In this document: one piece after another, positions 1-64,000 of the stretch
How positions within the stretch are numbered: position 1 is the first letter of the stretch
Layout: the number at the start of each line of letters is the position of its first letter
Origin: Bacteroidia bacterium
GTDB taxonomy: Bacteria > Bacteroidota > Bacteroidia > M30B66
Length of the DNA: 64,000 nt
Assembly: GCA_018401705.1 (NCBI GenBank)
Contig: JAGYKL010000005.1
Span: forward strand, 1 to 64,000
Direction: 5' to 3'
Position numbers and translations under genes: made by a program
Notes under the pieces: model-generated
Database searches by the model: none
Told to the model about the DNA's origin: nothing
What the model saw: the letters and a program-made list of their open reading frames with translations, nothing else

Positions 1-102
1 GGATTTATTTTTAGACTGTTTTTGCGTCACTTCTATTGTCCGAATTTCAGTCATAACTTTGTCAAAATAAAAAGCCTACTACTTCACTCGGCTGAAAACA
101 TG

Positions 103-110
103 TAGGTTTG
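103..110 (+). promoter_or_regulatory. -7 promoter box, ABC exporter
   Basis: TAGGTTTG matches the Bacteroidota -7 consensus TAnnTTTG. It lies 11 bases upstream of the ATG at 122. No clear TTTG -33 element is seen at the expected spacing, so this rests on the -7 box alone. Confidence 0.45.
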
Positions 111-121
111 TAACCAATATC

Positions 122-1927
122 ATGGCACGCAAAACAACAAGCGAAGAATTACCTAAAGCTAAACTCACAAAAACATCCCTTCAAAAGGCTACCCGCTTGT
201 TCGGTTACCTTCGCCCCGACAGGGGAAAATACTTTGCAGGGCTCATTTTTTTGGCACTAACCTCGGCTACAGCTCTTGCATTTCCAATGCTTATAGGCGA
301 CCTAGTTAACGGCGCAGATGCAGAATCGGCAGCAAAAAACATAAACTCAAGAGCACTATTGCTCATCGGAATACTTGCCGCTCAAGCAGTGTTTTCATTC
401 TTTAGAATTTATCTCTTTGCCCAAACTACAGAAAACACCTTGGTTAGGTTGCGTCAAGATTTGTACAGCCATCTCATTAGCTTACCAATGTCATTCTTCA
501 CACAAAACCGTGTGGGAGAAATAAACAGTAGGATTTCGGCTGATATTACCCAGATTCAAGACACATTTACCACTACCCTTGCTGAGTTTTTAAGACAGCT
601 AATTCTAATTGTAGGTGGTCTTATATTTATAACCGTAATTTCCCCTCAATTGACTTTGTTTATGTTAGCCCTCATTCCGGCTATTGTAATTGTAGGGATT
701 TTCTTCGGTAGATACATTCGTAAGATAAGTCGCCAAGTGCAGGATACAGTTGCCGAATCTAATACTATAGTTCAGGAAACAATGCAAGGCATTGTGAATG
801 TAAAAGCTTTTGCCAATGAATTTCTAGAGCTCAAGCGCTATCGTAAATCGATAAAAGAAATAGCTGTACTTTCTCTTAAATCAGCATTTTCCCGAGGTCT
901 TTTTGCGTCGTTTATAATACTTGCCTTATTTGGTGCAATTGTAGGAATTGTTTGGTATGCCACACACCTGCTCCAAAGCGGCGAAATTACATTTGGAGAG
1001 GTGATTTCATTTGTTATTTACACATCATTTATTGGAGCATCTATAGGCGGAATTGCTGAATTATACGCTCAAATTCAAAAAGCAGTTGGCTCAACTGAAA
1101 GAATTTTTGAAATCATGGACCAAGCTCCGGAAAATATTGAACTTGAAAATCAATCATCATCAATCAAACGCCTGCATGGAGCTGTAAAATTTGACCACGT
1201 TCATTTTTCTTATCCTTCGAGAAAGGAATTAACTGTATTGAATGATATTAGTTTTGAAGCCAAAGCCGGGGAGCGCATCGCCATTGTTGGACCATCAGGA
1301 GCCGGAAAATCTACAATAACTCAGCTATTATTACGGTTTTACGAACCTGATAGTGGAAAAATATTGATTGACGATAGACTTGCGTCTGATTACACCTTAA
1401 CAGAATTGCGAAATCACATGGCAATTGTTCCTCAGGATGTTCTTTTGTTTGGAGGAAGCATTCGGGAAAATATCTTATACGGCAATCCAGATGCAACAGA
1501 GGATGAAATTATTCAAGCAGCAAAAAAAGCAAATGCGCATGACTTTATAATTGGGTTCCCAGAATCGTATGATACACTAGTTGGTGAAAGGGGAATTACT
1601 TTATCAGGTGGACAACGCCAAAGAATTGCAATTGCAAGAGCTGTATTGAAAGACCCATCGATTCTTATTCTTGATGAAGCTACTTCATCACTCGACTCTG
1701 AGTCGGAAAGGCTGGTGCAAGATGCTCTTGAACAACTCATGATTGGAAGAACAAGCTTTATTGTAGCACATCGGCTTTCAACAATTAGAAATGCCGATAG
1801 AATTTTGGTAATAGATAGAGGCGTTGTAACAGAAACGGGCACTCACAACGAGCTAATAGCCATAGAAGATGGTATTTATGCCAATCTTTCGAAACTTCAA
1901 TACGATGTTAGACAACCCCTTGTTTAA
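122..1927 (+). CDS. ABC exporter, fused permease and ATPase (MsbA-like)
   Basis: This is a type IV ABC half-transporter that works as a homodimer in the inner membrane and exports a lipid, drug or peptide; the substrate cannot be read from sequence. The membrane domain covers about residues 35-320 with six hydrophobic segments. The nucleotide-binding domain is complete: Walker A GPSGAGKST (390-398), Q-loop Q438, signature LSGGQ (494-498), Walker B ILILDE (514-519) and H-loop H550. The length of 601 aa is usual for the family. The start at 122 is supported by the -7 box at 103-110. It is followed after 178 bp by a second ABC gene whose ATPase is eroded, and the contrast is useful. Lipid-A flippase MsbA is one possibility, but a general multidrug exporter fits equally well. 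Confidence 0.9.
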   Translation: MARKTTSEELPKAKLTKTSLQKATRLFGYLRPDRGKYFAGLIFLALTSATALAFPMLIGDLVNGADAESAAKNINSRALLLIGILAAQAVFSFFRIYLFAQTTENTLVRLRQDLYSHLISLPMSFFTQNRVGEINSRISADITQIQDTFTTTLAEFLRQLILIVGGLIFITVISPQLTLFMLALIPAIVIVGIFFGRYIRKISRQVQDTVAESNTIVQETMQGIVNVKAFANEFLELKRYRKSIKEIAVLSLKSAFSRGLFASFIILALFGAIVGIVWYATHLLQSGEITFGEVISFVIYTSFIGASIGGIAELYAQIQKAVGSTERIFEIMDQAPENIELENQSSSIKRLHGAVKFDHVHFSYPSRKELTVLNDISFEAKAGERIAIVGPSGAGKSTITQLLLRFYEPDSGKILIDDRLASDYTLTELRNHMAIVPQDVLLFGGSIRENILYGNPDATEDEIIQAAKKANAHDFIIGFPESYDTLVGERGITLSGGQRQRIAIARAVLKDPSILILDEATSSLDSESERLVQDALEQLMIGRTSFIVAHRLSTIRNADRILVIDRGVVTETGTHNELIAIEDGIYANLSKLQYDVRQPLV

Positions 1928-2057
1928 CGTTAAACAGAAGCAACTATCCGCCTGAAAGGCTTAATATAAGCTACAACCAAGCAGCTGCAAGGCTTATTAT
2001 TTATTTTCAACAATCGTTTGTATAATAAAAAAATAAGGTTCGTTAAACAAAGTATGC

Positions 2058-2087
2058 TTTTGTTTCATTTCTTGGTGAGTATTTTTA
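2058..2087 (+). promoter_or_regulatory. Candidate promoter of the secretion operon
   Basis: TTTTG (2058-2062), 17 bases, then TATTTTTA (2080-2087) resembles a Bacteroidota -33/-7 pair. The -7 box departs from TAnnTTTG at its last base. It lies 18 bases before the ATG at 2106, in the 178 bp gap between the two ABC genes. Confidence 0.35.
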
Positions 2088-2105
2088 CAGTCGCAAAAAA
2101 GCTTA

Positions 2106-4343
2106 ATGAACACTACTTCTTTTATTCCAGCACTGGAAAAACTTTCAGATATTCTTCAAACAAATACCAACCGTTTGCAGTTGCGAAAAACGGTACACGA
2201 ACTCGATTTGAGAGAAGACAGCATCGAGGGCTTTATAAAGTCACTCATTGATTCAGCATCTTCTGCAAATTTAACTTTTGTTACTCAAGAATTTCTTCAT
2301 GATGAATTTCAACTGATTACAAAACAATTAAGCTTTCCTATTTTAGTTTTCTCTAAAGTGCCTTCTGTGCAAATGGTCATTTTATATGATTCTGGAGAAG
2401 GATTGCTAGCCTGGCGAATTACAAATGAAGAATCAATTGAAATAAGTTCATCTGAAATACCTGAATTACTAGAAAATTTACATAGCTATCAAACTCTAAA
2501 TTCGGCTTACCAACACGCTTCACAAGGCAATATGCAAGAAGATGAAGAAACAGTTTTTTGCCTTGCTCCTGTTGAATTAAAATCAATGTTTGGTAAAGAC
2601 ATTGTTGACGACGAAGCTCCCGATTATACACCCGTTGCACGTTTCTGGAAATTTGTAACGTCTGAAAGAAAGAATATCATATACATATATGTGTACGCCC
2701 TAATTATTGGAATAATAAACCTTTCACTTCCTCTTGGAATTCAAGCAATTATTGGACGTATTTCAGGAGGCTTGCTTTTCGACGGTGTTGTTGTTCTTAT
2801 TGTTTTTGTGATTCTGGGAATACTAATAGCAGGCGGATTACAAATCATGCAGATTTACTTAGTTGAGATTCTGCAGAGAAGAATTTTTGCAAAAGCTGCA
2901 TTTGAATTTGCATTCAGAATACCTCGAATCAAGACCGAAGCATTGCTTTCTACTTACCCTCCCGAACTAATGAACCGTTTTTTTGATGTTCTTACTTTGC
3001 AAAAAGGATTCTCAAAAGTACTGCTTGACCTTACTACAGCCAGTTTGCAAATAATTTTCGGCTTAATGCTTTTAGCATTTTATCATACTTCATTTGTGTT
3101 CTTCGGACTATTTCTCCTGTTTGTAATGCTTGTTGTTTTTAGATTAACAGGTCCAAAGGGTTTGCAAACAAGCCTTAAAGAGTCGAAATACAAATATGCT
3201 TTAGTGGCTTGGCTTGAAGAATTAAGCAGAACTATGCGCACTTTCAAGCTAGCTGGCTATTCGTCTCTACCAATTGACAGAACAGATGAGCATGTAGACA
3301 AATATTTATATGCTAGAAAATCGCATTTCAAAGTGCTTCTAAATCAGTTTATAACCATTACTCTTTTCAAATTACTAGTTACTGGGGGGACTTTAATAAT
3401 TGGTTGTTTATTGGTTGTGAACCGTGAAATTACTTTAGGTCAGTTCGTAGCTTCAGAAATCGTAATCATCCTAATTTTAGGAGCCGTTGAGAAAATAGTA
3501 CTAAACATGGATACTATTTACGATGTGCTCACAGCTGTTGAAAAAGTTGGCCAGGTTACAGATTTACCCCTAGATGATTCAAATGGAATTTGTCTATCGC
3601 AAAAAACGGTGGAAAATGGAATAACTCTAAAGTTAGAAGATCTTTCCTTTAGCTATCCAGGTATGGAGAAGCCGATTCTAAATAAAATCAATCTTGAAAT
3701 AAAGCCAGGAGAGCGAGTTTGTATATCAGGCGTTAACGGTTCGGGCAAATCAACATTATCTTCTATTATTTCCGGTATCCTAACTGATTACAAAGGCTTG
3801 GCTACAATTAATGGAATTCCACTTAAGAACATAAGAAACTCAGATTTACACGAGCTAATAGGTGGCAACGCTGTTCAAGAAGAAATTTTCCAAGGAACTA
3901 TTGATGAAAATATTCGCATTGGCAATAAGTCAATTCGACATGAGGATGTTGCAGAAGCCCTTTCAAAAGCAGGATTGCTAAACACAATAAACAAACTACC
4001 TCAAGGAATCTATACACGAATATTGCCTGGTGGCAAAGGCTTGGCTAAATCTGTGGTTAGAAAACTACAATTGGCAAGAACATTCGCTTCTAAACCTAAG
4101 CTATTACTGTTTAACGACCTATTCGATAATATTGAAAGAAGTGAAAAACTTAGATTGGTAGCTTCGGTCTGCTCTTCATGTTTTCCTGAATCTGTCATTG
4201 CTTTCTCAACAGACATAAATGTTATGAAAAGCTGCGACAGAGTTATCATTCTATCAGAGGGAAGCATTGTAGCTCAAGGCAGCTTTGACGAAATTCAAAG
4301 CCATGAAATAATGCAAATTATTAACCCATCAAACGACCTTTAA
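2106..4343 (+). CDS. Type-I-secretion-like ABC protein with degenerate ATPase motifs
   Basis: This is the inner-membrane ABC component of a tripartite exporter, followed directly by HlyD and TolC genes. Residues 1-185 are cytosolic and may be a remnant C39-like domain; I see no catalytic Cys/His. Membrane segments lie at about 190-215, 225-255, 305-345 and 410-460. Walker A is intact (GVNGSGKST, 542-550), and Q591 can serve as the Q-loop. The rest is altered: LPGGK replaces LSGGQ (640-644), Walker B ends in FND (669-671), so the usual Asp-Glu is Asn-Asp, and the H-loop region reads IAFSTD with no His. ATP may still bind, but hydrolysis should be weak by the usual rules. The reading frame is undamaged, so this is not decay by frameshift. 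The ATG at 2106 gives 745 aa, typical of secretion ABC proteins. Confidence 0.85.
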   Translation: MNTTSFIPALEKLSDILQTNTNRLQLRKTVHELDLREDSIEGFIKSLIDSASSANLTFVTQEFLHDEFQLITKQLSFPILVFSKVPSVQMVILYDSGEGLLAWRITNEESIEISSSEIPELLENLHSYQTLNSAYQHASQGNMQEDEETVFCLAPVELKSMFGKDIVDDEAPDYTPVARFWKFVTSERKNIIYIYVYALIIGIINLSLPLGIQAIIGRISGGLLFDGVVVLIVFVILGILIAGGLQIMQIYLVEILQRRIFAKAAFEFAFRIPRIKTEALLSTYPPELMNRFFDVLTLQKGFSKVLLDLTTASLQIIFGLMLLAFYHTSFVFFGLFLLFVMLVVFRLTGPKGLQTSLKESKYKYALVAWLEELSRTMRTFKLAGYSSLPIDRTDEHVDKYLYARKSHFKVLLNQFITITLFKLLVTGGTLIIGCLLVVNREITLGQFVASEIVIILILGAVEKIVLNMDTIYDVLTAVEKVGQVTDLPLDDSNGICLSQKTVENGITLKLEDLSFSYPGMEKPILNKINLEIKPGERVCISGVNGSGKSTLSSIISGILTDYKGLATINGIPLKNIRNSDLHELIGGNAVQEEIFQGTIDENIRIGNKSIRHEDVAEALSKAGLLNTINKLPQGIYTRILPGGKGLAKSVVRKLQLARTFASKPKLLLFNDLFDNIERSEKLRLVASVCSSCFPESVIAFSTDINVMKSCDRVIILSEGSIVAQGSFDEIQSHEIMQIINPSNDL

Positions 4344-4344
4344 G

Positions 4345-5715
4345 ATGCTGCATATTTCTCCCAACTCTGTTGAAAAACAAATTGATAAAAGCAAGCTTTA
4401 TTCGATAAGACTGGTAAGCACCCCAAAGTCAGGAAAGCTTGTAACATATTGGTTAATAGGCATTTTATTATTGCTAGTTATCATCCTTTTTGTTCCATGG
4501 CAGCAAAACGTAAGTGGTAAAGGGCAGTTAACAGCTCTTTCACCGCAGGAAAGACCACAAACTATTCAATCTCCAATTGCTGGTAGAATAGACAAATGGA
4601 ATGTTCAAGAAGGTCAATTTGTTAAGAAAGGAGATACTATTCTTGTTATAACCGAGATCAAGGAGAAATTCCTAGATCCTGATTTACTTCCTCGATTGCA
4701 AGAACAAGTTGGAGCTAAAGAAGGAGTAATTCGTTCAACAATCGATAAAGCAGATGCCCTAACTTCCCAAATTTCTGCACTTGCACAAGGTCTAAAGCTC
4801 AAATTACAACAAGCTGAAAATAAAGTGATTCAGGCAAGGCTTAAAGTAAAGTCTGACTCAATTGATTTGGTTGCGGAAACAATTAACTATTCTATTGCAG
4901 ATACTCAGCTCACGCTGGGAAATACAATGTTCAATAAAGGTTTAATTTCACTTACCGATTTCCAAAAGCGTCAAGAGAAATACCAAAGTTCAACAGCAAA
5001 GCTTATTTCTCAGGAAAACAAACTATTAGACTCGAAAAATTCATTGCTTAATGCTCAAATTGAGCTGAATTCGATTCGAGCCGACTATCAAGAAAAGTCT
5101 GCAAAAGCAGAAAGCGACAGAAGCGCTACAATTGCATATGTCGCTGAAGCTGAAGGAGATTTAGCTAAACTCGAAAATGAGTATTCTAGCATGCTCGTTA
5201 GAAATACTTTTTACACAATTAAAGCTCCTCAAGATGGATTTGTAGTTCGAGCAGTAAGAGTTGGTATTGGTGAAAACATAAAAGAAGGTGAGCCAATTAT
5301 AACCATCATGCCGTCAAACCCAAAAATGGCTGTCGAAATGTATGTTAAGGCGATGGATACTCCTTTATTAAAGCAGGGCCAAAAAGTAAGAGTTCAATTT
5401 GATGGTTGGCCAGCAATTGTTTTTGCAGGATGGCCAAATGTTAGTGTTGGTACTTTTGGAGGAGTAATTCAAGTTGTAGACTTTGTTGAAAGTGCAAATG
5501 GTAGTTTCAGAGTCTTAATTGTTCCAGACCAAGATGATGAACCTTGGCCTACTCAGCTTAGAATGGGCTCAGGTGCATTTGGCTGGGCAATGCTAGACAA
5601 TGTTCCTATCTGGTTTGAAATCTGGCGACAGCTAAATGGCTTCCCTCCTAACCTTCAGGATGGCACAATTAATCCTATGTCTGCATCAGGATATCAATCT
5701 GAAAAAGGAAAATAA
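4345..5715 (+). CDS. HlyD-family periplasmic adaptor
   Basis: This membrane fusion protein links the ABC protein to the outer-membrane channel. It has one N-terminal membrane anchor (about 34-51), a first lipoyl half-motif (73-106, with SPIAGRI), a long coiled-coil hairpin (about 115-285) and a second lipoyl half (290-325, APQDGFV), then a beta-barrel C-terminus. It begins one base after the stop of the ABC gene and is followed after 3 bases by the TolC gene, so the three are co-transcribed. The length of 456 aa suits the family. A type I secretion or bacteriocin-type adaptor is more likely than an RND adaptor, because the N-terminal anchor is not a lipoprotein signal and the partner is an ABC protein. 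Confidence 0.9.
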   Translation: MLHISPNSVEKQIDKSKLYSIRLVSTPKSGKLVTYWLIGILLLLVIILFVPWQQNVSGKGQLTALSPQERPQTIQSPIAGRIDKWNVQEGQFVKKGDTILVITEIKEKFLDPDLLPRLQEQVGAKEGVIRSTIDKADALTSQISALAQGLKLKLQQAENKVIQARLKVKSDSIDLVAETINYSIADTQLTLGNTMFNKGLISLTDFQKRQEKYQSSTAKLISQENKLLDSKNSLLNAQIELNSIRADYQEKSAKAESDRSATIAYVAEAEGDLAKLENEYSSMLVRNTFYTIKAPQDGFVVRAVRVGIGENIKEGEPIITIMPSNPKMAVEMYVKAMDTPLLKQGQKVRVQFDGWPAIVFAGWPNVSVGTFGGVIQVVDFVESANGSFRVLIVPDQDDEPWPTQLRMGSGAFGWAMLDNVPIWFEIWRQLNGFPPNLQDGTINPMSASGYQSEKGK

Positions 5716-5718
5716 GTA

Positions 5719-7122
5719 ATGAAAAATCTTTTCAGTTTACTTGTTGCTTTAGTCATTCATTTGAATGTATTCGCTCAAAAAGATAGCATATTCTCCTTAA
5801 GTGAACTATATTCGTTGGTAATGACCAATCACCCTGTTGCAAAGCAGGCGGAATTGTTACCTGAACAGGCAAGATTCGAGATAAGAGCAGCTAGGGGAGC
5901 TTTCGATCCTAAATTGATGCTTCAATTCGACGAAAAAGAATTTGACCAAAAGAGGTATTGGAATAATATGAATTCCATGTTAAAGGTTCCTGCATGGATT
6001 GGCGAATTTAAAGGGGGGGTCGAAAGAAACAGAGGTAATTTCATCAGTGCTTCTGACAACACACCTATTTCGGGATTGGTTTCTGCAGGTTATTCTTTAC
6101 CGCTTGGCGCGGGATTATTAATCGACGAGAGAAGAAGTACGCTGAGACAAGCTCAGCTTATGGAAGAAATCAGCATTGCTGAAAAGTTAAAGGTGATTAA
6201 CAAATTACTTCTCGAAGTTGCAGTTGATTACTGGAACTGGTATCTGGCATATAGGCAGCTTATTTTTATTGAGGAAGCTTATGATTTAGCGAGTGTACGT
6301 TTTGATGCTGTTAGAGAGATGACTGCATACGGAAGTCAATCGGGCTTAGACACCGTAGAGGCATTTTCAAATTTGGCTTTGAGGGATGTTCAATTACTTC
6401 AGGCAAGTCTTAACTTTAAAAATTCGGGTCTAGTGCTTTCAAATCACATTTGGGATCCAGACGGCTTGCCAATGTTATTAGATAGCTTGTATGTGCCACA
6501 AGAATTAAATCGAAAAAACAGAACAATAAATAGTGCTTTACTAGATACACTGAAGAATCAGGCCATTTCAAGACATCCTGATTTGATAAAGCTTGATGCA
6601 AAAATTTCGCAGCTAGATATTGAACGAAGATTTCGTCAAGAAATGCTAAAGCCAACTATTAACTTAGATTATAACTTCCTTCAGTCGGGCCTTGGCGACA
6701 TTCCTACAAATAATGGACTCTTTTTAAGCAATTATAAATTCGGATTAAGCTTAGGAATGCCATTACTGTTGAGAAAAGAAAGAGGAAAACTTCAAAGTAC
6801 AAAAGTTAAACTAAGTCTTGCTGAGTTAGAACTAATAAACCGAAGAAGAAATGTTGAAACAGAAGTTATTACAAGGTTTAATGAGGTAAAAAACCTTGAA
6901 GAACTTTTAAGCAGGCAGGATTTAGTTTTAAACGCATACAGAACTTTAGTTTTAGGAGAACAAGAAAAATTTAGAAATGGCGAAAGTTCCGTATTCATTA
7001 TCAATGCCAGAGAGAGTAAACTAGTTGAAGCTGGTATGAAGCTGGCTGAATTTGAGTCTAAATTTGCAAAATCAATTGCTTACCTTTATTGGGCTTCAGG
7101 CTTATCCGAAGCTAATAATTAA
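5719..7122 (+). CDS. TolC-family outer-membrane efflux protein
   Basis: This is the outer-membrane channel of the preceding ABC/HlyD exporter. A Sec signal peptide ends at about residue 20 (VFAQ). The mature part is rich in long amphipathic helices and has the two-fold repeat look of the family (about 40-240 and 270-460), without strong membrane helices. The length is 467 aa. It follows the HlyD gene by 3 bases and precedes a GNAT gene by 2 bases, all in one operon. TolC proteins diverge widely, so the call rests on helix pattern, signal peptide and operon position. Confidence 0.85.
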   Translation: MKNLFSLLVALVIHLNVFAQKDSIFSLSELYSLVMTNHPVAKQAELLPEQARFEIRAARGAFDPKLMLQFDEKEFDQKRYWNNMNSMLKVPAWIGEFKGGVERNRGNFISASDNTPISGLVSAGYSLPLGAGLLIDERRSTLRQAQLMEEISIAEKLKVINKLLLEVAVDYWNWYLAYRQLIFIEEAYDLASVRFDAVREMTAYGSQSGLDTVEAFSNLALRDVQLLQASLNFKNSGLVLSNHIWDPDGLPMLLDSLYVPQELNRKNRTINSALLDTLKNQAISRHPDLIKLDAKISQLDIERRFRQEMLKPTINLDYNFLQSGLGDIPTNNGLFLSNYKFGLSLGMPLLLRKERGKLQSTKVKLSLAELELINRRRNVETEVITRFNEVKNLEELLSRQDLVLNAYRTLVLGEQEKFRNGESSVFIINARESKLVEAGMKLAEFESKFAKSIAYLYWASGLSEANN

Positions 7123-7124
7123 AT

Positions 7125-7574
7125 ATGGCTAACTGGCGCATAATTCCACCATCCAATGCAGAAGAATGGGATAAAATGTATGCCCTTCGATATTCTGTAT
7201 TAAGAGAACCTTGGGGAGAACCCAAGGGATCTGAAAAGGCTTCTGATGACAAGCTTTCTATTCATGCCATTGTGCTTGATAAACAAAATGAAGTAATTGC
7301 AACTTGCAGGGCACATAAATGTGGAGATAAGCAAGTTCAATTAAGATTTATGGCTGTTAGCACAAACCACAGAAATTTAGGAGTTGGAAAGGCAGTGTTG
7401 AAGTATATCGAAAAAAAGGCATGTGATACTTATGAGCCTGTTCATCAAATCATTTTGCATGCACGCGAGCCTGCGGTTAACTTTTACAAAGCTAATGGGT
7501 ATGTTGTTGTTTCTCCCTCCTATCTTCTTTTTAACAGCATACAACATTATCTCATGGCTAAAACTCTTATTTAA
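7125..7574 (+). CDS. GNAT-family N-acetyltransferase
   Basis: This 149-aa single-domain acetyltransferase is probably cytosolic. The acetyl-CoA loop is visible as RNLGVGKAV (residues about 84-92), followed by a helix and a C-terminal strand with the NFYKANGY motif typical of GNAT fold proteins. The acceptor is unknown. It starts 2 bases after the TolC stop, so it may act on the exporter's substrate or on a toxin or peptide handled by it; this is inference from position only. Confidence 0.8.
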   Translation: MANWRIIPPSNAEEWDKMYALRYSVLREPWGEPKGSEKASDDKLSIHAIVLDKQNEVIATCRAHKCGDKQVQLRFMAVSTNHRNLGVGKAVLKYIEKKACDTYEPVHQIILHAREPAVNFYKANGYVVVSPSYLLFNSIQHYLMAKTLI

Positions 7575-7637
7575 TAAATTTTCTGCTGAGGTTAAACCAA
7601 ATGAACGATATTTGTTCACTACTGAAAAAAATAAACT

Positions 7638-8096
7638 ATGATAAAATCTTTTTTAGCGGCAGCTGTCATGATAGTTTCATGTCTAACCGCAAATGCGCAA
7701 ACTGAAAAATCTGTAGCTCCTGCTCAGAAAAATGCAAGTGCTCAAAAACGTCAGATGTCTCCAGAAGATCGTGCCGTTCGTGTATTGAGAATGATGACTT
7801 CTAAAACCAATCTAACTGAAGCACAAACTGCTGAGGTTAAGCAAATACTTTTAGAAAGAGAGCAAGTAAAAGCCTCAGCTAGAAATGAAGATGGTACAAT
7901 GAATAAAGATAAAGCTGCTGATGTAAAAGCTGCTACACAAAAGGCAAATGAGAAACTACAAGCGGTGCTCACAGCTGAACAATGGACTAACTGGGAAAAC
8001 CACAAAGCTCAAATGAAAGAGAGAAGGGCTGCTAAAAAATCCGAACCAGGAAAAGAGCAGATAAACAGACCTGAAATGGAAGAAGATTTTTATTGA
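7638..8096 (+). CDS. Small secreted helical protein, Spy-like
   Basis: This 152-aa protein has a clear Sec signal peptide (about 1-21, ending NANA-Q) and a charged, helical mature part rich in Ala, Lys, Glu and Gln. The segment LTEAQTAEVKQILLERE followed later by LTAEQWTNWENHK resembles the LTxxQ repeats of Spy/CpxP-like periplasmic proteins and related DUF4890 proteins of Bacteroidota, which act as chaperones or stress sensors. Only limited motif support can be seen. It lies 63 bp after the GNAT gene and may be transcribed separately. Confidence 0.65.
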   Translation: MIKSFLAAAVMIVSCLTANAQTEKSVAPAQKNASAQKRQMSPEDRAVRVLRMMTSKTNLTEAQTAEVKQILLEREQVKASARNEDGTMNKDKAADVKAATQKANEKLQAVLTAEQWTNWENHKAQMKERRAAKKSEPGKEQINRPEMEEDFY

Positions 8097-8192
8097 TTTA
8101 AATGGTATGAAATTCGCTCTATTAGTTACTTACTGAATTTAAAGTTAGTATGGTAATTACTGGAGAAATTAAACATAACGTTTGTAATATTT

Positions 8193-8264
8193 ATAAAGGA
8201 AGGAAACTTCGTACTTTTGACGTGAACATTTCACTGATGAATACGAGAAGTTTCCTTCCTTTAT
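8193..8264 (+). repeat. 18-bp perfect inverted repeat spanning a start codon
   Basis: The arms at 8193-8210 and 8247-8264 are exact reverse complements (AAAGGAAGGAAACTTC core). With a 2-base bulge the pairing extends to 8213/8242. The 36-base loop holds the ATG at 8237, and the right arm codes for part of the signal peptide. In mRNA this would be a strong hairpin with the start codon in its loop. A fold-back assembly artefact is the alternative. Confidence 0.8.
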
Positions 8265-10144
8265 TTTTTATTTTCTTTTTTCTTAAAGCAAATTCGCAAG
8301 ATTCGTCATTAACAAAGTTTCGAATTGAAAGGGTTGGTGTTGATGGGATGATTTATGTTTTTGAAGGCATGAAAAATCCTGAAGGCAAAGAAATTATTCC
8401 GCCCAACTATGATTACATCTGGGATTTTACTGATACACTGACACTTGCCAGGAAAAGAATAAATGTTGGCAATTCAGATGAGGATGGAGCTTTTGCTTAT
8501 CAGGTGATAAGCAAATCAGGCTATTTATTTTATGAATTCCCTGATTATCTTTTTCCAGAAACGATGAATCAAAAAAGGATATTAACGTGGAACTCAAGAA
8601 ATGGGAAATACGGATATCTCGATCCATTAGGAAATGAAGTCATAAAATTTCAGTTTGATAACGCCAAAGAATTCTCAGAAGGCTACGCAGCTGTTAAAAA
8701 GTCTATGAGAGCTCAATGGGATTACATACAGCCTAATGGAACATATATTACAGATTTGAAATTTGATGATGCATTCTCATTTTCAGAAGGTGTTGCGCTT
8801 GTAAAAAAAGGAGATTCTTATAGTTTTCTTGATAAATCTGGAAATTTGATTCCTATTGAGAAAGACTACAATCAAGTATTTGATGTTAAAGAAGGTCGCT
8901 CCATTGTTAGTTCCTTAAAAGGAGACACCATAGTTTATGGAATAATAGGAAAAAATGGCAAGGAGATTTTAAGTCCTCGATTTGAATTCATTGATAATTT
9001 TGAAGGAAATACTGCTGTCTTCGTTGATAAAGGACAAGCGGGTATGCTTTCTATTGATGGCAACATTTTGATAGATGCAAAGTATGACGAGCTCTATAGA
9101 TTTGATCAAGCACATTATCTATTTCAGCAAAATGGTTTACAAGGTTTAGTGAGAATTGACGGAACTATCGTCTTGCCTCCAAATTATTCAGCAATAGGAT
9201 TATTCCATGAAGGCTTATGTGCAATCAGAAAAGGCAATTTATGGGGCTTTGCAAATACTTCTGGGGAAGAAGTTATAGAGTGCAAATTTTCTGAAATTGG
9301 AAACTCATTTACTGAAGGCAAAGCTGAGGTTTACTTGCCAGACAGATGGGTTTTAGTTAAAGGTCAAGATAGCTTAAAATTACCTACATACGACGAAGTT
9401 CTTCCTTATTATGGTTATTCTGCAGCTTTTAGAATTGGCAATTTATGGGGCTTTTTAAATCAGCAGGGCGAAGAATCTATTGAGCCTAAATTTGATGAAT
9501 TAGTTTACAATAAAGGTTCAGTTGTTTTTGGTAGAATAAGTATGGACGATGGCTCCTTTCTTTGGTCTGTAATTGACCCATATGGAAGAGAATCACAACA
9601 AGAAAAATACAATGAAGTAGTTAGATTCAGTGATGGTTTTGCTGCTGTAAGACAATCAGGACAGTGGGGGTTTATAAATTCTATGGGTGCAGAAATTGCC
9701 TCGCCTCAGTTTGACGCAGTTAGAAATTTTTCTTCCGGACGAGCCGCAGTGATGAAAAATGAACAGTGGGGTTTTATTGGAAAAACTGGACGCGAAGAAA
9801 TACCTTTGTTCACTGAAATGCCGTCATTTGATGAGGAGATAGGAATAAATATGAGAGATACAATAAATGCAGTAAGAGAATCTTTCCCGCTTTTTCTTAT
9901 GGAAATAATAGGCGATTTTGATAACACTTGCGCATGTGCCGAAGATCTTACAGAAGACAATCTCAATAACAAACCTCTTTGTATAAATAAAATCGGTAAA
10001 CTTCATCCTGAAATTGATTGTGAACCTTTTACTAAAGTAGCTGACGTTTTTCAGCCGGAAGCAGAACTTAATCCTTCACTCAAAATCGTTCGTTATCAAG
10101 GCAGATGGATAACAATTGACTCTTCAGGGAAAGAAATACAATAA
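8237..10144 (+). CDS. Secreted WG-repeat protein
   Basis: This 635-aa protein is built almost wholly of WG beta-hairpin repeats: I count about ten units with the pattern of a Trp/Tyr-Gly-Phe/Tyr strand, then xGxE-type turn, then Fxxxxx-F-xEGxAxV. Clear WGF units occur at about residues 365, 425, 507 and 548 of the mature order. I chose the ATG at 8237 over the in-frame ATG at 8150 because it gives a good signal peptide (NTRSFLPLFFIFFFLKANSQ). Acidic Cys residues near the C-terminus (CACAED) are unusual for the repeat. The function of WG proteins is poorly known; they are probably protein-binding scaffolds. It is followed 6 bp later by a membrane sensor-like protein, likely co-transcribed. Confidence 0.85.
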   Translation: MNTRSFLPLFFIFFFLKANSQDSSLTKFRIERVGVDGMIYVFEGMKNPEGKEIIPPNYDYIWDFTDTLTLARKRINVGNSDEDGAFAYQVISKSGYLFYEFPDYLFPETMNQKRILTWNSRNGKYGYLDPLGNEVIKFQFDNAKEFSEGYAAVKKSMRAQWDYIQPNGTYITDLKFDDAFSFSEGVALVKKGDSYSFLDKSGNLIPIEKDYNQVFDVKEGRSIVSSLKGDTIVYGIIGKNGKEILSPRFEFIDNFEGNTAVFVDKGQAGMLSIDGNILIDAKYDELYRFDQAHYLFQQNGLQGLVRIDGTIVLPPNYSAIGLFHEGLCAIRKGNLWGFANTSGEEVIECKFSEIGNSFTEGKAEVYLPDRWVLVKGQDSLKLPTYDEVLPYYGYSAAFRIGNLWGFLNQQGEESIEPKFDELVYNKGSVVFGRISMDDGSFLWSVIDPYGRESQQEKYNEVVRFSDGFAAVRQSGQWGFINSMGAEIASPQFDAVRNFSSGRAAVMKNEQWGFIGKTGREEIPLFTEMPSFDEEIGINMRDTINAVRESFPLFLMEIIGDFDNTCACAEDLTEDNLNNKPLCINKIGKLHPEIDCEPFTKVADVFQPEAELNPSLKIVRYQGRWITIDSSGKEIQ

Positions 10145-10150
10145 ATTATT

Positions 10151-10810
10151 TTGAAAAGAATTATTCATGTGCCTAGAAAGGGCCAAATTGCTGGAAGCTT
10201 CGCTCTTCTTTTTGTCTTTTTTATTGTCTTAGGCCTATTTAGCACTTCAGGATTTGATAGAATTTCTGTTTCATTCAGATCAATGTATGAAGATAGGCTC
10301 ATTCCAAGTTTAGATATTGGCAATCTTATCCTTTTAGTTTATGAAAACCGTGTTTCTCTTGAGAATCATATAACAACTACAGATGCACAAGAAAGACATA
10401 CTTACGAAGTTCAGCTTCAACAAAATCATAGAGCAATAGACTCTTTAATCAGAAAAATAACTAATACCTATTTAGTACCTGAGGAAAAATCTGATTTAGG
10501 CCGTTTTAACTCAACTCTAACTATATACAGAGACGCCGAACAAAATATGCTGAGAATGAGTCGGGAAATGAAAACAGACTCCGCTCTAAAGCTGCTCACT
10601 CATGAAGGAGATAGATTATTTCATGCTTCGGTTGAACCTCTTCAAAAACTAGGGAAAGATCAACAGAAGGTTGGAGAAGAACTTTATCATGAAAGTCAAT
10701 CTATTGCCCAGAATCAGAAAACTCTTGCTTATAGTATAATGATAGCTGCTGTATTTGCTGGAGTTATTTTTGCTTTTGCTTTAACTTTTAAGCATCTGGA
10801 CGATCAGTAA
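10151..10810 (+). CDS. Stand-alone four-helix-bundle sensor-like membrane protein
   Basis: This 219-aa protein has two membrane segments (about 14-36 and 192-213) enclosing a helical extracytoplasmic domain that resembles the 4HB ligand-binding domain of methyl-accepting chemotaxis proteins (the SLDIGNL and ENRVSLENHI stretch is typical). Only about six residues follow the second membrane segment, so the HAMP and signalling domains are absent; the downstream bases do not continue it in another frame. The start codon is TTG, 6 bases after the WG gene stop. A role as an anchor or partner of the WG-repeat protein is inference from the gene pair. Confidence 0.7.
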   Translation: MKRIIHVPRKGQIAGSFALLFVFFIVLGLFSTSGFDRISVSFRSMYEDRLIPSLDIGNLILLVYENRVSLENHITTTDAQERHTYEVQLQQNHRAIDSLIRKITNTYLVPEEKSDLGRFNSTLTIYRDAEQNMLRMSREMKTDSALKLLTHEGDRLFHASVEPLQKLGKDQQKVGEELYHESQSIAQNQKTLAYSIMIAAVFAGVIFAFALTFKHLDDQ

Positions 10811-11026
10811 TAATCAATTTAAATTACTTTATAGTGTTAGTTAATCAGTCTAATATTTATTTGTAGACAATAGAAGATATACTATCAGAAATTTGATTAT
10901 TAACATTTTACAAATAAGTATTATAAGAAATGTTAAGTCAAAGAACTGCTCTTTCAAACAACATGTTATTCGAATAGCCTACTTAACAAAGCACTAATTT
11001 TGTCTTAATATGTACTGAAATAAAAA

Positions 11027-11059
11027 GCGCTGAATTACCTAAGTAAGACAGCGCCTTTT
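11027..11059. terminator. Intrinsic terminator between convergent genes
   Basis: GCGCTG (11027-11032) pairs with CAGCGC (11049-11054), flanked by an A-run on the left and a T-run on the right, so it can act in both directions. It sits between the plus-strand sensor gene and the minus-strand T9SS gene. The rest of 10811-11076 is A+T-rich and shows nothing else I recognise. Confidence 0.7.
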
Positions 11060-11076
11060 GTATTGCGGAACGAATA

Positions 11077-13387
11077 TTACCTAACCCATTTTCGTGCCAC
11101 ACTTCCTTTATCATCACTCATGCGAATGATGTATACCCCTGAAGAATTGGCAGACAGGTCTATTAAGCTAACAAATTCTCCATTCACCTTTAATTCGTTA
11201 GATTGTATTAATTGTCCAGAGGTATTTAACACCTCTATTAATATTGTTTTTTGTGATTTTGATACTCCTGTGATCTGCAGCTGACTTCCGTTAACTGCAT
11301 TAAAATTAAGCCCATAGTCAAATGAAAAGTCATTGATTGAAGTCTTAATAACCTCAACATTTAAAGTTACACTCGTTGTGCCACAAGAGTTTGTAATAGT
11401 TAGTGTAACCGGATATACTCCATCAAACGGGAAAGTATATGACGGTGAAGCTTCTGTACTTGTGGCTCCTTGTCCAAATCCCAAAGATATTCGTCTGCTA
11501 CTTCAGTTGATGTAAATTGTACGTTGTATATTGGAACATCTGTTTGGACATACGTAAAGCTTACAACACTATTTTCAATAAAATTCACAATCACAGCATT
11601 GGAAGATCCTGAACACCCTTGATTATTTTCAGCACTTACAGAGTACAGTCCTGAAGAAGAAACTACTAAAGTTGGTCCTTGACTTGAGTTTGACCACTCA
11701 TAATTAGAGAATCCGCTTTGAGCGGTTAGAGTAATTAGCGGTTGACCATCGCATATGTCTGTACTCCTGAAGGAGTGATGCCTACTGTAAACACAGGCAG
11801 GTAAGAAACATTCACAAAAGATGAAACAGAATTACACCCATTTTCGTCAGTAGCTGTAACTGGTAAGCCCCAGCCGCTGATACTACTAGCTTTCACCATT
11901 TTGATTATTAGACCACATAATCTGTATAACCAGCTTCAGCCTCTAAAGTAACTGTTTCGCCCTGACAAAGGAAACGGACCTGCAGTGTAACTGCGATGGA
12001 GATGGACTTGATACTGATATTTCTATGTCTTCAGAAACACCACCACACTGCCACCTTCATGCTTGAAACAAAATATGTTCCAGATTCAGTAATAGTAGCT
12101 GTTTGTCCACTTGCGCCATTAGGGCCATTGATAATTTGAATAACCATCTTCAGCTGTAAGGATAACTTCCTGACCTGAACAAAACGAAAGTGGACCATTA
12201 GCAGTAACATCAATTACGGCAGAGTTGCCTGCCTGAATAATTACAGGGAGAGGATGTTGAAACACAATTATTTGAACCAGTAGCAGAAACTGTAAGCTTC
12301 CCAATAAAGTAGCATCTAAGCTAGCACCAGCGACTGCTCCTCCTAGAAGATTCCAAGAATAATTCGTGAACCCGCTACTTGCATTTAAAATCACTGATTC
12401 ACCAGGACAAATTGTTAATGGCCCATTAGGCTAATATTTAATGGTAGTGGATTATTGACTGTATCAGTAACCTGAGAAGTTGAAGCACAAGAAGGAGTAC
12501 CTCTATGAACAGAAACAGTATAAGTGGTTAGTGGTTGGAGATGCAATAGGATTAGCAACAGTGAGTGCTACTTAATCCTGATGCAGGTGACCATGAATAG
12601 ACAAATGCTCCTGATTCGAACCACCTGTTGCTGTAGGATTCCTCCCATTGAAGCAGATCCTCCAGAACAAATACTCACATTGGTTCCAGCACTAACTGGG
12701 GAGGAGTGCATGTTTGGGAAGCGACGCTAAGTTGAATATTATCAACGAAAATGCTGGGTCAGATCCTTGATTGTTTGCACTATTTATCCAGCGATAACCA
12801 ATTTTAAAATTTGAAATTCCTTCATACTCAGCACCTAATGTTACAGTAGCAGTTTGACATGATGAGGTAGATTGATAATTGGTAGGAAGTTCATTCCAAG
12901 TGGTTCCCCATTATTACTGAGCATTAACCTTCCATAATCATCGTTAAAGCTTGTCCATTGCAAACCCAATTAAATGTGAGTGTATTGTAGACAAACCAAT
13001 AGTGCTGATATTGGGCGATATTGCTGTTCTGTTGGATGCAGCACTTGCATCGAAGATTACTGCATTTGGTCCACCTAGAAAGCCACAAAGAAACCCTCCA
13101 CATGAAATGTGCAAAGACTGTCCTGAACCACAAGACACACCTGTTGCTGAATTTACATACCATTGGTTTCCTCCTGAACCATCACTATTTAAAGACCATC
13201 CAGCTCCGGCATTGTTGTTATTGGCTCCTCCGGAAGGAGAATCAAAATTATCACTCCAGAAAACTGTTTGAGCTGAAAGTTGACTTGAAAATAAATAGGT
13301 AGCAATAAGAAGGAGTGTTCTGAACAATCCTTGATAAAGTAGTTTTGTCTGATGCATAATACGTAAACCCATTTTTGGATGGTGCAA
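11077..13387 (-). pseudogene. T9SS-secreted adhesin-like protein, multiply frameshifted
   Basis: One gene of about 770 codons can be followed across all three minus frames. The 5' end (13387 down to about 12950) gives a signal peptide ending SSQLSAQ and a cleaved-adhesin/MAM-like start (WSDNFDSP). The middle (about 12400-11600) shows repeated Ig-like units with the pattern VTLTAxxGYxxYxW. The 3' end (11484-11077) is intact for 135 codons, with a PKD-like strand set (YTFPFDGVYPVTLTI) and a Por sorting tail ending VARKWVR. It needs many single-base corrections, while all the surrounding genes are intact. Sequencing error is more likely than true decay. The protein would be surface-exposed or released through the type IX system. 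Confidence 0.75.
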
Positions 13388-13457
13388 ACTACATTAGAAT
13401 CAGAAAGAAAAATACTCTGATGATTTGAAAAGATAAGATGAAAAATCTATCTATTGC

Positions 13458-14645
13458 TCAAAAAACAAACATTACCCTGACCCAAGTTTTGTCCTTATTA
13501 TACTTAACACCAATCATTTCACCGCGACTTAAGCGGCATAGATTAACAAGTAATTCAGGCTTTTCGTTCTCTTGTTCCCAGAAATAAAGTAAGCGGACTT
13601 CAACTTTTATCTTCCCATCAGGCGCCTGAAGAACGGGTTCATACTTTACTTTCTTTTGAAGCATAAATGACTTTCTCTCTTCGAGAGGAATAGCATCAAT
13701 GTCTTCTTTTGTAACATGGAATTTGACCCCGGTTCCAGAAAAAGAAAACAAAGGCTTTAGAACGTAGTTTTCTAAATCTGTTGGAATTTCCTTAACATCA
13801 CTAAGATAACTGCACCAAGGAACATTCTTACTTTCGAGGTAAGGCATGATGAACTTACTCACCCGAAAGAACCAGTTTGGATGTCCAGCCCATTCTACAT
13901 CAACTTCTTCTGTAAGATTAAATTGGCATTTCAGGTCTGATCTCTGACTAAATTCATCAACAATTACACGATTGTAGATTCTATGAATTGGCGTCTTTAC
14001 ATCATTTTTCATGTAAAAAAGCTTTCTCCCTTCGCGTATTACTTTGCTAATGCATAAAGCTTTTACACCAGAAATCTTCTCTGTAACAACAAAGTCTATT
14101 GAAGTAGACTGTTTTTCAGGCTCAACTTCCAGAAGGATTACATTTTCTGGAGAATGTCCATTTAATAAAAGATTCTTTAATCTTTTTCTATACTGCGATG
14201 ATTTTACGCCATGAAAGAAGGCTTCATATCCTTCTGGGCAATAAAAATACTCTTTGTATTTAGACTGAATATAATCCTGAAAGGCAAAAAGAGATGGAAA
14301 TCCTTGAAGTTCTATTAATTGTGGATCAAGTTCTCCATTTTCATCAAGGCATACAGCAAAATCGAGGGCAAGAAATGTTGTGTGAGCATCTTCTCCCGGA
14401 ACGTTCCATTTTGAGGGAATCGCCGGAGCACTTAGTTCTTTAAAGTCATTTCTCAGAAGAGTTTTGATAATATCTTCTCCAGCTTGCTGTAGTTTTAACC
14501 GAAATGATTTTGGGAAAAACACTGGAGATTCTGCTACTCTAAATGTAATCTTGTAATTAAATTCTGAGTTTATATCATCTAGAAATTCTTGATATAGTTC
14601 TTCAGAGAATTCTTCATTATATCGTTTTCGGATGTCTGGAATCAT
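13458..14645 (-). CDS. ATP-grasp-like protein of amidoligase cluster
   Basis: This 395-aa cytosolic protein does not match a named enzyme I can identify. The C-terminal third looks like an ATP-grasp nucleotide site: YVLKPLFSFSGTGV (about 294-307, K297 as ATP lysine), an acidic strand VEVRLLYFWE (348-357) and a late KYNKDKTW (381-388) that could bind metal or substrate. The order recalls circularly permuted ATP-grasp ligases such as glutathionylspermidine synthase, but this is tentative. Its start overlaps the end of the amidotransferase gene by 29 bp, which implies translational coupling. It is the last gene of the transcription unit starting at the GCS2 gene. Probable role: forming an amide bond in an unknown small molecule. 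Confidence 0.7.
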   Translation of the reverse strand: MIPDIRKRYNEEFSEELYQEFLDDINSEFNYKITFRVAESPVFFPKSFRLKLQQAGEDIIKTLLRNDFKELSAPAIPSKWNVPGEDAHTTFLALDFAVCLDENGELDPQLIELQGFPSLFAFQDYIQSKYKEYFYCPEGYEAFFHGVKSSQYRKRLKNLLLNGHSPENVILLEVEPEKQSTSIDFVVTEKISGVKALCISKVIREGRKLFYMKNDVKTPIHRIYNRVIVDEFSQRSDLKCQFNLTEEVDVEWAGHPNWFFRVSKFIMPYLESKNVPWCSYLSDVKEIPTDLENYVLKPLFSFSGTGVKFHVTKEDIDAIPLEERKSFMLQKKVKYEPVLQAPDGKIKVEVRLLYFWEQENEKPELLVNLCRLSRGEMIGVKYNKDKTWVRVMFVF

Positions 14646-15495
14646 AAATCAAGAAAGTATATGAATTTTCTCCTTTCAATGCAGCATGAAGAAAATTAGG
14701 AATGATAACACTTTGCGTTAGCACAATTTTATCAGGATCATTAAGGTGCTCAATCATACTATGGTATTTTTCTTCACCATGCTCCTTGATTACATTTTCT
14801 TTTCTTTCTTCTTGCTGCAAGTGAATAAGCATACCCTCGGCATCTGCTTCTGGATGAAACTGAGTACCAAATACGGTCTCATCAAATCTCATAGCCATAA
14901 CACATCGTTCTAATTTCACATGAGGTCGATATTTCTCAATGCAAAGTACATCTCCGCCATGTGACCTGATTCCTTTCATATCAGGTTGAACAACTTGCCA
15001 ATCTCTGCTATCAACTGCCCAAAATGGGTCTTCTAAACCTTCAAAAAAAGGCTCATAGCTTCCAGAAAAGGTCATATGCACTGGCATTACTCCAAAGCTT
15101 GTTGATAATCGTCTGGTTACTTTGCCAAGCTTATAGTACCTGCAATACAACTGAAACGAATGACAAATTAAAAACAAATACTTTTTCCCTTCCACAACAT
15201 TCATGTTGTGATTATTAAGAGCGTCAAGCAAGCTAAAAAATGCTAATTCCCATTCTTCACCCTCACTGTCAACGGGGCTGCCTGGCCCTCCCGTTGAGAT
15301 ATAAGCGTCATAATTCAGGTCTGGCACCTCTCCCTTACCTCTAACATCATATATTTTGTAATGCAGATCAACACCCGTTTCTTCTGCAAACTCCTTGATA
15401 ATATTACAAATACAACGCATTCCCTGATTCGGGAATCCATCATATAAATCAAGTATTGCAACCCTAAATTCTGTATTTAGCTCTCTTAACCGCAT
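14617..15495 (-). CDS. Class I glutamine amidotransferase-like protein
   Basis: This 292-aa protein has the triad layout of class I amidotransferases: C111 in YLFLICHSFQL, H214 and E216 in GTQFHPEAD. An early STGGPGSP (67-74) forms the expected oxyanion-side loop. The nucleophile elbow is unusual: the family normally has Gly-x-Cys-x-Gly, but here it is Leu-Ile-Cys-His-Ser. About 70 extra C-terminal residues follow the domain. In family terms it would release ammonia from glutamine, or cleave a gamma-glutamyl bond like the peptidases of this fold. It sits between the GCS2 ligase gene (27 bp upstream) and the overlapping ATP-grasp-like gene, so processing of a gamma-glutamyl intermediate is plausible. 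Confidence 0.85.
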   Translation of the reverse strand: MRLRELNTEFRVAILDLYDGFPNQGMRCICNIIKEFAEETGVDLHYKIYDVRGKGEVPDLNYDAYISTGGPGSPVDSEGEEWELAFFSLLDALNNHNMNVVEGKKYLFLICHSFQLYCRYYKLGKVTRRLSTSFGVMPVHMTFSGSYEPFFEGLEDPFWAVDSRDWQVVQPDMKGIRSHGGDVLCIEKYRPHVKLERCVMAMRFDETVFGTQFHPEADAEGMLIHLQQEERKENVIKEHGEEKYHSMIEHLNDPDKIVLTQSVIIPNFLHAALKGENSYTFLIYDSRHPKTI

Positions 15496-15522
15496 CCTGT
15501 AAAATATGTATTAGGCTATTAA

Positions 15523-16626
15523 TTAAAGTCCGGCCATAGACTCTTCAACCAAATAATCGACCACCTTCACCAGATCGCCGGTTTCTTCATAAATCTTCAA
15601 TTGCCTGTCGGCACCAGTGCCTTCGTCAAGTATTTTATGAACATAATTAATTGCTTCTCTACAGCCCAAATCATCAACTACATCATCAATAAACTCTAGC
15701 AATTCAATAATGAGTGAACGAGTTCTCACTTCTTCTTCTTTACCAAAATCTATCATTTTACCATCAATACCATATCGACCGGCTCTCCATTTATTTTCAT
15801 TAATGAGAGCCCTGGTATATGTCATAAAATTAAGGTTGGCAGTTCTTAATTTATAAAGTTTTGCAACAAGAGATTGAAAAATCGCAGCAATAGCGATAGT
15901 TTCATCGATACGTGTTGGACAATCGCAAATTCTGAATTCTATTGTTGGAAAGAAAGGGTGAACTCTTAAATCCCACCAAATTTTCTTAGCATTGTCAATA
16001 CATCCTGTTTTAACGAGAAGATTTACATAACTGATAAAATCCTCATATGTATTAAACATGTCAGGAATTCCAGTTCTGGGAAACTTATCAAACACCTTAG
16101 ATCTAAAACTTTTGAACCCAGTATTTCTACCTTCCCAAAACGGAGAATTCGTACTCAGTGCATACACGTGAGGTAAAAAGTACCTAACAGAATTGGCAAT
16201 ATGCATTGCCATGTTCTTATCTTCAATTCCCACGTGCACGTGGAGACCGAAAATTAAGTTTGATCTAGCAGCCTCTTGCAACTCATTCACGATTTCATCA
16301 TAACGAGGATTAGGCGTTATAAGCTGAGTGCTCCAATGAGAAAATGGATGTGTTCCGGCGGCAGCAATTCGCAAGCCTTGTTCTTTTGCTATATCTCCTA
16401 CTGCCCTTCTCAACTTGCCCAGGTCGTTGCGGGCTTCATCAATGTTTGCGCAAATACCGGTGCCTACTTCAACCACAGCTTGATGCATTTCTGCTTTCAC
16501 CTGATCATCGAGCAGCCTCCCGGCAATTTCAACAATTTTTTGATCATGCGAAGTTAATTCGCGGGTTTCAGGATGAACAACCATGTATTCCTCCTCGATG
16601 CCTAAAGTAAATGATGGGTTTGACAC
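15523..16626 (-). CDS. GCS2-type carboxylate-amine ligase (YbdK-like)
   Basis: This glutamate-cysteine ligase family 2 enzyme joins a carboxylate (often glutamate) to an amine using ATP. The family hallmarks are FTLGIEEEY at the N-terminus (E11-E13), HPFSHW, HVHVG (129-133) and RICDCPTR. I prefer the GTG at 16626 (367 aa), which places the FTLGIEEEY motif where it usually begins; an in-frame GTG at 16665 would add 13 residues lying over the terminator and promoter-like sequence. The terminator at 16658-16700 separates it from the upstream ATP-grasp gene, so it probably has its own promoter (TATTTTG near 16643-16649, weak). The substrate is unknown; true glutathione synthesis is not implied by this family. 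Confidence 0.88.
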   Translation of the reverse strand: MSNPSFTLGIEEEYMVVHPETRELTSHDQKIVEIAGRLLDDQVKAEMHQAVVEVGTGICANIDEARNDLGKLRRAVGDIAKEQGLRIAAAGTHPFSHWSTQLITPNPRYDEIVNELQEAARSNLIFGLHVHVGIEDKNMAMHIANSVRYFLPHVYALSTNSPFWEGRNTGFKSFRSKVFDKFPRTGIPDMFNTYEDFISYVNLLVKTGCIDNAKKIWWDLRVHPFFPTIEFRICDCPTRIDETIAIAAIFQSLVAKLYKLRTANLNFMTYTRALINENKWRAGRYGIDGKMIDFGKEEEVRTRSLIIELLEFIDDVVDDLGCREAINYVHKILDEGTGADRQLKIYEETGDLVKVVDYLVEESMAGL

Positions 16627-16657
16627 GTAGTAGATGAGATTAGAACATGCAAAATAG

Positions 16658-16700
16658 AAAAACACCGGATAACTCTTAATGAGCTCCGGTGTTTTTTATT
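16658..16700 (-). terminator. Terminator inside the amidoligase cluster
   Basis: AAAAACACCGGA (16658-16669) pairs with TCCGGTGTTTTT (16685-16696). Read on the minus strand it ends in a T-run just after the stop of the ATP-grasp gene at 16710. It splits the cluster into two transcription units, or attenuates read-through into the GCS2 gene. Confidence 0.8.
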
Positions 16701-16709
16701 GCCTAATAT

Positions 16710-17816
16710 TTAAGCCTTTTCAGCTACAGCTTTTTTAGCAGGAGCTTTCTTAGCAGCTTCCTTCTTTACTGACTCAGCCTTAGCCGTTGCAGTTTTTGCA
16801 GCTTTAGGTGCAGCCTCCTTTGTAGCTGGTTTAGCTGGAGTAGCCTTAGCAGCTGGTTTAGAAGCAGGGCTTAATTTAAGAGCTCCCTTAGAAACAAAAG
16901 AACCCCAAGTTAAATTATCCTGTCCCGGTTTTTGTGCTTTTGCGCGTTCGATAGCCAGATTAGCAGCAGCTTCAACAACCCAATCAAAATTCTCTTGTCC
17001 AACACTGTTTACATCAGCATCAGGAGCTGGGTTACAGAAGTCGATTGCGTAAGGAATACCATCTTTAACAGCAAATTCAACCGTATTAAAATCATAACCT
17101 AAAGCCTTGTTAAGTTTGATAACATAGTCTTCGATTGTTTTAAGCAGCTTAGCTGAGGAAGGCTTAGAATCAACAACGTAACGTAAATGATGTGGATTAC
17201 GTGGCTCATATTGCATGATTCGAACGTTATCGCCTCCGATGCAATAGCATCTGTAATACTCTTCAAATACGATTTCTTCCTGAAGCATCATGACTAACTG
17301 ACCAGTTTCGTGATAAGCTTCGAAAAACTCTTCGCGGTTATTTATTTTATAAACGCTTTTCCAACCACCACCCGAGTGTGGCTTCATGTATGCTGGAAAA
17401 CCGATGTGATTAAAAATTGCATCCCAACTTAAAGGAAAATGTAGGTTTTTAAAAGAATCTTCGCTTGTGTCAGTAGGACGTTCAACAGATGGCAAAAGCA
17501 CTGTTTTAGGAACTGGAACTCCAATCTGCACGGCTAGAGCGTTATTGAAGAACTTCTCGTCGGCACTCCACCAAAATGGGTTATTGATAACTGCTGTTCC
17601 TGAAATAGCTGCATTCTTTAAGTATGCACGGTAAAATGGTACATCCTGAGAAATTCTGTCGATAATAACAGCATATTCTGTTGGTTCAGCCTGACTAACT
17701 ACATCAATCTTGGCAATTTCAGCTTTGATGTCTTTGATACCTTTAGAGTTAATTCTCTCTACAACTGCTTCCGGAAAAGAGCTTTCCATTCCGTGTAAAA
17801 TTCCGATTTTTTTCAT
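16710..17816 (-). CDS. ATP-grasp ligase with histone-H1-like C-terminal tail
   Basis: This 368-aa protein has a RimK/Ddl-type ATP-grasp core in residues 1-310. The glycine-rich ATP loop is PAYMKPHSGGGWKSVY (141-156), and the metal/ATP site is the AIDFCNPAPDADVNSVG stretch (257-273). Residues 312-368 are a low-complexity Lys-Ala-Pro tail (KPAAKATPAKPATKEAAPKA and on), like bacterial histone H1-like or AlgP-type tails, probably disordered and able to bind nucleic acid or other polyanions. The enzyme should ligate a carboxylate to an amine. The upstream esterase gene ends 46 bp before it, in the same unit. The tail is in frame and ends at a normal stop just before the terminator. Confidence 0.85.
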   Translation of the reverse strand: MKKIGILHGMESSFPEAVVERINSKGIKDIKAEIAKIDVVSQAEPTEYAVIIDRISQDVPFYRAYLKNAAISGTAVINNPFWWSADEKFFNNALAVQIGVPVPKTVLLPSVERPTDTSEDSFKNLHFPLSWDAIFNHIGFPAYMKPHSGGGWKSVYKINNREEFFEAYHETGQLVMMLQEEIVFEEYYRCYCIGGDNVRIMQYEPRNPHHLRYVVDSKPSSAKLLKTIEDYVIKLNKALGYDFNTVEFAVKDGIPYAIDFCNPAPDADVNSVGQENFDWVVEAAANLAIERAKAQKPGQDNLTWGSFVSKGALKLSPASKPAAKATPAKPATKEAAPKAAKTATAKAESVKKEAAKKAPAKKAVAEKA

Positions 17817-17861
17817 TGTGTCTGGGTTTATTGTTGTTTAGGGTTATTCTGTTTATTAATT

Positions 17862-18569
17862 TTAATTGATTAAAGAAAGGTAATGCGAAAACATGCCTTT
17901 CCAGGCTGGCCAGTCATGATTAGCTCCTTCGCGAATGTCTAACCAGTGTTTTTGACCTTTTTGTCTTAAAATATCTGCAAACTTAATATTGGCGTCAAGA
18001 CAAATATCATTAGTTCCGGTTCCTAATACCACATGCAAATCATTCAACCAAGGATTACTTGATGAAGGTACAAAATCAGGTGGATTATTAAAGTATACAT
18101 TGTCATCATAATAGCCGTCAAGCTGAGATTTGATATCGAACTTGGCTCCCATCGCAAAGATGTATTTAACAAACTCAGGGTGTTTAAATCCCGCGTTAGC
18201 GGCATGATATCCTCCAAAACTACAGCCTGCCAAAGCAATTCTATCAACTCCAGAAGCTTGTTGTATATGAGGAAATAACTCTTTTACAAGCATTTCGTCA
18301 TACCAAATATGATTTTGAACCCTTTGACCCGGGTGAACTGAACGATTATACCAGCTTAAATGATCAACACTATCGGGACAATAAATTCTAATAAGACCTT
18401 CGTTGATGTACCATGAAACAGACTCTATTAAACCAAAGTCCTTATTTTCATGATAACGCCCCATAGAAGTCGGAAACAAGACAACAGGAAAGCCCCTATC
18501 TCCAAATTCCAGCATTTGCATTTCGCAGTTTAGTTGATTTGAATACCAACGATGATAGCGCTCCTTCAA
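17862..18569 (-). CDS. Esterase-D-like alpha/beta hydrolase
   Basis: This 235-aa cytosolic hydrolase is of the putative-esterase family (PF00756 type). The nucleophile elbow is GCSFGG (S117), the likely acid is D188 in GTGTNDIC, and the His is H218 in GANHDW. The start is TTG at 18569; the nearby ATG is out of frame and meets a stop, and homologues of this type begin with a similar YHRWYS motif. It is the first gene of the minus-strand unit read from the promoter at 18659-18688, with a leader of roughly 80 bases holding an imperfect hairpin (18590-18598 with 18628-18639). Its place at the head of an amidoligase cluster suggests it trims or releases the product. Confidence 0.85.
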   Translation of the reverse strand: MKERYHRWYSNQLNCEMQMLEFGDRGFPVVLFPTSMGRYHENKDFGLIESVSWYINEGLIRIYCPDSVDHLSWYNRSVHPGQRVQNHIWYDEMLVKELFPHIQQASGVDRIALAGCSFGGYHAANAGFKHPEFVKYIFAMGAKFDIKSQLDGYYDDNVYFNNPPDFVPSSSNPWLNDLHVVLGTGTNDICLDANIKFADILRQKGQKHWLDIREGANHDWPAWKGMFSHYLSLIN

Positions 18570-18658
18570 GTTAACATTTTATTAATATTCTCACAATAAA
18601 CAATCACTCGCTTAAAAATTATCGGCATATTGTTGTGAGATGTTTAACAAATCGGGCG

Positions 18659-18688
18659 CAAAGATAGCAAATTCATTAAATTAACAAA
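18659..18688 (-). promoter_or_regulatory. Promoter of the amidoligase cluster
   Basis: On the minus strand, TTTG (18688-18685), 18 bases, then TATCTTTG (18666-18659) followed by C is an almost ideal Bacteroidota -33/-7 pair. It faces the esterase and ATP-grasp genes. The divergent esterase gene starts about 65 bp to the right. Confidence 0.75.
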
Positions 18689-18752
18689 AATGTTGATATA
18701 ATATTATAAACAGCATGTGAATAAGCTTGCATATTCTACAATTTTGCTGCCT

Positions 18753-19595
18753 ATGGAGAATACCCGCAAAGAGCAGACAACAATAAATTCTCAAAAAGAA
18801 ATTAGTTGGGATAAACATAGAATAGAAGGAATTCATTCTACAATGCTCGACCGAGTGGTGAATGTAGAAGTTTTTACTCCACCATCATTTAAAAGCTCAT
18901 CGCAATCTTTGCCAGTTTTGATTTTGAATGATGGTCAGGATAGTGAAACAATGAATTTGCTTGAAATTTTGAATCAACTTCAAAAAGACGAAGAGATTTC
19001 TCCATTTATCGTTGCAGGGGTTTTCTGTGGAGATAGGATTCAGGAATATGGAGTGGCCTCAAAGCCCGATTATAAAAAACGAGGAAGTAAGGCCAAAGCA
19101 TACAGCCGCTTTGTGATTGAACATCTCTTACCTACTCTTTCTCATAGGTTTAGAGTAGACTTAAACCATCCTCAAAATGCTATTGCAGGTTATAGTATGG
19201 GCGGACTTTCTGCCATGGACATAGCATGGAATCACCCTGAATATTTCCCAAGAATGGGAGCTTTTTCAGGTTCATTCTGGTGGAGAAAGAAAGGTCTTGA
19301 TCAGGGTTATTCTGAACATGACAGAATCATTCACGGCCTGATTCGCAAAAGCAGAATTCGTAAGGGTATGAAGTTTTGGTTTATGGCAGGAACCGAAGAT
19401 GAAAAAGCTGACCGGAATAAGAATGGAATCATTGATGCGATTGACGATACCCTTGATTTGATTGCTGAACTAATTAAGCTTGGCTACAAGCCTTACTACG
19501 ATGTTGCTTATTACGAAGTAAAAGGAGGAAAGCACGATGTTCCAACATGGGGAAGGGCCATGCCTGAGTTTTTGAAATGGGCTTACGGTAAATAA
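18753..19595 (+). CDS. Putative esterase with EF-hand-like loop
   Basis: This 280-aa alpha/beta hydrolase is of the same broad esterase family as the divergent neighbour. The nucleophile elbow is GYSMGG (S148) and the His is H261 in GGKHDVPTW. Between them, DRNKNGIIDAIDD (220-232) has the Asp-x-Asn-x-Asn-Gly-x-Ile-Asp spacing of a calcium-binding EF-hand/dockerin-type loop, unusual inside an esterase. No signal peptide is visible. I chose the ATG at 18753; a GTG at 18717 would add 12 residues. It is divergent from the amidoligase operon across a shared 184-bp region, so co-regulation is likely. The substrate is unknown; Fes-type siderophore esterases share the fold. Confidence 0.8.
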   Translation: MENTRKEQTTINSQKEISWDKHRIEGIHSTMLDRVVNVEVFTPPSFKSSSQSLPVLILNDGQDSETMNLLEILNQLQKDEEISPFIVAGVFCGDRIQEYGVASKPDYKKRGSKAKAYSRFVIEHLLPTLSHRFRVDLNHPQNAIAGYSMGGLSAMDIAWNHPEYFPRMGAFSGSFWWRKKGLDQGYSEHDRIIHGLIRKSRIRKGMKFWFMAGTEDEKADRNKNGIIDAIDDTLDLIAELIKLGYKPYYDVAYYEVKGGKHDVPTWGRAMPEFLKWAYGK

Positions 19596-20717
19596 CTAAT
19601 CGTTACTACGTAGAAACCTAACTTGTGTCATACTTGATTTAAGTATGTAAACTCCTGGGCTTAAGTTCTTCACAGAAATAAGGGCTTTTTTATCAGAAAC
19701 TTCGCCTGAGGCAACTGTTTGGCCACTCATGTTAATTATCTCGTATTTACCAATGTTAAGCTTAAAACTTTCTATGGTAATGATTTCCCCTGCGGGGGAA
19801 GGATACACACTCAATATGTTGTCATTGCTACCTGCATTTTGTAATGCTACTTCATCGCAAGTATGACTGCCGCTAACGCGGGAAGATGTAGCAAGAGAAT
19901 CTGAAAAAATCTCAAAAGCTAAGTTGTTTTCTAATAAGAAAGTTTCGAAAAGTGGGTCTAAAAAATCGAACAAGACATCTTGTTGCTGAGCTCGTGTAAT
20001 TTGGATGTTAGAACCAGAAGTTGTTTCGCCGAAATCGCAGAAGAAATTAGTTTGTGCAAAATAGCAATGAGCTCCGCCAATTATATTAATAAAACCCTTG
20101 CATGATGCATTGCAAGCATCATACATTGGAATATGATTTTCAGAAGGAGGAGTAACTGCATCACCTTCACCCGAAAACACAAAGCTTGGGATATTGATTA
20201 AAGAAGAAGCCGTAATTGCCGAAGGATTTGTTTCTGCGGGTGCCATTCCGATTAACAGATCGGGCTGTTCATCCTGCGAAGCAGCTAAAAATGCTGCGCC
20301 ACCTCCCATTGAATGTCCAAGATATGCAACCCTAGCTCCTTCAATACCGCTTAAGCTTAAGTTGTTTTTAACAAAGACATAATCTGCTGCAAAATCACCA
20401 TGACTCACGCTAAAGAGTCCGTTTTCTGTATCCAGCATTGCAAATACATATCCTTTAGGAACAAAAAAGCTTGAAATGTTCTCGTAAGCAGAATAAGTCA
20501 TTGAAAAACCATGACCTAAGATGATTAGTGGAAATACTCCTTCTGCCCATTCAGCATTATTACCTGCAGTTACTGCTGGATAATAAATCTCAACAGGAAT
20601 TGTTCTATTCCTGGAATCGTCTTGAAGATCAACCGAACTTCTACCAATAGCAAAAGTTTGGGCTTGTGACGACAACCCAATGAACAAACAAAAAGCAATT
20701 GGTAAAATCAGTTTCAT
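19596..20717 (-). CDS. T9SS-secreted alpha/beta hydrolase
   Basis: This 373-aa protein has a signal peptide ending SSQAQ (residue 20), a hydrolase domain with nucleophile elbow GHSMGG (S136), acid D186 in GEGDAVTP and H217 in GGAHCYF, and a C-terminal Por sorting domain (about 301-373, with the SVYPSPAGE and LSPGVYILK signatures). The fold is close to chlorophyllase or PAF-acetylhydrolase-type lipases. It should be carried to the cell surface by the type IX system. The ATG at 20717 overlaps the alaS stop in an ATGA junction; a longer reading frame upstream lies within alaS and gives no signal peptide. The 3' end abuts the convergent esterase gene with no spacer. Confidence 0.85.
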   Translation of the reverse strand: MKLILPIAFCLFIGLSSQAQTFAIGRSSVDLQDDSRNRTIPVEIYYPAVTAGNNAEWAEGVFPLIILGHGFSMTYSAYENISSFFVPKGYVFAMLDTENGLFSVSHGDFAADYVFVKNNLSLSGIEGARVAYLGHSMGGGAAFLAASQDEQPDLLIGMAPAETNPSAITASSLINIPSFVFSGEGDAVTPPSENHIPMYDACNASCKGFINIIGGAHCYFAQTNFFCDFGETTSGSNIQITRAQQQDVLFDFLDPLFETFLLENNLAFEIFSDSLATSSRVSGSHTCDEVALQNAGSNDNILSVYPSPAGEIITIESFKLNIGKYEIINMSGQTVASGEVSDKKALISVKNLSPGVYILKSSMTQVRFLRSND

Positions 20718-23335
20718 AATGGACTGTTTATCTCTTGAGCTGCCTTCAAGGCTTCGTCTATACCTGCTAAATTCTTCCCACCAGCGGTGGCAAAGAAAGG
20801 TTGACCTCCACCTCCACCCTGAATAAACCCAGAAAGCTTCTTTATAATTGATGTAGCATTCCACCCTGTTGATACTAATTTGTCGCCTAAGCCAACAGTA
20901 AGCATAGGTTTTCCGTTAGTTTCATTTGCTAACACCAGAAGCAAATCAGGAAACTGCTGCTTCAATTCAAAAGCAATAGTCTTTAAAGTATCGGCATGAT
21001 CAATATCTACTTTAGAAATCAGTTTCCTAAAAGCAACTTCATTTGAAATAGAGTTTATCAACTCCTTCTTAACTGATGCTGCCTTTTCTCTTCTAAACAG
21101 TTCAACTTGCTTTTGAAGCGCTGAGTTTTCTTCTTGAAGATTTTGAATTCCTTTAATGACATCCTTTCCACTTCTGAGCATTCCTTTCACTTGCTGGATC
21201 AGCTCAAGTTCTTCGGAAACGTATTTGCCAGCAGCCTTTGAACTAATTGCTTCAATTCTCCGAACACCTGCAGCAACAGCCGATTCACTAATAATTTTAA
21301 AATATCCAATAGCCCCTGTTGCCTGAACGTGAGTGCCACCGCATAATTCAACCGAATATTCAGGGTCGATACTTACTACACGCACAACATCACCATATTT
21401 CTCTCCGAACAAAGCCATAGCTCCAAGCTTCTTTGCTTCTGCAATAGGCATTTCCTTAATTGAACTTTGAATATTAGCGAGAATTTTCTCGTTAACAATA
21501 TTTTCGATGGTTTTAAGGTCTTCAGCCTCAATCTTAGAAAAGTGTGAAAAGTCAAATCTCAGATAATCTGGAGCTACAAGCGAACCTTTTTGTTCAACGT
21601 GCTCACCTAAAACATTACGTAAAGCAGCATGAAGCAAGTGTGTTGCACTATGGTTTGCCATAATAGCATTTCTTCTTTCAACATTAACGTTAGCCTTGAA
21701 AATAGCATTAACGTCGTTTGGCAACTTATCAGCGAAATGAATAATTTGCCCGTGCTCTTTCTTGGTATCTAATATTTGCACCTTATCGGTGGAAGTTGAT
21801 ATTGTTCCGGTATCGCCAACCTGCCCGCCACTCTCAGCATAGAAAGGAGTTAGATTAAAAACCAAATGAATTTGCTTTTTGCCTTTGGCATTCACTTCTC
21901 GATATTTGGTGATTTTAACATCCGCACTTGTGTGCGTATATCCGATAAACTCTTGTTTATCATCCTCTTGGAGAGAAGTCCAATCGCCTGCTGCAATTGC
22001 AGTGCTTGATCGCGATCTCTCTTTCTGTTTTTGAAGTTCTGCTTCAAAGCCTAGCATATCAACCACAAGATTTTGTTCGCGAGCAATTAATTGAGTTAAA
22101 TCAATCGGAAATCCATAGGTATCATATAATTCGAATGCAAACGAACCATCAATTTCATGCTGTCCCTTATGCTTTTTCAGATATTCATTAAAGCGGTTAA
22201 TTCCGTTTGACAGTGTTCTAAGAAATGAGTTTTCTTCCTCTTGTATAACATTAATAATCAATCCTTTTTGGCTAACTACTTCAGGAAAAGCTTCACCCAT
22301 CACTTCAATCAATGAATCCACTAATGAGTACATAAAAGGCTCATTGAAATTGAGGAAGGTATAACCGTATCTCACAGCACGCCTGAGTATTCTTCGTATT
22401 ACATATCCGGCTTTATTACTTTCAGGTAATTGTCCATCCGCAATTGCAAAAGCAATTGTGCGAATATGGTCAGCAATCACCCTCATGGCAATATCGGTTT
22501 GAGTGTTTTCGCCATATTTCTTTCCCGATTTTAATTCGAGAACTTTTATAAGTGGCTGAAAAACATCTGTATCGTATGTCGACTGCTTGTTCTGAAGCAC
22601 CATACATAGGCGCTCGAAACCCATTCCAGTGTCGACGTGCTTAGCTGGAAGTGCTTCAAGAGAGCCATCTGCCTTGCGGTTAAACTCCATAAATACATTG
22701 TTCCAGATTTCAATTACCTGAGGATGATCGGCATTTACAAAGGCCTTTCCATCTTTTGCCTTCCTCTCTTCATCCGAGCGCATATCCACATGAATCTCTG
22801 TACAAGGGCCGCAAGGACCCGTATCGCCCATTTCCCAGAAGTTATCTTTCTTATTTCCGTTTATGATGCGGTCTTCAGAAATATACTTTTTCCAAATTTC
22901 AAATGAATCTCTATCGAACTCTAATCCTTCTGATTGGTCTCCTTCAAAAACAGTAACATATAATCTGTCTTTAGGTATTTTGAAAACCTCGGTTAAAAGT
23001 TCCCAAGCCCAAGCAATAGCTTCTTCTTTAAAGTAATCACCAAACGACCAGTTACCAAGCATTTCAAACATGGTATGGTGATAAGTGTCAACCCCAACTT
23101 CTTCAAGATCATTATGTTTACCTGAAACTCTTAAGCATTTCTGTGAATCGGCAACGCGATTGAATTTAGCAGGTGCAATACCTAGAAAAATATCTTTAAA
23201 CTGGTTCATTCCAGCATTTGTGAACATCAACGTAGGGTCATTCTTTATAACCATAGGTGCAGATGGCACAATTTCGTGCTGCTTGGAAGTAAAAAAGTCT
23301 AGAAACTGTTTTCTAATTTGAGTTGAGGTCATCAT
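20714..23335 (-). CDS. alaS: Alanyl-tRNA synthetase
   Basis: This enzyme charges tRNA-Ala in the cytosol. All domains are visible: catalytic core beginning TSTQIRKQFLDFF with GMNQFKDIF, the HVDTGMGFERL signature, the editing domain with HSATHLLHAALR and CGGTHV zinc ligands, and a C-terminal DHHA1 domain ending with a Gly-rich GGGGGQPFFATAGGK. The start at 23335 (873 aa, usual length) fits the MMTSTQIR beginning; an in-frame upstream ATG at 23401 would add residues unlike the family and would start upstream of the promoter box. The next gene overlaps by 4 bp. Confidence 0.97.
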   Translation of the reverse strand: MMTSTQIRKQFLDFFTSKQHEIVPSAPMVIKNDPTLMFTNAGMNQFKDIFLGIAPAKFNRVADSQKCLRVSGKHNDLEEVGVDTYHHTMFEMLGNWSFGDYFKEEAIAWAWELLTEVFKIPKDRLYVTVFEGDQSEGLEFDRDSFEIWKKYISEDRIINGNKKDNFWEMGDTGPCGPCTEIHVDMRSDEERKAKDGKAFVNADHPQVIEIWNNVFMEFNRKADGSLEALPAKHVDTGMGFERLCMVLQNKQSTYDTDVFQPLIKVLELKSGKKYGENTQTDIAMRVIADHIRTIAFAIADGQLPESNKAGYVIRRILRRAVRYGYTFLNFNEPFMYSLVDSLIEVMGEAFPEVVSQKGLIINVIQEEENSFLRTLSNGINRFNEYLKKHKGQHEIDGSFAFELYDTYGFPIDLTQLIAREQNLVVDMLGFEAELQKQKERSRSSTAIAAGDWTSLQEDDKQEFIGYTHTSADVKITKYREVNAKGKKQIHLVFNLTPFYAESGGQVGDTGTISTSTDKVQILDTKKEHGQIIHFADKLPNDVNAIFKANVNVERRNAIMANHSATHLLHAALRNVLGEHVEQKGSLVAPDYLRFDFSHFSKIEAEDLKTIENIVNEKILANIQSSIKEMPIAEAKKLGAMALFGEKYGDVVRVVSIDPEYSVELCGGTHVQATGAIGYFKIISESAVAAGVRRIEAISSKAAGKYVSEELELIQQVKGMLRSGKDVIKGIQNLQEENSALQKQVELFRREKAASVKKELINSISNEVAFRKLISKVDIDHADTLKTIAFELKQQFPDLLLVLANETNGKPMLTVGLGDKLVSTGWNATSIIKKLSGFIQGGGGGQPFFATAGGKNLAGIDEALKAAQEINSPL

Positions 23336-23367
23336 ATGATGATAATACTTGTTAAAAAAATGAGGTG

Positions 23368-23375
23368 CAAAGTTA
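23368..23375 (-). promoter_or_regulatory. -7 promoter box of alaS
   Basis: TAACTTTG followed by C on the minus strand matches TAnnTTTG. It lies about 32 bases upstream of the preferred alaS start. The -33 element is not clear. Confidence 0.5.
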
Positions 23376-23509
23376 GAAAAAGCAACAATCGTTATGAGCA
23401 CAGCGTTTAGGCATCGTTAATATTTTAATTATTTCACTAAATTCGCATTCGTAGACTTGGATAGAAATCAACTTAGAGAACTGATTATTAGAGTGCTATA
23501 AAAACAATA

Positions 23510-24481
23510 ATGGCAAAAATTAGATATCAATTTAATACAAAATCCCTTTCATATGAGCGAGTAAAAATGTCGCTCAAGGATAGGATGCTTCAGCTTTTTT
23601 CATTCTTAGGTACCGGCCTTGTATTCGCAGCATTAGGAGTTTTAGTTGCATATAATACTATCGATTCTCCACGTGAAAAAGCCCTTGAACGTGAAGTTGA
23701 TCAGCTAAGATTTGAGTATGATATCCTGAACCAAAGGTTAAGCACCATGTCGACAGTTCTTGGCGATTTACAAGATAGAGATGATGATATCTACAGAGTT
23801 GTTTTTGAGGCTGAGCCTATTCCTGATGAAGTAAGAATGGCAGGGTTTGGAGGAGTAAATCGTTATAAAAAATACAGAAGCCTTGAGAATAGCGAGTTGG
23901 TATCTGAAACCATGAAAAAAGCAGATGTTCTTTCTAAACAATTGGTTGTACAGAGTAAATCTTATGATGAGCTTTATGAGATGATTAAGAAGAAAACTGC
24001 AATGCTGTCTGCTATTCCTGCAATACAACCAGTGAATAATAAAGACTTAAAAAGAATGGCATCGGGTTTTGGTTATAGGACAGACCCTATTTATAAAACC
24101 ACGAAGTTTCATGCAGGAATGGACTTTTCGGCGCCTGTAGGAACAGAAATTTATGCCACGGGAGATGGAACGGTAGTTCGTGCCGATGCTGATGCATCTG
24201 GATATGGCAATCACGTAAGAATTCAACATGGATATGGCTATCTAACCCTTTATGGTCATATGAGTCGCATTAAAGTAAGAAGAGGGCAAAAAGTGAAACG
24301 AGGCGATGTAATTGGATATGTTGGAAATACTGGAAAATCTGTTGGCCCGCATCTTCATTATGAAGTTCATAAAAATGACAAACCCATCAATCCGGTGAAT
24401 TTCTATTACAACGATTTAAGTCCTGAAGATTATGCCAGAATGATTGAGCTTTCAGGTACTGAGAATCAGGCTTTCGATTAA
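23510..24481 (+). CDS. Membrane-anchored M23 (LytM) peptidase
   Basis: This 323-aa protein has a short cytosolic N-terminus, one membrane segment (about 30-49), a coiled-coil stem (about 55-165) and a C-terminal LytM domain. The zinc ligands are H201 and D205 (HAGMDFSAP) and H283 (HLHYEVH), with H250 and H281 as the catalytic pair. It is therefore an apparently active cell-wall endopeptidase, or a divisome-type activator, facing the periplasm. It is divergent from alaS, and its 3' end overlaps the convergent four-helix-bundle gene by 4 bp. Confidence 0.92.
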   Translation: MAKIRYQFNTKSLSYERVKMSLKDRMLQLFSFLGTGLVFAALGVLVAYNTIDSPREKALEREVDQLRFEYDILNQRLSTMSTVLGDLQDRDDDIYRVVFEAEPIPDEVRMAGFGGVNRYKKYRSLENSELVSETMKKADVLSKQLVVQSKSYDELYEMIKKKTAMLSAIPAIQPVNNKDLKRMASGFGYRTDPIYKTTKFHAGMDFSAPVGTEIYATGDGTVVRADADASGYGNHVRIQHGYGYLTLYGHMSRIKVRRGQKVKRGDVIGYVGNTGKSVGPHLHYEVHKNDKPINPVNFYYNDLSPEDYARMIELSGTENQAFD

Positions 24482-24858
24482 TACGTAAATTCCTGCCTTC
24501 CACTTCGTTTAAGAAGTTGATTAAGCATATCCCGAATTTGCACTGTAGTTTCATGTAATCGAAGCCGCTCATCTTCTTTCATGTAGCCAAGGTAATAAGC
24601 AACATCGAGCAGAAACTCAGTTTCAGAAAGATGAAATCTTGCTCTAAGCAGCATATCAGCAGGAGAATCAGTTAAAGGTTGGTGACTTTCTGCAATTCTT
24701 GATGTAACTCTGATGGAAGCTTGTAAAAGCTGATCAGCTAAGCCTTGATGATGCTTCTCCTGCGCAGGAAAACTTCTAATTGAATGATTAATTGCTATGG
24801 CCAAGTCCATAGCCTTTTTCCATACAGGCGATTTCTTGAAGTTAATAGGTAAGTTCAT
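24478..24858 (-). CDS. Four-helix-bundle protein (S23/IVS-like)
   Basis: This 126-aa helical protein resembles the four-helix-bundle family (PF05635 type), first known from intervening sequences in 23S rRNA genes but common as free genes in Bacteroidota. Typical features are an early SPVWKKAMDLAIAI helix, FPAQEKHHQGLADQLLQAS and a late helix with QIRDMLNQLL. There is no rRNA nearby. The function is unknown. Its 3' end overlaps the M23 gene by 4 bp. Confidence 0.8.
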   Translation of the reverse strand: MNLPINFKKSPVWKKAMDLAIAINHSIRSFPAQEKHHQGLADQLLQASIRVTSRIAESHQPLTDSPADMLLRARFHLSETEFLLDVAYYLGYMKEDERLRLHETTVQIRDMLNQLLKRSGRQEFTY

Positions 24859-24956
24859 AATAAGGATATATTTAATAATAGAATGCTAATCTCAGAAAGA
24901 GAATTAAAACATATCCGTTTTAAACGTTTATATACGTTTAACATATGCTAAAAACA

Positions 24957-24982
24957 AAAAAGCCGGCGAGTGCCGGCTTTCT
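24957..24982. terminator. Strong intrinsic terminator
   Basis: AAAGCCGGC and GCCGGCTTT form a perfect stem around a GAGT loop (24961-24980), with A and T flanks. It lies upstream of the four-helix-bundle gene's 5' end and ahead of gatB, so it does not terminate any gene shown here; it may insulate gatB or end a short unannotated transcript. Confidence 0.75.
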
Positions 24983-25320
24983 GTATAATTTATCTAAACG
25001 CATATTCATCAGAAAAATAACCTAACATATTTTAATGTGAAACTTATGCGTTTCCCAATACTCTTTAGATAATTGATTAAAGCTTTCATTGTCTAAGTTT
25101 TTTCAGACCTAAGTCCTAGTGATGGTTACTACAACTTAACGGCTGATACTTCTGATTGTTGCGTGATTAATTACAATTTTCTTACATAAAATTAACTCAT
25201 AGTTAAAACGACTTGATTACGAACTTCCTAAATTAATTAACAATCAGCCTGTTCACATTAGCGGCACTTTGAATCGCTTATTAACTATTACAATCCATAT
25301 AAGCCTCACATCATTTCTCT

Positions 25321-25328
25321 TATCTTTG
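25321..25328 (+). promoter_or_regulatory. -7 promoter box of gatB
   Basis: TATCTTTG followed by CGC matches the Bacteroidota -7 box. It lies 33 bases upstream of the gatB ATG. No TTTG is found at the usual -33 spacing. Confidence 0.5.
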
Positions 25329-25361
25329 CGCAATACCGAAAATATTCCATAAGCGTAGCTA

Positions 25362-26816
25362 ATGATTTGGAAAGAACATTATGAAGTTGTTGTTGGACTT
25401 GAAGTGCACATGCAACTATTAACTAAAAGCAAAGCCTATTCTTCAGATTCAGCAGAGTTTGGAGCATTACCAAACAGCCATATCAGCCCAATTACACTTG
25501 GACATCCAGGTGTTTTACCTCGTTTTAACTCCAAAGTCATTGAATATGCTGTAAAACTTGGCTTGGCTTGTGGTTGCAAGATAACCGAAGAAAATCAGTT
25601 TGCTAGGAAGAACTATTTCTATGCTGATTTACCAAAAGGTTACCAAATAACGCAAGACAAAACACCAATTTGCACCGGCGGTGGCATAAAAATATCCACC
25701 GACGAAGGAGGTGAAAAATATATCAACCTCACCCGTATTCATATGGAAGAAGATGCGGGTAAAAGTATGCATGATCAAGACCCTTATGATTCTTTGGTTG
25801 ACTTGAACCGCGCAGGTGTTGCTTTACTTGAAATGGTTTCAGAGCCTGAGATTAGGTCAGCCGAAGAAGCGTATGCTTATTTGACTGAAGTTCGCAAACT
25901 TATTCGCTATCTTGAAATCTGCGATGGTAATATGGAAGAAGGCAGTATGCGTTGCGATGCAAACATTTCTGTAAGGAAACATGGAGATACAAAGTTCGGG
26001 GATCGTGTTGAAGTGAAAAACATGAACTCAATTCGTAATGTTCACAGAGCAATCGAATTCGAAGCCAAAAGGCAAATTGCCCTTATTGAATCGGGCGAAG
26101 TTATTGATCAGGAAACCAGAAGTTTCGATGCTGTTAATGGAACAACATTTTCGCTTAGAAGTAAAGAAAAAGCCAACGACTATAGATATTTCCCTGAACC
26201 TGATTTATGTCCGGTAATTGTTACCCAAGAATATATTGCTGGGGTTAAAAGCACTATGCCTGCTCTTCCAAATGAGCTTCACAATAGATTTACGAAAGAA
26301 TTTGGCTTATCAGAATATGATGCTTCTATTCTGACCGATTCGAAGCCTATTGCCTTGTATTTTAATGAGCTTGCAGGAATTACCAAAAACTATAAAGCTG
26401 CAGCAAATTGGATTAACGGTCCAGTGAAGTCATACTTAAATGAGCAAGCTATTGAACTTGATTCATTTCCATTGAAGCCATCGCATTTAGCCGGAATTAT
26501 CGAAATGATAGATCAAGATAAGCTAAGCTTCTCGATGGCTAGCCAAAAGCTTTTTCCAGAGCTGGTTAAAAATCCTGAAATTGCTGCCCCGCAATTAGCA
26601 GCATCATTAAATATACTTCAGGAAGACAATTCTGATATGTTACTTAAATGGACTCAAGAAGCTTTATCTAAGTTTCCTGATAAAGTTAATGAGTATAAAT
26701 CGGGAAAACACGGTCTTATTGGACTATTTATGGGTGAAGTAATGAAAATTTCACAAGGAAAAGCCGATCCGAAAAAGGCAAATCAAATGTTGAGAGACGA
26801 ACTTTCAAAAAACTAA
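25362..26816 (+). CDS. gatB: Asp-tRNA(Asn)/Glu-tRNA(Gln) amidotransferase subunit B
   Basis: GatB is the kinase subunit of the GatCAB complex that turns misacylated Glu-tRNA-Gln (and Asp-tRNA-Asn) into the correct amidated form. The N-terminus carries the family hallmark VVGLEVHMQL, followed by YADLPKGYQI, and EEDAGKSMHD in the catalytic core; the C-terminal YqeY-like tail (about 340-484) is complete. The length of 484 aa is normal. gatA and gatC are not in the window. It is followed after 4 bases by a TlpA-like lipoprotein. Confidence 0.96.
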   Translation: MIWKEHYEVVVGLEVHMQLLTKSKAYSSDSAEFGALPNSHISPITLGHPGVLPRFNSKVIEYAVKLGLACGCKITEENQFARKNYFYADLPKGYQITQDKTPICTGGGIKISTDEGGEKYINLTRIHMEEDAGKSMHDQDPYDSLVDLNRAGVALLEMVSEPEIRSAEEAYAYLTEVRKLIRYLEICDGNMEEGSMRCDANISVRKHGDTKFGDRVEVKNMNSIRNVHRAIEFEAKRQIALIESGEVIDQETRSFDAVNGTTFSLRSKEKANDYRYFPEPDLCPVIVTQEYIAGVKSTMPALPNELHNRFTKEFGLSEYDASILTDSKPIALYFNELAGITKNYKAAANWINGPVKSYLNEQAIELDSFPLKPSHLAGIIEMIDQDKLSFSMASQKLFPELVKNPEIAAPQLAASLNILQEDNSDMLLKWTQEALSKFPDKVNEYKSGKHGLIGLFMGEVMKISQGKADPKKANQMLRDELSKN

Positions 26817-26820
26817 ATTA

Positions 26821-27943
26821 ATGAGACAAATAACAATTATACTTGCTTTTACCGCAGTTAGCTTTCTGGCTTGTTCAGGAAGTCCTTCAAATAAAAAATC
26901 TCCGCTTAGCGGTAAATTGGATAAACATACCAATACTTGGTTATATCTTGAAGAAATCAAAGAAGCCACTGTAAATACAATTGATTCAGTTAAAACAAGC
27001 GAAGCTGGCGATTTCAGTTTTTCTGCCCAAATACCTAAAAAAGACTTTTATAGACTTCGGGTTACTCCAAACAATGTTGTTTTTGTTGTCCTTTCCCCTA
27101 AAGAACAAGTTTTTTATAACAACCCTAACGTCATGCTTCAAGAAGGATACACCATTGAAGGAAGTGAAGAGGGTACTTTAATCTTAAAAACTAAGGAAAT
27201 TAGAGAAGCAATTAATACTCATCGTGATTCTCTTGTTCAAATTCTAAATGCCATTCCTGCAGAAGAACGCCAGGCAAAACAAATGGAAATGGAGAATGGA
27301 TTCAACAACTTTGTGCAGGAGTCTTTAGAAAAAGTGAGAAATATCATTCGAGAGAATCCTAAATCTTTGGCTGGAGTTATTGCTGCTGAAATGCTCGATC
27401 CTGACCAGGATTTTGAAATCTACTCTGAACTTGCTGCTAATCTTAAGAAAAACTACGAATATTCTGGTTTCGCTCAGTCTTTTATCTCGAGAGTTGAACA
27501 AATGAGAGCTACTGCCATCGGAGCAATAGCACCTGAAATAAGCCTTCCAAGTCCTGAAGGACAAATGATTCCTCTTTCTTCACTTAGAGGTAAAGTTGTT
27601 CTGATTGATTTCTGGGCATCATGGTGCGGTCCTTGCCGAAAAGAAAACCCTAATGTTGTAGCCATGTACAATAGACTTAAAGACAAAGGTTTTACTATTT
27701 ATAGTGTCTCGCTCGATAAAAATAAAGTTGCCTGGCAAGAAGCTATTGCAAAAGACAACCTGAGCTGGGAAAGTCATGTAAGCGACCTTGCCTATTGGAA
27801 TTCGGTGGTTGTTAAGCAGTATGGTTTTAAAGGCATTCCTTTTACTGTATCTCTTTCTATTGTTTCATAAAAAGGCAAAATAGTAGCAAAAAGGACTTCT
27901 TTGAGGAGAAGTTCTTGAACAAGCAGTTTCATCTCTATTATAA
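26821..27943 (+). CDS. TlpA/ResA-like thiol-disulfide lipoprotein, 3' frameshift
   Basis: This is a periplasmic thioredoxin-fold redox protein. It has a lipoprotein signal (lipobox near FLAC, C18), an N-terminal DUF4369-like beta domain (about 28-120), a helical linker, and a thioredoxin domain with WCGPC (268-272) and a cis-Pro motif GIPFTV. The first frame stops at 27870 right after GIPFTV, too early for the fold. The missing end is readable in another frame (KGKIVAKG, then LEQAVSSLL) up to a TAA at 27941-27943, so at least two single-base indels lie between 27852 and 27910. This is the left edge of a stretch of frameshifts that continues through the next gene. It follows gatB by 4 bp. Confidence 0.85.
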
Positions 27944-27946
27944 TCC

Positions 27947-30932
27947 ATGAAAACTACTCTTTTGTTTCTAAGCCTATGCTTCGTAGGAGGTAATTGGCCA
28001 ATCAAACTATTTTCAACAAGAAGTTGATTAAGCAAAATTGATGTTAAACTTAACGATGTAAAGTATGAACTGCACGGTTCAATGCTTATTGATTATAAGA
28101 ATAACTCTAATGAAACTCAATTTTATATTTTCATTTATGGCCTAATGCCTATAAAAATGATAAAACAGCCTTGCAAAGCAAGAATTAGTGAATGGAATTA
28201 CAAAGTTTCATTTCTCTGATGATGATAAAAGAGGTTGCTATAGATAGCTTTAAATTTCCACTTCAAGTGGAAAAGCACTTAATCTAATATACGATACTGA
28301 TAACGAAGATATTGCAAAGTTAGAACTTCCAAGTCCGCTGAAACCAGGAGATAGAATTTCAATTACAACCAGCTTCAAAGTCAAAATCCCACTAGTGCAT
28401 TTTCACGCTTAGACATGTAAGTCAACAATATCAGATTTGTCAATGGTATCCCAAGCCGGCTGTTTATGATAGCAAAGGGCTGGCATCCTATACCTTATCT
28501 TAAGGAGAATTCTACAGTGAATTTGGTTCATTTGAAGTAAATATCACTTTGCCCGAAAAACTATGTTTTGGCAGCTTCAGGCAATATGTTGCCGAACCCA
28601 GAGGAAGAGTGCTAAAAGAGTTGGGCAGAAAATATTGTTGACAAAGGAATTAGTTGAAAAAGGTTTCCCAAAATCCGACAGCTTCCTCCTTCTTCCAAGA
28701 AATTTAAAACAGTAAGCTACAAGCCTGAAAATGCACATGATTTTGCTTGGTTTGCAGACAAAGTTACCACATCCAACGCGACAGCGTTAAGCTAAAAAGA
28801 AGCGGAAGAACCATTAACACCTATTCTTATTTCTCAAACATAAATGCTAACAACTGGAAGCATTCTGCTAAATATGTTAATGATGCTGTTGAAGGCTATT
28901 CTGAATGGCTTGAGATTACCCTTTACGATGTTTGTAAATCTGTTGATGGAGCTTTGAGTGCTGGAGCAGGAATGGAATATCCAACAATAACTGGTTATTT
29001 CTGGAGGTGGTGGCGAAAAAGCCTTGATAGTTACAGCACAATGAAGTTGGACATAACTGGTTCTATGGCATTTCCTTGGCAAGTAACGAACGTGTGATTT
29101 CCCCTTTGGATGGATGAAGGAATGAACTCATTTTATGAGGAACGTTACATGAAGAAAAAGTATGGTTCTTCCTCATTGTTTGGCGATATTACTAAAAGCC
29201 CAGTAGCTAAGATTTTCAGCTTGATAAATTCAGAGACGAGGACTTGCAAAACTCGATTATTTATTTTTGCCAGAAGCAATCAAGATCAGGCTGGGCGAAT
29301 CTAACTTCGGCGCAGTTTACGCAAATAAACTATGGTGTTGTTGTTTACAAGAAGACAGCGCATGTGCTTACTTATCTCGAAGCGTGGCTGGGCTCGAAAA
29401 AGTTCGACGACATGATGCAGGCTTATTATGAAGAGTGGAAATTCAAGCATCCTTATCCAGAAGACTTTAAAAAACACGTTAAATCATTTACTGGGCAAGA
29501 TCTAGACTGGCTGTTTGAAGGACTTATATCTACCACCAAACGAGTAGATTATGCAATTAAGAAGGTCTCTTCGAAGAAGGATGAATACTATGTAAAAGTT
29601 AAAAACAAAGGTCAAATTGCGTCCCCTGTTAGCATAACAGGATATAGCAGCGATACCAGCATGACCTTTTGGTATGATGGTTTTGAAGGAACTCAAAAAT
29701 TAAGTTTCCCTGTCGGGGGATTTGAAAAGTATTCGGTAAACCGAACCGGAAACATCCTGGATTACAATCCGAAAAACGATGTAATTAAGACGAAAGGCCT
29801 CTTCAAGAAAGTTGGTAAATTTCGTCCAGGCATTATTACTGGGCTTGAACATCCTGATGTAACAGCATTGTATTTTGTTCCAACACTGGGATATAATTAT
29901 TACAATGGCTTCATGACCGGCTTGGCTTTTCACAACATTGGTGTTTTGAGAAAGAATTTCGAATTCATTGTAAATCCAATGTATGCGTTTAATTCCTCTA
30001 CACTTGCAGGAGCAGCACAAGTAGATTATTTTATTAGACCTGCAGATTCGTTTTTTAAAGATTTAACTCTAAATGCAAGCGCAGAGCAATACACCACTCG
30101 CTTTTCTCCTCAGCTTAACCGCTATGTTATTGGAGGCAATATGGTTTTCGCAAATCGACAATCTCCTTTAAAGAAATCTACTTCAATTCAATTCCGACAC
30201 ATTTATATCAGATCTGAGAATTTTCTCGTTTCGCCTGATGAAGTGCTAGCTATTTCTGAGAACAATTACAATCAGCTACTTTTGAACTATGAAAATAAAA
30301 GAAAGTTAAACCCATTCTCTGTAGTTGCAGACTTTCAACAAAATAAACGTTTTGTGAAAGCTTCGGTAACGGCAAATTACCGTATCCCCTATTCTTCTAA
30401 GAACAAAGGACTCAAAATCAGAGTATTTGCAGGTTCTTTCTTGTGGAAATCTGATGATTTTAGTTTTGCTGGTCCCGATGCGCGCTTTCGTTTAAGTGGT
30501 CAAAACGGTTCTCAGGATTATCTCTTTGATGATATTTACTTAGGCAGAAATGAGAATACCGGAATTCTATCTCAACAAATGACGATTACAGATGGAGGAT
30601 TTAAGGTTTTCAGTTTTAGAGGTCAGACCTCTGATTATATAGCAACACTCAACCTTAGCTCTACCCTTCCTGGAAAAATTCCTATTAGACTCTTTGCTGA
30701 CTTAGGTCATTATTTTAATGGAGAAACCGACGCAGATCCACTAAATTATACAGCAGGAGCTTCACTTGTATTAATTAATGATGTTTTTGAAATTTATGTT
30801 CCTCTAGTTGTTTCTAAAGCTATTCAAGAGACTTTAGATTTAAACAACGTAGTTTTTGGAGAGCGCATTCGCTTCGTATTGAACTTTAGGTTGGTTAACC
30901 CTATTCGTCAAATAAGAAATCTCAGTCTTTAA
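27947..30932 (+). pseudogene. M1-family metallopeptidase with outer-membrane-like C-terminus, frameshifted
   Basis: One gene of about 990 codons is broken by many single-base indels between 27990 and 29300. Its start (MKTTLLFLSL, a signal peptide) comes 3 bases after the TlpA stop. Across frames I can read the M1 exopeptidase signature GAGMEYP (about 28963-28983), the zinc site HEVGHNW (about 29037-29058, with one extra A inside the codon), and the downstream MDEGMNSFYEERY carrying the third ligand Glu. From 29244 to 30932 the frame is clean: helical domain, then about 350 residues of alternating strands that look like an outer-membrane barrel, ending RNLSL. The well-kept motifs argue for sequence error. 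Role: zinc aminopeptidase at the cell envelope. Confidence 0.85.
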
Positions 30933-30934
30933 AT

Positions 30935-31714
30935 ATGGGAAAAGCCATCTATTTTGCAAGTGATTTTCATCTTGGAGTTCCTGACTTTGAAAGGAGTCTT
31001 GAAAGAGAAAAGAAGATCGTGAGATGGCTAGATTCAATCAAACACGACGCTGAAAGGATTTTTCTTGTTGGTGATGTTTTCGATTTCTGGTTTGAGTATA
31101 AACATACTGTGCCAAAGCATTATGTGAGACTTTTGGGAAAGCTTGCCGAACTAACAGATGCTGGAATTAAAATTGACTTTTTTACTGGCAATCACGACAT
31201 GTGGGCTTTTGATTACCTCAGTAAAGAGATAAATATTCCTATTCACAGAAATCCTATTCAAATAGAGCTGCAAGGCAAGAACTTCTTTATTGGTCATGGC
31301 GACGGCCTGGGGCCGGGAGATTATGGCTATAAATTTATTAAGAAGGTTTTTGCAAATCCAGTTTGTCAATGGCTTTTCGCTCGACTGCATCCAAATTTCG
31401 GAATCGGAATGGCTAATTATTGGTCTCGAAAAAGCAGAGCTGCAAATCCTCAAGTTGAGAAATTTATAGGCGAGAAAAATGAATGGCTCCTCACCTATTG
31501 CAGAGAAAAAGTGATTGATTTACCTACAACAGACTACTTTGTTTTTGGACATCGTCATTTACCCCTTAAATTAGATGTCAATGAAAAGACCCAATATTTT
31601 AATCTTGGCGATTGGTTTCATTGGTTTTCTTATTTAAGAGTAGAAAACGGGAAGCCTGAATTACTATTTTTCGAGAACTCTCATGCAGAACTTCCGCAAA
31701 ATATTCAGGAATAA
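30935..31714 (+). CDS. lpxH: UDP-2,3-diacylglucosamine hydrolase (LpxH-like)
   Basis: This 259-aa calcineurin-like phosphoesterase would remove UMP from UDP-diacylglucosamine in lipid A synthesis, on the inner face of the membrane. Metal-site motifs are in order: D10/H12 (ASDFHLG), D47 (VGDVFDFW), N86/H87 (GNHDMW), H121/D123 (GHGDG) and the late GHRH. The family in Bacteroidota is LpxH/LpxH2-like. It starts 2 bases after the M1 peptidase stop. Confidence 0.85.
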   Translation: MGKAIYFASDFHLGVPDFERSLEREKKIVRWLDSIKHDAERIFLVGDVFDFWFEYKHTVPKHYVRLLGKLAELTDAGIKIDFFTGNHDMWAFDYLSKEINIPIHRNPIQIELQGKNFFIGHGDGLGPGDYGYKFIKKVFANPVCQWLFARLHPNFGIGMANYWSRKSRAANPQVEKFIGEKNEWLLTYCREKVIDLPTTDYFVFGHRHLPLKLDVNEKTQYFNLGDWFHWFSYLRVENGKPELLFFENSHAELPQNIQE

Positions 31715-31743
31715 TTTTTAACTACGGCCGCATATACATTGGC

Positions 31744-31751
31744 TATCTTTG
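31744..31751 (+). promoter_or_regulatory. -7 promoter box of DtxR-family gene
   Basis: TATCTTTG ends 5 bases before the ATG at 31757, so the expected transcription start is at or next to the start codon. Transcripts would be leaderless or nearly so. The -33 element is weak (TTTTTAA at 31715-31721). Confidence 0.5.
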
Positions 31752-31756
31752 TCGAA

Positions 31757-32416
31757 ATGAATACCTCGTTTACTGAAGAAAACTATTTGAAGACCATTTT
31801 CAAGCTGTCTGAACAAACCAGCGGAAACGTGAGCACAAATGCTATTGCTGAGGCTTTGCAAACAAAAGCATCTTCAGTAACCGACATGATTAAAAAGCTT
31901 GGTGAGAAAAACTTACTTGATCACACTCGATATCAAGGCGTTTCACTTACAGAAAAAGGTCGTGAAAAAGCTTTGGGTATTGTGAGGAGGCATCGACTAT
32001 GGGAAGTTTTCTTGGTGAAAAACCTTGAAATTGGATGGGAAGAAGTTCACGATATAGCGGAGCAACTAGAGCATACCAATTCAGAAAAGCTCTACGAACA
32101 GCTGGATAAATTTCTCAATTTTCCACGTTATGATCCTCATGGAGACCCAATTCCTGACAAAGAAGGCAAAATGCAAGCAGCTTCGGAGATTTCTATTTCT
32201 GATTTAACTGCTGGTGAAGAAGTTACCGTGCAAGGAATCGTTGATCATCACCCGGATTTTCTGCAATTTTTAGATCAGATTAATCTTATTCCGGGAGCAA
32301 AGTTGAAGGTTATCAAAAAGTTAGAATTTGATGGCTCCGTCAATATTGAAACTAATAAGGGGAATGAAGTTATGATTTCAGCCTATGTGGCTGGAAATGT
32401 ACTCGTTAAAAGATAG
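31757..32416 (+). CDS. DtxR/MntR-family metal-dependent repressor
   Basis: This 219-aa regulator senses Fe(II) or Mn(II). Domains: winged helix (about 1-65, with NAIAEALQTKASSVTDMIKKL), metal-binding/dimer domain (about 70-140, VRRHRLWEVFLV, WEEVHDIAEQLEH, and PRYDPHGDPIP), and a C-terminal FeoA/SH3-like domain (about 150-219). I take the ATG at 31757 as start because it begins with the family's MNTSFTEENYLK; a TTG six codons earlier would overlap the promoter box. Targets are not in the window. It is followed 3 bases later by smpB. Confidence 0.9.
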   Translation: MNTSFTEENYLKTIFKLSEQTSGNVSTNAIAEALQTKASSVTDMIKKLGEKNLLDHTRYQGVSLTEKGREKALGIVRRHRLWEVFLVKNLEIGWEEVHDIAEQLEHTNSEKLYEQLDKFLNFPRYDPHGDPIPDKEGKMQAASEISISDLTAGEEVTVQGIVDHHPDFLQFLDQINLIPGAKLKVIKKLEFDGSVNIETNKGNEVMISAYVAGNVLVKR

Positions 32417-32419
32417 AAT

Positions 32420-32887
32420 ATGGCGAAGGTTGATAAAGGAAAGGTTTCAATTAAAAACAAGCGAGCTACATTCGAGTACGAAATTCTTGATGAATATACT
32501 GCAGGAATGGTGCTCTTGGGAACTGAAATTAAGTCAATAAGAAACCATAAGGCATCAATTGCAGAAGCTTATTGTGCCTTTGCAGGCGAATCTTTGGTTA
32601 TTCGCAATATGAACATTGAAGAATATTCACATTCCTCATATTTCAACCATGAACCTAAAAGAGACAGGAAACTCCTTTTAAACAAAACAGAATTGAATAA
32701 GCTGAAGAACAAAATGAAAGACAAAGGCTTAACAATAGTGCCTTTACATTTGTACATCAGTGAATCTGGATATGCAAAACTTGACATCGCCCTAGCAAAG
32801 GGTAAAAAACTTTACGATAAGCGAGAGAGCTTGAAGGATAAAGACGCAAAGCGGAACCTCAGCCGAGCGGATGCTTTTAGAGATTAA
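32420..32887 (+). CDS. smpB: SsrA-binding protein
   Basis: SmpB binds tmRNA and brings it to stalled ribosomes for trans-translation. The 155-aa sequence has the classic beta-barrel motifs: [28 protein letters not shown], quoted in part as [17 protein letters not shown], then the [15 protein letters not shown] segment, and a basic C-terminal tail starting [14 protein letters not shown] that inserts into the ribosome. It is co-transcribed with the DtxR-family gene. The ssrA RNA gene is not seen in the window. The next gene converges with 1 base between stops. Confidence 0.96.
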
Positions 32888-32888
32888 T

Positions 32889-33545
32889 TTAGTTTCTGTC
32901 TTGCAATAAAGGCACAAATGAGAATTCACCATGTAAATTCTCTACAAGACTTCCATCTTCTAATTTATCAATAACGTGCATCACTTGTTTGCTTCCTTCC
33001 CCTACAGGTATAACCATCCGCCCTCCGGGCAATAATTGATCTATTAAGGCTGGAGGAATAAATGGAGCGCCAGCAGTTACTAAAATCTTATTGTAGGGTG
33101 CAAATGCAGTTTGACCCTGATAACCATCACCAAAAAAGAGCCTTACTTTTATATCTAGTTCTTCCAAAAGCTTCTTTGTCTTTACGAACAATTCATGTTG
33201 CCTCTCAATACTGAAAAGTTTCACTCCAAATTTTGAAAGAACTGCAGTTTGATATCCACTTCCTGTTCCTATTTCAAGAACCTTTTCGCCTTTTTGGGGA
33301 TCTAATAATTGTGTTTGAATTGCTACAGTTGATGGATGCGAAATAGTTTGACCTGCACCAATTTTAAATGCAATGTCTTCATAAGCTTTCTCAAGGAAAG
33401 CCTGATCAGGAAAAAATTGATGCCTTGGAACTTCGCGCATTGCGTCAAGAATTCTTGAATTGATTCCTTTTTCTGCAAGGTTCTCTAGCATTCTGTTTCG
33501 TAATCCCTTATGTCTGAATGTATCAGCAAATATCATATCTCTCAT
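32889..33545 (-). CDS. pcm: Protein-L-isoaspartate O-methyltransferase
   Basis: This enzyme repairs isoaspartyl damage in proteins using S-adenosylmethionine. The 218-aa sequence shows the N-terminal PRHQFFP motif, GAGQTISHPSTVA, the SAM-binding EIGTGSGYQTAVL and the late VTAGAPFIPPALIDQLLPGG, all in the family order. It may start at the third Met-Ile (33536). It is convergent with smpB and separated by 171 bp from the next plus-strand gene. Confidence 0.93.
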   Translation of the reverse strand: MRDMIFADTFRHKGLRNRMLENLAEKGINSRILDAMREVPRHQFFPDQAFLEKAYEDIAFKIGAGQTISHPSTVAIQTQLLDPQKGEKVLEIGTGSGYQTAVLSKFGVKLFSIERQHELFVKTKKLLEELDIKVRLFFGDGYQGQTAFAPYNKILVTAGAPFIPPALIDQLLPGGRMVIPVGEGSKQVMHVIDKLEDGSLVENLHGEFSFVPLLQDRN

Positions 33546-33690
33546 CTCTCTGAGCTTCCAAAATACGATGGCTTTGCGGCCTTGTTATTCAAGTGATGTA
33601 GCTTTCTTTCACAAAAAATTGTTAATTCTTTTTTAGCTCAATTTGAGTATTTGGGTCCTTGTTATCATCCTAAGTAGCACGAAAATCCAT

Positions 33691-33698
33691 TAGGTTTG
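33691..33698 (+). promoter_or_regulatory. -7 promoter box, oxidoreductase operon
   Basis: TAGGTTTG followed by C matches TAnnTTTG and lies 18 bases upstream of the ATG at 33717. It would drive the oxidoreductase, lipoprotein and glycosyl-phosphate transferase genes. Confidence 0.5.
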
Positions 33699-33716
33699 CT
33701 TTAAATTTCTTACAAA

Positions 33717-34703
33717 ATGCTAAGTATTGGAGTTGTTGGCGTTGGTCATCTAGGAAAAATTCATTTAAAACTACTGCAAGAGATTGATCATTATCATGTT
33801 GCAGGGTTTTATGATGCTTCGCCTGAAGTGGCAGCTGCTGTTGAAAAAGAAACAGGAGTTAAAGCTTTTGAAACTTATGAAGAGCTACTTCAAAATGCAG
33901 ATGTAATTGACATTGTTACACCTACTCTTTTCCATCACGAGTATGCATCAAAAGCTCTCCGGGAGAGTAAACATGTTTTCATTGAAAAGCCGATAAGTGC
34001 AACTGTGGAGGAGGCTCGTGACCTTATGCGATTAGCTGAAGAAGCGGGCAAGAAAGTTCAAATTGGGCACGTAGAAAGGTTTAATCCTGCTTATGTTGCT
34101 GCCATTCCTTATTGTAATAACCCAATGTTCATCGAAACTCACAGGTTGGCCCAATTCAATCCTAGAGGAACAGATGTATCGGTTGTCTTGGATTTAATGA
34201 TACACGATATTGACATTGTTCTCCACACAGTTAATTCAAGTGTAAGAAAAATAAGTGCTTCCGGTGTAGCCGTAGTTTCAGAATCGCCTGACATTGCTAA
34301 CGCAAGGATAGAGTTCGACAATGGATGTGTTGCTAATTTAACTGCAAGTAGGCTTTCTCTTAAAAATATGCGAAAAACTCGTCTCTTTCAGAGAGATGCA
34401 TACATAAGTATAGACTTTCTTGAGAAAGAAGTAGAAGTAATACGTATGAATCAAATCGAAGGTGAGCCAGATCCTCTAGCAATTACAATAGATTTAGGCA
34501 ATGAAAAAGGCCTCAAGCAGATTTTAATGGATAGGCCAGAAATTTTACCAACAAATGCAATAAAATCAGAATTAGAAAGTTTTGCTGATGCAATTGTCCA
34601 TAACAGAAATCCTGTAGTTTCTGCGTCGGATGGATTCCAAGCTTTAGACGTAGCCTATAGAATAATTGAAAAACTCAATCTCACACCACATCTGTTTACT
34701 TAA
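33717..34703 (+). CDS. Gfo/Idh/MocA-family oxidoreductase
   Basis: This 328-aa NAD(P)-dependent dehydrogenase probably acts on a sugar or sugar nucleotide. It has a Rossmann N-terminus (VGVGHLGKIHLKLL, 5-18), the EKPISATVEEA motif with catalytic-type Lys (about 92-102), and a C-terminal alpha/beta domain with DLMIHDIDI. It is followed after 3 bp by a lipoprotein and then by a sugar-phosphate transferase, which fits a role in making surface glycan precursors. Wbp/UDP-N-acetylglucosamine 3-dehydrogenase-like enzymes are the closest idea. Confidence 0.87.
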   Translation: MLSIGVVGVGHLGKIHLKLLQEIDHYHVAGFYDASPEVAAAVEKETGVKAFETYEELLQNADVIDIVTPTLFHHEYASKALRESKHVFIEKPISATVEEARDLMRLAEEAGKKVQIGHVERFNPAYVAAIPYCNNPMFIETHRLAQFNPRGTDVSVVLDLMIHDIDIVLHTVNSSVRKISASGVAVVSESPDIANARIEFDNGCVANLTASRLSLKNMRKTRLFQRDAYISIDFLEKEVEVIRMNQIEGEPDPLAITIDLGNEKGLKQILMDRPEILPTNAIKSELESFADAIVHNRNPVVSASDGFQALDVAYRIIEKLNLTPHLFT

Positions 34704-34706
34704 GGA

Positions 34707-35573
34707 ATGAGGCATTTTTTACCTTGTTTAATCTGCGTATTCGTTATTTGTGCTTTCGTTGGTTGTGATATTATCAACCCGAAGGAATCAGAACCTTCAT
34801 ACCTGAAAATTGATACAATTACAGTTACTTCTGACCCTGTGATAGAAGGAAGTAATTCTGCAAGAATTACAGATGCCTGGATTTATATTGACAAGAATCT
34901 GATTGGCGCGTATGAATTGCCATGCAATATCCCTGTTCTTAATGAAGGCACGCATGAAATATTGGTTGGAGGAGGTATTCAGGTTAATGGCATTTCTGCC
35001 TTAAGAACGCCTTACCCATTTTATAAACTTTGGAGTTCAACAGTCGAGCTTAGTGCAGGTGAAACTGCATTCGCCTTACCTGAGGTATCTTATTTTGATT
35101 CCTTAAATTTTGCGCTAAATGCGAATTTTGATGATTTATCAGGAAACAAGCTTGAAGCAACAATTGCAAGTGACACTATCGTTTCATTGACAAATTCAGT
35201 GGATAAGGTTTTTGAAGGAAATGGTTCTTTTTTATCTTCTTTACGAAGGGATAGTGGTTTTGTTGAATTTCAAACTGTAGAAGCTTTGAACTTACCTAAG
35301 CAGGGTGCCTTTGTTTATGCAGAGCTTAACTACAAAACGAGCCATGAGTTATCAATTGGTTTAGCTTCATATTATCCTGTATCTGCTACCCAGAGAACAT
35401 TAATTATTAACTTAAACCCCACTGATACTTGGAAGAAAGTCTACCTTAACCTAACCGATGCAGTTAGCACTCAAGTTAATGCAAGTAATTACAGGCTCTT
35501 CTTTTATTCCTTCAAGTACCCTGGTACTGGTGATTTAGAATTGCTTATTGACAACCTTAAAATCATTCACTAA
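34707..35573 (+). CDS. Lipoprotein of unknown function
   Basis: This 288-aa protein has a lipoprotein signal (lipobox FVGC, Cys at about 20) followed by a mostly beta-strand mature part. A PEGA-like beta stretch (about 45-90, giving ITDAWIYIDKNLIGAYELP) precedes a C-terminal jelly-roll-like domain of about 150 residues. It should be anchored in the outer membrane or periplasm. It lies between the oxidoreductase and the glycosyl-phosphate transferase with gaps of 3 bp, so it is in their operon. I do not recognise a named family. Confidence 0.7.
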   Translation: MRHFLPCLICVFVICAFVGCDIINPKESEPSYLKIDTITVTSDPVIEGSNSARITDAWIYIDKNLIGAYELPCNIPVLNEGTHEILVGGGIQVNGISALRTPYPFYKLWSSTVELSAGETAFALPEVSYFDSLNFALNANFDDLSGNKLEATIASDTIVSLTNSVDKVFEGNGSFLSSLRRDSGFVEFQTVEALNLPKQGAFVYAELNYKTSHELSIGLASYYPVSATQRTLIINLNPTDTWKKVYLNLTDAVSTQVNASNYRLFFYSFKYPGTGDLELLIDNLKIIH

Positions 35574-35576
35574 ATT

Positions 35577-37004
35577 TTGCAATCAGGTAAAAGAGATAGA
35601 AAACAAGTCATGGTTGAAATGTTTGCAGATTATCTTTCTGCAGTCATTGCATGGACTCTTTACTATATGTTCAGGAAATTATTCCTGGAACGATTAAAAT
35701 TTGGTCATGAAGTAAACCTCGAATTCAACCTTACTTTCTTTTTAGGATTAGCAATAATTCCAGTCTTTTGGCTTGTTCTATACCATATTTCAGGTGCTTA
35801 CTTCGATATATACAGGAAATCACGCTTAGGAGTTCTTGGTACAACTCTTTGGGTAAGCCTTTTGGGTTGCATCATTTTGTTTTTTGCAGTTTCACTTGAT
35901 GATTTTGTTCTGTCTTATGAATATTATTACTGGTCATTTGCTGCCTTATTCGGTCTTCAATTTGTTATTACCGCTGTCCAGCGGATAATTATTGGAACAT
36001 TTAAAGCAAGAAACATTCAGAATAATGCCGTTGGCTTTAATACCATATTGGTGGGTTCCGGCAATAAAGCCTTCGAAATTTATAGTACTATCGAAAGCCA
36101 AGCCATAAAAAGCGGAAACCGCTTTATAGGATTTGTGCCCGTAAATGGAAGTGATTCAGAGGAGCTAAAATCAGCATTGCCATGTATTGGTCAGTTCCAA
36201 GACATGGTTGAGCTTATTAAATCAAGAGATGTTGAGGAAGTAATTGTTGCACCTGAAAATAGCGAGCATAAGTATTTAGGGAAGTTCCTAACCGAACTTG
36301 AAGTAACGAACGTTGTGATTAAGGTTATTCCAGACATTACTGATTTTCTTCTTGGATCTGTTAAAATGTCGGCAATTTTTGGAGCTCCAGTTATTGAGCT
36401 TAAAAGGCAGCTCATGCCTCAGTGGCAAAAATCGCTCAAGCGCTTGTTCGATATCAGTATTTCTATTCTGGTGTTAACACTTCTATCCCCTGTATATTTG
36501 ATTACTGCAATAATAGTTGTTACAACATCTAAAGGCCCTGCTTTATACAGTCATTATAGAATTGGAATCAATGGAAAGCCATTTAAGATATACAAATTCA
36601 GGTCAATGTCTTGTGATGCTGAAAATAAAGGTCCTCAGCTTTCTAGCAAAAACGATTCGCGCATAACCCCTTTTGGAAAATTTATGCGTAAAACCAGGCT
36701 AGACGAAATACCTCAGTTTTACAATGTTCTGTTAGGTACTATGTCGGTTGTAGGCCCTCGTCCTGAAAGACAATACTACATAGATAAAATTGTAGAAAAA
36801 GCTCCTCATTATAGGCTTCTTCATAAAGTACGACCGGGAATTACCGGTTGGGGGCAAGTGAAATTTGGATACGCTGAAAATATTGATGAAATGGTTGAGA
36901 GATTAAAGTATGATATATTATATATCGAGAACATGACTTTTGCCCTTGACCTTAAAATTCTCATTTATACCTTCCTGATAGTTATCCAAGGAAGAGGTAA
37001 ATAA
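35577..37004 (+). CDS. Polyprenyl glycosylphosphotransferase (WcaJ-like)
   Basis: This 475-aa inner-membrane enzyme moves a sugar-1-phosphate onto undecaprenyl phosphate to start an exopolysaccharide or O-glycan unit. There are four hydrophobic N-terminal segments (about 12-150), a CoA-binding-like middle domain (about 155-270, giving NTILVGSGNKAFEIY), a fifth membrane segment (about 290-320) and the catalytic bacterial sugar transferase domain with IYKFRSM, LDEIPQF, MSVVGPRPE and RPGITGWGQV. The start is TTG at 35577; an internal ATG is 11 codons later. The length suits the family. Confidence 0.92.
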   Translation: MQSGKRDRKQVMVEMFADYLSAVIAWTLYYMFRKLFLERLKFGHEVNLEFNLTFFLGLAIIPVFWLVLYHISGAYFDIYRKSRLGVLGTTLWVSLLGCIILFFAVSLDDFVLSYEYYYWSFAALFGLQFVITAVQRIIIGTFKARNIQNNAVGFNTILVGSGNKAFEIYSTIESQAIKSGNRFIGFVPVNGSDSEELKSALPCIGQFQDMVELIKSRDVEEVIVAPENSEHKYLGKFLTELEVTNVVIKVIPDITDFLLGSVKMSAIFGAPVIELKRQLMPQWQKSLKRLFDISISILVLTLLSPVYLITAIIVVTTSKGPALYSHYRIGINGKPFKIYKFRSMSCDAENKGPQLSSKNDSRITPFGKFMRKTRLDEIPQFYNVLLGTMSVVGPRPERQYYIDKIVEKAPHYRLLHKVRPGITGWGQVKFGYAENIDEMVERLKYDILYIENMTFALDLKILIYTFLIVIQGRGK

Positions 37005-37012
37005 ACATCAAG

Positions 37013-37044
37013 TTTGCAACTAGGATAATAACTCCCTTTCTTTG
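37013..37044 (+). promoter_or_regulatory. Promoter of 3-hydroxyacyl-CoA dehydrogenase gene
   Basis: TTTG (37013-37016), 20 bases, then TTTCTTTG (37037-37044) followed by C approximates the Bacteroidota promoter with one mismatch in the -7 box. The ATG at 37065 lies 20 bases on. Confidence 0.55.
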
Positions 37045-37064
37045 CGCTTTTAAAATCATCTTTC

Positions 37065-37955
37065 ATGAATCATATTGCAGTTATTGGTTCCGGCACAATG
37101 GGTAATGGAATTGCTCATACTTTCGCTCAATTCGGATATAAAGTCACTTTAGTAGATGTAAGTGCTGAAGCCTTAGAAAGAGGAATTCAAACAATAAGCA
37201 AGAACCTCGATAGACAAGTAAACAAACAGATTATTTCGGAGTCAGAGAAGAATGAAATCCTCAACAGGATTTCTAAGTCTGTTCAAATTGACGAGTCAAT
37301 TTCTGATTGTGATTTAGTTGTTGAAGCAGCTTCAGAGAATCAGAATATAAAGTTCGAAATATTTAGAAAGTTAGATTCTGTTTGCAAAAATTCTTGCATT
37401 CTGGCGAGTAATACCTCATCAATTTCAATCACAAAAATCGCATCTGTTACAAAAAGGCCTGCGAACGTTATCGGAATGCACTTTATGAATCCGGTTCCCG
37501 TAATGAAACTTGTTGAAATCATTAATGGGTATTCCACTTCTAAAGAAACAACTACCACAATTTATGACCTTAGTAAAAAGCTGTCAAAAACACCTGTTGT
37601 TGTTAATGATTATCCGGGCTTTGTTGCGAACAAAATCCTTATGCCAATGATAAATGAAGCAATTATATCATTGCATGAAGGTGTTGCTGGTGTTGAGGAA
37701 ATAGACACTGTAATGAAACTGGGAATGGCTCATCCAATGGGACCATTGCAATTAGCTGACTTTATTGGTCTTGATGTTTGCCTTTCTATTTTACGTGTTC
37801 TTCAAGACGGATTTGGGAATCCTAAATACGCTCCTTCTCCCCTTTTAGTTAATATGGTAACGGCTGGAAATATTGGTGTGAAATCTGGAATGGGATTTTA
37901 TGATTATTCAAAAGGAATTAAAGAAGCTGTTGTAGCTGCAAGCTTTCTTAATTAA
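37065..37955 (+). CDS. 3-hydroxybutyryl-CoA dehydrogenase
   Basis: This 296-aa NAD(P)-dependent enzyme interconverts acetoacetyl-CoA and 3-hydroxybutyryl-CoA, or acts in beta-oxidation. The Rossmann motif is GSGTMGNGIAHTFAQFG (8-24), the catalytic stretch is SNTSSISITKIA and the HFMNPVPVMKLVEI site holds the catalytic His, followed by the C-terminal dimer domain with GFVANKILMPMINEA. The length is standard. It overlaps the convergent DUF4294 gene by 8 bp. Confidence 0.95.
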   Translation: MNHIAVIGSGTMGNGIAHTFAQFGYKVTLVDVSAEALERGIQTISKNLDRQVNKQIISESEKNEILNRISKSVQIDESISDCDLVVEAASENQNIKFEIFRKLDSVCKNSCILASNTSSISITKIASVTKRPANVIGMHFMNPVPVMKLVEIINGYSTSKETTTTIYDLSKKLSKTPVVVNDYPGFVANKILMPMINEAIISLHEGVAGVEEIDTVMKLGMAHPMGPLQLADFIGLDVCLSILRVLQDGFGNPKYAPSPLLVNMVTAGNIGVKSGMGFYDYSKGIKEAVVAASFLN

Positions 37956-38580
37956 CAAAAGTCCCGTTTTCAATCGTTTCAATGATGTCTTCTATCATTT
38001 TATCCTCTGAATTTGCGGCAGGATTAAAAGATGATTTCAAGTTTGTTTTAAAAATTCTGGCAATTGATTGCCAAAAGAAGGCCTGAAATGTGCCTCTTAA
38101 GTCTTTAACTAAGTCATATGAACTATTTCCCGTTTCACGGTCGATAAGTTTAATGAGTATACGACCTTGATTTAAGGTCATATTTCGGATATCGTCTTCA
38201 AATTCTTCTTTAAGTTCATCCTCCGCTTTGCTCATAAGCCTTTTTTGCTCGCGTTCTGATTTGCCTTCCATCAAATCATTATAAAACTTAAGCTTCTTGC
38301 CTGCAAGTTTTGAATATGGGTAAACCTTTGCAACATCTCTTTTTAAGCGACTCCATTTCCTAGCCTCTCTTTTACTTGCAAATGAGCGCTCTTCAGAAAT
38401 AGTTACTGAGGTTAAATTTACAATTGGCAAAGTATCACCTGATTCTGTTATGATAAAAGATAACTTATATCCAATAGGCTCAGGCTTTTGAGAAAGTGGC
38501 AGAGTTTTCTTAGCAACCATTTGTGCAAAAACAGTTTGGTTACTAACTAGCAATAGAACTATTAAAATGATATTCCGCAT
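37948..38580 (-). CDS. DUF4294-family secreted protein
   Basis: This 210-aa protein has a signal peptide (about 1-19, ending TVFAQ) and a highly charged helical domain with RKWSRLKRDVAKVYPYSKLA, characteristic of the DUF4294 family of Bacteroidota. The family function is unknown. I start at 38580, which gives the signal peptide; an upstream ATG at 38601 adds seven residues. The thioesterase gene ends 30 bp upstream, so the two are probably one unit. Confidence 0.85.
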   Translation of the reverse strand: MRNIILIVLLLVSNQTVFAQMVAKKTLPLSQKPEPIGYKLSFIITESGDTLPIVNLTSVTISEERSFASKREARKWSRLKRDVAKVYPYSKLAGKKLKFYNDLMEGKSEREQKRLMSKAEDELKEEFEDDIRNMTLNQGRILIKLIDRETGNSSYDLVKDLRGTFQAFFWQSIARIFKTNLKSSFNPAANSEDKMIEDIIETIENGTFVN

Positions 38581-38610
38581 AGAGTGAATTTGCCAAATCA
38601 TATGCCAAAA

Positions 38611-39024
38611 TTAAAATATCCTGCTCTTCAACAAGTTAACTAATTTTTCTGGAGCTCTCACAGGCCTCGAAGTGAGTTTATTGAAAAAATAAAGTTCTGT
38701 GCTTGCTCTGTTAGCTAATTCGCCATTCTCTTTAAACGTAGAATATTGAAATCTAATGCGTGCCGCAGGAATTTCATGAATCTCTGTTTGAATTGTTATT
38801 TCTTCATCATATAAACATGGCCTAATAAAATCAATAGAGTACTTGCTTACAGGCATTAGAATTCCACTATCTTCTAAAGACTTATAAGAAACACCTAATT
38901 CCCTCATTGACTCTACTCTTGCCACTTCAAAATAGGCGGCATAATTGCCATAGTAGACATAACTCATCTGATCAGTTTCGCTGTATCTAACCCTTATTTT
39001 ACATTCATGACTAAAGAAGTTCAT
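38611..39024 (-). CDS. Acyl-CoA thioesterase, 4HBT/YbgC type
   Basis: This 137-aa hot-dog fold enzyme hydrolyses acyl-CoA thioesters. The catalytic segment VRYSETDQMSYVYYGNYAAY carries the Asp of the family (D17) near the N-terminus, and the long helix EVARVESMRELG follows. The length is standard. The substrate (short- or long-chain, or 4-hydroxybenzoyl) cannot be told from sequence. Confidence 0.88.
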   Translation of the reverse strand: MNFFSHECKIRVRYSETDQMSYVYYGNYAAYFEVARVESMRELGVSYKSLEDSGILMPVSKYSIDFIRPCLYDEEITIQTEIHEIPAARIRFQYSTFKENGELANRASTELYFFNKLTSRPVRAPEKLVNLLKSRIF

Positions 39025-39089
39025 AATTCGGTCACATAATTTTTATTGAAGCACTGCAAATTTTCAAGTTCTTTGTAATTATTCGAGCC

Positions 39090-39848
39090 ATGATTAAAAA
39101 AGTTATCATTTCAATTATTCACTCATTCCTAATAGGAGTTTTAGTTTCTTGCTCACATAAACCAATTGGGCATCAAACAAAAAAACTTGAAAACATTGAC
39201 ATAACACAAAATCTTCGAGCGGATACCAGTATCGAAGCCTTGATTAAACCTTATAGAGAGCCCTTGATATCTTCCATGAGTGAAATACTCATTTATTCAA
39301 ATAACGAAGCAATTAAAGGGCTCCCAGAAAGCTCTCTAGGGAATCTGGTTTCTGACATACTTTTGGAAGCAAGCAAGCGAAAAAGCAAAGAGCAAATCGA
39401 TTTGGCTTTCTTGAACACAGGTGGTCTCAGGGTTGAATGGCCAAAAGGAGCAATTACACGTTCAATGGTTTATGAATTGATGCCTTTTGAGAACTTGGTT
39501 GAAGTTGTTGATGTTAGTGGAGCCGAGCTTAAAAAGCTACTCAACCAAATTGCTTCTAGAGGAGGTACTCCAATGGCGGGAATAAAATTCGGTATCCAAC
39601 AGTCAATGGCAGTTAACATTTATATAGGTGACAAACCTCTGGTAGATGATAGTACTTATGTTTTAGTATCTACAGATTATCTGCTCAATGACGGAGACAA
39701 ATACCAAATGCCCAAAACAACTAATCGAAGAGGACTTGATATCAAATTCAGAGACCTTCTACTTGATGAATTGATTAACTTAAATTCTCAATCACATATA
39801 TTAAGTCCAGCAAAAGATGGAAGAATATACATCAACAACACGCCGTAA
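39090..39848 (+). CDS. 5'-nucleotidase C-terminal-domain lipoprotein
   Basis: This 252-aa protein carries only the C-terminal substrate-binding domain of UshA-type 5'-nucleotidases: GNLVSDILLEA, DLAFLNTGGLRVEWPKG, ELMPFENLVEVVDVSGAEL and STDYLLNDGDKY. It has a lipoprotein signal (VLVSC, Cys at about 22). The catalytic metallophosphatase half is a separate gene that begins 32 bp before this one ends, in another frame. The order is reversed relative to the fused enzyme. The pair would form a split periplasmic nucleotidase; export routes differ (Sec lipoprotein here, Tat next door). Confidence 0.9.
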   Translation: MIKKVIISIIHSFLIGVLVSCSHKPIGHQTKKLENIDITQNLRADTSIEALIKPYREPLISSMSEILIYSNNEAIKGLPESSLGNLVSDILLEASKRKSKEQIDLAFLNTGGLRVEWPKGAITRSMVYELMPFENLVEVVDVSGAELKKLLNQIASRGGTPMAGIKFGIQQSMAVNIYIGDKPLVDDSTYVLVSTDYLLNDGDKYQMPKTTNRRGLDIKFRDLLLDELINLNSQSHILSPAKDGRIYINNTP

Positions 39849-40767
39849 ATTCCTTAAAGCTGCTGCTGGGATTTTAGGCTATTCAACCTTAGCTGCAAAT
39901 GTTCCCTTCATAGGAAGAGAAAACAATGATATTGGATTAACAATCCTTCATACCAACGATTGGCATAGTAGAATTGACCCCTTCCCTGCCGACGACCCAA
40001 AATATCCAGGTAAAGGGGGTGCTGCTAGAAGAGCTTCATTGATTGATGAGATAAGAAAATCAGCTGATAATGTTTTACTATTAGATGCTGGAGATGTATT
40101 TCAAGGAACTCCGTATTTTAATTATTATGCTGGGGAGCCTGAATTCAGAATAATGAGTAAAATGGGATATGATGCTTGTACTCTTGGAAATCATGATTTT
40201 GATAATGGAATTGAAGGCTTGGTAAAAATGCTACCGCATGCAAACTTTCCTTTTGTCAATTGCAACTATAATTTTGACAAAACTGACTTAAAAGACAAAA
40301 TCAAAAAATTTATCATCATCAAAAAATCTGGCCTAAAAATAGGAATTACGGGTGTTGGGATTGATTTAGAGGGACTTGTACCTTCCAAAAACCATGAAGG
40401 TATTCATTACAACAATCCCATTGAATGCGCTGAAGAACAGGCTTATAAGCTTAAGAACGAGTACAATTGTGACATGGTTATTTGCCTTTCACACATTGGG
40501 TACGAGTATACGAGCTTCAAGGTATCAGATAGGATGTTAGCTGCTGGCTCTGAGAACATTGATTTAATTATCGGTGGCCATACGCATACTTTTCTTGATG
40601 CACCTGTTACAATTGCAAATAAATTAGGCAAACCTGTGACCATTAATCAAGTAGGATGGGCTGGTTTAAGATTAGGTAGAATAGATTACCTCTTTAGTAG
40701 CCGCAACAACAAGAAAACTGAGGGGTTTTCCCGAATTGAAGTTTTCAAAAAGTCAATAGCTATTTGA
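39817..40767 (+). CDS. Tat-exported metallophosphatase (5'-nucleotidase catalytic half)
   Basis: This 316-aa protein begins with a twin-arginine signal (TTRRKFLKAAAGIL, about 7-20). The metallophosphatase motifs follow: LHTNDWHSRID (D, H), LLDAGDVFQGTPY, TLGNHDFDNG, and late CLSHIGY and IIGGHTHTFL. The C-terminal nucleotide-binding domain is missing and is supplied by the preceding overlapping gene. Substrate: 5'-nucleotides or related phosphoesters in the periplasm. The 32-bp overlap in a different frame implies translational coupling, so subunits would be made in equal amounts. Confidence 0.92.
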   Translation: MEEYTSTTRRKFLKAAAGILGYSTLAANVPFIGRENNDIGLTILHTNDWHSRIDPFPADDPKYPGKGGAARRASLIDEIRKSADNVLLLDAGDVFQGTPYFNYYAGEPEFRIMSKMGYDACTLGNHDFDNGIEGLVKMLPHANFPFVNCNYNFDKTDLKDKIKKFIIIKKSGLKIGITGVGIDLEGLVPSKNHEGIHYNNPIECAEEQAYKLKNEYNCDMVICLSHIGYEYTSFKVSDRMLAAGSENIDLIIGGHTHTFLDAPVTIANKLGKPVTINQVGWAGLRLGRIDYLFSSRNNKKTEGFSRIEVFKKSIAI

Positions 40768-40887
40768 TTTTTTTTTCATAAATTTTTGGTAAATATTTGC
40801 GCTTCGTCTTCTTCTCACCACAAGTCGAAGACAAAAAAATTAAGGAATTGTCCTTAGTCAACACAGCGTTAACAGATTACAAACAGA

Positions 40888-42318
40888 ATGGAAAAGACTT
40901 TTGATCAAGTTTGGCAGAATTGCCTTGAGATAATCAAGGATAATGTGAATCAACAAAGCTTTAAAACGTGGTTTGAGCCTATTCGCCCTGTCAAATTAAA
41001 CGGACATGTGCTCACAATTCAAGTTCCAAGTCAGTTCTTTTACGAATGGCTTGAAGAACATTATATAGATTTATTAAAAAAGACAATCAATAAAGAGCTT
41101 GGCTCAGAAGGCAGATTGGAATACTCCATTATTATGGAAAATAATTTCCGTAATGCTAATCCTTATACTGTCAACATTCCTGCAGTTAACTCTAAGGCTT
41201 TAAGAAATCCACCTGTTTCTATGCCTATTGACCTTAACAGCAATTCGATAAAGAACCCTTTCATATTGCCGGGTTTAAAGAAAATGCATGTTGAATCTCA
41301 ACTTAATCCCAATTATTCATTTGATAATTTGGTTGAGGGTGATTGTAATAGACTAGCTAGATCAGCTGGGTTTGCAGTTGCTAATAAGCCAGGAGGTACT
41401 GCTTTCAACCCACTACTTATATACGGTGGAGTTGGTTTAGGAAAAACTCACCTTGCAAATGCAATTGGGATTGAGATTAAGAAGAACTTCCCTAATAAAA
41501 CGGTTCTTTACGTTCAATCAGAGAAATTCTGCCATCAATTTGTTGATGCTGTAAAAAACAACTCTCATAATGACTTCATTCATTTCTATCAAATGATTGA
41601 TACTTTAATCATTGATGATGTTCAGTTTTTTGCTGGGAAAGAGAAAACACAAGATGTGTTTTTTCAAATATTTAACCATTTACATCAAACAGGTAAACAA
41701 CTTGTTCTTACTTCCGACAAATCACCAATTGAGCTTATCGGATTAGAGCAACGTTTACTATCGAGATTCAAGTGGGGTCTATCTGCTGATTTGCAGGTAC
41801 CAAACCTTGAAACAAGAATTGCAATTCTCGAAAAGAAAATATACGCCGACGGTATAGATATGCCTAAGGATGTTATTGAATATTTAGCATATAATATCAC
41901 AACAAACGTTCGTGAGTTAGAAGGTGCTTTAATTTCACTTGTTGCACAATCAACTTTAAATCGCAAGGCTATTACAATGGATTTAGCCCGTCAAATGATT
42001 GATAAGTTTGTTAAAAATACCACTCGTGAAATTTCGATAGATTTTATACAGAAGGTTGTATCCGATTATTTCAGCTTACCTCTGGAACTATTAAAATCTA
42101 AAACTCGTAAAAGAGAAGTTGTTCAGGCACGTCAAATAGCTATGTTCTTCGCTAAAAACATGACAAAATCCTCTTTAGCAAGCATTGGATTACAATGTGG
42201 AGGTAAAGATCATGCTACTGTTTTGCATGCCTGTAGAACTGTAAATAATCTAATGGAAACTGACAAGAAGTTCAGAATTTACATTGATGATATTGAAAAG
42301 AAGATAGGAAACCAATAA
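40888..42318 (+). CDS. dnaA: Chromosomal replication initiator DnaA
   Basis: DnaA binds oriC and opens DNA for replication. All four domains are present: N-terminal interaction domain (1-90), variable linker (90-140), AAA+ domain with Walker A GGVGLGKTH (180-188) and Walker B TLIIDDVQF, and the C-terminal DNA-binding helix with GGKDHATVLHACRTV. The length of 476 aa is normal. The 120-bp upstream gap has a weak AATATTTG -7-like box (40792-40799); I found no clear DnaA boxes there, so oriC may be elsewhere. The phosphatase gene follows 7 bp on. Confidence 0.97.
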   Translation: MEKTFDQVWQNCLEIIKDNVNQQSFKTWFEPIRPVKLNGHVLTIQVPSQFFYEWLEEHYIDLLKKTINKELGSEGRLEYSIIMENNFRNANPYTVNIPAVNSKALRNPPVSMPIDLNSNSIKNPFILPGLKKMHVESQLNPNYSFDNLVEGDCNRLARSAGFAVANKPGGTAFNPLLIYGGVGLGKTHLANAIGIEIKKNFPNKTVLYVQSEKFCHQFVDAVKNNSHNDFIHFYQMIDTLIIDDVQFFAGKEKTQDVFFQIFNHLHQTGKQLVLTSDKSPIELIGLEQRLLSRFKWGLSADLQVPNLETRIAILEKKIYADGIDMPKDVIEYLAYNITTNVRELEGALISLVAQSTLNRKAITMDLARQMIDKFVKNTTREISIDFIQKVVSDYFSLPLELLKSKTRKREVVQARQIAMFFAKNMTKSSLASIGLQCGGKDHATVLHACRTVNNLMETDKKFRIYIDDIEKKIGNQ

Positions 42319-42325
42319 AAAAGCC

Positions 42326-42790
42326 TTGTCCAATACCAGAATATTAATGGTGTGTTTAGGGAACATTTGCCGTTCTCCAATGGCTGAAGGAATTTTCAGA
42401 AAACACGCCGAAAACTCAGGCCTCAGGGCTATAATTGATTCGTGTGGAACTTCTGATTATCATGTTGGACAGTCTCCCGATTATCGAGCTATTAAAACCC
42501 TAAATCAACACGGAATTGACATCAGTGGATTAGCTGCTAGACAATTCACCGTTGAGGATTTTGATTTGTTTGACCATATTTTTGTTATGGATGCTTCAAA
42601 CCTTATGAATGTTGTTGCTTTAGTAAGGAATGAAGAAGATAGAAAAAAAGTAAGCTTACTTCTTGATGAAGTTTATCCGGGAGAAAACCGTTCTGTGCCT
42701 GATCCTTATTTTGGTGGGATTGATGGATTTAATGAAGTTTACAATCTGATTGATAAAGCAGCCGAGAATTATTTAAAAAAATTAAAGTGA
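42326..42790 (+). CDS. Low-molecular-weight protein-tyrosine phosphatase
   Basis: This 154-aa cytosolic phosphatase has the P-loop CLGNICRS (C10, R16) at its N-terminus and the general-acid DPYFGG (about 130) near the end. In bacteria such enzymes often control polysaccharide kinases or dephosphorylate arginine/tyrosine residues. It begins with TTG at 42326, 7 bases after dnaA, and overlaps the following methylase gene. Confidence 0.93.
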   Translation: MSNTRILMVCLGNICRSPMAEGIFRKHAENSGLRAIIDSCGTSDYHVGQSPDYRAIKTLNQHGIDISGLAARQFTVEDFDLFDHIFVMDASNLMNVVALVRNEEDRKKVSLLLDEVYPGENRSVPDPYFGGIDGFNEVYNLIDKAAENYLKKLK

Positions 42791-43500
42791 TGGATGCAGG
42801 AAGCTTATTCCTTCTACCTTGCTTTTTGGGGGATGAGCCAACCGCAGATTCAATTTCTAAGTGGGAGATTGATTTGCTAAATTCGGTTAAGCTGTTTCTT
42901 ACCGAAAATGAAAAATCCTGCCGCAGATTTATGCGAAAAGCAGGTTTCCAAGGTAGTTTTGACGAAATAGAATTAGTTAGATTAGATAAAGACTCTAGTC
43001 CCTTAGATATTAATCATATAATTAATCTCATTACTTCAGGTAAAGATGCTGCGCTCATTTCTGAAGCAGGAGCCCCTGCCTTAGCTGATCCTGGCGCACC
43101 ATTAATAAGAACAGCCCATAAGCACAACATCAGAGTTATTCCTGTTCCTGGTCCGTCTGCAATAATGCAAGCTATCATAGCATCTGGTTTAAATGGACAG
43201 CAATTTGTTTTCCATGGTTATCTTCCAATTGATTCTGTTAAAAGAAAGACAACCGTAAAAGAGCTGGAATTAAAATCAAGTAAAGAAGGATATGCTCATT
43301 TCTTTATCGAAACACCTTACAGGAATAATGCACTATTGAAAGACTTGCTAGACTCTTTGCTTGATAATACCTTATTGAGTATTGCATCTAACATAAATTT
43401 ACCAGAAGGTTTTATTTCCACAAAAACATGCAAGCTCTGGAAAAAAGATTTGCCTGACCTCCATAAGAAACCGAGTGTATTTGGTATGCTCGCCTCTTGA
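42790..43500 (+). CDS. RsmI-like SAM-dependent methyltransferase, short form
   Basis: This protein of about 236 aa has the tetrapyrrole-methylase fold used by RsmI (16S rRNA C1402 2'-O-methylation): LISEAGAPALADPGAPLI and RVIPVPGPSAIMQAIIASG, then FHGYLP. It lacks the N-terminal GTLYIVATPIGN-like start and the C-terminal extension of full RsmI, so it is the short paralogue common in Bacteroidota with unknown target. The ATG at 42790 shares a base with the phosphatase stop; a GTG at 42787 is possible. The operon is likely dnaA, phosphatase, methylase. Confidence 0.85.
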   Translation: MDAGSLFLLPCFLGDEPTADSISKWEIDLLNSVKLFLTENEKSCRRFMRKAGFQGSFDEIELVRLDKDSSPLDINHIINLITSGKDAALISEAGAPALADPGAPLIRTAHKHNIRVIPVPGPSAIMQAIIASGLNGQQFVFHGYLPIDSVKRKTTVKELELKSSKEGYAHFFIETPYRNNALLKDLLDSLLDNTLLSIASNINLPEGFISTKTCKLWKKDLPDLHKKPSVFGMLAS

Positions 43501-43566
43501 TTAAAATTTCAGTCCTTTAAACTATGTTTGTCTAACTCAGTCTGCCAAACATTAATCTTATAGACT

Positions 43567-44421
43567 ATGAAAAATTCACTAAGAAATTTAAATATCCTGC
43601 TTCTCACAGGATTAGCATTTACGTTTTTATTAAGCTCTTGTTTTAAAAACAGAGACGAAGACAATGACACTAGCGCTGCAAAAAATGAAAGCACTGCTGA
43701 AAATTACTTTTCTGAACTGAGTTCTATAGCAGATCAAGTTGCTACAACAGGAGACCTGTCGGGGTTCAAGATTTCACAGGATTTAGGAAGTATGGTTTCT
43801 AATTGTGCTATTATCACTATCGACACTTCGGCAAACGTAAGTACACAAAACCCCAATATATATACTATTGATTTTGGAACTGGATGTTTAGGAAATGATG
43901 GAAAGACAAGATCTGGAAAAATCATCATTAGTTCAAGTGGGCCTTATCTTCAAGCAGGAACCGTAGTTAATATTACTCTGGAAAATTATTCCGTTAATGG
44001 AAACCAAATCAGTGGTATCCGAACTGTAACAAATTTGGGAGAGAATGCCCTTGGTCAACCCTCTTTTTCTGTAGTTGTTAGTGGGACAATTATTTTGAAT
44101 AATAATGGAGGAACAATTACTTGGAATGCAAACAGAGTAAGAACTTGGACTACTGGATTCAACACCCCATTACTTTTTCTGGATGATGAATACAGTTTAT
44201 CGGGAAGTTCTTCTGGAACTAAAGTCAATGGTTTAAACTGGACCTCACAAATAAATACTAGTCTTCTTTATAAGCATAGCTGCAGACAAATTGTATCTGG
44301 AACTATTACAATTTCGCCTGAAAACAAGGCAGATCGTTTGGTGAATTTCGGAAATGGAGAGTGTGATTATAGCGCCTCTGTAACTATTAATGGGAATACA
44401 TACACGTTCAACTTATTATAA
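43567..44421 (+). CDS. Beta-rich lipoprotein of unknown function
   Basis: This 284-aa lipoprotein (lipobox LLSSC, Cys at about 22) is followed by an acidic linker (RDEDNDTSAAKNE) and a Gly/Asn/Thr-rich beta domain with repeated strands (ITIDTSANVST, NVTITLENYSVNG-like). Two conserved-looking Cys (in NCAIIT and GCLGND) may form a disulfide. It probably sits on the outer membrane. I recognise no named family. It ends just before the terminator at 44444-44470. Confidence 0.7.
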   Translation: MKNSLRNLNILLLTGLAFTFLLSSCFKNRDEDNDTSAAKNESTAENYFSELSSIADQVATTGDLSGFKISQDLGSMVSNCAIITIDTSANVSTQNPNIYTIDFGTGCLGNDGKTRSGKIIISSSGPYLQAGTVVNITLENYSVNGNQISGIRTVTNLGENALGQPSFSVVVSGTIILNNNGGTITWNANRVRTWTTGFNTPLLFLDDEYSLSGSSSGTKVNGLNWTSQINTSLLYKHSCRQIVSGTITISPENKADRLVNFGNGECDYSASVTINGNTYTFNLL

Positions 44422-44443
44422 GTAAATTACTATCCTGTGAATT

Positions 44444-44470
44444 AAGGCAAGCCTAAAGCTTGCCTTTTCC
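44444..44470 (+). terminator. Intrinsic terminator
   Basis: AAGGCAAGC (44444-44452) and GCTTGCCTT (44458-44466) form a perfect stem around a CTAAA loop, then T-rich sequence. It ends the lipoprotein gene upstream and separates it from the next unit. Confidence 0.85.
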
Positions 44471-44489
44471 TTTTGGTAAACATTTTAGC

Positions 44490-44497
44490 TATTTTTA
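44490..44497 (+). promoter_or_regulatory. Candidate -7 box, lipoprotein operon
   Basis: TATTTTTA just downstream of the terminator and 6 bases before the ATG at 44504 resembles the box upstream of 2106. It is one base off TAnnTTTG. The transcript would have almost no leader. Confidence 0.35.
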
Positions 44498-44503
44498 CAG
44501 CGA

Positions 44504-46102
44504 ATGAAGAAAGTACTAGTTTATTGCTTCTTGCCTTTTGTAATATTGGTGATGAGTCTTTCCTCCTGCTCTAGGGATGGAATAACAGAATGGGATACAG
44601 ACCTCTTAGTGCCTCTGGCAGAAGCACATCTTGGTGTAGAAGATCTGATTCCTGATTCAAATATTATCAGTGATAACGGTGCTCCTTTAATAATTCGATT
44701 GAATTTCGATTACAATCTTATTCCTGATGATTCTTTACTAAAAATCCCTGATACATTAATTACTGATAATATTTCATTGCCAGTTAGCTTTAACCTACCT
44801 TCTGGATTTGAAGTAGCTAACATTAGCCAGCTTATCAGATTTAGTTATAAAGATGTAAAGCTCACTGAAGCTCTTCTTGAAAGTGGGTATGCTGAGTTTT
44901 CTATTATAAATTCATTAAGTGATAAGATAATTATAGGTTATGATATTCCGGAAAGTTACTTATCAAGGCAGTTCTGTAAGTTTTCAAATCAGGAAGTTCA
45001 GGCTGCTAGTGCAGATGGTCTGCCCTTCGAATTCGTCAAACTCATTGATTTAAGTAATCATTCATTGGATCTGAGAGGTGATAATCTAATTAGTTATAAC
45101 AGAATGAGATTTTCTCTGAATGCTATGCTAAATCCTGACGGAGACGGCGCTTCTGTAGTTGCAAATACTCCATTTATAACTTATAAAAATAAATTCTTTG
45201 ATTTGAAACCTGCTTTTGCAAGAGGCTTTCTTGGTCAATCCTCGTTTCAATTCAACGATGGAAGCGATGTTGAAATAATGAAAAAGATCAGTGGATTACT
45301 TTCATTAGAAGACCTCAGCTTGACAATCAATCTTGAAAACTCAATTGGTGCAGATTTTAATCTTGTTATTAATAATGTTGAGGCTGTAAAAAATGGAACT
45401 TCTATTTCTCTTCAGCATTCAGTAATAGGAAGCAACGAAACTATTTCTAGAGCTCAAAATATTAGCAGCGATATTTATCCTTATACGCCAACTCAAAGAA
45501 CCTACTCATTCACAACCGACAATTCAAATATTAAGTCCCTTGCCGAATTGCTCCCCGACAGGTTTAACTACGATATATCAGCCCAACTTAATCCTTTAGG
45601 GAATGTTTCTTCGGGCAACGATTTTGTTTACTCTAGTTCCAATATTAAGTTGAATTCAACTATAGAACTCCCTCTAAAATTTTCAGCTTCAAATTTAGCT
45701 TTTAGAGATACTATAACTTTTGAGGGATTAAACAGCGAGGATTCAGAACTAGTTAATAGTGGAGAGTTGAGACTTATTGCCAAAAATAAGTTTCCAATGA
45801 ATATGAGCGTGCAACTTGAGTTTTTAGACACGAATAAAACAAGTTTACAAACCTTTTTTGTAGATCAAACAATCCCTGCGGCAGCAGTAAATAGCAATTT
45901 AAGAGTTGAAGTGGAAAATATTTCAACTTTAATCATTCCTATTTCTGACGTAACTAAAGCTGCAGTTAACGATGCCAGATTTATTGTAGTTACTGCGAGA
46001 ATTGACACTCAGCCTGAAGATGAACTTCTTCCGATTTATGCAGATTACTTTTTGGGATTGCAATTAATTGGTGATGGTAAATACAGGATTCAGGTAAAAT
46101 GA
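44504..46102 (+). CDS. Large lipoprotein of unknown function
   Basis: This 532-aa lipoprotein has the lipobox LSSC (Cys at about 22) followed by EWDTDLLVPLAEAHLGVEDL, a start seen in Bacteroidota envelope proteins encoded beside DUF5723 barrels. The mature part is beta-rich with regular strands and no metal or nucleotide motifs. Its stop overlaps the ATG of the next gene (ATGA), so the two are translationally coupled and probably work together in the outer membrane. Function not known to me. Confidence 0.75.
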   Translation: MKKVLVYCFLPFVILVMSLSSCSRDGITEWDTDLLVPLAEAHLGVEDLIPDSNIISDNGAPLIIRLNFDYNLIPDDSLLKIPDTLITDNISLPVSFNLPSGFEVANISQLIRFSYKDVKLTEALLESGYAEFSIINSLSDKIIIGYDIPESYLSRQFCKFSNQEVQAASADGLPFEFVKLIDLSNHSLDLRGDNLISYNRMRFSLNAMLNPDGDGASVVANTPFITYKNKFFDLKPAFARGFLGQSSFQFNDGSDVEIMKKISGLLSLEDLSLTINLENSIGADFNLVINNVEAVKNGTSISLQHSVIGSNETISRAQNISSDIYPYTPTQRTYSFTTDNSNIKSLAELLPDRFNYDISAQLNPLGNVSSGNDFVYSSSNIKLNSTIELPLKFSASNLAFRDTITFEGLNSEDSELVNSGELRLIAKNKFPMNMSVQLEFLDTNKTSLQTFFVDQTIPAAAVNSNLRVEVENISTLIIPISDVTKAAVNDARFIVVTARIDTQPEDELLPIYADYFLGLQLIGDGKYRIQVK

Positions 46103-47394
46103 GACATTCAAAACGAATATTTATTAATGTATTGATAAGTGTTATTTTTACGAATACACCCAATATTTTGCAGGCTCAGGAGAATCCATCATTAGATTCG
46201 ATAAGTATTAGCGAGATTTTAATGAGAATCGACCAGCCTCATGTATATGACAATAAAGGCGTTATCAGACTTTGGGTTAATGCTTATTCACAAAGTAACA
46301 GCGTGCCTAGTGAGTTCTCGAATGCTTTTGTTTTTCCTGAATTTATAACTGAGGAGATCAAATCAGAAGCATTTAGTCGTCTCAAAAAGCACAACCGATT
46401 TGGAGGAGAATTTAACCGCGGCGCAGAGCTTGGTTTTGCGCCTGATAGCTCCTGGAGAGCTGAAGGGAAACAGCTTTCATTTAGATATAAAAATTCAACT
46501 CTGTTTGGAGCTGCCTTTGGAGAAGATATATTTAAGCTTATTTTCAAAGGCAACAAGCAGTTTCGCGATGAAACGGCTACCTTGGATAATACCAGACTTA
46601 GTTCAATCTCGTTTGAATCACTAGAGTTTGGTTTCTTAAAAACTAATTACAATAGCCTTTTCTCTGTTCATTTAGGGATTGTTAAAGGAAATGCTTTAAG
46701 CTCAATTGACCTAGCACAAGGAAGCTTGTACACTTCTCCAAATGGAGATTTACTTGACATTGCATGGCAGGGAGATTACACGCAATCTTCCGGCGGTAAC
46801 CGCCTAAAAGACAATCCTTCTATAGGTGCTTCTTTGAGTTTGAATTTCATTCAAAAACTGAATGATAAGTGGATTTTAAAAGAAAGTCTACAGGACCTAG
46901 GATTTGTCGTTTGGAATTCGTCAACTCGAACTTCTAAGATTGATACAGCATTTAGTTTTACAGGAATTCAATTGGGTTCAATACTTGATATTTCAGATTC
47001 TAAAATAGTTCTGGGCGATTCTCTTGAAAATAAAGTTCTTGGTAGTGATATAAGGCAGTCTACCATGATTGCACTACCAGCTCTGGTGCAATTTGACGTT
47101 GTGCGAATTTTTAAAAACAGGATCACTATTGGTGCTGGAATCCAATACCGCTATATGCCTGGATTTATACCGTTAACAGAAGCTAACATTAGCAAAGGAT
47201 TCGGTAAAAATAGAAGTATAAAGTTTACTCTTGCCTACGGAGGATTCGGTCAAATTCAATCTGGTTTAAGTGCTGTTGTTTTTTCAAATCATCATCATAG
47301 CATGCGAATCGGCACTATATTCAACGAGGGCTTTATTTCACCTTCAAGTCTTTCAGGAGCAGGTGTTCAGATTCATTATGTACATCATATTTAG
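46099..47394 (+). CDS. DUF5723-like outer-membrane protein
   Basis: This 431-aa protein has a signal peptide (about 1-27, ending ILQAQ) and a mature part of alternating hydrophobic strands with aromatic girdle residues, ending in a strand-like IHYVHHI. Such DUF5723 proteins of Bacteroidota are predicted outer-membrane barrels. It is coupled by a 4-bp overlap to the preceding lipoprotein and followed after 6 bp by a T9SS protein. Function unknown. Confidence 0.75.
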   Translation: MRHSKRIFINVLISVIFTNTPNILQAQENPSLDSISISEILMRIDQPHVYDNKGVIRLWVNAYSQSNSVPSEFSNAFVFPEFITEEIKSEAFSRLKKHNRFGGEFNRGAELGFAPDSSWRAEGKQLSFRYKNSTLFGAAFGEDIFKLIFKGNKQFRDETATLDNTRLSSISFESLEFGFLKTNYNSLFSVHLGIVKGNALSSIDLAQGSLYTSPNGDLLDIAWQGDYTQSSGGNRLKDNPSIGASLSLNFIQKLNDKWILKESLQDLGFVVWNSSTRTSKIDTAFSFTGIQLGSILDISDSKIVLGDSLENKVLGSDIRQSTMIALPALVQFDVVRIFKNRITIGAGIQYRYMPGFIPLTEANISKGFGKNRSIKFTLAYGGFGQIQSGLSAVVFSNHHHSMRIGTIFNEGFISPSSLSGAGVQIHYVHHI

Positions 47395-47400
47395 AAGCAC

Positions 47401-48846
47401 ATGAAATTAGTATTCACTTTTCTAATGTCTTGTCTCTCAGCAATGGCATATTCACAGTTGGGCTTCACAAACACTTACGGAGCTTTCGGTTTATTTAATG
47501 ATGCAGCTGATTTGGCTGTTGATTCTGAAAGTAATGTATTTATATGCGGCTCAACTGGCGGCTGGGGTGCAATAAATGGCGATATGACAGTAATAAAGAC
47601 TGATTCCTCTGGAATTCAGTTATGGGCGAAAGTTTATGGAGACTCTACAACTCAAATGGGCAAAGCTATTTCATTAATTCCTGAAGGAGGATTTGTAGCA
47701 ATTGCAACAACAAACTCAGGGGAGAATAATGATTATGAGATTTTTATGGTAAAGGCAGATGTGGACGGGAATGTAGTTTGGGAGAAAAAATTTGGCATTG
47801 GAGGTTGGGATGAAGCTGCCGATGTAACAATGCTATCTGATGGAGGCATTGCAGTAGTTTCTTCAGAATGGGATGTTTCCGGTGGAAGTAAATCGATGGT
47901 TATCAGAAAATTTGATGCTGATGGAAATCAATTATGGATTTCTCGTCCTGATAATGAAGCAGGATTTTCTGAAGCAAGTTCAATACTAGAGCTCCGAGAT
48001 AGTACAATTTTAATTGCAGGTTCTGGTAATTTAGATAATGGAGATATTGATATGCTTATTGTTAAATATTCATATGATGGAAATCAAATATGGAGACAAT
48101 TCTATGGTGTAGAAATAGATGAATGGATAGCTGACTTAGCTCTAACTTCAGATAATAGAATAGGAGTGGCAGGTAATAGGCAGGTAGATGAAATGAATAT
48201 AAGCCCACAGTTACTTTCTTTGGATACAGATGGCGGTATTTTGAATGAGTTTTTTGAACCGAATTATGCTGAAACTACCGCGATAGCTTATAATCAATTG
48301 AACAATTCATATATCTTCTCTTGGAATTACAGTTCCTCAGGAACTGAAAAAACAGCTATTTTCAATTTTACAAATGACTTTGTGTTTGGATGTAATGCTC
48401 TTCCTTCAGCAGGAGTCACGACCCCTCTTTCGGCATCAGCAGTAGCAATTAGCCCAAGCGGAAAGATGCACCTATGTGGTCAAATAAGAGACACTGGCCC
48501 AGGAATAACAAGTATCCTATCATTTAAGTGTAACGAATCCTGTCAGCATGACCAATCTTTACTCATCGGTATTGAAGATAAAGAAAAGAAGGTTCAGGTT
48601 CTACCCTACCCTAATCCAACAAGTGAAACTGTGTTTTTAAACTTTTCTGAAGCACACAAAGTAAACTATGTTGCATTAACGGATCTTCTGGGCCATAAAA
48701 TACCATTGGAATTTAGCTTACTCAGCGGCAACCTGCATGCCTCAGTTAAAGATATTCCTACTGGCTTTTATTACCTTAACATTTCAACCGAATCAGATAT
48801 TCAGAACAGGTCAATCTGGCAATTCCCTTTAATGGTGATCCATTGA
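47401..48846 (+). CDS. T9SS-secreted repeat protein
   Basis: This 481-aa protein has a signal peptide (about 1-18, ending AYSQ), a beta-propeller-like region of about seven repeats with the pattern GxDMTVIKTDSSGxxLWAKxYG (residues 25-330), and a C-terminal Por sorting domain (about 400-481, with PYPNPTSETVFL and IPTGFYYLN). The repeats are like those of SBBP/delta-60-type proteins. It should be exported to the surface or medium. It is followed in a 4-bp overlap by an FkbM methyltransferase gene. Confidence 0.85.
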   Translation: MKLVFTFLMSCLSAMAYSQLGFTNTYGAFGLFNDAADLAVDSESNVFICGSTGGWGAINGDMTVIKTDSSGIQLWAKVYGDSTTQMGKAISLIPEGGFVAIATTNSGENNDYEIFMVKADVDGNVVWEKKFGIGGWDEAADVTMLSDGGIAVVSSEWDVSGGSKSMVIRKFDADGNQLWISRPDNEAGFSEASSILELRDSTILIAGSGNLDNGDIDMLIVKYSYDGNQIWRQFYGVEIDEWIADLALTSDNRIGVAGNRQVDEMNISPQLLSLDTDGGILNEFFEPNYAETTAIAYNQLNNSYIFSWNYSSSGTEKTAIFNFTNDFVFGCNALPSAGVTTPLSASAVAISPSGKMHLCGQIRDTGPGITSILSFKCNESCQHDQSLLIGIEDKEKKVQVLPYPNPTSETVFLNFSEAHKVNYVALTDLLGHKIPLEFSLLSGNLHASVKDIPTGFYYLNISTESDIQNRSIWQFPLMVIH

Positions 48847-49580
48847 AAATTATGAAACGTTTTATAAGAGCATTTCTTTGGTTTTTCCATCTTGATATTA
48901 CACGTAACCTAAAATACGACAGACTTACCTGGCGTGTTATGAAAAAGGTTCTCAATAAATCAAGTAATTGTATTGATGTCGGCTGCCACAAAGGCGAATT
49001 ACTTGAATGGATGCTTAAGCTAAGTCCTAATGGAAAGCATATTGCATTTGAACCAATTCCTGATTTAAACAAATCATTGAATGAAAAATTTGGCAAACGA
49101 GTCGCTATAAGTCCCATCGCCTTGAGCGATGAGGAAGGTCAGGATAGTTTTCAAATTGTTAAAAATGCCCCTGCTTACAGCGGTTTCAAGAAAAGAACAT
49201 ACGCAATAAGTAACCCTGAAATTCAAACCATTCAAGTTCAAAAATCCAAATTAGATTTATTTGTTTCAAACGACTATGTGCCAAATCTTATTAAAATAGA
49301 TGTTGAAGGCGCTGAATATCAAGTCTTACTTGGAGCCAAATCTCTATTATCAAAACACAAACCAAATGTTCTTTTCGAATTTGGGCTAGGTGCTGCTGAT
49401 CACTATTCAACTTCCCCCAATCAGGTTTTTGAGTTAATGAACGAATGTAATTTGCAAATCAGCACCCTATCTGGTTTTCTTAGCAATTCTCCCTGTCTCT
49501 CACTTATCGAATTTAAAGAGCATTTTACAACGAATAGCGAGTATTACTTTATTGCTCACCCTTCAAATGAAGCTAGTTGA
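48843..49580 (+). CDS. FkbM-family methyltransferase
   Basis: This 245-aa SAM-dependent methyltransferase has the FkbM order: CIDVGCHKGELLEWM (about 39-53, SAM site), AFEPIPDLN, then IKIDVEGAEYQVLLGA (about 154-169). Such enzymes O-methylate sugars or small molecules. The TTG at 48843 overlaps the previous stop; the ATG at 48852, three codons on, is the likelier start. The acceptor is unknown; a surface sugar is plausible given the glycan genes at 34-37 kb, but that is inference. Confidence 0.88.
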   Translation: MKIMKRFIRAFLWFFHLDITRNLKYDRLTWRVMKKVLNKSSNCIDVGCHKGELLEWMLKLSPNGKHIAFEPIPDLNKSLNEKFGKRVAISPIALSDEEGQDSFQIVKNAPAYSGFKKRTYAISNPEIQTIQVQKSKLDLFVSNDYVPNLIKIDVEGAEYQVLLGAKSLLSKHKPNVLFEFGLGAADHYSTSPNQVFELMNECNLQISTLSGFLSNSPCLSLIEFKEHFTTNSEYYFIAHPSNEAS

Positions 49581-49700
49581 GTGCTAAACTGTTAATTCAG
49601 TGCCATATACTTCCTTTTGGGCAAATGAGATAATTCAGGTAAGTTTGGGAAGTAATTTGTGAAAGCAAACCGCCATTTCAAGCTAATAGTATTGTGATTC

Positions 49701-51170
49701 ATGCTTCGCTTCATTCTAAATAGACTTCTGCTTTTCATTCCAACACTTCTACTGGTGTCTGTAATAGCCTTCGTGCTCAGTTTAAGCACCCCAGGAGACC
49801 CCGTTGACAGATTGCTTCAATCAGCTGAAAAAGGAGAAGCTGGAGGAGGTAACATTACCAGAATGAATAGAGATTTGGAAGCTAAAAAGCTTAGAGAAAA
49901 ACTTGGTTTAAACCTTCCTGTATTTTATTTGAGCATCCAAACTCAAGCAGATATTGACACTCTTCACAAGCTAAGCTCAACGCTTCATCGCCCTGCATTG
50001 AAAAGAATGGCAAGAGAAACTGGTAACCCACATCTTGTGATGAAGTGGTATGGTCATACACTTGAGGCTAGTAATTCTTTTGATTTCGCTTTAACAGACA
50101 GCTCTAAATCAATTATACTTTCTAACTATAAAGACCAAGTTACTGCAGCACAATCACTTTTCAGCGGGATTCTACTGGCAGGAAGCAAAGAGAATCAAAA
50201 GATAAAAATTGACTCTTTGAATAACTTGCTTTCGCTTATTCCTGATATAAGAAATGTTAAATCTCTTTGGGAGATTTCTCTAAATGAATATTCTAACTCT
50301 TATCAAAATGCAGCAACTTGGAAAAAATACATTCCCAAATTATACTTCCATGGACTTAAAAATCAATATCATAGGTGGTTATTAGGTAAAGAAGGAATAA
50401 CTAAAGGTGTTATTAAAGGTGATTTTGGTGTCTCTTATCGAGATGGGCAAAAAATCTCTGAAAGAATTGGTAAAGCAATGAAATGGACTCTGCTATTATC
50501 GCTGTTCTCAATTATTATAGCATTTTCATTTAGTATACCTCTAGGGCTATTTGCAGGTAGCAAAGCAAATGGAAAATTTGATAAAATTTCTTCCTTAGTC
50601 GTTTTTGCATTATATGCTTTACCTGGATTTTTTGTTGCCAGCCTACTATTAGTGGTATTCGCAAATCCTGACTTTCTTGATTGGTTTCCATCTTCAGGAG
50701 TTAAAGATCCTGAGCTATTTAACTCTGATTGGTCATTTTCAGAAGAATTCAACACTATTTGCCTTACCTTATTTTGCCATTAGTAAGTCTAACTTATGCT
50801 TCAATTTGCATTTATTAGCAGACAGGTGAGAGTGGGTGTTATTGATGCCTATTCAATGGATTATGTTAAGACCGCAAGAGCTAAAGGATTAAAAGAATCA
50901 ACGATACTTTTTAAACATATTTTTCCCAATATATTATTCCCACTGATTACCATATTTGGACAAACATTGCCAATTCTATTCGGTGGATCAGTAATTATTG
51001 AAAGCATATTTAATATTCCTGGAATGGGATTAGAAATGTACGAAAGTGTTGTAAACTTTGACTATCCTATGATTGTAGCCATTTTTACAATAATCGGCTT
51101 TCTAACAATTTTAGGTTATCTAATATCTGATATTTTGTACGCTATTGCAGATCCTCGGTTAAATACCTGA
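49701..51170 (+). pseudogene. DppB/OppB-like ABC permease, frameshifted
   Basis: This is an inner-membrane permease of a dipeptide/oligopeptide ABC importer. The first piece (49701-50783) has the N-terminal helix and STPGDPVDRLL motif, an enlarged periplasmic insert (about 60-225) and three further membrane segments. Its end reads off-frame. The second piece (50796-51170) begins near SRQVRVGVIDAYSMDYVKTA and carries the EAA loop (TARAKGL) and GSVIIESIFNIPGMG. The joining residues HYLPYLILPLVSLTYASICIY (50753-50815) are readable in a third frame, so at least two indels lie near 50750 and 50815. Probably sequence error. No ATPase or binding-protein gene is in the window. Confidence 0.85.
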
Positions 51171-51197
51171 TTAAATGATATCAGGAAAAATATTTAT

Positions 51198-52499
51198 TTG
51201 GGCCAAAAGCTATCCAAATTCTTATCAGTAAGAGCAAATAAATTTGTTGTTTTAACGCTTCTTTTCTGGGTATTTATAGCCTTATTTGCTGATATTCTAG
51301 CTACTGACCAACCTCTTTATATCAAATATAAAGGAAACTCTTGGTTTCCTGCTTTCTCAGCTCTTTATGATTCTGATAGAATTGAATCATTTAAAATTTA
51401 TCCTGAAGATAAATCCTATTCAACACTTGATTTTGAAAACACTGATTGGAAGCAACTAGATTGCGAATTTGTTATTTGGTCGCTAATACCATGGCATAAA
51501 GATAAACCTGATGTTTATAATAGAGACTTTGTTGGACCGTTTGATGTTCAAAAAACAAAGAGCAAAGACGGAAACATGGAGGTGTCGCCGTGAGATTTAG
51601 ACATTTTTTAGGAACTGATAAGATTAGGGCGCGATTTAATGGCTATGCTAATTCATGGCAGCTGTATTTCATTGAAAATAGGCTTATTTTCAGCTTTACT
51701 TGCTTGTTTAATAGGATTAATTTTGGGAGGAATATCTGGATTTTTTGGAGATAATAAATTTAAATTAAAAAGGATTCAATATTTAATGGGTTCACTTGGA
51801 TTAATACTTGGATTATTCTGGGCCTTTGTATCTAGAAATTCAATTATTATACAAAGCTTTTCAGAAGGAATAATAAGCTCATTATTACAATTAAGCTTGA
51901 GTATTCTCATAATACTCGCAACAATTTATTCTTTAATTTTTATTTCAGGATATATAAAAACAGGAAACTGGTTACAGCAAGAAACAAACATCCCTCTTGA
52001 TTCTTTGATTCAACGTTTTAGTGAGTTATTCAGCACAATGCCCAAAATTCTAATTTTGTTAACCTTAGCAGCTGTATTTAGAGAGAAAAGTGTTGAAATG
52101 GTTATCGCTATAATTGGGTTAACAAGTTGGACAGGGATTAGCAGATATTGTAGGGCTGAATTACTTAAGATTAGAACACTGCCATATATTGAAGCTGCAC
52201 AAATGCAGGGAATGCGTTCATTTGGAATATTATTCAAACATGCTTTGCCAAATGCTATGGGGCCTGTGATCATAGAAATAGCATTCTTAATTTCTGGAAG
52301 CATTCTCGCAGAAAGTAGCTTATCTTTTTTAGGAATTGGCGTACCTGTAGAGGTTTCTACCTGGGGAAGTATTTTAAGTGAGGGGAGGCAGGATTTTGAT
52401 GCATGGTGGATGGTAGTTTTTCCGGGCTTAGCTATATTTATTACGATTTTACTTTTCAACTCCTTGGGCCAAAGATTGCGCTCTATGGAGAGAATTTAA
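51198..52499 (+). pseudogene. DppC/OppC-like ABC permease, frameshifted
   Basis: This is the partner permease of the preceding gene, starting with TTG 28 bp after it. The first piece (51198-51593) gives the N-terminal membrane segment (about 15-35) and a periplasmic stretch. The second (51639-52499) gives four to five membrane segments with the EAA loop (EAAQMQGMRSFGILFKHALPN) and SFLGIGVPVEVSTWG. Between them RFRHFLGTDKI and GRDLMAM are readable in different frames; in the family these join as LGTD-x-x-GRD, so indels lie near 51590 and 51630. Both permeases share this pattern of damage. Role: import of peptides, nickel or other small ligands. Confidence 0.85.
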
Positions 52500-52557
52500 A
52501 ATTGGGACCTTTTTTCTGCAATTCACCCTCTAAAATTGTTGGTTCGCCGAAAACAGG

Positions 52558-52588
52558 TTTAGCTAAAGAATCACCCGATGTATGTTTG
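52558..52588 (+). promoter_or_regulatory. Promoter of LiaF-like/LytTR operon
   Basis: TTTA (52558-52561), 19 bases, then TATGTTTG (52581-52588) closely matches the Bacteroidota -33/-7 pair with one base off in the -33 TTTG. It lies 20 bases before the ATG at 52609, in the only gap between the permease gene and this operon. Confidence 0.55.
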
Positions 52589-52608
52589 GGGTATCAAAAT
52601 AACAAACT

Positions 52609-53382
52609 ATGGAAATCGAAGTAGAAAAAACAGAAAGTACAGGAGCTTACAATCCTAAGTACGATTCAAGACTCGGGAGAGTTCTTGGAGGTTTAGTAAT
52701 TATTGCTGCTGGTTCGGCATTACTATTAAAAAGGTCAGGTGTTGAATTTCCTTATTGGGTATTCAGCTTCGAAACTTTTCTAATCACCTTAGGCCTCTAC
52801 ATTTGGGCAAGACATACTTTCAGACGGCCAGGAGGGTTACTATTAATGCTAGTAGGTGGCTTTTTATTATTGGATGACATCATTCCAAATATTAGTATTG
52901 GACCTTATATTTGGCCAATAATTATTATCGCAGCTGGTGTTTATATGATCATATCTCCGGGAAGAAATTCCCGGAGAAAAATGATGATGAAGAATTTCAA
53001 TCGTCATAAAACTTCATCAACAGAATTTGATGCAAATCAAGAGGAATTCATTAATGCAACAAGCATTTTTGCTGGAATAAAGAAAAGATACTTTACCAAA
53101 GATTTCAAAGGCGGAAAAGTAGTTTGCTTCATGGGAGGTATTGAAATTGATTTAGGCAATTCTGACATAACTCAACCTGTTACTATTGAAGTATCTCAGG
53201 TTTTTGGAGGTACAAAATTGATTATCCCTTCAAATTGGCAAGTTCGTTCTGAACTAGTTGCAATAGCCGGCGGAGTTGAAGATAAAAGGCATCAACCTGC
53301 TGCTATTGAAGAAGATGCAAATAAAATACTCATTCTTCGTGGCACCCTGATTTTCGGTGGAATAGATATTAAAAGCTACTAA
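52609..53382 (+). CDS. LiaF-like membrane protein
   Basis: This 257-aa inner-membrane protein has four membrane segments (about 25-130) in the DUF5668/LiaF-transmembrane style with GLLLMLVGGFLLLDD, a basic linker (GRNSRRKMMMKNFNRH), and a C-terminal beta-solenoid-like domain (about 150-257, with FMGGIEIDLGNSD and GGTKLIIPSNWQV) seen in cell-wall-stress proteins. In Gram-positive bacteria LiaF represses the LiaRS envelope-stress system. Here it heads an operon with DUF4288, LytS-like and LytTR genes, so a similar sensor-repressor role is plausible. Confidence 0.8.
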   Translation: MEIEVEKTESTGAYNPKYDSRLGRVLGGLVIIAAGSALLLKRSGVEFPYWVFSFETFLITLGLYIWARHTFRRPGGLLLMLVGGFLLLDDIIPNISIGPYIWPIIIIAAGVYMIISPGRNSRRKMMMKNFNRHKTSSTEFDANQEEFINATSIFAGIKKRYFTKDFKGGKVVCFMGGIEIDLGNSDITQPVTIEVSQVFGGTKLIIPSNWQVRSELVAIAGGVEDKRHQPAAIEEDANKILILRGTLIFGGIDIKSY

Positions 53383-53384
53383 AA

Positions 53385-53711
53385 ATGCAAGAACGTTTAT
53401 TTGTAGCCTCTGTTGTTTACGAAGTCAATCTAAGCAAAAGTGGAAAACAGCTTTTAGAAGAGCAAGTATTACTTATATCAGCCATGAATAAGGAGGAAGC
53501 TCAAATTAAAGCAATAGAAATTGCGGAAAGTAATACAGGTGTTGAAGAAACATTGGAAGAAGGTTATCAAATTTGGAAATTTAAATTAATTCAATATCTG
53601 ATTCCAGTTGAAAATCACTTAGACGGTCAGCCTTTTATTACCAGAACAATGAAATCAGAGAACTATCGGGAACAAAAAACTTCATTCATTCCTGAAATTC
53701 AATTAAATTAA
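53385..53711 (+). CDS. DUF4288-like small protein
   Basis: This 108-aa protein, 2 bp after the LiaF-like gene, has the beta-alpha-beta pattern of DUF4288 (VVYEVNLSKSG, EEQVLLISAMNKEEAQIKA). There are no membrane segments or signal peptide. It is in the same operon as the two-component genes; role unknown. Confidence 0.75.
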   Translation: MQERLFVASVVYEVNLSKSGKQLLEEQVLLISAMNKEEAQIKAIEIAESNTGVEETLEEGYQIWKFKLIQYLIPVENHLDGQPFITRTMKSENYREQKTSFIPEIQLN

Positions 53712-53730
53712 AAGCCAATATTAAAGTTAA

Positions 53731-54750
53731 ATGCGTTTTATAAGTAATTGGTTTCCCTCATTTCTAGGTGCTTTCGTTTGGTTTATTTTTCATTATACCA
53801 TAATTATTAACACCAATACTCCTACAAATGATATTATTCAGGATGCAATTACTTTAAGTATTTTATTGTTGATACTTCTCACTGGCTTAAATGCCATGTT
53901 GAGACTTTACAAACCAGGAATAGCGAGAGTTCTATACTTAATTATCGGTAATTTATTGCTTGCTTATGGTTTACTATTTATCTATGAAATAATTGTAAAT
54001 AAAGCATTGGGTAAAACTCCATTACTTTATTCAGCAAATGAACTCCCTTCCTATTTAATTGTGGCTTTATTATTTACTATTCTTCAAACAACTTCTTTTT
54101 TCTCATGGATTAAAGTGAGTGTAGAAGAAAGAAACGAAGAAAAGGAAAGACGACTTAAGGAGGAGCACTTAATAAGACAGGCAGAGTTAAATGGGTTAAG
54201 GCAACAACTGCAGCCACACTTCCTCTTTAATAGCCTTAATTCAATTCAGTCTCTTTTACAATTTGACTCAGACAAAGCGTCTAAAATGGTTCAAACCTTA
54301 GCAGATTTTCTCAGAGGCACTGTTTCGGGTGGAGAATCAACTGTAAGAACCTTTCGAGAAGAGCTGAAACACTTGAATCTTTATTTAGAGATAGAAATGA
54401 TTCGTTTTGAAGATAGGCTTTCGGTTAATTATTCTATTGATGAAAACACTTATGAAAAAGAGATTCCTGCATTAATTCTGCAACCTCTAGTTGAGAATGC
54501 AATTAAACACGGATTATATGATACAATTGGGAAAATAACAATAACAATTGACGCTAAATTAACTGATAATTTCATTGTAATTAAAATTTCAAATCCCTAT
54601 GAAACTGAGCAAGGAAGCACTAAAGCAGGCACAGGATTTGGCTTAAGCTCTGTTTCCAGAAGAATACAACTTATTTATTTAAGAAATGATTTGCTGAAGA
54701 TTAACTCTGTCGGTCAATTATTTACAGTAACCTTAAAAATTCCTTCATAA
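53731..54750 (+). CDS. LytS-like sensor histidine kinase
   Basis: This 339-aa inner-membrane kinase has four membrane segments (about 8-28, 38-58, 66-90, 107-125), a short coiled coil (130-155), the His-kinase domain of the LytS family with LRQQLQPHFLFNSLNS (H163 is phospho-accepting), and an HATPase domain with QPLVENAIKHG (N256) and GTGFGLSSV. There is no extracellular sensor domain, so the signal is probably membrane-borne or passed by the LiaF-like protein. The response-regulator gene follows 2 bp on. Confidence 0.93.
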   Translation: MRFISNWFPSFLGAFVWFIFHYTIIINTNTPTNDIIQDAITLSILLLILLTGLNAMLRLYKPGIARVLYLIIGNLLLAYGLLFIYEIIVNKALGKTPLLYSANELPSYLIVALLFTILQTTSFFSWIKVSVEERNEEKERRLKEEHLIRQAELNGLRQQLQPHFLFNSLNSIQSLLQFDSDKASKMVQTLADFLRGTVSGGESTVRTFREELKHLNLYLEIEMIRFEDRLSVNYSIDENTYEKEIPALILQPLVENAIKHGLYDTIGKITITIDAKLTDNFIVIKISNPYETEQGSTKAGTGFGLSSVSRRIQLIYLRNDLLKINSVGQLFTVTLKIPS

Positions 54751-54752
54751 TT

Positions 54753-55496
54753 ATGATCAAAGTAATAATTGTTGATGACGAATCACTAGCCCGGAAATTG
54801 GTTAAACAATTTTTATCTGCTTTTGAAGAATTTGAAGTAATTGATGAATGTGCAGATGGTTTTGCTGCTGCTAAATCGATTAGTAAAAACGAGCCCGATC
54901 TTGTTTTTCTTGATGTGCAAATGCCAAGGATAAATGGCTTTGAATTATTAGAACTTCTTGATCCTATTCCAAACATAATTTTCACGACCGCTTTTGATCA
55001 ATACGCAATAAAGGCCTTTGAAGCCTCTGCGATTGACTACTTATTAAAACCCTTTGATAAAGAAAGGTTCGCAGTTGCTATCAGTAAATTTAAAATGCAG
55101 TTTCATGGATTAAAATCAGCATTACCGACAAACCAACTATTAAGTGAAATTGCAAAAGACACTCCAGAAATGGAGAGAATCGCAGTAAAGTCGGGAAATG
55201 AAATTAGGATAATTCCTATTAATCAGATTCGCTATTTAGAAGCTTATGATGATTATGTGAAGATTTTCACCAAAGAAGACATGTTTCTTAAGAAACAAAC
55301 ATTAAGTTATTTTGAGAGTAACTTACCCAACGATCAATTCATTAGAATTCATAGATCCTTTATCCTAAACATAAAAGAGCTGACCAAAATTGAACAAGCT
55401 GAAAAAGACAGTCATTGGGTTATACTGCGTGATCAGAGTCGTATTTCAGTCAGCCGTTCAGGCTATCAAAAATTAAAACAAAACCTTGGTATTTAA
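54753..55496 (+). CDS. LytTR-family response regulator
   Basis: This 247-aa regulator has a receiver domain with D8/D9 (IVDDES), the phosphorylation site D54 (VFLDVQMPRINGFE) and K99 (YLLKPFDKE), then a LytTR DNA-binding domain (about 145-247, with IRYLEAYDDYVKIFT and FIRIHRSFILN). It is paired with the LytS-like kinase 2 bp upstream. Such systems often regulate their own operon and a few envelope genes. Its 3' end overlaps the convergent oxoamine synthase gene by 4 bp. Confidence 0.95.
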   Translation: MIKVIIVDDESLARKLVKQFLSAFEEFEVIDECADGFAAAKSISKNEPDLVFLDVQMPRINGFELLELLDPIPNIIFTTAFDQYAIKAFEASAIDYLLKPFDKERFAVAISKFKMQFHGLKSALPTNQLLSEIAKDTPEMERIAVKSGNEIRIIPINQIRYLEAYDDYVKIFTKEDMFLKKQTLSYFESNLPNDQFIRIHRSFILNIKELTKIEQAEKDSHWVILRDQSRISVSRSGYQKLKQNLGI

Positions 55497-56767
55497 ATCT
55501 TAAATGCCTTCTTAATATCATTCATACTTGATTGATTATCCTCCAGTGCATATGGCAATTGCTCTGCAATAATGCTAAGCAAATTATAGATATCTTCAAA
55601 AGTATGATTTACTGTAAGAGGTATTCTTAATCCAGTATTCTTATATGGTACACTAGGAAAAACACTAAGGTTGATATAAAAACCCTTATTCATGATTCTA
55701 GTAACCATATTATATCCAACTCCAGGCTTGCCTACACCAATAAAGAAAATCGGCGAATTTGATTCTCCAATCAAAGGGAGCTTAAAGCTCTTACAGGTTT
55801 CTACAAAGTAATCAACCCTTTTTTGAAGTTCGGCCTGATGCGATTTAATTTCTTCACTCAAATGCAATTTTGCTGACGCTATAATTGCACCTAGCATTGG
55901 AGGTTGAATTGGACCTGAGAAAATAAATGTACCCCCACAATTTCTAACTCTCTGTTTTGTTCTCTCATCTGGAAAAACGAGCACACCTCCGCAAGCAGCA
56001 AAACTTTTTGCTAATCCCGCAACTAGAAAGAGTCTCTCATGAAATGGCTTTTGACTTAACACATAACCAACACCATTTTTTCCGCACCAGCCAGTACCAT
56101 GAGCGTCATCTACATATAAATTAAACTGTTCGTAATTATCTAGTAGCTGATATAATTCATTAAGAGGAAGAAAATCACCATACATGGAATAAACCCCATC
56201 TGCCATGTACCATATTTTCTCATACTTATCTTTTAATTCGTTAATTCTTTCTTCAAGAATATCCATACGATTATGGCGAATTATCTCTACATGAACGCCA
56301 CGAGCTTTAATTAACTGAGCAGCTGTTTGTACGCAGGAGTGAACTTGTAAATCAAGAATTACAGCATCTCTATCGCCAACAAGAACTGGAATGTTTGAAA
56401 GATGCCCTAATGTTACAGTAGGAGCTAAAAGTATTGGTCTTTCAAACATTTTCTCAAGAAGAGTCTCAGCTTCTGCGTAAGGCGTTACAGAGGCATATGC
56501 TCTTGAAGAAGAAAACTGAGATCCGTATTTTGTTACAGCATCTACAACACCCTGAATAATGGAAGGATTTTTCTCAAGACCCAAATATGAACAAGAGCCA
56601 AAATTAACTACTTGTTTACCTTTAACAGTAATAGTCCTTCCATCGATTTCCTGATCCTCAATTGATAATTGAGCTATCCCTAAATTCGAGGAAATTTTTG
56701 TTACTTCATCAATGGTATCAAGAATTTGTTCATGCCTGGTTTTGCTGATTGTACTTGTTTGGCTCAT
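55493..56767 (-). CDS. Alpha-oxoamine synthase-like PLP enzyme
   Basis: This 424-aa class I/II aminotransferase-fold enzyme is of the KBL/SPT/BioF group that condenses an amino acid with an acyl-CoA. Visible: NFGSCSYLGLEKNP (55-68), YVDDAHGTGWCG (218-229, PLP aspartate), and VAGLAKSFAACGG (249-261, PLP lysine K254). Serine palmitoyltransferase (sphingolipid synthesis, common in Bacteroidota), 2-amino-3-ketobutyrate ligase or a related quorum-signal synthase are possible; the sequence alone does not decide. The length is slightly above that of SPT. It stands alone on the minus strand. Confidence 0.85.
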   Translation of the reverse strand: MSQTSTISKTRHEQILDTIDEVTKISSNLGIAQLSIEDQEIDGRTITVKGKQVVNFGSCSYLGLEKNPSIIQGVVDAVTKYGSQFSSSRAYASVTPYAEAETLLEKMFERPILLAPTVTLGHLSNIPVLVGDRDAVILDLQVHSCVQTAAQLIKARGVHVEIIRHNRMDILEERINELKDKYEKIWYMADGVYSMYGDFLPLNELYQLLDNYEQFNLYVDDAHGTGWCGKNGVGYVLSQKPFHERLFLVAGLAKSFAACGGVLVFPDERTKQRVRNCGGTFIFSGPIQPPMLGAIIASAKLHLSEEIKSHQAELQKRVDYFVETCKSFKLPLIGESNSPIFFIGVGKPGVGYNMVTRIMNKGFYINLSVFPSVPYKNTGLRIPLTVNHTFEDIYNLLSIIAEQLPYALEDNQSSMNDIKKAFKI

Positions 56768-56984
56768 AATAGATGGGGCTATTTATTTATATTTCAAAAG
56801 TACCCATCTCTTTTATGGCATAGAGACAATGAGAACTTAAAGATATAGACAGGTTTATTAACAATAGATTCTCCACATTATCATTCTTTTAGCAACATCA
56901 GTTTCCTACATCTAATCCTTTTGGGTGAATGAATTTTTAAAGTGTATTTGTAATTTAAAGTTCCTCCTAAGAATTTCACTTTAC

Positions 56985-56992
56985 TATATTTG
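56985..56992 (+). promoter_or_regulatory. -7 promoter box of MerR-type gene
   Basis: TATATTTG matches TAnnTTTG exactly and ends 4 bases before the ATG at 56997. This implies a leaderless or nearly leaderless transcript. Confidence 0.5.
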
Positions 56993-56996
56993 TGAA

Positions 56997-57333
56997 ATGC
57001 AAAATAGTACAGATATCGAGGACGAAAAGTTGTTTTATTCAATAGGTGAAGTAGCAGATCGTTACCAAGTAAAACACCTCATTAATACGATTTTGGGAAA
57101 AGAGTTTGATATTATTAAGCCTCGAAAAACAAAAAGGCAATAGACTATTTACTAAAGCTGATTTAAAGAATTTTGATTTGATTTTTCACCTTGTTAAAGA
57201 AAGAGGTTTTACATTGGAAGGAGCACGCCAAAAGCTTAAAAATAATCCTGAAGAAGCTGAAGAAAACACAGAGATTGTTAGAAAACTTCAAAAGGTAAAA
57301 GGCTTCTTAACCGAACTTAAGAATAGCTTGTAA
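56997..57333 (+). pseudogene. MerR-family regulator, frameshifted
   Basis: A MerR-type regulator of about 112 aa, common in Bacteroidota, can be read across two frames. The first (ATG 56997) gives LFYSIGEVADRYQV and, off-frame, the rest of the helix-turn-helix; the family sequence there reads SLIRFWEKEF, which is present in another frame at about 57080-57108. The second frame (57106-57333) gives GNRLFTKADLKNFDLI, HLVKERGFTLEGARQKL and a coiled C-terminus. One extra A near 57075, a missing base near 57098 and a missing A in the A-run at 57127-57133 restore it. All are short homopolymers, so sequence error is likely. Target unknown. Confidence 0.8.
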
Positions 57334-57364
57334 TTGGTGAATTTTATTCACACAAGGTAGATTT

Positions 57365-59389
57365 ATGAAATTGAAATTAATCTCGGACTTTTATCCGACG
57401 GGTGATCAGCCACAGGCAATAGAGCAACTCACAAAGGGTATTGAAAGTGGTGAATCTGCGCAAGTTCTTCTTGGAGTTACAGGCTCTGGTAAAACATTTA
57501 CCGTTGCGAATGTGATTGAGAGAACCCAGCGACCTACTTTGATCTTAAGTCATAATAAAACACTGGCAGCACAACTTTATCAGGAGTTCAAAACTTTCTT
57601 TCCTCAAAATGCTGTTGAGTATTTTGTTTCTTATTACGATTACTATCAGCCGGAAGCTTATTTGCCTGTATCAAATACTTACATTGAGAAAGATCTATCT
57701 ATTAATGAAGAAATAGAGAAACTCAGACTAAGCACAGCCTCTTCATTATTGTCGGGCCGAAGAGACGTTATTGTTATTTCTTCTGTAAGCTGTATTTATG
57801 GGATGGGAAACCCCGATAACATTAAATCCAATACAATTCCTGTAAAACGTGGAGATATTATTAGCAGGAATAAATTTCTACATCTATTGGTAACAGCTCT
57901 CTACTCTAGAACTGAAACTGAATTTAAAAATGGAACTTTCAGAGTTAAAGGTGATACTGTTGATGTGTTTATTGGAAGTGCTTCGATTGCATACAGGTTT
58001 TACTTTTTTGGAGATGAGATTGAATTGATTGAGACTATTGAGCCAATTAGCGGAAGTAAAATTGAAGAACTAGATCAGATTACTATTTATCCAGCAACAA
58101 TTTATGTTGCTAACAAAGAAACCATGAAAGACTCAATCTTTGAGATTCAGGATGACATGATGAAACAAATTGAGTTCTTTAAATCTGAAGGTAAATTTTT
58201 AGAAGCCAAAAGATTGGAAGACCGGGTAACCTATGATCTTGAAATGATTAGAGAACTTGGTTACTGCAGTGGTATAGAAAACTATTCGAGATACTTTGAC
58301 GGACGAGTTTCAGGAACACGGCCATTCTGTTTATTGGACTATTTTCCGGATGATTACCTGATGGTAATTGACGAAAGTCACGTTACTATTCCACAAATCA
58401 GAGCAATGTACGGTGGTGACAGATCTAGAAAAGTTAATCTGGTTGAATTTGGGTTTAGATTGCCGGCGGCAATGGATAATAGACCTTTGAAGTTTGAGGA
58501 ATTCACCACACTTACAAAACAATTGATTTATGTAAGTGCTACACCCGCTGACTATGAATTAAATGAAAGCGAAGGAATTGTAGTTGAGCAGCTGATTCGT
58601 CCCACTGGCCTTCTTGATCCGATAATTGAAGTAAGGCCAAGTCATAACCAAATTGACGACTTGCTGGATGCAGTTGATGAAGTAATTAAGAGAGACGAGC
58701 GTGTTTTGGTTACAACCCTCACAAAAAGAATGGCTGAGGAATTAAGTAAATACATGACTCGCCTACATATTAGATGCAGATATATTCACTCTGATGTGGA
58801 TACGATGGAACGTGTTGAGATTTTGGGTGATTTAAGATTAGGAAAGTTTGATGTACTTATTGGAGTTAACCTTTTAAGGGAAGGTTTGGATTTACCTGAA
58901 GTATCGTTGGTAGCTATACTTGATGCTGATAAAGAAGGATTTTTAAGATCTGAAAGATCCCTGGTACAAACTGTTGGAAGAGCAGCTAGGAATGTGAACG
59001 GGAGAGTTATTATGTATGCAGATAAGATGACAGACTCTATGTCAAAAACCATAGAGGAGACAAATAGAAGACGAGAGAAGCAGTTAAAATACAATATCGA
59101 AAATGACATCACTCCTACTCAAATCGTAAAATCTCATGATAGTATTTTCGCGAAAAGTGCCTCAGGTGAGCTTAGCGTGAAAGGGAGAAAAGCTTATGTT
59201 GAAAGTGAAACATTGAATATTGCTGCAGATCCTGTGATGAAGTATATGAGCAAAGAGCAACTTCAGAAAAGTATTGCGCAAACCAGAAAATCCATGGAAA
59301 AAGCTGCAAAAGAACTCGATTTCATGGAAGCTGCAAGGTTAAGAGATGAGCTAATAGAGTTAGAGAAATTGCTAAGAGAAAAATCTTAA
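57365..59389 (+). CDS. uvrB: UvrABC system protein B
   Basis: UvrB is the damage-verifying helicase of nucleotide excision repair. The 674-aa sequence has Walker A GVTGSGKT (near residue 40), the beta-hairpin region YYDYYQPEAY, DESHVTIPQIRAMYGGD, helicase motifs V and VI (GVNLLREGLDLPEVSLVAI quoted in part, QTVGRAARN) and the C-terminal UVR motif (AAKELDFMEAARLRDEL). Complete and of normal length. uvrA and uvrC are not in the window. It may follow the MerR gene in the same transcript (31-bp gap). Confidence 0.97.
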   Translation: MKLKLISDFYPTGDQPQAIEQLTKGIESGESAQVLLGVTGSGKTFTVANVIERTQRPTLILSHNKTLAAQLYQEFKTFFPQNAVEYFVSYYDYYQPEAYLPVSNTYIEKDLSINEEIEKLRLSTASSLLSGRRDVIVISSVSCIYGMGNPDNIKSNTIPVKRGDIISRNKFLHLLVTALYSRTETEFKNGTFRVKGDTVDVFIGSASIAYRFYFFGDEIELIETIEPISGSKIEELDQITIYPATIYVANKETMKDSIFEIQDDMMKQIEFFKSEGKFLEAKRLEDRVTYDLEMIRELGYCSGIENYSRYFDGRVSGTRPFCLLDYFPDDYLMVIDESHVTIPQIRAMYGGDRSRKVNLVEFGFRLPAAMDNRPLKFEEFTTLTKQLIYVSATPADYELNESEGIVVEQLIRPTGLLDPIIEVRPSHNQIDDLLDAVDEVIKRDERVLVTTLTKRMAEELSKYMTRLHIRCRYIHSDVDTMERVEILGDLRLGKFDVLIGVNLLREGLDLPEVSLVAILDADKEGFLRSERSLVQTVGRAARNVNGRVIMYADKMTDSMSKTIEETNRRREKQLKYNIENDITPTQIVKSHDSIFAKSASGELSVKGRKAYVESETLNIAADPVMKYMSKEQLQKSIAQTRKSMEKAAKELDFMEAARLRDELIELEKLLREKS

Positions 59390-59437
59390 TTAAACAATTG
59401 AATGGATTTTACATTCTGTTTAAAACTGAAAAGCCCA

Positions 59438-59989
59438 ATGGAATTGTTAGGAGTAATCAAGGAAAGAAGAGCTATAGATCGTTTTAATGATGAGAAATCC
59501 CTGAAAAGGAAGTAATTGATTCTATATTTGAAGCTGCCAGAGCTGCTTCAGGCAATAATGCTCAACATGGAAATATTTCTGCATATACATTAAGAGGTAG
59601 CAAAGGAATTTAATTTAATTGTTGACTCCCTAGCGGGAGGAAATAAAGTTTGGGCTAAGAATGCCGCATTGCTCGTTGTTAGCACAGCAGCAAAAACATA
59701 TGACAATGGGAAGGAGTACAAGCATGCTTGGCATGATGTAGGTCTAGCTAATGCTCAACTCGTTTTACAGGCAACCCATTTGGGCTACTTTGCTCATATA
59801 ATGGGAGGATTTGATACTGAACAATTAAGCAACTCAATTCAATTACCAGAAACACGTGATGTAGTTTGTGTTATAGCTGTTGGAAAGCAAGGTGATGGAA
59901 GTGATTTAAATGATGTGTTTAAAGAACGTGAAAATCAGGAAAGAAATAGAAAACCGCTTGATGAAGTAGCTTCTGAAATTTCTTTATAG
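59438..59989 (+). pseudogene. Nitroreductase-family protein, frameshifted
   Basis: A nitroreductase of about 185 aa is readable across frames. ATG at 59438 gives LLGVIKERRAIDRFND, the FMN-binding start of the family, but meets a stop at 59513. The continuation EVIDSIFEAARAASGNNAQH is readable from about 59510 in another frame, followed after more shifts by the clean 3' part (59669-59989) with DVGLANAQLVLQATHLGY and HIMGGFD. At least three single-base indels lie between 59490 and 59620. Flavin-dependent reduction of nitro- or quinone-type compounds is the family role. Sequence error or recent decay are both possible. Confidence 0.8.
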
Positions 59990-60006
59990 TCGGAGTTTAA
60001 ATTAAC

Positions 60007-60014
60007 TACTTTTG
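60007..60014 (+). promoter_or_regulatory. -7 promoter box of tRNA-Arg
   Basis: TACTTTTG followed by C matches TAnnTTTG and lies 9 bases before the first base of the tRNA. Confidence 0.55.
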
Positions 60015-60023
60015 CAAAAATCC

Positions 60024-60097
60024 GGCTCCGTAGTTCAACTGGATAGAATGGCAGATTCCGGTTCTGTTGGTTGGGGGTTCGAATCCCTCCGGAGTCA
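60024..60097 (+). tRNA. tRNA-Arg (anticodon CCG)
   Basis: A complete cloverleaf folds by eye. The acceptor stem is GGCTCCG (60024-60030) with CGGAGTC (60090-60096), the D-stem GTTC/GAAT, the anticodon stem GCAGA/TCTGT and the seven-base loop TTCCGGT with anticodon CCG at 60058-60060, reading CGG (Arg). The T-arm is GGGGG-TTCGAAT-CCCTC. The discriminator is A97, and CCA is not encoded. Confidence 0.95.
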
Positions 60098-60130
60098 CTA
60101 AGTAAACAAAATCGGCCAAAGGCCCATATA

Positions 60131-60182
60131 AAACACCGAAAAGCGAAAAAGATTAATTCTTGCAGGCGCTTTCGGTGTTTTC
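60131..60182 (+). terminator. Terminator after tRNA-Arg
   Basis: AAACACCGAAAAGCG (60131-60145) pairs with CGCTTTCGGTGTTT (60167-60180) with one bulge, followed by T-rich sequence. It lies 34 bases after the tRNA. The remaining gap to the convergent ppa gene (60183-60296) holds nothing I recognise. Confidence 0.8.
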
Positions 60183-60296
60183 TTCTTCTCGAAACGAAAT
60201 GTTTTATTTTCAGGATTCGGGCTTCAAAGGAAAAAATTAATGTTGTAAAATATGCCTTTCGAAATCATATAAATTAAAGTCCGACATTTGGTTGCT

Positions 60297-60842
60297 TTAT
60301 TGCTTTCTTATATCTGAATCATAAAGCTCAAAGCTTCTTTCAAGAATTTGCAAAGCCTCTCTCCTATTTAGAAAATCTTCAACCACAACCGACTTTTTTT
60401 CAAGCTTTTTATAATCCTCAAAAAAGTTCCTGAGCTCTGAGATAAAGTGAGCAGGCATTTCAGAAATATCATTAATGTGATTAACACTTGGGTCTCCAGC
60501 TGCTACTGCAATTAGCTTATCATCTTCCTCATCATTGTCGAGCATGCGCATTACGCCAATTACCTTGGCGGGAACAATACACATTGGCACGACATCAATT
60601 TGTGAAAAAACCAAAATGTCTAAAGGGTCTTTATCGCCGCAATAACTTTGAGGAATGAAACCATAATTGGCCGGATAATAAACCGACGAAAACAGCACTC
60701 TATCCAATCTTAACAGCCCAGAATCTTTATCTAGCTCATACTTCGCTCGACTTCCTTTGGGGATTTCAATTAAAGCATTAACGATGCCTTGTGCAGAATA
60801 TGCTGGGTCTACATGATGCCAGGGATTAAATCTGTTATTCAT
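60297..60842 (-). CDS. ppa: Inorganic pyrophosphatase (family I)
   Basis: This cytosolic enzyme hydrolyses pyrophosphate and pulls biosynthetic reactions forward. Family I motifs are all there: [29 protein letters not shown], and the metal-binding [11 protein letters not shown] (about 68-78). The length of 181 aa is slightly above the E. coli enzyme. It stands as a single gene. Confidence 0.96.
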
Positions 60843-60910
60843 AAATTATTAAGCCTTATAAATTTGATTTTCTTTCAATGCTCAAGATACAACCTTATTA
60901 TTTGCGTTAG

Positions 60911-60975
60911 CGATTGTAGTGAAAAGCTCGGAGCCCGCTTTGTCGGGGGGAGGACTTGTAACGAAAAGCGCGGTG
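60911..60975 (+). repeat. REP-like dispersed repeat, copy A
   Basis: Two related units sit here: TTGTAGTGAAAAGCTCGG (60914-60931) and TTGTAACGAAAAGCGCGG (60956-60973), 14 of 18 bases alike. The block GATTGTAGTGAAAAGC with GAGCCCG, and GGGGGGAGGACTTG leading into GCGCGGTG, both recur as reverse complements at 63771-63899. It lies in the 288-bp gap between ppa and the M23 gene. No coding potential. Confidence 0.75.
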
Positions 60976-61127
60976 GCAATGAGCTTGTCGAATTCAAACT
61001 CTCTTAGTGTTTAAAAAATTCGTCCCAAAACTAAAGTTTGCAATGAGCTTGTCGAATTCAAACTCTTTTATTGTTTAAAAAATTCGTCCCAAAACTAAAG
61101 TTTGCAATGAGCTTGTCGAATTGAAAC
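60976..61127. repeat. 64-bp tandem repeat, 2.4 copies
   Basis: Copies begin at 60976, 61040 and 61104, each with GCAATGAGCTTGTCGAATT. The first two are full 64-bp units differing at only a few bases (CTCTTAGTG versus CTTTTATTG); the third is cut after about 24 bases, 4 bases before the stop codon of the M23 gene at 61131. It directly adjoins the REP-like copy A. There are no spacers, so it is not a CRISPR array. Confidence 0.9.
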
Positions 61128-61130
61128 GCC

Positions 61131-61784
61131 CTAAAGATTTAAAAACTTCATAGGGTCGGGACAAATTTCCTTGAAAAATTGAGTTTCGTCTGTGCGACAA
61201 ACTCCCGGAAAATCACCTTGGTTATCAAGCAGATCAGTGATGACCTGAAAATGTAAATGAGGTGGCCAGTTGCCATTCTCATCCCAACTGCCGAGGCGAG
61301 CTATCATATCTCCTTTGTTTATAATATCTCCTTCAATTAGGCCTTCAATAGAATCATGAGAAATATGTCCATATAGAGTCCAATACACTCCATCAGGCCC
61401 CATATGCTGCAAAATTAAAGTACCTCCATAATCGGCATAGTTGTCATTAATACCGAAACTATGAACTACTCCGTCAACAGGGGCAAAAACAGGCGTTTCG
61501 GCAGGAAGCCAAACATCAATTCCCAAGTGAATGCAACGTGAAGCTTCAGCACTCTCGAAATGTGCGCTGCGACGATAAATAACCCGGTTTTCTAGATATC
61601 CTCCAATGCCGCAGACGCCCGCCCCTTTCTGAATTTCGCTATTCATAAAAGCCTCAAAATCATGCTGATCATCGAGATCTATATCTGCTAAACTCGTATT
61701 TGAAGCAGACAAATCAATTGGCGTGGCTTGGTTCAAATCGATATTCTTACCGAAAAGAGGAAATACTGAGGGAGGTTCGTCCAT
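61131..61784 (-). CDS. M23 (LytM) peptidase without signal peptide
   Basis: This 217-aa protein has a LytM domain in its C-terminal part. Zinc ligands are H86 and D90 (IHLGIDVWLP) and H178 (PPHLHFQ), with H140 (YGHISHD) and H176 as the other catalytic residues. The first 60 residues are acidic and show no signal peptide, lipobox or membrane segment, so export is unclear. It starts 9 bp after the helicase stop, in one minus-strand operon, and its stop abuts the 64-bp tandem repeat. Confidence 0.9.
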   Translation of the reverse strand: MDEPPSVFPLFGKNIDLNQATPIDLSASNTSLADIDLDDQHDFEAFMNSEIQKGAGVCGIGGYLENRVIYRRSAHFESAEASRCIHLGIDVWLPAETPVFAPVDGVVHSFGINDNYADYGGTLILQHMGPDGVYWTLYGHISHDSIEGLIEGDIINKGDMIARLGSWDENGNWPPHLHFQVITDLLDNQGDFPGVCRTDETQFFKEICPDPMKFLNL

Positions 61785-61793
61785 AGATGCAAC

Positions 61794-63695
61794 TTAGGAG
61801 TTTTTATTGAATTGGTCAAATTCCCATACCGAATGATACGCCGAAATTTCTTCAGTGTATTCTATGAAAGCAGCATAAAATCTGTCGTTTGCCAAAGTTG
61901 CAGAATCTCCAATTACAACCAGTTTTTTCTTAGCTCGGGTCATTGCAACATTCATCCGTCTATAATCCTTTAAAAAGCCGATTTGATTATCAGAATTACT
62001 TCTAACCAGAGAAACAAAAACAGCATCTCTCTCCTGCCCCTGAAAAGAATCAACAGTTTGAATATCGATAGCTACACCATCAACAGCATTAAAGTCAGTA
62101 AATAAATTTCGAATTAATTCTGTTTGCTGTTTGTAGGGAGAAATTATTCCAACGCTTAAATTTCTTGATTTCTGGCCTTCAATAAAGCTTAGCACCAGAT
62201 TATGAAGAAACTCGGCTTCACCTAGATTACTTACGCTTTTCGATTCTGAACTTAAGCTTTCCTCCCAACCTGAGCCCGCGGTATCAATAAACGAGACGAC
62301 TTGCTCATTATTTAACTTCCAGTCGGCCACATCATCATGAGCAATTAACTTTCCTTCGTAAAACCAGCGATTAGAAAATTCCATTATTTGCTTATTCATG
62401 CGGTATTGATGATTAAGCAATTGTGTTGGGACTTTATTAAGTAATTTCTCCATTAAAGTAACAGTCAGGCCTTTATTGGCAGCTTCTTCAGACTTTACTG
62501 TTGGTGGTAATTGAAAAGGATCACCTGCAAGGACTAAACGTTTAGCCTTTAATATTGGTACCCAACAAGCCGGTTCCGGCGATTGAGCTGCCTCGTCAAT
62601 TATTACAGTTTCAAACTCAATGTCCTTCAATAAACGATGATTGGCGCCCATCAAAGTGCAGCAAATTATTTGAGCATCATTTATAATACTTTCTATAAGG
62701 TAATCTTCGAGCATTCTTGCTTCATTTCCAATTGATTTCGCTTCCTGAAGGATTAGTTTTCTTTGCTCTCGCTCTGCCTTTCCAAACTGTCGTTTATATT
62801 TTCCAGCCATGCGACGAAGTTCCGCCGACTGTTTTCTAAACCCCTTAATATCAGAATACTGAGGATGTGTCTTTAATGTTCCTTCAACAGTAATGCTCTC
62901 GAGATTTTCATCAATTCTGGCAATATTTCCAATTCGCAAAACTTGCATGCCTTTTTCTTTGGCTTTAATTGCCAGCCAATCGGCAGCAGCATTACTTGGA
63001 GCACAAAGTAAAATCTGTTCCCCCTGTTCAATTAGTTTTGAAGCTGCTTCAACCAAAGTTGTTGTTTTTCCGGTTCCTGGAGGTCCGTGAACCAATAAGA
63101 CATCCTGAGCACCTAAAATTCTTGATACTGCTGCTTTTTGAGATTCATTAAAGTAGTTTGGTAATTCAGGTCTTTCGATTTCTTCTTCTAGGGCTGGGGA
63201 ATTTAAAAGTAAAACATCGCGCAATTCGGCAAGGCGACAATTTTTTGCATTACTAATCAAATTCAAAGCAGCTTCTTGCTCTTTAAACGCGTTTTCGTCG
63301 GGCATTAAAATCACTCCCAACTTAGCCCAATCAAGTAATTCAGGCTCATCATTCATGAAAAAAACCAGCTTTAGCTGATCTCCATTAACATATTGAATAA
63401 CAGCTTTAACAGCATCAGGCGAATCAGGGTCAGAAGAAAACAGCACTACTGGCTTTCCTGCAGAAAATTGGTGAGGCAACTCTTTAGCTCTAGTGCGCTC
63501 TAAAACTGCAAAGGGGTAATCGCCAAAACCAAATCCCGTCTCAACAATTCTCAATGGATGCCAGCAAATTCCCATCTCAACACGCTGAGAAACTGATGTC
63601 GATTGCATTAATTCTTGAAACTGTCTAAGCTCCTCCTGCTTTTCGAGCAGAAGTAAATCAATAAGATTAGAGAAATACTTTGCGGTATCGTTCAT
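61794..63695 (-). CDS. DNA2/IGHMBP2-like superfamily 1 helicase
   Basis: This 633-aa SF1B-type helicase acts on DNA or RNA. Motifs in order: Walker A GPPGTGKT (204-211), CAPSNAAAD (231-239), DEAAQS (367-372), GDPFQLPP (391-398), QYRM (430-433), VDSFQGQE (548-555) and MNVAMTRAKK (581-590). The first 180 residues form a beta-rich N-terminal domain of the IGHMBP2 type. I start at 63695 because it begins MNDTAKYF right after a perfect -7 box; upstream in-frame codons up to 63839 read through the REP-like repeat and are unlikely to be translated. It shares its operon with the M23 peptidase. Confidence 0.92.
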   Translation of the reverse strand: MNDTAKYFSNLIDLLLLEKQEELRQFQELMQSTSVSQRVEMGICWHPLRIVETGFGFGDYPFAVLERTRAKELPHQFSAGKPVVLFSSDPDSPDAVKAVIQYVNGDQLKLVFFMNDEPELLDWAKLGVILMPDENAFKEQEAALNLISNAKNCRLAELRDVLLLNSPALEEEIERPELPNYFNESQKAAVSRILGAQDVLLVHGPPGTGKTTTLVEAASKLIEQGEQILLCAPSNAAADWLAIKAKEKGMQVLRIGNIARIDENLESITVEGTLKTHPQYSDIKGFRKQSAELRRMAGKYKRQFGKAEREQRKLILQEAKSIGNEARMLEDYLIESIINDAQIICCTLMGANHRLLKDIEFETVIIDEAAQSPEPACWVPILKAKRLVLAGDPFQLPPTVKSEEAANKGLTVTLMEKLLNKVPTQLLNHQYRMNKQIMEFSNRWFYEGKLIAHDDVADWKLNNEQVVSFIDTAGSGWEESLSSESKSVSNLGEAEFLHNLVLSFIEGQKSRNLSVGIISPYKQQTELIRNLFTDFNAVDGVAIDIQTVDSFQGQERDAVFVSLVRSNSDNQIGFLKDYRRMNVAMTRAKKKLVVIGDSATLANDRFYAAFIEYTEEISAYHSVWEFDQFNKNS

Positions 63696-63699
63696 TGCG

Positions 63700-63707
63700 C
63701 AAAAGTA
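63700..63707 (-). promoter_or_regulatory. -7 promoter box of helicase operon
   Basis: On the minus strand TACTTTTG followed by C ends 4 bases before the ATG at 63695. It implies a leaderless or nearly leaderless message. Confidence 0.6.
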
Positions 63708-63770
63708 TGATAAATGAATCTGCCAAAAATGACATGTTATATGATGATTTGGGCAAATGCGCCTGAAGCG

Positions 63771-63899
63771 CACCGCGCTTTTCGCTTCAAGTCCTCCCCC
63801 GAAAGTCAGCCTGTAAAGAAAAGCTTCTAAACCCAACAATATATTTCAAAAACCCTTTTAACCTAAACCTGCTAACGGGCTCCGGGCTTTACGCTACAA
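63771..63899 (-). repeat. REP-like dispersed repeat, copy B (inverted)
   Basis: The reverse complement of 63771-63801 matches 60944-60975 at about 28 of 31 bases (one G fewer, two substitutions). The reverse complement of about 63873-63899 matches 60911-60937 at about 23 of 26. In copy B the two blocks are separated by about 75 extra bases. The rest of the interval 63696-64000 holds the helicase promoter, this repeat and the start of the next gene. Confidence 0.75.
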
Positions 63900-63949
63900 T
63901 CACTTTTGCAAAATTTTCAAACAGATGCAAAAATTAAACTTTATCATGA

Positions 63950-63957
63950 TATATTTG
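63950..63957 (+). promoter_or_regulatory. -7 box of the gene leaving the window
   Basis: TATATTTG matches TAnnTTTG and lies 16 bases before an ATG at 63974. Confidence 0.4.
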
Positions 63958-63973
63958 AGCGCACATTCTTCTT

Positions 63974-64000
63974 ATGAGACATATTTATTCATTTAAAATT
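63974..64000 (+). CDS. Possible start of a gene cut by the window edge
   Basis: An ATG with nine open codons (MRHIYSFKI) runs to the window end, preceded by a good -7 box. Too short to identify; kept only because of the promoter. Confidence 0.3.

Follow-up and report, generated by a model that had tools for sequence, protein, structure and literature searches.

A conserved six-gene cluster of Bacteroidota as a candidate pathway for an amide-linked (pseudo)peptide

In putrescine utilisation (Puu), the gamma-glutamyl ligase PuuA is combined with PuuD, a gamma-glutamyl hydrolase of the class I amidotransferase fold. Genes for GCS2-like ligases located beside genes for glutamine-amidotransferase-like thiol peptidases were read as glutathione-related peptide metabolism in the available sections of PMC2588565 (2008), which also describe a GhExE signature for GCS2 and its kin. 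YgiC of E. coli is annotated as a peptide-spermidine ligase, and YgiC and YjfC are described as such (Pederick 2023, cited in the accessible part of PMC12568646); for Cp1B, the same part of PMC12568646 reports that alanine changes at R139, D141, E163 and N165 abolished or strongly weakened activity. A cluster of six genes (A to F), encoding the putative ligases C, D and F and the putative hydrolases A, B and E, was compared with these systems. It lies in a window (the whole stretch of DNA analysed) of 64,000 nucleotides, from contig JAGYKL010000005.1 of a Bacteroidia bacterium.

All six open reading frames were confirmed at the positions assigned by the first-pass annotation. B, C, D, E and F form a run on the minus strand, which is as tightly packed as had been described, with an overlap of 29 bp between E and F and remaining gaps of 27-45 bp, all below 50 bp. 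A is transcribed divergently on the plus strand, and the intergenic region between B and A (18570-18716) is 147 bp long. The near-ideal promoter claimed for this region was not borne out, since one sigma-70-like site was found against 1.2 expected by chance, so that promoter-like sites are not above chance, and the hexamer consensus is that of E. coli and not of the Bacteroidota type.

Conservation was analysed in 396 Bacteroidota genomes, one per species and all of a single phylum. A search with F detected relatives in 114 genomes at 33-55% identity over nearly the full length, two further weak matches being excluded from this count. Gene order was counted in the best 80 named loci from a scan of genome contigs, and 40 neighbourhoods were fetched besides. 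The order B-C-D-E-F on one strand was found in 58 of the 80 loci; A stands divergently beside B in 30 of these 58 and further downstream in 12, and several of the best 80 loci without the full order stop at a contig edge. These 80 loci include Spirosoma, Larkinella, Dyadobacter, Hymenobacter, Algoriphagus, Flavobacterium and Chitinophaga, as well as one Ignavibacteriaceae MAG, and the same gene order was seen across many family-level groups in the fetched neighbourhoods. Over 61 loci, the pairwise distances of the five genes B to F are correlated with one another at 0.78-0.92, as for genes inherited together. The possibility that the six genes part in related genomes, raised by the first-pass annotation, was checked, and both synteny and co-occurrence hold; the six genes are a conserved system. 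Phage or plasmid cargo was rejected, F and C giving no match in PHROG and F none among 72,556 plasmids, and a defence system was rejected for lack of any PADLOC match.

Separate searches of the 396 genomes with D and C showed D in 109 and C in 110 of the 114 genomes with F, and C, D and F together in 105 (Fisher p of about 1e-68, uncorrected for kinship and indicative only). In one family D-C-A is found at a locus separate from F-E, an Amidohydro_3 enzyme sometimes standing beside F-E, and in other families F is solitary with D and C elsewhere in the same genome. Since co-occurrence persists when the genes are unlinked, the association is functional and goes beyond mere position, and together with synteny and matched divergence it upholds the earlier view of the set as one functional unit. 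Five of the 114 genomes with F have no strong D, among them one family that keeps C-E-F (G037, G064 and G158), four have no C, and about 20 of the 396 genomes carry D or C but no F. The set is found in many Bacteroidota of soil and water and is kept in about three in ten of the species sampled, with matched divergence throughout the phylum, so that its product must be useful.

F (13458-14645, minus strand) encodes a protein of 395 aa, which as a single sequence gave no match in Pfam, NCBIfam or PDB. An AF2 model built from an alignment of 38 relatives reached a pLDDT of 91.9 and was compared with PDB by Foldseek; glutathione synthetases ranked first, followed by YgiC, YjfC and GspS, and together with Mfla_0391 these matches had E-values of 3e-13 to 5e-10 (3e-13 to 5e-12 for glutathione synthetases, Mfla_0391 and YgiC), a probability of 1.00 and TM-scores of 0.5-0.6. 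Cp1B (9cjn) was also among the matches, all matches listed had E-values below 1e-6, and PDB held no other significant match. The family profile of F matches YgiC with an E-value of 0.016, and the lysine/glycine-rich loop of F (VLKPLFSFxGxGV) aligns with the YgiC segment VVKPIFSREGANV. PF03738 (GSP_synth) was weakly matched by 16 of the 38 relatives (best E-value, 5e-5) and left the F of the window unmatched. In F the acidic metal motif (D95...E112-x-Q114) precedes the lysine of the loop (K297). From its model, F is predicted to be a circularly permuted ATP-grasp ligase in the fold group of eukaryotic glutathione synthetase, GspS and YgiC, and to form a new subfamily; the first-pass label of a second ATP-grasp-like protein was therefore right by predicted fold and profile search.

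D95, E112, K297, G304 and G306 are invariant in the F family (38 relatives). The R-x-D...E-x-N motif is nevertheless incomplete, the position of its Arg (93) being occupied by A, Q or V and that of its Asn by Gln114, so the chemistry of F could have drifted. By eye, E173 (35 of 38, D in three), Q179 and R226 (both 38 of 38, the latter within Y-x-R226) match the spacing of E214, Q220 and R267 of human glutathione synthetase, which we take to be its gamma-glutamyl-binding residues; the letters of the human fragment were checked against 2hgs. Global profile alignment of F with glutathione synthetase failed and hhalign covers only the lysine loop, not reaching these residues, so that this apparent correspondence is treated as a lead and not as a test. 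Over its last approximately eight codons, the reading frame of F departs from the family consensus (WVRVMFVF versus WVGG..FFE). The F family, for which single-sequence search finds neither a Pfam model nor a solved relative, has the predicted fold of glutathione synthetase and changed catalytic residues, so that it is a defined target for enzymology.

D (15523-16665, minus strand; the start used is the furthest upstream, and family length suggests one a few codons in) passes both PF04107 (220 bits, cut-off 21) and the NCBIfam equivalog PRK13515/NF010039 "carboxylate-amine ligase" (547 versus 371 bits), and carries the GhExE Mg/ATP signature as GIEEE at residue 22. On these profile matches D is a GCS2/YbdK-type gamma-glutamyl carboxylate-amine ligase of putative activity, in agreement with its first label. 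C (16710-17816, minus strand) has no Pfam match and scores 36 bits against the RimK family TIGR00768, under the cut-off of 143.4. Its model, of moderate confidence and with a disordered Lys/Ala-rich C-terminal tail, has Ddl, LysX/ArgX and RimK as nearest folds by Foldseek, and K145, E180, E247, D259 and N262 are conserved in the alignment. The predicted fold and the sub-threshold RimK match support the description of C as a RimK/LysX/Ddl-type ATP-grasp ligase. The earlier expectation about the ligases was accordingly borne out in kind, these being of the sort that build gamma-glutamyl or other amide-linked small molecules.

E (14617-15495, minus strand) matches PF00117 barely above the cut-off (23.5 versus 22.8 bits), and the triad C111-H214-E216, noted at first reading, is invariant in 17 relatives, which supports its assignment as a putative thiol hydrolase of the class I glutamine-amidotransferase fold. 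Six genomes carry an M29-type aminopeptidase in the slot that separates D from F, and none of these genomes has E anywhere (E-value <= 1e-10); 11 genomes with E have no M29 enzyme in the slot, and two have neither. The exchange of two unrelated hydrolases in one slot suggests that E is a putative hydrolase acting on the product or on an intermediate, rather than an ammonia donor. Both A (18717-19595, plus strand; its true start may lie further in) and B (17862-18569, minus strand) are putative esterases of the alpha/beta hydrolase class, as had been proposed. A, which is enterochelin-esterase-like, matches PF00756 with 106.7 bits; B matches it weakly (27.8 versus 22 bits), with Ser117 and His218 invariant in the alignment. 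Next to the cluster, Flavobacterium has A together with an M17 aminopeptidase and a third ATP-grasp. An ester-protected product that the esterases release, as the first-pass annotation supposed, is not supported, because the set has no ester-forming enzyme, A and B are the parts most often missing from it, and E is replaced or joined by peptidases or amidohydrolases (M29, M17, Amidohydro_3).

The cluster is best explained, with a probability of roughly 0.45, as a pathway that builds and dismantles an amide-linked, probably gamma-glutamyl-containing (pseudo)peptide. This reading is based on synteny, the co-occurrence of C, D and F, the matched distances, the predicted fold of F, the signature of D and the precedent in PMC2588565. 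D would activate the gamma-carboxylate of glutamate and couple an amino acid or amine to it, giving gamma-Glu-X; C would add the next unit by a Ddl/RimK reaction; F would phosphorylate the carboxylate of the growing compound and add an amino acid or amine as a cap; and E, or the aminopeptidase in its slot, would hydrolyse the product or a by-product, with A and B as accessory hydrolases. We infer this order of steps, the gamma-glutamyl intermediate, the capping with an amine and a recycling function for E. Points against the pathway are that it leaves the roles of A and B unexplained, that the altered motif of F may signify other chemistry, that profile alignment of F with glutathione synthetase upholds only the lysine loop, and that the genomes with F but without a strong D or without C indicate that no single ligase is indispensable.

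In Dyadobacter, Arundinibacter and Telluribacter, among others (several Cytophagales), F is directly followed by an ornithine aminotransferase gene; in the genome of the window such a gene is located on another contig. Its position beside F hints at a building block related to ornithine or arginine. The bacillithiol gene bshC is present in 385 of the 396 genomes, that of the window included, and being nearly universal it indicates that the product of the cluster is an additional metabolite and not the main thiol. A tentative and rather doubtful extension is that the product is a widespread Bacteroidota cofactor or protectant, a gamma-glutamyl pseudopeptide made beside bacillithiol by three ligases: GCS2, the Ddl-type ATP-grasp, and an ATP-grasp of a new kind that combines the glutathione-synthetase fold with an altered catalytic motif. 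The exact gene list is now available for knock-out combined with metabolomics in easily grown strains of Flavobacterium, Algoriphagus or Dyadobacter.

The same ligases might instead modify proteins or a polymer: C would act on the tail of a protein as RimK does, D and F would attach gamma-linked units to proteins or to a polymer of the cell surface, and these would be trimmed by E and the peptidases. C does resemble RimK and LysX by profile and fold, LysX/ArgX act on a carrier protein, the Lys-rich tail of C could dock on nucleic acid or an acidic protein, and GCS2 and the Pup ligase are related (PMC2588565, available sections). The cluster nevertheless has no carrier protein or small conserved open reading frame, most gaps being too short for one, the nearest folds of F act on small peptides, and the tail of C is nearly absent in several families; this modification is considered unlikely.

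An assimilation or salvage route, in which an imported or degraded amine or peptide is tagged with a gamma-glutamyl group as in the Puu pathway and untagged by E in the manner of PuuD, likewise has a low probability. E and PuuD belong to the same fold class, and transport genes are found with F: one genus has a fusion of F with a sodium:solute symporter (L044), at L056 and L057 the same F domain follows the C-terminal half of a symporter, and at L045 F adjoins a sodium:dicarboxylate symporter. The ornithine aminotransferase directly after F in several Cytophagales would also fit. Against this route, the cluster has no Puu-type oxidase or dehydrogenase, and two or three serial ligases exceed the needs of a tag.

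The combination of GCS2 with a glutathione-synthetase fold follows the logic of glutathione, and the product could be the cell's own low-molecular-weight thiol in its place; with BshC in 385 of 396 genomes, however, a thiol system is present whether or not a genome carries the cluster, so that such a thiol is highly improbable and was rejected as the main role because BshC is nearly universal. Although the fold matches of C include MdnC and PsnB, which are ATP-grasp macrocyclases, a ribosomal peptide (graspetide) or a one-off secondary-metabolite cluster is scarcely credible, given that no precursor peptide gene was found beside the ATP-grasp genes (window gaps of 27-45 bp, with no shared open reading frame of at least 80 aa there across loci) and that coherent inheritance throughout the phylum, matched gene divergence and the absence of F from the 72,556 plasmids speak against both.

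Literature searches, which covered open-access sources with most subscription journals outside, found no description of the six-gene set, and an earlier one is possible; as far as open-access literature shows, the set lacks a published name or product, in agreement with the first-pass statement that no product is assigned. Among known systems, glutathione and homoglutathione biosynthesis likewise combines a GCS2 gamma-glutamyl ligase with an ATP-grasp of the eukaryotic glutathione synthetase fold, but F does not match glutathione synthetase significantly by sequence and lacks the catalytic Arg, the cluster adds the ATP-grasp C, the hydrolase E and esterases, and its hosts have bacillithiol genes. 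GspS and YgiC/YjfC share the predicted fold of F, and the lysine/glycine loop is alignable with that of YgiC; F differs from them in falling under the PF03738 threshold, in the R-x-D...E-x-N motif and in the residues after the loop lysine. In GspS, too, an amide hydrolase is coupled to a ligase, fused there and separate as E in the cluster, where the hydrolase is of the class I amidotransferase fold. Puu follows the same logic of a gamma-glutamyl ligase with a hydrolase of that fold, whereas the cluster has no oxidase or dehydrogenase and has ATP-grasp ligases instead. The E-64 pathway (Cp1B plus an amide synthetase) resembles the cluster in its stepwise joining of acid, amino acid and amine and in the fold group of Cp1B and F, but it is fungal, F is of another subfamily, and GCS2, GATase and esterases are not part of its description in the accessible part of PMC12568646. 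The neighbourhoods in the available sections of PMC2588565 pair a ligase with an amidotransferase-fold peptidase, as the cluster does, so that the logic of the cluster has a precedent; the ligase there is of another family, and two ATP-grasps and esterases do not appear in that description.

In the window, the gene for the putative esterase A is immediately followed by a gene for a PETase-like alpha/beta hydrolase (19596-20717; PF12740, E 2.5e-14), the product of which carries a T9SS sorting tail. Beyond the other end of the cluster, three fragments of 135, 91 and 147 aa are encoded on the minus strand at 11077-13387; these fragments look like a single frame-broken secreted surface protein, with a signal peptide at the start and a sorting-tail-like sequence at the end.

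Within the cluster, the reading frame of the last ~8 codons of F, the circularly permuted ATP-grasp gene, departs from the family consensus at 13458-13500 (WVRVMFVF vs WVGG..FFE), and this frame change is attributable to either a mutation or an assembly error. The RimK/LysX/Ddl-type ATP-grasp protein C ends in a Lys/Ala/Pro-rich, histone-H1-like disordered tail (16710-16890). Comparable tails in relatives range from 3 to about 120 residues; depending on the family, they are either long or almost missing.

Recurrent neighbours were found at related loci (L-numbers, locus-own coordinates) in other Bacteroidota genomes. Next to the cluster at L113:11242-14114, esterase A is accompanied by an M17 leucyl aminopeptidase and by a third ATP-grasp protein of about 405 aa, and the same arrangement is present in about 11 further loci, those of Flavobacteriaceae and related ones. 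An ornithine aminotransferase gene lies immediately 3' of F on the same strand in L086, L090, L096, L100, L103, L110, L115 and L129. An Amidohydro_3 family enzyme repeatedly adjoins F or the amidotransferase-fold thiol hydrolase E (L166:9234-10865, L178:6637-8466 and L048:10531-11988), in genomes that lack esterase B or possess F alone. One genus carries F as part of a fusion protein, in which it follows the C-terminal end of a sodium:solute symporter (L044:7937-10540, L056:8002-10636 and L057:7973-10650), the symporter-F stretch being divided over two frames in L056 and L057.
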